Virus record (IMG/VR): IMGVR_UViG_3300008120_001144
Coordinates: 1-22,911 of that record
Source of the DNA: a virus
Strand: one strand, 5' to 3'
DNA length: 22,911 nt
Below, one piece after another: positions 1-22,911 of the stretch. The stretch's first letter is position 1. The number at the start of each line of letters is the position of its first letter. Below the pieces are notes generated by a model. The model did not search any database. It was given only the letters and a program-made list of their open reading frames with translations, and was not told the origin of the DNA. The position numbers were made by a program, and so were the translations under genes.

Positions 1-1
1 T

Positions 2-2053
2 TCAGCATTTAGTTCATCTATTGCCGCTATACCAAATGCATTAAGTAGTTCAGTTGCTGTAACAAATGCTTCGCAAGATAGTAGATTAAATTCTATTGAA
101 GGGGTAAGTGGAAGCTATGCAACAACCGGAAGTAATATATTTCAGGGTAATCAAGTAATTACCGGTTCATTATATATTTCACAAGATTTAGTTGTTGCAG
201 GTTCATCTTCAATTCAAAATATTAGTTCATCTGAATTAAATGTTGGGACAAATATTGTAAAAGTAAATGCATTGAATCCATCTATTCGTTTTGGTGGATT
301 ATCAGTAATTGATAGTGGGTCATCACCACAAGTTTCTGGTTCATTATTATTTGATTCGATAAATGACCAATGGATATATGTTCATCAGGCAGTAGCTGGG
401 GCATCAATTACTTCTTCAGTATTGTTAATGGGGCCTCAATCATACGATTCTTTAGGTTCAGAATTATATCCTACCACAAATAGATTAGTAAAATCGGTAA
501 ACGCTGAACATTTAGGAGATAGTAATATTAGTGATACCGGAACAAAAGTTTCTATAAATTCAAATACTGAGATAACAGGATCAATAGTTTCAACTGTAAC
601 ACCATTAGTATCAGGTTCTTCTCAAATCAATGGTACTCAAATCACAAACAATACGATTACAATAGCAGGAAATTCAACTGCATTAGGTGGAAGTATAACC
701 GCGGCTACTATATTAAGTGGAACAGGTGTATTCTCTGGTTCAGCACAAATAACAACTTTACCATCGGTAGATACTGATGATTTGGTTGAAGGTGTAACAA
801 ACAAATACTATACTGATACAAGAGTAAAAACTAAATTGAATGCTGATAATGTGTTATCAGGTTCTTCACAAGTTTTCTCTGGAATTAGTGGTGACGTTTT
901 AATTGCATCAAATGGTGTTGCGACAATTCAAGCGAATTCAGTAGCATTGGGTAGTGATACAACCGGTGATTATGTAGCAAGTTTGGTAGCGGGAACAAAT
1001 ATAACTCTTTCAAACAATAGTGGTGAGGGAGCAACTCCTACAATTGGATTAACTAATAACTCAATCACAATCGCGGGGCAATCAACATCATTGGGTGGAA
1101 CGATTACTGCGGCAACAATTGGTAATGCGATTGGGGCATTTAGTGGTTCATCACAAGTGGCTCATAACTCAACAACGGGATATGAAGCGAATAGACACAT
1201 TGACCATAGTGCGGTTTCTATTAGTGCAGGAACAGGTTTGACAGGAGGGGGTGATATAACTACAACAAGAACTCTTTCAATCGATTCAACTGTTGCTACT
1301 TTGACTGGGGCACAAGTTCTTACTAATAAAACAATTAGTGGAGCATCGAATACACTTTCAAATATAGGTAATGGTTCTCTTACTAACTCTTCGGTGACTG
1401 TAACCGCAGGAACGGGATTAAGTGGTGGAGGAGCCGTATCATTAGGAAGTTCAGTAACTTTATCAAATGCGGGTGTAACCTCTAATGTTGCCGGAACAGG
1501 TATTTCAGTAAGTGGTGCAACCGGAGCAGTAACAATTACAAATACCGGTGTTACTTCAGCAGTAGCTGGGACGGGAGTTGGTGTAAGCGCAGGAACCGGT
1601 GCCGTAACAATTTCAATTGGACAAGCAGTAGGAACTTCATCAAACGTTCAGTTTAACTCATTAGGAGTTGGGATGGCCGCATCTGCTACCGCTGGTAGAA
1701 TTGATGCAACAAACGATGTTGTGGCTTATTCATCTTCAGATAAGAGATTTAAAGATAACATAAAACCTATTGAAAATCCATTAGAAAAAATTAATAGAAT
1801 TAGTGGTAACACATTTGATTGGAAAGAGGAAAATAAAATAGAACATGGTTATGAAGGAAATGATGTAGGTGTTATCGCACAGGAAATTGAAGCAGTATTA
1901 CCACAATTAGTTCAAACAAGAGAAAGTGGATATAAGGCAGTTAAATATGATAAGTTAGTCGCTTTATTGATTGAAGGTATAAAAGAACAGCAAATTCAAA
2001 TCAACGATATGAAAGTTGAAATTGAAAATTTGAAGAAACAAAAAGGTTTATAA
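2..2053 (+). CDS. Tail fibre protein with C-terminal S74 self-cleaving chaperone, 5' partial
   Basis: The frame is open from base 2 with no stop, so the gene starts left of the window. The first start-like codon, a TTG at 272, lies inside continuous coding sequence and is not a real start. The visible part is long, Ser/Thr/Gly/Ala/Asn-rich beta-type sequence with fibre phrases such as YYTDTRV, LTNKTISG and repeated AGTG blocks. The last ~105 residues match the intramolecular chaperone/peptidase S74 family: SSSDKRFKDNI (cleavage Ser and catalytic Lys), then GVIAQEIEAVLPQLV, YKAVKYDKLVALLIEGIKEQQ and a terminal coiled coil. In this family the chaperone trimerises and folds the fibre, then cuts itself off at the Ser-Asp bond, here about base 1738/1739. 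The role is host binding at the tail. The glycosyltransferase gene follows after 3 bases. Fibre and S74 calls are firm; the receptor is unknown. Confidence 0.88.
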   Translation, partial: SAFSSSIAAIPNALSSSVAVTNASQDSRLNSIEGVSGSYATTGSNIFQGNQVITGSLYISQDLVVAGSSSIQNISSSELNVGTNIVKVNALNPSIRFGGLSVIDSGSSPQVSGSLLFDSINDQWIYVHQAVAGASITSSVLLMGPQSYDSLGSELYPTTNRLVKSVNAEHLGDSNISDTGTKVSINSNTEITGSIVSTVTPLVSGSSQINGTQITNNTITIAGNSTALGGSITAATILSGTGVFSGSAQITTLPSVDTDDLVEGVTNKYYTDTRVKTKLNADNVLSGSSQVFSGISGDVLIASNGVATIQANSVALGSDTTGDYVASLVAGTNITLSNNSGEGATPTIGLTNNSITIAGQSTSLGGTITAATIGNAIGAFSGSSQVAHNSTTGYEANRHIDHSAVSISAGTGLTGGGDITTTRTLSIDSTVATLTGAQVLTNKTISGASNTLSNIGNGSLTNSSVTVTAGTGLSGGGAVSLGSSVTLSNAGVTSNVAGTGISVSGATGAVTITNTGVTSAVAGTGVGVSAGTGAVTISIGQAVGTSSNVQFNSLGVGMAASATAGRIDATNDVVAYSSSDKRFKDNIKPIENPLEKINRISGNTFDWKEENKIEHGYEGNDVGVIAQEIEAVLPQLVQTRESGYKAVKYDKLVALLIEGIKEQQIQINDMKVEIENLKKQKGL
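1466..1612 (+). repeat. Two tandem 75-base coding repeats in the tail fibre
   Basis: Two consecutive units at 1466-1537 and 1541-1612, separated by one Thr codon, encode the related 24-residue blocks N(A/T)GVTS(N/A)VAGTG(I/V) followed by a VS...TGAVTI tail. The DNA has diverged mainly at third positions while the protein is kept, so these are selected beta-structural repeats of the shaft and not a recent duplication. Confidence 0.7.
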
Positions 2054-2056
2054 TAA

Positions 2057-3070
2057 ATGTTTGATGTATATTTTACCACAGGAATAGGTAAAATCAATAC
2101 CGGAGTAGATATTTGGGTAAATAATTGGTTGAGTGAAATAAGTAAAGACTTAGACACTCAACCGGTTTTACTTATTTATAGAAACAAACCAATTGATTTT
2201 AATTTTGAAATACCGATAGAACATTATTGGTATAACGATGAAAGTGGGAATCATAAAGATATATTTGAAGAAAAATTTAGAGAATGTAGAAGATTAAATA
2301 TTCTACATGCTCATTATACACCATTAGAATTAATAGAAGAAAATTTAGATAAATTATGGAGTTATGTAATTCATAATGATTTATCTAAAGTTTATGTTCA
2401 AAGTGGATTATCGGATTTACAATTTGGTTGGATACCACATTATTCGAAGGAATGGGAAAATAAAATTTTAGTTGGTGCTAAAAATAAAATGTGGGTAGGA
2501 TTGTATGAATTGCATGAAGATGTGTTTAAAGGATATGTTTCGATACCATCTTATTACCAATTTATCCAAAATAAAGAGTTATCAAATTCAAATAAAATAG
2601 GATTTACTTCAAGATGTGAAGTAAGAAAAAATCCACATTATTTAGATGGATTAGAAGGTTTTATGTTTACGAATATAAGACCTTTTCAAAAAACTTGGAA
2701 AAAGGAATACGATTTAGATTTTTCGAAGTTAAAAAAGATTCAATTTGAGAGCGAATATAGTGATAGGTATTATGAAATGGATTGGGGAATTTCACACTCT
2801 GCTTTTAATGCTGAACCATTTGGGTATTCTATATTTCAGAATGTGGATTGGGGAAAGTTACCTATTTTAAGTGAGGATTGGTGTGTTGATATAAATTATA
2901 AATTCAGAGCTGATAGTAAAAGAGAATTTGTAAATATTTATAAGAGTATCATACAATTATCTTATGAGGAAAAAGTTGAAGAGTTCAATTCTTTAAAATC
3001 GCAACTCATAAATAAGTTTAGTGATAGCACAAATTGGAAAACAAAATTATTAAATATATACAATGCCTAG
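2057..3070 (+). CDS. GT-B glycosyltransferase-like protein
   Basis: This 337-residue protein resembles GT4/GT1-type glycosyltransferases. The N-terminal half contains a HAHY segment (residues 84-87) and a VIHND segment near 104-108, both typical of the acceptor-side domain. The second half has GFTSRCEVRKNPHYL (182-196), like the start of the donor-binding domain. EPFGYSIFQNVDWGKLPIL (253-271) corresponds to the E-P-F-G sugar-nucleotide motif. No signal peptide or membrane segment is seen, so it should act in the host cytoplasm. It lies 3 bases after the tail fibre and overlaps the next virion gene by 8 bases, so the likely target is a virion protein such as the fibre or the Hint-domain protein. 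Modification of host glycan or DNA is also possible. The fold is fairly sure; the substrate is a guess. Confidence 0.7.
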   Translation: MFDVYFTTGIGKINTGVDIWVNNWLSEISKDLDTQPVLLIYRNKPIDFNFEIPIEHYWYNDESGNHKDIFEEKFRECRRLNILHAHYTPLELIEENLDKLWSYVIHNDLSKVYVQSGLSDLQFGWIPHYSKEWENKILVGAKNKMWVGLYELHEDVFKGYVSIPSYYQFIQNKELSNSNKIGFTSRCEVRKNPHYLDGLEGFMFTNIRPFQKTWKKEYDLDFSKLKKIQFESEYSDRYYEMDWGISHSAFNAEPFGYSIFQNVDWGKLPILSEDWCVDINYKFRADSKREFVNIYKSIIQLSYEEKVEEFNSLKSQLINKFSDSTNWKTKLLNIYNA

Positions 3071-4349
3071 AGTAAATGGAAATACCCTTTCATTAGGAAA
3101 TCTTAAAGTGGCAACAGCAGCGGCTGCAAGTTCACTATCTTCTGCAGCAGGAACTACATCAGGACCAATAGCAATGTCACAATTCGGTATTGATTCGGTT
3201 GATTCAATAAGTGGATTTACATACGTTAAAGAATCTACCGGTGAAACTTTTACATTAGGATTTACTGATGCAGGTAGTCGTTTTTTAAGCCGTATAGGTA
3301 GTGTAACTAATAACTTTACTTGGTCTTTATCAGTAGGTGCAGAATTTTCAATTCAAGCAAATCCTCCATATAATCCAACCGTAACCGCGAATGGAATAGG
3401 AAACTCGTCTACTTTGGCGGCACCTACTGCGAGAACACTTTCGGTAAGATTTAGGGATACATTTAATGACCACGCAACAGGATATGATACCGTAAAAGAT
3501 AAGACTGTTTATAATGTAGATGATTATGCGGGTGCGAGTGGATTGTGTTTACATTTAGATGAAGATGTTTTAATGGCAGATGGAACGACAAAGAAAGCGG
3601 GTGATTTAGTAGAGGGTGATATAGTTCGTTCTTACTACCCACCGCATGTTGATACCCTTACCGATTTTAACTTTTATGATTGGACTTATTATACCGCAGG
3701 TGGAATAATGGTCGATTCATATGTTAAAGATGTGGCATATACATTTGTGGATAGATGGAACATTGTAACAACAGATAGCGGTTCGGTGAAAGGAAATGGT
3801 GAACACCCTATGATGGTTTTTGATATAAACGAAGAAGTTTACAAATTTAAACCATTAGGATTAATTCAAGAAAACGATAGATTTATTAAAGTAAATTTAG
3901 ATGGTAGTATTGAAGAGGTAAATGTGGTATCAAATACCGTTCAAAACACTACAATAGAGGTTGTTTCAATAGACGTTGAAGAAGTGGATACTTACATAGT
4001 AAATGGATTCGTAACCCATAATAAGGGAGCAAACTCATTTGCGGGGTATTCTATTTCAACCACACCAACCGTATCAGTATCAACCGTAACTATTGGGGGT
4101 GAAACTTATAGAAGATTAACTCTTTCCCCAAATAATGCAGTAACTTCACCTGGTTCAACTGCAATTACCGCGAACTATTCTTATGAAATACAAATTGCAT
4201 CAGATAGTGGATTTGGAAGTGTCTTAGCTAACGTATCTTCATATAGTTCTAATACATACGATTACAAAAGTGGAACTGCAATCTATGCTAGGGCTAAGTT
4301 AAACTTCGCTGGATTACAAACGGCATTCGGTTCAGCAGGAAACGGATAA
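3063..4349 (+). CDS. Virion-associated protein with an internal Hint (intein-like) domain
   Basis: This 428-residue protein starts at an ATG overlapping the previous stop by 8 bases. Residues 1-160 are low-complexity virion-type sequence (AAAASSLSSAAG, SGPIAMSQFGI, Thr/Ser-rich beta strands). Residues 162-320 form a Hint domain: Cys162 opens it in the context CLHLDEDVLMADGTTKKAGDL, the block B region is GNGEHPMM with His248, and it ends TYIVNGFVTHN (His319, Asn320). The flank resumes with KGANSF and fibre-like sequence (residues 321-428). There is no homing endonuclease insert. Residue +1 is Lys, not Cys/Ser/Thr, so canonical protein splicing is not expected; bacterial intein-like (BIL) domains of this type self-cleave or form esters. 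The location next to fibre genes suggests a tail-tip or decoration protein processed after synthesis. Confidence 0.8.
   Translation: MPRVNGNTLSLGNLKVATAAAASSLSSAAGTTSGPIAMSQFGIDSVDSISGFTYVKESTGETFTLGFTDAGSRFLSRIGSVTNNFTWSLSVGAEFSIQANPPYNPTVTANGIGNSSTLAAPTARTLSVRFRDTFNDHATGYDTVKDKTVYNVDDYAGASGLCLHLDEDVLMADGTTKKAGDLVEGDIVRSYYPPHVDTLTDFNFYDWTYYTAGGIMVDSYVKDVAYTFVDRWNIVTTDSGSVKGNGEHPMMVFDINEEVYKFKPLGLIQENDRFIKVNLDGSIEEVNVVSNTVQNTTIEVVSIDVEEVDTYIVNGFVTHNKGANSFAGYSISTTPTVSVSTVTIGGETYRRLTLSPNNAVTSPGSTAITANYSYEIQIASDSGFGSVLANVSSYSSNTYDYKSGTAIYARAKLNFAGLQTAFGSAGNG
3546..4022 (+). other. Hint/BIL-type mini-intein-like domain coding segment
   Basis: Codons for Cys162 to Asn320 (159 residues). The N-terminal Cys, a block-B His and the terminal His-Asn pair are present; the block-B Thr is replaced (NGEH instead of TxxH), and the residue after Asn is Lys. 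The size fits a minimal Hint domain without endonuclease. Confidence 0.75.
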
Positions 4350-4378
4350 AAATAATCAGAAATATTTTCCGAAAATAG

Positions 4379-4418
4379 GTATAAATATGTGGTTAGTGAA
4401 AAAACCTAATATTTATAC
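4379..4418 (+). promoter_or_regulatory. Inverted repeat built from TATAAATA / TATTTATA in the intergenic gap
   Basis: GTATAAATAT (4379-4388) and ATATTTATAC (4409-4418) are perfect 10-base inverted copies separated by 20 bases, inside the 101-base gap between two genes. The left arm holds TATAAATA, identical to the T4 late-promoter core. The right arm begins the AATATTTATA motif also seen before the sheath and tube genes. There is no T-run after the right arm, so a terminator is unlikely; a late promoter or a dimeric protein site fits better. Confidence 0.45.
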
Positions 4419-4450
4419 ATATACATTTTATTATATAAACACGCACAAAA

Positions 4451-4705
4451 ATGGAAGTTAAAAAGTTATCGCAAGAAGAGTTACAAGAAATCAATCAAAT
4501 CAGAAGTGAATACACTACTTTGTATGCTAACATCGGTTTGATTCAGGTAAAAATCAACGAATTGGAAGGGGAGAGTTTAGCCTATTACCAGAGTTTAGAA
4601 TCTTTGAAATTGAAAGAAACCGAAGTATTTGAAAAACTTAAATCAATTTATGGTAATGGAACAATAGATTTGGAAACCGGAGAATTTAGACCAACAGACG
4701 AATAA
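4451..4705 (+). CDS. Small coiled-coil protein upstream of the tail sheath
   Basis: An 84-residue, highly charged protein with no Cys, signal or membrane segment. Residues 5-68 are largely helical with heptad-like spacing (LSQEELQEINQIRSEYTTLYANIG, then INELEGESLAYYQSLESLKLKETEVFEKL). It ends in YGNGTIDLETGEFRPTDE, a short beta-type tail. Small proteins with this helical body and a GTID.ETGEF ending are familiar beside tail genes of T4-like phages, but I know of no assigned function. It stands alone between two AATATTTATA-type sites, so it may have its own late transcript start. A scaffold or chaperone role for the tail is only a guess. Confidence 0.7.
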   Translation: MEVKKLSQEELQEINQIRSEYTTLYANIGLIQVKINELEGESLAYYQSLESLKLKETEVFEKLKSIYGNGTIDLETGEFRPTDE

Positions 4706-4727
4706 ATGTTGTTTCGTTGTGGATTTT

Positions 4728-4747
4728 AATATTTATTATAAGATTAA
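4728..4747 (+). promoter_or_regulatory. AATATTTATA-type motif, candidate phage late promoter for the sheath gene
   Basis: AATATTTATTATAAGATTAA lies 25 bases before the sheath ATG. It closely matches the site before the tube gene (AATATTTATATAAAAGATTAA differs by an insertion and one base) and resembles sites at 4408 and 9842. Repetition in front of structural genes is the evidence; promoter activity is inferred. Confidence 0.45.
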
Positions 4748-4772
4748 CTCAAGAAATTAAATTAGAATTAAT

Positions 4773-7085
4773 ATGGCAGAAAAAATTGTATCACCTGGTG
4801 TTTTTACGAGAGAAAACGACCTTTCTTTCTTACCACAGGGTATATCACAAATAGGTGCGGCGATAGTTGGGCCGACAGAAAAAGGGCCAGCATTCCAACC
4901 AACCCTAATCCAAACACAAGCAGAATATGAGGCTATTTTTGGAACTCCTAAAGATTATTATACCGGATATGCGGTTCAAAACTATCTTAGAGATGCAGGT
5001 GCTGTAACCGTAGTAAGAGTAGCGGGAGTAAGTGGTTATTCATTAACTACTGCTTATGAAGTAATTGCCTCTTCTGGTTCAACATCGGCATCGATAGCTA
5101 TTTTGGCACCAGCTACAAGTTCAAATGATGTAGCACCTTTATTAGAAGGTGGTGTTAATGGAGCTTTTAGAGTATCGGGATCAGGATTGACCGCAGTGAG
5201 TGCTAGTGTTATTAAAGCAGATTCAAATACAATTGATGATATATTCGGTGAAACTCCATTTTTCGGAAAGAAACTATATGCATATAATTTCTTCGATATA
5301 AGAGAAGCTGGTTCTGCACTAAGTGCTAGTTTTGGAGCGGCATCACTTTCACAAATTACTTTAAGTTTCGCATCAGCATCCACACAAGATTTTAGTGGAA
5401 CTGCTGATTTACCTGCATATAGTGGAGCAAATACACCTTGGATTTTATCTCAAACATATAATGGTAATAGATACAATTTATTTAAAGTACATACATTAGC
5501 AGATGGCGAAGGTGAGAATACAAGATTTAAAATTCAAATCAGTAATATAAAATCATCTAATGGAACTGATTTTGGAACTTTCTCTTTATTGATTAGAGCT
5601 TATGCTGATACTGATAAGAGAAAGAGTGTATTAGAACAATACAATAATCTAAATTTAGATCCTACCTCTCCAAACTTTATAGCTAGAAGAATCGGTGATA
5701 GAACTATTACAATCGATGCTAATGGAAAGATTACTGAAAATGGTAATTATTCAAATAGAAGTAAATACATAAGAGTGCAGGCAGCGGATGAAGGAACTTA
5801 TCCTTTAACCGCGATTCCATTTGGACATGCTGGATACGATGTTCCATTTAATGTGGCAACTCCTTCTAGATTCCCAATTGTAACTTACACTTCCGCATCA
5901 TTAAACTCAACTGTATTCTCTAGTGGTATTGATTACGCAATTACAAATAATAAAAACTATTTCAAACCTCTTCCTGCAAATACAACAACGGGTTCAAATA
6001 AAGTGTTTGCATTAGATGGTAGTGGTTCTAATTCAGTTTCAAATGAATATAATATTAATGTAACATCAGGTTCTTCGGAAACAAATAATTCAATTCACAT
6101 CGCAGAAAGAAACTTTGTTGTGGCTTTGCAGGGAGGATTTAATGGACAAAACCCTACTGTAACAATTAAAAAGGGAGCAGATATAAATGGGACTAATACA
6201 CAAGGATTTGATTGCTCCACCTCAACAGCAGCAGGCTCAGTATCATATGCAAAAGCATTAAACGCCATTTCAAATCAGGATGAATTTGATATAAACTTAT
6301 TAATTACACCTGGTATCATAAGACAGTGGCATCCTTATGTAACAACTAAAGCAATTGATGTTTGTGAAACGAGAGAAGATGTATTCTATATTGCTGATTT
6401 CGCTGGAGCAGATGCGACAATTGCTGAAGTAGTTGAGCAGGCAGCAGGAGAAGATACTAACTATGCCGGAACTTACTACCCTTGGATTAAAACAATTGAT
6501 GTAAATACAAATAAATTAGTAGCAGTACCACCTTCAGTATTAATGGCAGGAACATTTGCACAAAATGATAGATTGGGTGCAGAATGGTTCGCACCAGCAG
6601 GTTTGAATAGAGGTGGAATTAGTGGAGCTGTGCAAGTAGTAAATAGATTAACGCAATCTGAAAGAGATACATTATACGAAAGTAAAGTAAACCCAATTGC
6701 AACATTTCCTGGACAAGGTATTAGTGCATTCGGACAGAAAACTTTACAAGATAAAGCATCTGCATTAGATAGAATTAATGTAAGAAGATTGTTAATTAAC
6801 TTAAAGAAGTTTGTAGCATCAACATCAAGATTCTTAGTATTCGAACAAAATACTGCACAAACTAGAAGTAAATTCTTAAACACTGTAAACCCTTATTTAG
6901 AGAGTGTTCAACAAAGACAAGGTTTATACGCGTTCAGAGTGGTTATGGATGAAACAAATAATACACCAGATGTAATAGATAGAAACATTTTAGCTGGAGC
7001 TATCTTCTTACAACCTGCAAAGACTGCGGAATTCATTACAATTGATTTCAACATTCTACCGACAGGAGCAACATTTAATGTATAA
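4773..7085 (+). CDS. Contractile tail sheath protein (T4 gp18-like)
   Basis: This 770-residue protein opens with a classic sheath N-terminus (VSPGVFTRENDLSFLP, GAAIVGPTEKGPAFQPTLI, YEAIFGTP...YAVQNYLRDAGAVTVVRVAG, residues 6-90). A variable Ser/Thr/Ala-rich central region follows. The conserved C-terminal part runs from about residue 510: LLITPGIIRQWHP, YYPWIKTID, VPPSVLMAGTFAQNDRLGAEWFAPAGLNRGGI, a block with ALDRINVRRLLINLKKFV, and the final EFITIDFNILPTGATFNV. T4 gp18 is somewhat shorter (about 660), so the middle domains, which face outwards, are enlarged here. It forms the contractile outer tube of the tail and is followed, as usual, by the tube gene. It has its own upstream AATATTTATT-type motif. 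Confidence 0.96.
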   Translation: MAEKIVSPGVFTRENDLSFLPQGISQIGAAIVGPTEKGPAFQPTLIQTQAEYEAIFGTPKDYYTGYAVQNYLRDAGAVTVVRVAGVSGYSLTTAYEVIASSGSTSASIAILAPATSSNDVAPLLEGGVNGAFRVSGSGLTAVSASVIKADSNTIDDIFGETPFFGKKLYAYNFFDIREAGSALSASFGAASLSQITLSFASASTQDFSGTADLPAYSGANTPWILSQTYNGNRYNLFKVHTLADGEGENTRFKIQISNIKSSNGTDFGTFSLLIRAYADTDKRKSVLEQYNNLNLDPTSPNFIARRIGDRTITIDANGKITENGNYSNRSKYIRVQAADEGTYPLTAIPFGHAGYDVPFNVATPSRFPIVTYTSASLNSTVFSSGIDYAITNNKNYFKPLPANTTTGSNKVFALDGSGSNSVSNEYNINVTSGSSETNNSIHIAERNFVVALQGGFNGQNPTVTIKKGADINGTNTQGFDCSTSTAAGSVSYAKALNAISNQDEFDINLLITPGIIRQWHPYVTTKAIDVCETREDVFYIADFAGADATIAEVVEQAAGEDTNYAGTYYPWIKTIDVNTNKLVAVPPSVLMAGTFAQNDRLGAEWFAPAGLNRGGISGAVQVVNRLTQSERDTLYESKVNPIATFPGQGISAFGQKTLQDKASALDRINVRRLLINLKKFVASTSRFLVFEQNTAQTRSKFLNTVNPYLESVQQRQGLYAFRVVMDETNNTPDVIDRNILAGAIFLQPAKTAEFITIDFNILPTGATFNV

Positions 7086-7098
7086 TTTGAATAAAAGT

Positions 7099-7119
7099 AA
7101 TATTTATATAAAAGATTAA
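7099..7119 (+). promoter_or_regulatory. AATATTTATA-type motif, candidate phage late promoter for the tail tube gene
   Basis: AATATTTATA followed by TAAAAGATTAA lies 6 bases before the tube ATG and shares the AAGATTAA end with the site before the sheath. The short distance to the ATG would give a very short leader if it is a promoter; a translation-enhancing leader element is the alternative. Confidence 0.4.
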
Positions 7120-7125
7120 TATAAC

Positions 7126-7617
7126 ATGGCAGAAGTATTAGAATTTAACGAGATGTTCTATACGAACTTCGAACCAAAGATGAAGAATCGTTTCATCTTC
7201 GAAGTTGACGGTATCCCTTCATATTTAGTAAAGGCTGGTAACAGACCTACAATTCAATTTGAAAAGGTAACATTAGACCACATCAACATCAAAAGACAGT
7301 TAAAAGGTAAAGGTGAGTGGCAAGATTTAGAAATCACTCTTTATGACCCAATTGTTCCATCAGGAGCACAGGCGGTAATGGAGTGGGTAAGAACTTCTCA
7401 CGAATCTTTGACAGGTAGAGATGGATATGCTGAATTTTACAAAAAAGATGTAGATTTCTATATGTTAGGGCCAGTAGGTGATAAGATTGAACAATGGAAA
7501 TTAAAAGGAGCATTTATATCGCAAGCTAACTTTGGTGAATTAGATTGGGCGAATGCAACTGACCCGGCAATGATTACCGTAACTTTAACTTACGATTACG
7601 CAATATTGGAATTCTAA
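7126..7617 (+). CDS. Tail tube protein (T4 gp19-like)
   Basis: A 163-residue protein of the T4-like tail tube family; length and gene position directly after the sheath agree. Motifs are KMKNRFIFEVDGIPSYLVKAGNRPTIQFE (residues 18-46), the LKGKGEWQDLEITLYDPI strand-turn (about 59-76), WKLKGAFISQANFGELDWANATDPAMITVTLTYDYAILEF (about 125-163). It forms hexameric rings that stack into the inner tail tube through which DNA passes. The gene ends 20 bases before a strong terminator, closing the sheath-tube unit. Confidence 0.93.
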   Translation: MAEVLEFNEMFYTNFEPKMKNRFIFEVDGIPSYLVKAGNRPTIQFEKVTLDHINIKRQLKGKGEWQDLEITLYDPIVPSGAQAVMEWVRTSHESLTGRDGYAEFYKKDVDFYMLGPVGDKIEQWKLKGAFISQANFGELDWANATDPAMITVTLTYDYAILEF

Positions 7618-7637
7618 TTACTCTCAATATACATTTC

Positions 7638-7669
7638 AAAAGGGATACTCAAAAAGTATCCCTTTTTTT
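7638..7669 (+). terminator. Intrinsic terminator after the tail tube gene
   Basis: A 12-base-pair stem (AAAAGGGATACT at 7638-7649 with its complement at 7655-7666), a 5-base loop and a T7 run at 7663-7669. It separates the structural transcript from the small-gene islet. Confidence 0.88.
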
Positions 7670-7716
7670 GTCATAACTGATTGATTTTCAATAAAAAATT
7701 TTTAAAAATATTTTAC

Positions 7717-7760
7717 AAAATGCTTGGAAAATCCAAATATATTTATTATATTTACTATGT
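7717..7760 (+). promoter_or_regulatory. Bacteroidetes-type promoter, copy 1
   Basis: TTGG at 7724-7727, a 19-base spacer, and TATATTTA at 7747-7754 fit the -33/-7 layout of Bacteroidetes primary-sigma promoters (TTTG, about 19, TAnnTTTG). A 29-base block (7717-7745) is repeated exactly at 8090-8118. The -33 element is inside a small palindrome, TTGGA-AAA-TCCAA (7724-7736), a possible operator. The transcript start would fall near 7760, leaving a leader of about 38 bases before the ATG at 7798. Confidence 0.7.
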
Positions 7761-7797
7761 AATAAGAGATGAGAGATAACCCTAACCCCCTAAAAAT

Positions 7798-8076
7798 ATG
7801 AACGACTTCGATTTCTTCACCGTCAATGCTTCCTCTAACCGAATCACTTCGTTGATGAAGCTACCAAATGTAAAACGTAGTAACATTGAACATAGAGTAC
7901 ACTATGGTAGTGGTAAGTTCCCTACCCACCTCTATAAGGTAACGCTTGGTTATTATGATGTGATGGAGTTTGGACACTTCGGAGCGAGAGAAAGAGCTAA
8001 TAAACATATAGAGGATGTATTGGCTACAAAGCCTGATAATGTTATAATGAGTTTGAAATTTTACTCCAGAGATTAA
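7798..8076 (+). CDS. Small protein of unknown function (islet gene 1)
   Basis: A 92-residue, basic, soluble protein. No family is recognised. The sequence is a mix of beta and one amphipathic helix: IEHRVHYGSGKFPTHLYKVTLGYYDVMEFGHFGARERANKHIEDVLATKPDNVIMSLKFYSRD. The ARERANKHIEDVL segment is a likely helix between strands. Codon use is slightly richer in GC near the start (AACGACTTCGATTTCTTCACC) than in neighbouring structural genes. It follows a host-type promoter and begins just after a terminator, so it is probably transcribed independently of the tail genes, perhaps early in infection. Confidence 0.75.
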   Translation: MNDFDFFTVNASSNRITSLMKLPNVKRSNIEHRVHYGSGKFPTHLYKVTLGYYDVMEFGHFGARERANKHIEDVLATKPDNVIMSLKFYSRD

Positions 8077-8089
8077 AAATAAATATGAG

Positions 8090-8134
8090 AAAATGCTTGG
8101 AAAATCCAAATATATTTACTACCTTTATTATGTA
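8090..8134 (+). promoter_or_regulatory. Bacteroidetes-type promoter, copy 2
   Basis: TTGG at 8097-8100, 19-base spacer, TACCTTTA at 8120-8127. The first 29 bases are identical to copy 1, and the shared TATGTAAT (8129-8136) downstream is also kept, while the bases between differ, as expected for selection on promoter elements. The same TTGGA-AAA-TCCAA palindrome overlaps the -33 element. The transcript start would be near 8133, about 19 bases before the ATG at 8152. Confidence 0.7.
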
Positions 8135-8151
8135 ATCAAAAGAGATAAGTT

Positions 8152-8442
8152 ATGAAAAATATGATTGATGTAGAATTAACCGAATTGGAACTTAAAGTAA
8201 TGGAATCTTATGTTTCAATGTTGTACGCTGAACCGGGTTTTTCCGATGTAGATGCGAAAGATATAAGTGAGGATATAGGAATCTCAACCAAAAGTGTTAG
8301 AGGTGCGTTGGGTTCGTTGGTTAAAAAAGGAATCATTAGTTTAGATGAGAATGATAGTGGTTATGTTATTATTTACTTAAACAATGCTTATTGGTATTTG
8401 GTAAATGAGAATTGGGCTGCTGAAGCTAATATGTATTTGTAA
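8152..8442 (+). CDS. Small winged-helix-like DNA-binding protein (islet gene 2)
   Basis: This 96-residue acidic protein looks like a minimal winged helix. Helix 1 is LTELELKVMESYVSMLY (residues 9-25). VDAKDISEDIGISTKSVRGALGSLVKKGIISLDEND (32-67) has the classic helix-turn-helix layout of MarR/ArsR-like or replication-initiator-like domains (a short helix, ISEDIG turn, recognition helix STKSVRGALGSLVKKG). GYVIIYLNNAYWYLV is the wing/strand part. It has no ligand-binding or dimerisation extension. It lies directly behind promoter copy 2. It could regulate phage or host transcription, perhaps at the palindromes in the two promoters; that link is inference. The fold is probable, the target unknown. 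Confidence 0.72.
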   Translation: MKNMIDVELTELELKVMESYVSMLYAEPGFSDVDAKDISEDIGISTKSVRGALGSLVKKGIISLDENDSGYVIIYLNNAYWYLVNENWAAEANMYL

Positions 8443-8471
8443 TAAAATTTAAAACTTAAAATATAAAAGAT

Positions 8472-8738
8472 ATGAACTATTCAGAATTATCAAAATTATC
8501 AATTGAAGAATTGCGTAGTATTAATTCGTTAGTAGTGGATTTAATTAAACAAAAACGAACCATTGCTTCATTAGAGAAAAAAGTGGGGTTGAGAGTTGGT
8601 ATGAATGTTAGGGTAAATCACCCTAAGTTGGCTGGTAAGGAGTTATCTATTAATAAGATTAACCGAACCAAAGCCACTTTAAGTGTAAAGAGTGGGGGTG
8701 TGTTTATCGTTCCGATTTCCTTAATTGAAGCGGCATAA
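8472..8738 (+). CDS. Small SH3/KOW-like beta-barrel protein (islet gene 3)
   Basis: An 88-residue basic protein. Residues 1-38 are helical (LSIEELRSINSLVVDLIKQKRTIASLEKKVG). Residues 39-88 are beta-rich, VGMNVRVNHPKLAGKELSINKINRTKATLSVKSGGVFIVPISLIEAA, with the G-M-x-V opening and a turn/strand pattern reminiscent of KOW or SH3-like nucleic-acid/protein-binding barrels. No catalytic motif is seen. It is 29 bases after the winged-helix gene with an AAAAGAT leader and no terminator between, so it is probably co-transcribed with it. It ends just before a strong terminator. The function is unknown; binding to RNA polymerase or nucleic acid is a speculation based only on fold resemblance. Confidence 0.72.
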   Translation: MNYSELSKLSIEELRSINSLVVDLIKQKRTIASLEKKVGLRVGMNVRVNHPKLAGKELSINKINRTKATLSVKSGGVFIVPISLIEAA

Positions 8739-8763
8739 GGTAGAATTAAAATAGTAAATGTGT

Positions 8764-8800
8764 AAAATAGTAGAGAGTAATCTCTACTATTTTTTATTTT
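8764..8800 (+). terminator. Intrinsic terminator closing the small-gene islet
   Basis: A 13-base-pair perfect stem (AAAATAGTAGAGA at 8764-8776 with its complement at 8781-8793), a GTAA loop, and a T-rich tail (8790-8801 including TTTTTTATTTTT). The stem lies 25 bases after the last islet gene. Confidence 0.88.
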
Positions 8801-8843
8801 TAAAAAACGTTATATATATCTATATACAAAATATAGTTTTATT

Positions 8844-9605
8844 ATGCAAGAACAAAAATACGATTTTCCAACGGAGGTTATATCATTACCATCAGAAGGT
8901 AAAGTTTATCCCGAATCTAATCCTCTATCAAAAGGAACGGTTGAAATTAAGTATATGACTGCTAAAGAAGAAGAAATTTTAGCATCACAAAATTTAATTA
9001 AAAAAGGAATAGTTTTAGATAAATTATTCGAATCAATTATCGTTGATAAGGATATTAATCCAGCTGATATCATAGTTGGTGATAAAAACGCTATTATGCT
9101 AGCAACAAGAATCTTAGCATATGGTCCTTCATATGAAGTTGAGATTTTAAATAGTAGAGACGAAAAGGAAACGGTAAAAATTGATTTATCAAAAGTACAA
9201 ACAAAGGAAATAGATACATCAATATTAAGAAGAGATAATAGATATAATTTCAAAACCCCATCGGGCTATAATTTAGTGATAAAGTTGTTATCACATGGTG
9301 ATGAGCAAAAAATCGATGAGGAAATTAAAGCACTTTCTAAGTTGAATAAAAGTGGAGTAAGTGCCGAATTAACAACTAGATATAGATTCATCATAGTTGA
9401 AGTTGATGGAAAAACTGATACAAAGAGTATTATAGATTTTATTAATAATAAATTCGTAACAAGAGATACTAGAGCTTTGAGAGAGTTTATAAAAACCTTT
9501 CAGCCAGATATAGTAATGGAATATGAATATGAAGACCCCGAGAGTGGAGAAAAGGAGGTACGCCCGATTCCTATGGGCGTAGGGTTTTTTTACCCTTCCA
9601 TCTAA
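8844..9605 (+). CDS. T4 gp26/gp51-like baseplate hub / tail assembly chaperone-like protein
   Basis: This 253-residue protein matches the T4_baseplate (gp26-like) family in length and motifs: ISLPSEGKVYPESNPLSKGTVEIKYMTAKEEEILASQNLIKKGIVLDKLFESIIVD (residues 13-68), then VGDKNAIMLATRILAYGPSYEVEI, a central HGDEQKIDEEIKAL helix, and the ending PIPMGVGFFYPSI. The family helps assemble the baseplate hub; its place just upstream of the tape measure is also the usual place of the tail-assembly chaperone. The last codons cross GGG TTT TTT TAC, and a second open frame (+1) begins exactly there and continues for 76 codons, so a longer fused product is likely. AT-rich leader with no clear Shine-Dalgarno; starts 43 bases after a terminator, so a promoter should lie in that gap, but I see no convincing one. 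Confidence 0.75.
   Translation: MQEQKYDFPTEVISLPSEGKVYPESNPLSKGTVEIKYMTAKEEEILASQNLIKKGIVLDKLFESIIVDKDINPADIIVGDKNAIMLATRILAYGPSYEVEILNSRDEKETVKIDLSKVQTKEIDTSILRRDNRYNFKTPSGYNLVIKLLSHGDEQKIDEEIKALSKLNKSGVSAELTTRYRFIIVEVDGKTDTKSIIDFINNKFVTRDTRALREFIKTFQPDIVMEYEYEDPESGEKEVRPIPMGVGFFYPSI
9582..9592 (+). promoter_or_regulatory. Candidate slippery site for +1 (or -2) frameshift
   Basis: GGG TTT TTT T before ACC. The 0 frame stops 11 bases later (TAA 9603-9605). The +1 frame has a TAG at 9580-9582 and is open from 9583 to 9819, so the two frames overlap only at this T7 run. Phe-tRNA can re-pair on UUU after moving +1 or -2. A missing T in the true genome would give the same picture. Confidence 0.5.
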
Positions 9606-9822
9606 TTATTCAGTAATATTACATTCTCAAATTTTTGATATATGTTATTATGGTAATGGTGGATTCACTCAATCTGAAATCTACAATATGCCAATACATT
9701 TGAGAAATTTTTATTACAACAAATTGGTAGATGCTAAAAAGAAAGAAAATGAGGCTAATAATAAAGCTGTAAAAAAATCATCAATGCCAAAAACCCCATC
9801 TAAAGTGAGAGTTAATAGATAA
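9592..9822 (+). CDS. Frameshifted C-terminal extension of the gp26-like gene (tail chaperone GT-like)
   Basis: 76 codons in the +1 frame after the T7 run: TLPSNYSVILHSQIFDICYYGNGGFTQSEIYNMPIHLRNFYYNKL (first 45, given in part) and then a Lys/Asn-rich tail ending TPSKVRVNR. The block with YYGNGGFTQSEIYNMPIHLRNFYY is organised like conserved tail-assembly proteins, so it is real coding sequence. There is no ATG, GTG or TTG in frame before the ATG at 9688, which would cut this block in half; a frame -1/+1 fusion to the upstream protein is therefore the best reading. In many tailed phages the protein before the tape measure is made in a short form and a frameshifted long form that chaperone the tape measure. 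The stop lies inside the loop of the following terminator. Confidence 0.65.
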   Translation, partial: TLPSNYSVILHSQIFDICYYGNGGFTQSEIYNMPIHLRNFYYNKLVDAKKKENEANNKAVKKSSMPKTPSKVRVNR

Positions 9823-9839
9823 CTCTCATTTTATTTTAT
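9805..9839 (+). terminator. Probable terminator overlapping the end of the frameshifted extension
   Basis: TGAGAGTT (9806-9813) pairs with AACTCTCA (9821-9828), 8 base pairs extendable by G-T and A-T pairs, 7-base loop, then TTTTATTTTA. It encloses the stop codon 9820-9822. Confidence 0.65.
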
Positions 9840-9841
9840 AT

Positions 9842-9863
9842 GATATTTATAAAAGAGATAAAC
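9842..9863 (+). promoter_or_regulatory. ATATTTATA-type motif, candidate late promoter before the tape-measure unit
   Basis: GATATTTATAAAAGAGATAAAC resembles the sheath and tube upstream sites and lies 9 bases before the ATG at 9873. It follows a terminator, so a new transcript start here is sensible. Confidence 0.4.
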
Positions 9864-9872
9864 TATTTTAAA

Positions 9873-10139
9873 ATGAAAATCACAAAAACGGAAGCGAAAT
9901 TATTCAAAGAAACTCATGGTAAGTGGTTAAACGAGAGTAATTTTTTGGCTAAATTCTTTGTAAATAGAGTGAAAAGTGCTTTATTAAATGATAAAGAATT
10001 AAAAAAAGCAGTAGAAGATGCTGATAAGCGTGTAGAAGATGTTAAAGATAGAATAGAAAAGATATCGGGAGGAGATAAAGAATTGGTAAAAAAATCTATA
10101 CCAACGGATGTAAGAAAATTTTTAGGATTAGACTATTAA
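9873..10139 (+). CDS. Small helical protein between chaperone and tape measure
   Basis: 88 residues from the ATG at 9873. An upstream in-frame ATG at 9840 would add MIFIKEINYFK, but those codons coincide with the ATATTTATA motif, so the later start is preferred. The protein is mostly helical and very charged: TKTEAKLFKETHGKWLNESNFLAKFFVNRVKSALLNDKELKKAVEDADKRVEDVKDRIEKISGG, with a C-terminal SIPTDVRKFLGLDY. Residues 45-66 form a likely coiled coil. No family is recognised. Its place, 14 bases before the tape measure, suggests a tail-assembly helper; no further evidence is available. Confidence 0.7.
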   Translation: MKITKTEAKLFKETHGKWLNESNFLAKFFVNRVKSALLNDKELKKAVEDADKRVEDVKDRIEKISGGDKELVKKSIPTDVRKFLGLDY

Positions 10140-10153
10140 TTATTTTATAATAA

Positions 10154-11173
10154 ATGGCAGAACACGGACATCAAAATAAATCACAACAAGAATATAATGA
10201 ATTACTTGGAATGACTCAATCTCTTTTGGGAAAGATGAGCGATGCCCTGTCAGAATTGGATTCTCAAACCGATAAGAGAAACAAAAAACTTTCAACACAA
10301 ATATCTCTTACAAAAGATATAATTAGCGATTTACAAAATGAGAAAGATTTGCAAGCAGCTATCAATCTTTTAACACAGAATGCAAATAATATGTCTTCTC
10401 AAAATTTTGGTGTAAATCAAAAGTTATTAAAAAATTATCAATTACAATTAACTGCTTTACAGGGTATATTACAAAAGCAGCAAGATGCGGCAAAAATATT
10501 AGGAAGAGTAAATAGTGTTGTAGATGGTGTAAAGGATAAATTTCATGATGTATTTCATGCTATTGATCATGGATTAGGAGATATACCATTTATCGGTGAA
10601 AAATTAAAAAATGCATTTCATCCATTCGCTGAAAAATCACAAAGAATGTTTGGATTAGTTGCCGATAAATTTAAAATGAGTTTTAAACGTTCATTTGAAT
10701 CTTCATTGGTTAGTGGAAAAAGTTTCTCACAGGCTACTTTTGGTGGTATAAAAGCAGGATTAGGAGATGCTGGAAAATTGGCAATGAGATTTGCCGGAAT
10801 GTTAGGGCCTATTGCAATCGGTATTATTGGCATTGGTGCCGCAATTGGATTGGGATGGCATAGAATGCATGATTTGGAAAAAGCTGCAACCGATTTTAAA
10901 ACTACAACAGGATTAGCTACTGCCGATTTGCATGAACTTGAATACACTATTAAAAATGTTAGTAATAAGTTTGGAGTATTAGGTGTTAGTGCGGAAGATG
11001 TTGGTAAAATAATGAGTGATTTTACTACTGCAATGGATGGGATGTCAATACCCGCAGAAAGTACTGTTGCGGCATTAGCAGTAATGAGTAAAAACTTTGG
11101 TGTGAATGCAAAAAGTGCTTCAGGTAATCAAAGATATGGCAGAAAATGCCGGAGAAGCATATCAATATTTTAG
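10154..11173 (+). CDS. Tail tape measure protein, N-terminal part (frame broken)
   Basis: 339 codons. Residues 1-115 are a long helical, Gln/Lys-rich coiled region (QEYNELLGMTQSLLGKMSDALSELDSQ and onward). Residues 130-160 hold a DIPFIGEKLKNAFHPF segment and 213-235 a Gly/Ile-rich hydrophobic stretch (AGMLGPIAIGIIGIGAAIGLGW), as in tape-measure proteins that can insert in membrane during DNA ejection. From about residue 245 comes a helical domain with TTGLATADLHELEYTIKNVSNKFGVLGVSAEDVGKIMSDF. Sense is lost after NFGVNAKSA (about 11118): the last codons, SGNQRYGRKCRRSISIF, are basic nonsense. The natural continuation lies in the +1 frame. T4 gp29 is the functional counterpart: it sets tail length inside the tube. 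Confidence 0.85.
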   Translation: MAEHGHQNKSQQEYNELLGMTQSLLGKMSDALSELDSQTDKRNKKLSTQISLTKDIISDLQNEKDLQAAINLLTQNANNMSSQNFGVNQKLLKNYQLQLTALQGILQKQQDAAKILGRVNSVVDGVKDKFHDVFHAIDHGLGDIPFIGEKLKNAFHPFAEKSQRMFGLVADKFKMSFKRSFESSLVSGKSFSQATFGGIKAGLGDAGKLAMRFAGMLGPIAIGIIGIGAAIGLGWHRMHDLEKAATDFKTTTGLATADLHELEYTIKNVSNKFGVLGVSAEDVGKIMSDFTTAMDGMSIPAESTVAALAVMSKNFGVNAKSASGNQRYGRKCRRSISIF

Positions 11174-12461
11174 AGGTTCACCACAGGAATTAGTAAAAGC
11201 AGCAGTTTATGCAGCTAAAATGGGTGCTTCTATTAAAGATATGACCGCAAGCGCTAATAAACTTTTAGACTTTGAAGAAAGTATATCAAAAGAATTAGAA
11301 GCATCTGCATTATTAGGAACTAACTTAGATTTTTCAAAAGCTAGAGAGTTGGCATTTACCGGAGATTTGTTAGGAATGCAAAAAGAACTAACAAAAGAAT
11401 TGGCAAGTGTTGGAGATATCAGTAAGATGTCTACATATGAGAAACAGGCATTAGTAGATGCTACCGGTCAAGAATTAGATACTTTGATGAATACTCAAAG
11501 AATTTATAATAAGTTTGGTAGTTTAGATGATGCAAGATTGGCAGCGGCAAATGATTTAATTGCAAGTGGTAAAGATATTGCAGATGTAAGTGAAGCAGAT
11601 TTAGAAGCCCAAACTGAAAGATTGGCTAAACAACAAAAGATGCAAGATGCTATGGGATCACTCAAAAATAGTATGAGTGCAATCGGAACGGCATTTACCG
11701 ATTTGTTTGCACCAATGGCATCGATGTTTTTAATAGGATTATCACAAGTGGCCAAATTCTTAGCAGGTGTATTAGTTCCAACATTAAATTTTATAGGTTC
11801 TTTAATTAAAACTGTTTTTTCTCCGATAGGATATTTGGTTGGTACCGTAAAGGCATTGGTAGAAGATGGTTTTGGAGGAATGGTTAAAAAATTACAAGAA
11901 ATGGGGCCTGTGATGGCTACAATTGTTGGATTAGTTGGTACGTTAGCAGCGATATGGGTTATTAGTATTTTACCCACTGTAATTGCAACCGTATCTAGTT
12001 TGGCTATTGGATTATTAGGAGCATTGTTTGCTGGTATTGCAGCAGTTTGGACATTTGCAGCAGGTTTAATAACATCTGCCATCGCAGCAATTAGTACGAT
12101 GTCTGCATTAACATTAGGTATCGGTGCAATTGCAATTATAGGTGGTATTGCGGCTGGAGCAGCTGCAATGAATAGTCAAACCGAAGGAGCTACTACAAAA
12201 GCTGAAAGTGTACAAGATGGTGTTATTTCACCAGGTGGTAATGTAATTTCTACTTCACCGGATGATTTCTTAATAGCAACAAAAAATCCAGGTGCATTAG
12301 CAGATACGGTGAGTCAAGGTGGAGGGACTTCTATGGAAGGAGTTATTGCTGAATTAAGAGAATTAAAAGCAGCATTTATGGCAAATAGAAATGTGTACAT
12401 AGATGGTCAATTAGTTACATCTAAAATTGCAAGTGTTGCAAGTAAAAATCCAGTAACCTAA
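11106..12461 (+). CDS. Tail tape measure protein, C-terminal part (frame broken)
   Basis: 451 codons from the first ATG, which directly follows an in-frame TGA (11103-11105). True continuity with the upstream part probably begins at about 11118: NAKSA then QVIKDMAENAGEAYQYFRGSPQELV. Residues to about 200 are helical with FTGDLLGMQKELTKELASVGD and YEKQALVDATGQELDTLM. Residues ~200-360 are a very long hydrophobic, Ala/Gly/Ile-rich region (several potential membrane helices, MATIVGLVGTLAAIWVISILPTV and more). The end is a DDFLIATKNPGALADTV segment typical of tape-measure C-termini, then an Arg/Asn tail. Joined to the first part the protein would be about 770 residues. It is 5 bases before the next baseplate gene. 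Confidence 0.85.
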   Translation: MQKVLQVIKDMAENAGEAYQYFRGSPQELVKAAVYAAKMGASIKDMTASANKLLDFEESISKELEASALLGTNLDFSKARELAFTGDLLGMQKELTKELASVGDISKMSTYEKQALVDATGQELDTLMNTQRIYNKFGSLDDARLAAANDLIASGKDIADVSEADLEAQTERLAKQQKMQDAMGSLKNSMSAIGTAFTDLFAPMASMFLIGLSQVAKFLAGVLVPTLNFIGSLIKTVFSPIGYLVGTVKALVEDGFGGMVKKLQEMGPVMATIVGLVGTLAAIWVISILPTVIATVSSLAIGLLGALFAGIAAVWTFAAGLITSAIAAISTMSALTLGIGAIAIIGGIAAGAAAMNSQTEGATTKAESVQDGVISPGGNVISTSPDDFLIATKNPGALADTVSQGGGTSMEGVIAELRELKAAFMANRNVYIDGQLVTSKIASVASKNPVT

Positions 12462-12466
12462 TTAAG

Positions 12467-14473
12467 ATGCCTACAATATTAGAATTATTTAAATCTTCTA
12501 AAGAGAATAAACAAATACCTCAAAATAAGGCAACTTCTTATATTGCTGATAGAGGTCAATTTCTTATTGATAGAGAAAACAAATTAGGAAACTCTATTGA
12601 AAAGAGATTTGATCCTTTAAGAGAAACTGCATTAGAGCAGGAATTGAGTGGATTGAGACCTATGAGGTTAGTTAATTCACCGACATTGTACGGAACTGAA
12701 ATAATAAGAATTACAACTCAAAAAACATCTGATGTTGATGCAATGAAACTTTCTAAAAATCCTAATCAACAAATCAGTTTAGGTAAAATAGGAAAGTTTA
12801 TAGAAAAAGGAATTGGGTTTGTAAATAAAACATTAGGAACTCCTCAGAATGTTTTTCCAACTTATGTAATTAATACAAAAGAATTTAAGGAAGGAAGAAC
12901 TCCTAATAAAATGATTGATTTAGCAGAAATCAGAAAAGATGCCAGAGGGTCACAATTAGGTAGATTTTTGAAAGATACTGGTGCGGGAACTCCGAATCAA
13001 TTGGCTAAACAATCATTCGGAAAAGGAATTAATTTAGCAAAGAGTGCGATAAGAAGTGCATTATTGGGTAGTAGAGTTATTCCCGTAACATCTGGAAGTT
13101 TAGATAATTTTAATCAAAAATACTTCGAAGATGAGAACGGAGGAACATATTCTGATTCGATGAAGGATTTAACATTAGGAGGTTCTTTACAATCATTCGA
13201 TATATCAAAAGTTTCACCTGTTTTTGGATTAGATAGAAGTGTAGATGGGGGTCTATTTGGAACACCGCGAAGATTTGCAAATAGAGAAATCGTATATGGA
13301 TTCCAATTATCTCAAAATACATCTCACCAAAAAAGAGGAGAGCCTTCACAAAAAGATTTAATTGATAAGTTTAATACACCGGATAGGGGTTATTCATTTG
13401 GTAGAAAAGCTAGTGAATTAAACGATGAAGCAAAAAAGAAAAAGTTTCAAGAAAATGAGATTCTACGATTTATTAAACCTAATTATTTACTAAAAAATAA
13501 TTGGAAAAAAGATAGGTACTCGACTGATACTACTAAAAGATCATATCATAATAATACTGAAAAAGTATATGATAATAAATTAGATAACAGAAGAGGTTTA
13601 TTTTCAGATAGAGATATTTTAAATCAAACTGGAAGATTAGCTGAATCTGAATTAAAGACAATAAAATATAATGGTAGAACATTAGATGAAGTTGATTTAA
13701 TACCATTAAAATTTCAAAGAGTAAATGATGGTGCATCTGTCTTTTTCAGAGCCACAATGACAGGATTTAACGAACAATTTTCTCCGAGTTGGGAAAATAC
13801 AAAAATGTTAGGTTCACCATTTAGTTTTTACAATTATAGCGGAATAGAAAGAAAGGTAAGTTTTAACTTAAAGGCCTATTCAATGTCTCAGGCTGAATTA
13901 GTAATGATGTGGAGAAGATTGGAATTTTTAGCTCATTGCACATATCCATATCAATACAATGCAGGTATAGTAGAACCTACTTTATTATATTTTACATATG
14001 GAAATATTTACAACAAAAAAGCCTGTTTTGTTGATAGTTTATCATATTCAATAGAAGATGCAGAAAATCTTTGGGAATTAGGTGGTGGATTATTAAAGAC
14101 AAAAGCCGGAACATATAATACTGAATTTGGCAAGAAATTTTACGGTGGTGCTTTAAATGGTGAAGAAAATTCAAAAGAAAATGGTAAAGGTGCAAAGGTT
14201 AGTGAACTTGGATTAGATGTTCAATCTGATGCATCTGGAGTGTATCCAGCTAGGGCGACTCGAATTGAGGGAAATGAGATATATGATAAAAATTTAAAAC
14301 GTTCAAATATTGTAAATACTGAAATACAACGAAATCAGGTAAGTAATGGTAATTATAATATGGATAACTATAAATTACCTAAAATTATAAGTATAACCAC
14401 AACACTTACATTCATAGAAACAAAAGCTACTACTGATTTCAATCTTTATGGATACGGTAAAAAAGTAATGTAA
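12467..14473 (+). CDS. Tail tube initiator / baseplate protein (T4 gp48/gp54-like)
   Basis: 668 residues. The first ~400 are charged and of mixed structure (LELFKSSKENKQIPQNKATSYIADRGQF, FGTPRRFANREIVYGFQLS, several Arg/Lys-rich loops). Residues from ~425 carry the diagnostic part: FFRATMTGFNEQFSPSWENTKMLGSPFSFYNYSGIERKVSFNLKAYSMSQAELVMMWRRLEFLAHCTYPYQY (given in part), YFTYGNIYNKKACFVDSLSYSIEDAENLWELGG, ending with SITTTLTFIETKATTDFNLYGYGKK. This order (SPSW, YNY.GIERK, TYP, FTYGN, SLSYSIED.. WE) matches T4-like proteins that cap the baseplate and start the tail tube, and whose C-terminal domain resembles a tube subunit. Length is greater than either T4 gp48 or gp54 alone. The stop overlaps the next start by one base (TAATG). 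Confidence 0.7.
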   Translation: MPTILELFKSSKENKQIPQNKATSYIADRGQFLIDRENKLGNSIEKRFDPLRETALEQELSGLRPMRLVNSPTLYGTEIIRITTQKTSDVDAMKLSKNPNQQISLGKIGKFIEKGIGFVNKTLGTPQNVFPTYVINTKEFKEGRTPNKMIDLAEIRKDARGSQLGRFLKDTGAGTPNQLAKQSFGKGINLAKSAIRSALLGSRVIPVTSGSLDNFNQKYFEDENGGTYSDSMKDLTLGGSLQSFDISKVSPVFGLDRSVDGGLFGTPRRFANREIVYGFQLSQNTSHQKRGEPSQKDLIDKFNTPDRGYSFGRKASELNDEAKKKKFQENEILRFIKPNYLLKNNWKKDRYSTDTTKRSYHNNTEKVYDNKLDNRRGLFSDRDILNQTGRLAESELKTIKYNGRTLDEVDLIPLKFQRVNDGASVFFRATMTGFNEQFSPSWENTKMLGSPFSFYNYSGIERKVSFNLKAYSMSQAELVMMWRRLEFLAHCTYPYQYNAGIVEPTLLYFTYGNIYNKKACFVDSLSYSIEDAENLWELGGGLLKTKAGTYNTEFGKKFYGGALNGEENSKENGKGAKVSELGLDVQSDASGVYPARATRIEGNEIYDKNLKRSNIVNTEIQRNQVSNGNYNMDNYKLPKIISITTTLTFIETKATTDFNLYGYGKKVM

Positions 14474-14751
14474 TGAGATATAACTTAAAAAATATAAAGA
14501 GATTGGATGATGGTAAAAAGGTGTTAAAGACATCTATACCCAAAACTATTCCCAAAAAGGATGATGATATATACATTATTACACAAGAAACTGATAGATT
14601 AGATTTATTAGCAAATGAATTTTATAAAGATAGTTCCTTATGGTGGATTATCGCTACCGCTAATAATTTGAATGGTGTAAATATTGGGTTAGAAGCAGGA
14701 TTGCAATTAAGAATTCCGAAAAATAAATTTGATATAATAAATCAATACTAA
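14473..14751 (+). CDS. LysM-domain baseplate wedge protein (T4 gp53-like)
   Basis: 92 residues. After a basic lead (residues 1-30) comes a LysM-type domain (33-82): IYIITQETDRLDLLANEFYKDSSLWWIIATANNLNGVNIGLEAGLQLRIP. The D-R-L-D-L-L-A-N-E-F-Y, SLWW(I) and GLQLRIP elements are those of the LysM proteins that sit at the baseplate of contractile tails (gp53 in T4, gpX type in others). It acts as a structural clamp, not as an enzyme. It begins at the A of the previous TAA and overlaps the next start in the same way, so these genes are translationally coupled. Confidence 0.82.
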   Translation: MRYNLKNIKRLDDGKKVLKTSIPKTIPKKDDDIYIITQETDRLDLLANEFYKDSSLWWIIATANNLNGVNIGLEAGLQLRIPKNKFDIINQY

Positions 14752-15422
14752 TGGCGTTTCCTTTTTATAAAAGTATAGATTCATATATAGTAAGTGAGTT
14801 AAGGGCTAGATCATCAGAAAATAATGTTCAGCTATCAAAATTAGTGCCTTGGATTAAAGCAACAACAAGTTTAGAAGGAAGGTATTCAATAGGAACTGAT
14901 TCGTATTCAACTTTATTTGATGGTAGTTCAACTGATGCTTATCGTAATACTTCTGAATGGAGATATAGACCTAATCCCATCATAACGGATTTCTCTGTGG
15001 ATTTTGCTAGTAGGGGAACGTTGAGGAGATGCACATTAAAAATAAAATGTTTTACACCGGAGCAATTAAGATTGATTCAACAAAATTTTTTAGAACCCGG
15101 TATAAGTGTGTATGTTCAATGGGGTTGGAATTATTCAGTTAGAACAAATAAAGCAATTGGGCCAACTGATGTAAGTGCGGGTACTGTTCAAAAATACAAT
15201 AGAAATGCAGCTGAATTAAATAGTATAAGAGCGGCCAATCAAGGTTGTTATGATAATTTCGTTGGAATAATCGGTGGAGGAGAATCAACTATATCTGGAT
15301 TAGAATTTGATGTTGATGTAAAGATGGTTTCGTTAGGAGAAATTTTAATGGGAAAAAGTGGAGAAACTGTAACACCGACAACAACTGCCGAACCTATAAA
15401 ACCATTAAGCCATCCGTGGTAA
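14751..15422 (+). CDS. Baseplate hub protein, N-terminal part (frame broken)
   Basis: 223 codons. Features: VPWIKATTSLEGRYSIGTDSYSTLFDG, RPNPIITDFSVDFASRGTLRRCTLKIKCFTPEQLRLIQQNFLEPGISVYVQWGWNYS (residues ~77-130, in part), and NFVGIIGGGESTISGLEFDVDVKMVSLGEIL. The R-P-N-P-I-I, C-F-T-P-E-Q-L, E-P-G-I-S-V-x-V-Q-W-G-W-N pattern is that of phage hub proteins (gp27/late control D-like fold) at the centre of the baseplate. The frame ends abruptly with SHPW and TAA at 15420-15422. The +1 frame is open from 15409 and continues with hub-type sequence, so the two ORFs are one gene: PIKPLS then IRGNLTFKGKSFEAAD is one possible join. Confidence 0.75.
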   Translation: MAFPFYKSIDSYIVSELRARSSENNVQLSKLVPWIKATTSLEGRYSIGTDSYSTLFDGSSTDAYRNTSEWRYRPNPIITDFSVDFASRGTLRRCTLKIKCFTPEQLRLIQQNFLEPGISVYVQWGWNYSVRTNKAIGPTDVSAGTVQKYNRNAAELNSIRAANQGCYDNFVGIIGGGESTISGLEFDVDVKMVSLGEILMGKSGETVTPTTTAEPIKPLSHPW

Positions 15423-15423
15423 T

Positions 15424-16653
15424 TTGACATTTAAGGGAAAATCTTTTGAAGCAGCTGATGCTGATAATCCAATCAATGGGGGTAAATTTATGAGTTTTGA
15501 TGCATTTATTAAATTGATGAATGCAGCTAGAATTAAGTTAAGTTCGGCTAATGTTGATTTCTCAATAGACATTTCAAACACTTATATTGGTGGATTTTCT
15601 AGAATTTTTTCTACCGATGAAAGAATTTTTATTCCTAATTCGACTTGTTACAATTATTTGGACGATATTATTTTATTAAATCCATCCGGTGCTCCATCCG
15701 GAACTGCATTGGATACATCAGTAAATGGTAGATCATTTCCAAAGACCGGTGCTACTACGGTGACATTCGAAGGTCAATCGGTAACTTTGCCAGCCGGTAA
15801 ACATGGTTGGATTGGGGATGTTTATATCGAAAATGAAATGGCAATGGAGGCATTAAAGGATCAAACCACTCCAATAAAAGAAGTTTTAGATGGTGTTTTA
15901 AAAAAAATGGAAGAAGCAGTAGAAGGGCTTTGGTCGTTTCAAATACTAGAAGATAATTCAGGTACAACAAAATTAAGAATTGCTGATGCAAATTTAAGAA
16001 ATGTAAGAAGTGGAAATGGTGGATCAAATGTTGAAGTATTTGATATGTTTGGGACAAATAGTTTCTTTTTAAATGCGAGTTTTAATTTAGACATTCCGAA
16101 AGAAATGGCTAGTAAAGTGTATATGGAAAAATCAGTTGATAACGTTCAATCAACCAATGAATTGACTGGAATATTTTCATCTAAAAAAGATGTTGTATTA
16201 GGAAAATTGAATAAAGAAGCATATGATTCTACCGTAAAAACTCCGGAGGAAGAAGACCCTAAACAAAAATGGATTGAATTCCGAAGAAATATAAAATTAT
16301 TAGTAAACCCCAAAATAATTTCAGTTGCAGATATAGAAGATGGTAATATGGATGAATGGGCGATATGTGGTAGTTTCTTAAATAAAAGAAAATTTAACGA
16401 CATAAGAAAAGCAGATTTGGGATATACCGGAGGGGGTGAAGTTTATAATGGAAGAACTTTACCAGTAGGATTTGATTTTAGTGTATTAGGTATGAGTGGT
16501 TTCCAAGTCGGTCATCTATTTAGTGTAAAGGGGTTACCTCCACAATATGGTATTGGAAGAGGAGCATTTCAGGTAGAAGAAATAACCCACAAAATTGATG
16601 GTAAGCAATGGGTTACGGATGTTAAGAGTCATTTTAGACCTTTTTATAAGTAA
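15424..16653 (+). CDS. Baseplate hub protein, C-terminal part (frame broken)
   Basis: 410 codons counted from a TTG; the first in-frame ATG is at 15490. The frame is open upstream to 15409, just after an in-frame TAA (15406-15408). Contents: KFMSFDAFIKLMNAARIKL, a FSRIFSTDERIFIPNST segment, GWIGDVYIENEMAMEALKDQTTPIKEVLDGVLKKMEEAVEGLWSFQI (in part), and a diagnostic end GFDFSVLGMSGFQVGHLFSVKGLPPQYGIGRGAFQVEEITHKIDGKQWVTDVKSHFRPF, typical of late-control-D/gp27-like hubs. It has no plausible own ribosome start at its beginning, which supports one split gene of about 633 residues. The next gene follows after 3 bases. Confidence 0.75.
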   Translation: MTFKGKSFEAADADNPINGGKFMSFDAFIKLMNAARIKLSSANVDFSIDISNTYIGGFSRIFSTDERIFIPNSTCYNYLDDIILLNPSGAPSGTALDTSVNGRSFPKTGATTVTFEGQSVTLPAGKHGWIGDVYIENEMAMEALKDQTTPIKEVLDGVLKKMEEAVEGLWSFQILEDNSGTTKLRIADANLRNVRSGNGGSNVEVFDMFGTNSFFLNASFNLDIPKEMASKVYMEKSVDNVQSTNELTGIFSSKKDVVLGKLNKEAYDSTVKTPEEEDPKQKWIEFRRNIKLLVNPKIISVADIEDGNMDEWAICGSFLNKRKFNDIRKADLGYTGGGEVYNGRTLPVGFDFSVLGMSGFQVGHLFSVKGLPPQYGIGRGAFQVEEITHKIDGKQWVTDVKSHFRPFYK

Positions 16654-16656
16654 ATT

Positions 16657-17037
16657 ATGATTGATAATTATAAAAAATTAAAAACAATACCTATTAAGAA
16701 TAGAACACCTAAAGCATATTTCCCTAATCCAAATAATAGAGATTATGAAATAGGTTTTATTAGAAGGTATTTTACTCAAATGAGAGCTACACCCGGTGCA
16801 CCTATATTTGAAATAAGTGAGGATACATATGCTGATTATTCAGATACTCCTTATTATGTTGGTGTAAAAATAAATTGGAAAATTACCGGTGATTTAGAAG
16901 ATACATATACTGAAAATGGTGAATATATCCCATCGGTTCATACTGTAAATTCATTATCAATTATAGAAGGAGAAAAAATAATACCAGAATTGAATTTATA
17001 TTTGGTAAATACAAAACAATTTCATAGATTAGTATAG
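16657..17037 (+). CDS. Small tail-linked protein of unknown function
   Basis: 126 residues, soluble, no signal or membrane segment. The sequence begins basic (LKTIPIKNRTPKAYFPNPNNRDYEIGFIRRYFTQMRATPGAPIFEIS, in part), then has YYVGVKINWKITGDLEDTYTENGEYIPSVHTVNSLSIIEGEKIIPELNLYLVN, which looks beta-rich. I recognise it as the kind of small conserved protein that follows hub genes in T4-like phages of marine-type hosts, but cannot name a function. It is 3 bases from the hub gene and probably in the same operon. A baseplate wedge or fibre-attachment role is possible, without direct support. Confidence 0.68.
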   Translation: MIDNYKKLKTIPIKNRTPKAYFPNPNNRDYEIGFIRRYFTQMRATPGAPIFEISEDTYADYSDTPYYVGVKINWKITGDLEDTYTENGEYIPSVHTVNSLSIIEGEKIIPELNLYLVNTKQFHRLV

Positions 17038-17038
17038 T

Positions 17039-17046
17039 TATAAATA
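17039..17046 (+). promoter_or_regulatory. TATAAATA, exact T4-type late promoter core
   Basis: TATAAATA sits in the 23-base gap, 15 bases before the ATG of the oxygenase gene. T4 late promoters use this core alone. In AT-rich DNA chance matches occur, but this one falls exactly in a gap. Confidence 0.4.
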
Positions 17047-17060
17047 AACAACAAAGTTAT

Positions 17061-17843
17061 ATGGCAAATTTTAAACATCTATCGGATTTAGAAATCCAAC
17101 AAATGACCTTCGATTGGAGGTATAGAGGTTTCACCACTTTAGATTTATTAACTGAAGAAGAGTGTGATGAAATCAACGATGAATTAGAAAGATTAAGACA
17201 GGAAAGAAAAGGAACACTAACACCAGAAGGAAAAGATTGGGGTGAGTGGGATCCATTTGCATATCCACATAAGATTTCTGAAAAATTAGAAAAATTATTT
17301 GTTCATCCAAAGATTATCGAGGCGTGTGAATTCTTAATGGAAGGTGAGATAGTTGGTATGCAAACTTGGGCATACTTTAAACCACCGGGACAATTGGGTA
17401 GAGATATGCACCAAAATGCATTCTATACAGGATGTGGACACAACGAAATTATCAATACTGCATTGGCTTTAGATAATCATGACGCGGGGAATGGGGCAGT
17501 ATGGAATTACGAAGGTTCTCATAGATTACCAACCTTACCAATTGAAGTTGATGAGGAGAGAACAAAAACTAACCCATCATTTTGGAGAAACGAAAGAGGT
17601 AAACCGTGTGTAATGCCGGAGGGACATGATTTTCGTAAAGTAGAAGGAGTTCTTAAAAAGGGACAAGTTGTATTATTACATTCTCATTGTGTGCATGGTT
17701 CAGAAGCGAATGACTCAAAGAGATTCAGAAGAAACTTTTTAGGTGGTTACTTAAAAAAAGGAGCATACTTCAATCAGGGTTCACATATGAAAAGAGAGCC
17801 AATCGAATTGAAACCTTTGCAAGAAAAGTATTGGAATTCTTAA
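17061..17843 (+). CDS. PhyH-family Fe(II)/2-oxoglutarate dioxygenase
   Basis: 260 residues, family length. Elements in order: YRGFTTLDLLTEEECDEINDELERL (N-terminal strand and helix), GMQTWAYFKPPGQLGRDMHQNAFY (100-122) with the metal-binding His117, ALALDNHDAGNGAVWNYEGSHRLP (135-157; N-G and GSH motifs), GQVVLLHSHCVHGSEANDSKRFRRNFLGGY (201-230) with the distal ligand His212 and the 2-oxoglutarate Arg224. In the family the first motif is HxD; here it is His117-Gln-Asn119. The rest is well kept, so it may still bind iron, or the Asn may alter chemistry. PhyH genes are common among structural genes of T4-like marine phages; substrates are unknown. It follows a TATAAATA site. Start ATG chosen as first in-frame, with an AT-rich leader. 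Confidence 0.85.
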   Translation: MANFKHLSDLEIQQMTFDWRYRGFTTLDLLTEEECDEINDELERLRQERKGTLTPEGKDWGEWDPFAYPHKISEKLEKLFVHPKIIEACEFLMEGEIVGMQTWAYFKPPGQLGRDMHQNAFYTGCGHNEIINTALALDNHDAGNGAVWNYEGSHRLPTLPIEVDEERTKTNPSFWRNERGKPCVMPEGHDFRKVEGVLKKGQVVLLHSHCVHGSEANDSKRFRRNFLGGYLKKGAYFNQGSHMKREPIELKPLQEKYWNS

Positions 17844-17861
17844 AAATTATTCGTATATTTG
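17831..17861 (+). promoter_or_regulatory. Bacteroidetes-type promoter before the polymerase-like gene
   Basis: TTGG (17831-17834), exactly 19 bases, then TATATTTG (17854-17861), a full match to the TAnnTTTG -7 element. The -33 element lies inside the end of the oxygenase gene. The expected transcript start is at or within two bases of the ATG at 17868, so a leaderless or near-leaderless mRNA would result. Confidence 0.55.
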
Positions 17862-17867
17862 TTTCCT

Positions 17868-19109
17868 ATGGTAAAATTCGTAGAGAACAAACAAAGCGGT
17901 AAAGAATTTCTAAAAGAATACACTTCTAAAAAAAGTGTAATATTTCCCTTATTCCAAAATAGAAAAGAGCACCCCATAGTGAATAAACTATTGGGTGCTT
18001 TTGTTTTTATCGGTGATGATTGTTATGTTTTAACGAATGGACATAATGATGTGGTAGATGCACCATTAGGAGCATTGACTTCGGGCGATGCACCTAAATT
18101 TATATTTGATAGTAAATGGTTTCTACATCAGTTAAACCTACCAAACTCACATAGTGTAGATGTATTGTATCATCTTAAAGAATTCAAAACATTTGAGTAT
18201 GATATGATATATAATTCTTTTACAAAGGGGTATCGGAATAGAGATGATTTAAGTTTTATACCAATCAGCACACTCATTAAATATGTAACTGATTTTGTAA
18301 AAGAAAACATTAAGTATGCGGATACAAAGGGGGTTGGGGGTTATGAGTTTTACAATCATTTAGTCCTACCTGAATTCCAAAAGATAGAGGGGAATGGAAT
18401 ACCAACTACATTTGGATATGAATACTCCCTCTACAACAACTTTACAACCACAGGGCGACCTTCAAATACTTTCGGAGGGGTAAACTACTCCGCACTAAAT
18501 AAATCGGATGGCAGTAGAGATTATATCGTTTCTAAAAGGGGTGAATTAGTTCAATACGATTTCGATGGATACCACGTCCGTCTGATAGCAAATTTAGTAG
18601 GAGAATCTATACCCGAAGATTCCGCACATGAATGGTTGGGCAAACAATATTTTGGGAAAACCGTATTAAGTGATGAGGATTACCTTAATAGTAAGAAACT
18701 TACTTTCCAACAATTATATGGTGGGATAGATGTAGAAAATTTAGAAATACCATTCTTCCAAAAGACGGATGTATTCATTAAGGAGATGTATAAGAGGTTT
18801 TTGATTAATGGTTATTTGGAAACAAAGGTTGGAAAAAGAATTCCTTTCCAAAGAATTGATAACCATAATCCGCAAAAGGTATTTAACTATTATTTGCAAT
18901 CGCTGGAAACCGAAACAAATGCATTTTTAATTAAAAAGATTAATAAATTACTTAAATACAAAGAAACCAAATTGGTTTTATATACCTATGATTCGTTTTT
19001 ATTCGATGTTGATGATGGGGAAACAGCTATTTTAGATGAAATAAAAGCAATTTTGGAAACCATTGCTCCGATTGAAGTGTTAAAAAGTAAGACTTATGGA
19101 AATATTTAA
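17868..19109 (+). CDS. Compact family A DNA polymerase-like protein, no recognisable exonuclease
   Basis: 413 residues from the ATG at 17868; an upstream in-frame TTG (17859) lies in the promoter -7 element and is rejected. The C-terminal ~220 residues have PolA motifs in order: TTTGRPSNTFGGVNY (194-207, the TGRLSS...PNLQN region), motif A YDFDGYHVRLIANLVGE (from 230; catalytic Asp231, Arg238), motif B KKLTFQQLYGG (276-286; Lys276, Phe280, Tyr284), GYLETKVGKRIPF (315-327, the GYVET..GRR block), YYLQSLETETNAFLIKK, and motif C LYTYDSFLFDV (catalytic Asp375). Changes: the motif A Glu position is His (237), the motif C HDE is YDS, and the motif B Arg position is Tyr. The first ~180 residues show no DxE exonuclease motif. 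T4-like phages normally replicate with a family B polymerase, so this is an accessory or diverged enzyme. Active or not is open. Confidence 0.8.
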   Translation: MVKFVENKQSGKEFLKEYTSKKSVIFPLFQNRKEHPIVNKLLGAFVFIGDDCYVLTNGHNDVVDAPLGALTSGDAPKFIFDSKWFLHQLNLPNSHSVDVLYHLKEFKTFEYDMIYNSFTKGYRNRDDLSFIPISTLIKYVTDFVKENIKYADTKGVGGYEFYNHLVLPEFQKIEGNGIPTTFGYEYSLYNNFTTTGRPSNTFGGVNYSALNKSDGSRDYIVSKRGELVQYDFDGYHVRLIANLVGESIPEDSAHEWLGKQYFGKTVLSDEDYLNSKKLTFQQLYGGIDVENLEIPFFQKTDVFIKEMYKRFLINGYLETKVGKRIPFQRIDNHNPQKVFNYYLQSLETETNAFLIKKINKLLKYKETKLVLYTYDSFLFDVDDGETAILDEIKAILETIAPIEVLKSKTYGNI

Positions 19110-19141
19110 TACTTATATGTGAGAAAAAGTATTAATTATTT
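19106..19141 (+). terminator. Weak possible terminator after the polymerase-like gene
   Basis: TTAATACTT (19106-19114) and AAGTATTAA (19127-19135) form a 9-base-pair AT-rich stem with a 12-base loop, followed by TTATTTTTAA. The stem includes the stop codon of the upstream gene. The low GC makes it weak; it may instead be a regulatory site. Confidence 0.35.
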
Positions 19142-19145
19142 TTAA

Positions 19146-19541
19146 ATGAAAACACAGTTACTATGCACATTTGCGGAGACGGATAGTTTACAAGATATAC
19201 TTCAAAAAGTTAGAGAAAACTATAAAATTGTTTACAACTATATCTACATCCTGCAAAATAAAACTTCGTTAGAAGAGTTATATATAACTTATAATATAGA
19301 TGTTGATTTTAGGCCGCCGGTTCAATTAGAAAATACGATTTTAGTTCATCGTAAAAAACAATCAAACACACTATATACTATTAACGCTTTAAACCAACTT
19401 ATTAAAGAAGAAAATGGTGGAGTGTTAGATACAAATTTTTCATTAGATTGGGATAAATTTAAAAACTCAATCATTCTAACCGGAGCGACTGGTATTAGAA
19501 AGATACCGACAAGAATATTCCAAAAGATTGAATTCAATTAA
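19146..19541 (+). CDS. Conserved-looking small phage protein of unknown function
   Basis: 131 residues. The sequence reads as a compact alpha/beta protein: QLLCTFAETDSLQDILQKVRENYKIVYNYIYILQNK (N-terminal strand and helix), LEELYITYNIDVDFRPPVQLENTILVHRKKQSNTLYTINALNQLIKEENGGVLDTNFSLDWDKFKNSIILTGATGIRKIPTRIFQKIEF. The phrases ENTILVHRKK.SNTLYTINALN and DTNFSLDW look strongly conserved and are of a kind I associate with T4-like phage genomes near head and tail genes. No catalytic motif is visible. It is preceded by a weak hairpin and followed after 8 bases by the large ParB-domain gene. The function is unknown; it is not a clear homologue of any named T4 protein. Confidence 0.7.
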   Translation: MKTQLLCTFAETDSLQDILQKVRENYKIVYNYIYILQNKTSLEELYITYNIDVDFRPPVQLENTILVHRKKQSNTLYTINALNQLIKEENGGVLDTNFSLDWDKFKNSIILTGATGIRKIPTRIFQKIEFN

Positions 19542-19549
19542 TAGAAAAA

Positions 19550-21607
19550 ATGATTGATGTTAATAAAATAATAGATGAAATTTTATTAGAGCATTCTCAA
19601 AAATACCCTATACCTTCGTTGAAAGAAAAGGTGCAGGTTGAGAATCTAATAGAGTGTTGTTACAAGTTAGGATATGGACGATATGCGGGAATCATATCTG
19701 AAATTTTTATTAATGAAGCCGAACCCCCAAAAAAGCCGCAGAGTGATGGTGAAGGTGAATCAAAAGATTTTCCTGGTAAGTTTCATTTAGGGGGTGGTTA
19801 CTATTCATCCAAAGAAGGTGGGGAAGTAGAATTTAAAAACGATAACGGTAATTTAAGACCCGTAACTCCAGAAGAAAAAGCAGAGTTTGAAAAAAAATTA
19901 GGTGGAGGAGATGAAAAAGAGCCAACTGATTCTAAACAACCAACCGAACAACCACCTGCAGAAAAAAGTCCGGAAGAAAAAGAAAAAGAAGATGCAATTA
20001 AAAGTGAACCCGAAAAGGTTTTAAACAATCCTGATGCATCGGCGAGAGATAGAGCGAGAGCAGGTTCATCAAAGAGAAAAAGGGATATATTAAAAGCAAA
20101 GCAAAAGGATGATCCTGAATTTCAAGCCGAATTAAAAAAGAAGGTTACTGAAAAAAATGAGGAGATTGCAAAAGAATTGACATCTCAAAAGGATAGTGAT
20201 GGGAATATGTTGGATGCTGAAACAACTGAAAACGGTTCTCTACTTATCGGAGTTGAGCATGGTGAGGGGAATGAAAGCACAAAGAATACAATAGAAAAGA
20301 TTAAATCCTTACCAAAAGATGCAAAAGTAATGTTTGTTGGTGAAGGTGGAGTTGGTTTAGGTGATGATGGTAAAATTGATTTTGTTGGAGAGCAGGCTGA
20401 ATTAAGAGACGCGTGTTTAGAACATTTTGATAATGCCAAAGAAGAGAGTTGGGATGAAAATGGTGATGTAAGGAATTCCGATTCACCTATTTTTGATGAT
20501 ATAGCCAAATCATTTGATGGTAATAAAGAAAAGGCAATGGCATCGGTTTGGACAAATATGGTTGGACAGGGAGATGATTTGGATGCCGATGATTACCTTA
20601 CTGATGAAACGAAAGAATGGATTAAGGGAGAAGCGAGAAAAGGTGGAAGTAAAGAGTTTGATGGTGATGTAGATTGGAATAACCTTACATTAGAACAAAA
20701 AGAAGACCTATATCAACTTAATTATAGAGATGATCAGAACTATGGTGAAACTGATTTATCCAAAGGTCAAAAGGCATTTAATGATTATAGACAAAAGGAG
20801 TTAGATAGAAAAATAAAAGAAGGGGAAGAAAAAGGATACACTGTAATTGCTACGATGGGTAATTCTCACGTTGGAATGTGGAGAGAAAGAAATAAGAAAA
20901 AAGATGAAACTTTTAAACCCCAATCCTTACGAAATTTACAAAAAGAATTACCCGATGCTGATAAAGAAGTATTCAGTAAAGAATCTGATTTAGATAAAAT
21001 ACCTGCCGATAAGAGAGAAGAAATTTCTATGAAGATTGATGAGTTGGCGGATAAAGCGAATAAGGGTGAAGATTTTAACCTTTGCCAGGTAACAGTTCCT
21101 GGTACAAACTTATATTGTGATGATAATCAAGGAATTCCGAGAGAAGAGATGCCACAATTCAAAGGCAAACCCTTACCTGGAACTCCCGCTGAAGAACTTC
21201 CGAAAGATAGTAAAGGTGAAGTAGATACCGAACCTCTTTTCAAAAAAATGTTAAAGGAGAAGGGTATTAAAACCGTTGAAACCGAATTACCTTCCGATAA
21301 ATTAAAAGCAACTCAAAGTGAATTAGTTGGTAGTAAAGTAGCAGGAATGACGAAGGCGTTAGAAGAAGACCCTCAAAATCCTGGTATTACTGCACCAATT
21401 TATGTAAGTAGAGATGGATTCGTAATCGATGGACACCATAGATGGGCAGCCGTTACATCTGCGGCTATTAAAGCTGGGAAACCTGCCAATATGAAGGTGA
21501 TTGTAGTGGATATGGATATAAAAGATGCCATCCCAATGTGTAAACGAAAAGTTTATAGGTCTATTGTTCGAAGAAACTGTTACAAAGCAATTACCTGGTG
21601 GGGATGA
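19550..21607 (+). CDS. Large multidomain phage protein: possible TraB/Tiki-like region and ParB-like domain (frame broken at the end)
   Basis: 685 codons. Residues 1-55 are a helical N-terminal domain (IIDEILLEHSQKYPIPSLKEKVQVENLIECCYKLGYGRYAGIISEIF). 56-225 are very charged and disordered (Pro/Glu/Lys/Asp-rich). 228-445 could be a TraB/Tiki/EreA-type fold: LLIGVEHGEG (His237), VMFVGEGG (Glu265), FNDYRQKELDRKI (Arg414) and VIATMGNSHVGM (His440); this is tentative. 570-661 is a ParB/sulfiredoxin-type domain: PIYVSRDGFVIDGHHRWAAVTSAAI with the DGHHRW core (627-632), then MKVIVVDMDIKDAIPM. After Cys664 the frame gives basic nonsense (KRKVYRSIVRRNCYKAITWWG) to the stop. Sense continues in the +1 frame to the window end. 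ParB-like domains in phages can be nucleases or CTP-binding switches; here the role is unknown. Large acidic multidomain proteins may be packaged in virions. Confidence 0.75.
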   Translation: MIDVNKIIDEILLEHSQKYPIPSLKEKVQVENLIECCYKLGYGRYAGIISEIFINEAEPPKKPQSDGEGESKDFPGKFHLGGGYYSSKEGGEVEFKNDNGNLRPVTPEEKAEFEKKLGGGDEKEPTDSKQPTEQPPAEKSPEEKEKEDAIKSEPEKVLNNPDASARDRARAGSSKRKRDILKAKQKDDPEFQAELKKKVTEKNEEIAKELTSQKDSDGNMLDAETTENGSLLIGVEHGEGNESTKNTIEKIKSLPKDAKVMFVGEGGVGLGDDGKIDFVGEQAELRDACLEHFDNAKEESWDENGDVRNSDSPIFDDIAKSFDGNKEKAMASVWTNMVGQGDDLDADDYLTDETKEWIKGEARKGGSKEFDGDVDWNNLTLEQKEDLYQLNYRDDQNYGETDLSKGQKAFNDYRQKELDRKIKEGEEKGYTVIATMGNSHVGMWRERNKKKDETFKPQSLRNLQKELPDADKEVFSKESDLDKIPADKREEISMKIDELADKANKGEDFNLCQVTVPGTNLYCDDNQGIPREEMPQFKGKPLPGTPAEELPKDSKGEVDTEPLFKKMLKEKGIKTVETELPSDKLKATQSELVGSKVAGMTKALEEDPQNPGITAPIYVSRDGFVIDGHHRWAAVTSAAIKAGKPANMKVIVVDMDIKDAIPMCKRKVYRSIVRRNCYKAITWWG

Positions 21608-22911
21608 AATTAGAGTAACACCAATTGATGTTGAGGATCAACCTGAGGCAACTCAAAAAGCGGATGCGGAAGATGTGACAACAGAAGCTCCCGAATCATT
21701 TAAAGCCGCATTAAGTTCAACCGCTGGAAAAAAGGGTGAAGAATTTATTGCTAAGAAGAAAAAAGATTTGAGTAAATTGGTTACACAAATGCTTACTGAT
21801 GGTAAATTAAATTTAATTGGTGAGGATGGGAAACCTATTTCAATTGAAGAAGATGTCTTACAGTCATTAGTAGAAAAGGTTTTTAATGGTGAAGATTTAT
21901 CAGATGGTGAAAAAGAAACATTTAATCAAGTCTTTAAATTTGTTACTACTGTATCTGGTGACGTTAAAATATATGTTGCTAACAAAATAGCTGGTAGGCA
22001 TCCACAACAAGGATATAAGAGTATTGAATTAAAGAAAAAGAATGTAGCTATGGGTGAAGCCGTTAGGGCATTCGCTTTAAAAAATGGATTGAATGTAGGT
22101 AGATCTTCCGAAGGAGCTATTGGTAAAAAGGTATTGAATCCAAAGAAAATGGCGAGTTCGGTAAATCCTGATGCCCGTTTATTGGCGTTACAAACAATGG
22201 CCTATAATCAGAAATTAGGTGATTTGGCCAAAATAGGTGAAGAGTCAGGAGGTAAAATACCTATGGCAAATTTCGGAGATGTAACAAATCCAGAAGGCCG
22301 TAAACAAACCGCCAATAATATAATAGATGGTGCAATCAAACGCTTTACAACTGAATTGGAAGAGTATGGAAAAATGTTTGGTAAAGAAAATCTTCCAGAT
22401 ACACCTGAAAATAAAAAAGTATTTGATACTCTAAATAAATTAAAAGAATTAAATACTAATAGTGATTTAGAAAACGATGAAACCGCGAGAGAGGAGTATA
22501 AGAAATTATTGAATCAACTATTAGTAGATATGGGAAATTCAAGAGATTTCAAAGATGCGGTAGCAGATTTTGCGGAAATTAAAGCAGGATTACAATTCTT
22601 ATCAGAAGGTAAGCAAGTTTATTTCCCTGCATCAGAAAATTTTCAAACTGCTGATATAATTGTAATGCCAGATGAATTTAATGTGAAGCCAAAAGATGGG
22701 CAAACTATGGAAGAGGCTATTGCAGAGAACTTACAATTCTATGCCGTTACCGTTACATTCGTTGGAGGATTGAGTGTTAAGTATAAAGGTGGTGGTGGTT
22801 CTGCTAATTATTCAAAAATTTTGCAGACAGTTTATAAGAATCCTGAAACACAAGAAAAATTATTAGGTATTCAATCTATATATTCATTAGCGTATCCAAA
22901 GGATAAAAAGG
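21525..22911 (+). CDS. Continuation of the ParB-domain protein, or an overlapping second gene, 3' partial
   Basis: The +1 frame is open from 21522 (after TAA 21519-21521) to the right edge with no stop, over 450 codons. The first ATG is at 21525, but the better join is from Cys664 (21539-21541) by skipping one A: ...DAIPMC then NEKFIGLLFEETVTKQLPGGDEIRVTPIDVE, which keeps the acidic composition of the upstream protein. Contents: FKAALSSTAGKKGEEFIAKKKKDLSKLVTQML, a VKIYVANKIAGRHPQQGYKSIELKKKN block, AVRAFALKNGLNVGRSSEGAIGKKVLNPKKMASSVNPDARLLALQTMAYNQKLGDLAK (in part), and near the edge ADIIVMPDEFNVKPKDGQTMEEAI and FVGGLSVKYKGGGGSANYSKI. No family is recognised. Whether this is the same polypeptide depends on the frame change at about 21542. 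Confidence 0.7.
   Translation, partial: MPSQCVNEKFIGLLFEETVTKQLPGGDEIRVTPIDVEDQPEATQKADAEDVTTEAPESFKAALSSTAGKKGEEFIAKKKKDLSKLVTQMLTDGKLNLIGEDGKPISIEEDVLQSLVEKVFNGEDLSDGEKETFNQVFKFVTTVSGDVKIYVANKIAGRHPQQGYKSIELKKKNVAMGEAVRAFALKNGLNVGRSSEGAIGKKVLNPKKMASSVNPDARLLALQTMAYNQKLGDLAKIGEESGGKIPMANFGDVTNPEGRKQTANNIIDGAIKRFTTELEEYGKMFGKENLPDTPENKKVFDTLNKLKELNTNSDLENDETAREEYKKLLNQLLVDMGNSRDFKDAVADFAEIKAGLQFLSEGKQVYFPASENFQTADIIVMPDEFNVKPKDGQTMEEAIAENLQFYAVTVTFVGGLSVKYKGGGGSANYSKILQTVYKNPETQEKLLGIQSIYSLAYPKDKK

Follow-up and report, generated by a model that had tools for sequence, protein, structure and literature searches.

An accessory family A DNA polymerase of the divPolA1 type, with histidine at the predicted steric gate, opens the replication block of a phage genome fragment

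The protein encoded at positions 17868-19109 (+ strand, 413 aa, ATG start) of a 22,911-nucleotide viral fragment (IMG/VR record IMGVR_UViG_3300008120_001144; this whole stretch is referred to here as the window) was assigned, on the strength of homology, profiles, an AlphaFold model and dN/dS, to the accessory family A DNA polymerases of the divPolA1 type. The reading favoured here, to which a probability of roughly 0.6 is given, is that it would serve as an active but proofreading-deficient auxiliary polymerase of phage replication or recombination, likely the polymerase part of a DNA polymerase I that has been split, while another polymerase copies the genome. Family, fold, catalytic residues, a dead exonuclease, purifying selection, gene neighbourhood, a shared promoter sequence and a separate replicase were all computed.

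Support from the single sequence was weak, the match to Pfam DNA_pol_A (E=6.6e-4, 19 bits) falling under the 34-bit cut-off. The polymerase matched PHROG 17 (DNA polymerase) with E=8e-6, and a phmmer search of the PDB with this protein alone returned no match. A six-sequence family profile matched Klenow (E=1e-4), and hhalign aligned the family with a PolA (Klenow) profile at 97% probability over residues 182-410, which were taken as palm and fingers (18411-19097, + strand). An AlphaFold model of the 413-aa protein, built with 58 sequences, reached a pLDDT of 94.1 and a pTM of 0.91. When this model was compared with the PDB by Foldseek, Klenow (TM 0.75-0.81, E about 1e-18; best E 4e-19), Taq, Pol theta and Pol nu were among the structural matches, and all of the best 50 were DNA polymerases, with no RNA polymerase among them. 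The first-pass annotation had called a family A polymerase with both catalytic Asp residues and the O-helix Lys, Phe and Tyr; these were borne out by residue mapping, and the palm/fingers fold on which the call depended was recovered by the model as a Klenow-like one. Only two helices were seen by DSSP between the exonuclease-like domain and the palm, at residues 133-176 (18264-18395, + strand); they would, by their position, represent a reduced thumb, in agreement with the 'Thumb truncated' description of divPolA1 (PMC11348598). An in-frame TTG is found upstream at 17859, while the ATG start agrees with all relatives. Nei-Gojobori dN/dS values of 0.09-0.14, obtained against relatives of the window lineage, indicate purifying selection, and the gene, to judge from sequence, encodes a genuine conserved enzyme rather than a polymerase in decay.

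Mapping of the active site onto Klenow by hhalign placed D231, H236 and H254 at D705, E710 and H734; Y272, K276, F280 and Y284 at R754, K758, F762 and Y766 in the O helix; and N340, Q344, Y374, D375 and S376 at N845, Q849, H881, D882 and E883. The substitutions noted at first sight, namely His for the motif A Glu, Tyr for the triphosphate-contact Arg, and YDS for HDE, are therefore real. Their conservation was scored over 174 distinct sequences, of which 108 were left after an 80% identity filter and 172 contained motif C. In motif A (DFDGYH, 18558-18575, + strand) the catalytic D231 and the His replacing the steric-gate Glu, H236, were each present in 174/174 distinct relatives. In the O helix (Y272...K276...F280...Y284-G285, 18681-18722, + strand), K276 was found in 174/174, F280 in 172/174 and Y284 in 173/174 sequences. 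Position 272 (R754) was Tyr in 142/174, the remainder being mostly I, V, E, M or L, and as this position varies within the family, Tyr at 272 was rejected as a family signature. Motif C (Y374-D375-S376, HDE in Klenow; 18987-18995, + strand) showed Tyr and Asp in 172/172 and, at its third position, Ser in 126 and Ala in 46; Q344 is also among the conserved residues of the family, with D231, K276, Y284 and D375. Compared with canonical family A enzymes, the Asp pair and the O-helix Lys and Tyr are thus kept, whereas the motif A Glu is replaced by His throughout.

As the second profile scan had relied on patterns drawn from motifs A and C, the retrieval was repeated with a segment outside the motifs, and again with the neighbouring 131-aa gene alone. 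The 43 new sequences obtained by the former carried H236 in 43/43 and Y374 in 42/42 cases (one fragment did not include the site), and the 41 obtained by the latter carried both residues without exception (41/41 each), so that an origin of the His/Tyr invariance in the search patterns was rejected. Seven control PolAs (E. coli, T7, immuto gp199, Muddy, HMO-2011, Hamlet and Twort) all have Glu at the E710 position (7/7), and their motif C reads HDE, HDQ, HDA or HDS. By this sequence comparison, E710->His and H881->Tyr mark the divPolA1-type family, and E883->Ser does not. The originally listed alterations thus hold as changes, but those at R754 and E883 are not distinctive, since position 272 varies and HDS, HDA and HDQ are also found in the PolAs of other phages that are otherwise ordinary. 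Conservation of E710 throughout family A has been described as universal (PMC4882331), and its loss could therefore mean different chemistry. An altered site does not imply inactivity, however, as the PolA of Thermus phage Tt72, in which Ser occupies the E883 position, is active, and an Ala mutant of its E710 equivalent retains 35% activity (PMC9324360). The Tt72 enzyme is likewise a phage family A polymerase, but it is 703 aa long, proofreads strongly and has kept the steric-gate Glu (PMC9324360).

The N-terminal domain appears to be the remnant of a proofreading exonuclease. Residues 1-131 (17868-18260, + strand), modelled alone by AlphaFold with a pLDDT of 81, gave best Foldseek matches, with E values between about 1e-4 and 1e-3, to 3'-5' exonucleases, including Nibbler, NrnC, RNase D, Klenow and Pol theta, consistent with a DEDD-type 3'-5' exonuclease fold lacking the catalytic acids. 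No conserved Asp or Glu was present at the exo II position, and exo I and exo III were judged from secondary structure alone. A subset of the family, about 332-346 aa in length, is without the exonuclease-like domain altogether. Because of the DEDD fold without an exo II acid and of these short members, the domain is, on the model, vestigial and in some members gone: a dead exonuclease rather than an unrelated domain. The earlier statement that the N-terminal ~180 residues lack exonuclease signatures was right as to the catalytic acids, but not as to the fold, which residues 1-131 still adopt.

The idea of a main polymerase accompanied by an accessory one of family A is not new, having been published in 2024 as divPolA1 (PMC11348598). 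The group was named in 14 phages, including immuto, by Yutin et al. (2024, PMC11348598), who described a divergent PolA with an inactivated exonuclease (catalytic Asp replaced) and a truncated thumb, found in addition to a regular family A, B or C DNAP and with replication genes downstream, and who proposed that DNAP activity is retained and that the protein has a role in replication (PMC11348598). By sequence, the window gene is a member of divPolA1. It aligned with immuto gp001, whose record annotation reads DNA polymerase family A, at 29.9% identity over 86% of the query (tblastn, E=4e-37), and the two share homology over most of their length, the dead exonuclease, perhaps a reduced thumb, a regular family A, B or C DNAP elsewhere in the genome and the same replication genes after them. 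The palm with its main catalytic residues, the conserved order of replication genes downstream and the second DNAP were all found, and no feature excluding membership was seen. The terms E710, histidine, steric and promoter do not occur in the main text of PMC11348598, although the residues may be visible in the alignments of its figures, and within the literature searched the name divPolA1 was used only by Yutin et al. 2024 and its preprint. New here are the invariant His and Tyr, the promoter type common with replication genes, the regular 131-aa neighbour, a much larger family, and short members without the exonuclease-like domain.

As to family size, 21 close loci with 66-100% identity to the polymerase were found in IMG/VR, and at least 550 relatives were recovered in each of two profile scans, the family thus comprising hundreds of loci. 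Among 50,697 annotated phage records it was present in 6, these being four of Flavobacterium phage immuto, one of Microcystis phage Mel-JY01 and one of a 484-kb uncultured phage; a search of genome contigs yielded a single MAG contig with a relative. The divPolA1 genes of Mel-JY01 (PP395634, 50397-51623) and of LR756508 (240919-242274) are labelled hypothetical or are unannotated.

Pol theta and Pol nu are much larger eukaryotic enzymes with a canonical motif A. They have the family A fold and an exonuclease-like domain in common with the window protein, for which a translesion or end-joining function is no more than a possibility. Klenow and DNA polymerase I share with it the fold, the Asp pair and the equivalents of K758, F762, Y766, N845 and Q849, as well as a Pol I-type 5' nuclease, which is here a separate protein encoded nearby. 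The window protein differs from Klenow in E710->His, H881->Tyr, E883->Ser/Ala and R754->Tyr, in its length of 413 aa and in having no active exonuclease, and identity between the two is about 12% by structure. The divPolA2 proteins of barbaviruses are also second, divergent PolAs beside a PolB, but with an unrelated N-terminal domain and a variable gene neighbourhood, and they are treated as a separate group in the source (PMC11348598).

The position of the gene among tail genes had seemed anomalous, which was not upheld once relatives were compared. In a contig that is 100% identical to the window over the polymerase gene (G001), a baseplate block is followed by a 126-aa gene, PhyH, the polymerase, the 131-aa gene and a 1407-aa gene, and then by DUF1599/dCMP deaminase, with a gp32-like SSB, UvsX, a 5'-3' exonuclease of the Pol I 5'-nuclease type (PF02739/PF01367), a DnaB-like helicase, RNR, thioredoxin, PolB, a clamp-like protein and a clamp loader further downstream (identities by Pfam/PHROG; RNR and thioredoxin by reading of the sequence). 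Across 59 non-redundant members, with losses mostly at contig ends, the upstream genes included the hub protein in 48, the 126-aa gene in 47 and a LysM-like gene in 37, and the downstream genes the 131-aa gene in 53, SSB in 46, UvsX in 43, the 5' exonuclease in 39 and the helicase in 29. Relatives down to 22% pairwise identity carry the gene at this position too, between the baseplate genes and SSB-UvsX-5' exonuclease-helicase. The 126-aa gene, the last of the baseplate block and the usual upstream neighbour (47/59 loci), lies at 16657-17037 (+ strand) in the window, and the start of the 1407-aa gene, intact in G001, at 19550-21607 (+ strand). Between the baseplate genes and the polymerase is a PhyH-type dioxygenase gene (17061-17843, + strand; Pfam PhyH, E=9e-20), which adjoins the polymerase in only 3/59 loci, all of the window lineage; one lineage member, L013, has a different upstream sequence from those with PhyH. 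As the same frame recurs over the 59 members, the polymerase opens the replication block at its border with the baseplate (late) genes, with PhyH as a locally inserted gene.

The gene that follows, at 19146-19541 (+ strand), encodes a 131-aa conserved candidate partner protein, as judged from co-occurrence. Its family was found in exactly the same 6/50,697 phage records as the polymerase, and where loci retrieved by the 131-aa protein had enough upstream sequence, the polymerase lay upstream in 39/41. The other two (L288, L291) were rejected as loci without the polymerase, as their contigs end behind the 1.4-kaa gene, before its position, leaving 39/39 informative loci. No function was assigned by Pfam or PHROG; the alignment of the family (A5) contains a conserved HRKK...NT.YT.N.LN stretch. 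A physical partnership with the polymerase is only suggested, because co-inheritance in one phage lineage could give the same pattern.

A promoter-like sequence of the Bacteroidetes type, TTGG-N19-TATATTTG, was found by pattern search and conservation at 17831-17861 (+ strand), 6 nt before the ATG and overlapping the end of PhyH. It is the only match in the window, and none occurred in 100 shuffles. The TATATTTG part is kept before the polymerase in 16/16 lineage members, including L013 with its different upstream gene, so that the first-pass claim of an own host-type promoter has a sequence signal behind it. In 64 kb of G001 the coding strand carries seven exact copies of the element (positions 11625, 17573, 18775, 22635, 29736, 40375 and 62689) and the other strand none, against 0.05 expected, and five of the seven precede the polymerase, the DUF1599/dCMP deaminase (nucleotide-metabolism) operon, SSB, the helicase and PolB. 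In both G001 (L070-L073) and G003 (L074-L078) such elements stand before replication and nucleotide genes, on the coding strand only. From these sequences, a host-type promoter of the kind found before SSB, helicase and PolB probably drives transcription of the polymerase, and the elements likely constitute an early/middle regulon of these phages. Outside the window lineage the same element precedes the polymerase in L138, L203 and L224; it was not seen before the gene in most of the distant members and is therefore not family-wide.

The accessory rather than sole status of the polymerase, as had been proposed, was confirmed in longer contigs, the window fragment itself being too short to include PolB. 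In the near-identical contigs G001 and G003, PolB lies about 17-18 kb downstream of the polymerase; that of G001 is 846 aa long with intact DIE, SLYPS and DTDS motifs and is adjoined by the clamp-like and clamp-loader genes. A role as the only polymerase of the phage was thereby rejected. PolB was present in nearly all contigs of sufficient length, while several others end too early. In G049, PolB (68626-72398) is split between two frames that are separated by about 1 kb and contain internal stops, possibly reflecting an intron, intein or insertion. Pol III alpha and no PolB was found in G028 and G045, a full-length PolA besides divPolA1 in immuto, and no PolB, Pol III or PolA match in the 52.6-kb fragment G041. 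Hence the divPolA1 gene is constant while the replicase family changes (A, B, C). Both G028 (L100, 336-342 aa) and G045 (L245, 346 aa) have short divPolA1 proteins without the exonuclease-like domain, yet the likewise short member L139/G034 is accompanied by PolB. DnaG was found in the larger genomes (G018, G020, immuto, Mel-JY01 and LR756508), the other contigs being fragments, and a function of the polymerase as stand-in for a missing primase was rejected on these grounds. Rhodothermus phage RM378, considered as a model for a split PolA, was also discarded, as a match to family B but none to family A was present in its record.

In the favoured reading of an auxiliary polymerase, the genome would be copied by another enzyme, here of family B, and divPolA1 would most likely be one half, the polymerase, of a DNA polymerase I split in two, its partners being UvsX, SSB and the separate 5'-3' exonuclease of the Pol I type, all encoded just downstream. 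It would extend 3' ends at gaps, at Okazaki-fragment junctions and at recombination intermediates; we infer that the window protein polymerises DNA, as we do its substrate and the timing of its expression. In T4-type phages RNase H and a family B polymerase suffice for the maturation of Okazaki fragments, and a gap-filling role is therefore not obviously needed. T4-like phages also possess the 5' exonuclease without divPolA1, which makes the linkage between the two non-exclusive.

The notion that divPolA1 is itself the replicative polymerase deserves next to no credence: the gene does sit in the replication block, and the 2024 paper leaves open which enzyme replicates (PMC11348598), but an intact PolB with clamp-like and clamp-loader genes is found in near-identical contigs, and divPolA1 lacks proofreading and has what may be a reduced thumb. 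The altered active site might suggest a catalytically dead structural subunit in which the polymerase fold is reused, which we hold to be very improbable, as both catalytic Asp residues, K276 and Y284 are kept in practically all 174 sequences and the gene is under purifying selection. That the steric-gate His admits rNTPs, with RNA or mixed strands being laid, is a long shot. T7-type RNA polymerases are relatives of family A, and E710, the residue excluding rNTPs in family A (PMC9324360), is His in all 174 distinct sequences, this gate residue being what speaks for the reading. A bulky His may still act as a gate, however, and neither the best 50 structural matches, all to DNA polymerases, nor the DnaG of the larger genomes fits such a role.

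Two further alternatives leave the enzyme an active DNA polymerase. In one, which has a small chance of being correct, an exonuclease-dead polymerase would take over from a DnaG-type primer and pass the 3' end to any replicase. Phage replicases as a rule elongate RNA primers without such help, which argues against this role; the constancy of the polymerase under family A, B or C replicases, the promoter type common with helicase and SSB, and DnaG in the larger genomes are in its favour, and a precedent is eukaryotic Pol alpha, an exo-inactive polymerase at initiation (PMC7544198). In the other, unlikely but slightly better placed, the protein would copy past lesions where phage DNA is damaged or modified, in the manner of Pol theta or Pol nu, both among its structural matches; the lack of proofreading, the non-canonical fidelity residues (E710->H, R754->Y) and the nearby UvsX would fit, but the compact protein leaves no room for Pol theta-type inserts, and its near-universal place by core replication genes and the common promoter type fit a role that is routine and not induced by damage. 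A bolder and likewise unlikely proposal is that these proteins may form a new functional class: a His-gated, non-proofreading enzyme that, together with the 131-aa protein, would serve in initiation independently of the replicase or in RNA-tolerant extension, and that large T4-related phages would keep as the replicase swaps among families A, B and C. As the accessory gene stays constant while the main polymerase changes family, divPolA1 may in any case bear on how phages survive replicase swapping.

The finding is thereby tied to a published but biochemically uncharacterised group, which becomes testable through one invariant, changeable residue (steric-gate Glu to His) and one candidate partner protein, and the promoter type predicts co-expression of divPolA1 with replication genes. 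A natural, small, His-gated polymerase free of proofreading would also be of interest as a reagent.

Some features of the window lie outside the polymerase gene. Compared with near-identical contigs (L002, L004), the window record is without roughly 107 and 185 bases, at about 11120 and at 15416-15422, with overlaps of 4 and 7 bases at the deletion junctions, and the match to L002/L004 ends at 21543. Three window ORFs are broken at those points (10154-12461, 14751-16653 and 19550-21607). The gaps and the break at 21543 look like an assembly artefact, and the polymerase gene is unaffected. Within the probable structural protein encoded at 3063-4349, residues of about 160-320 gave a weak intein/Hint-like match.
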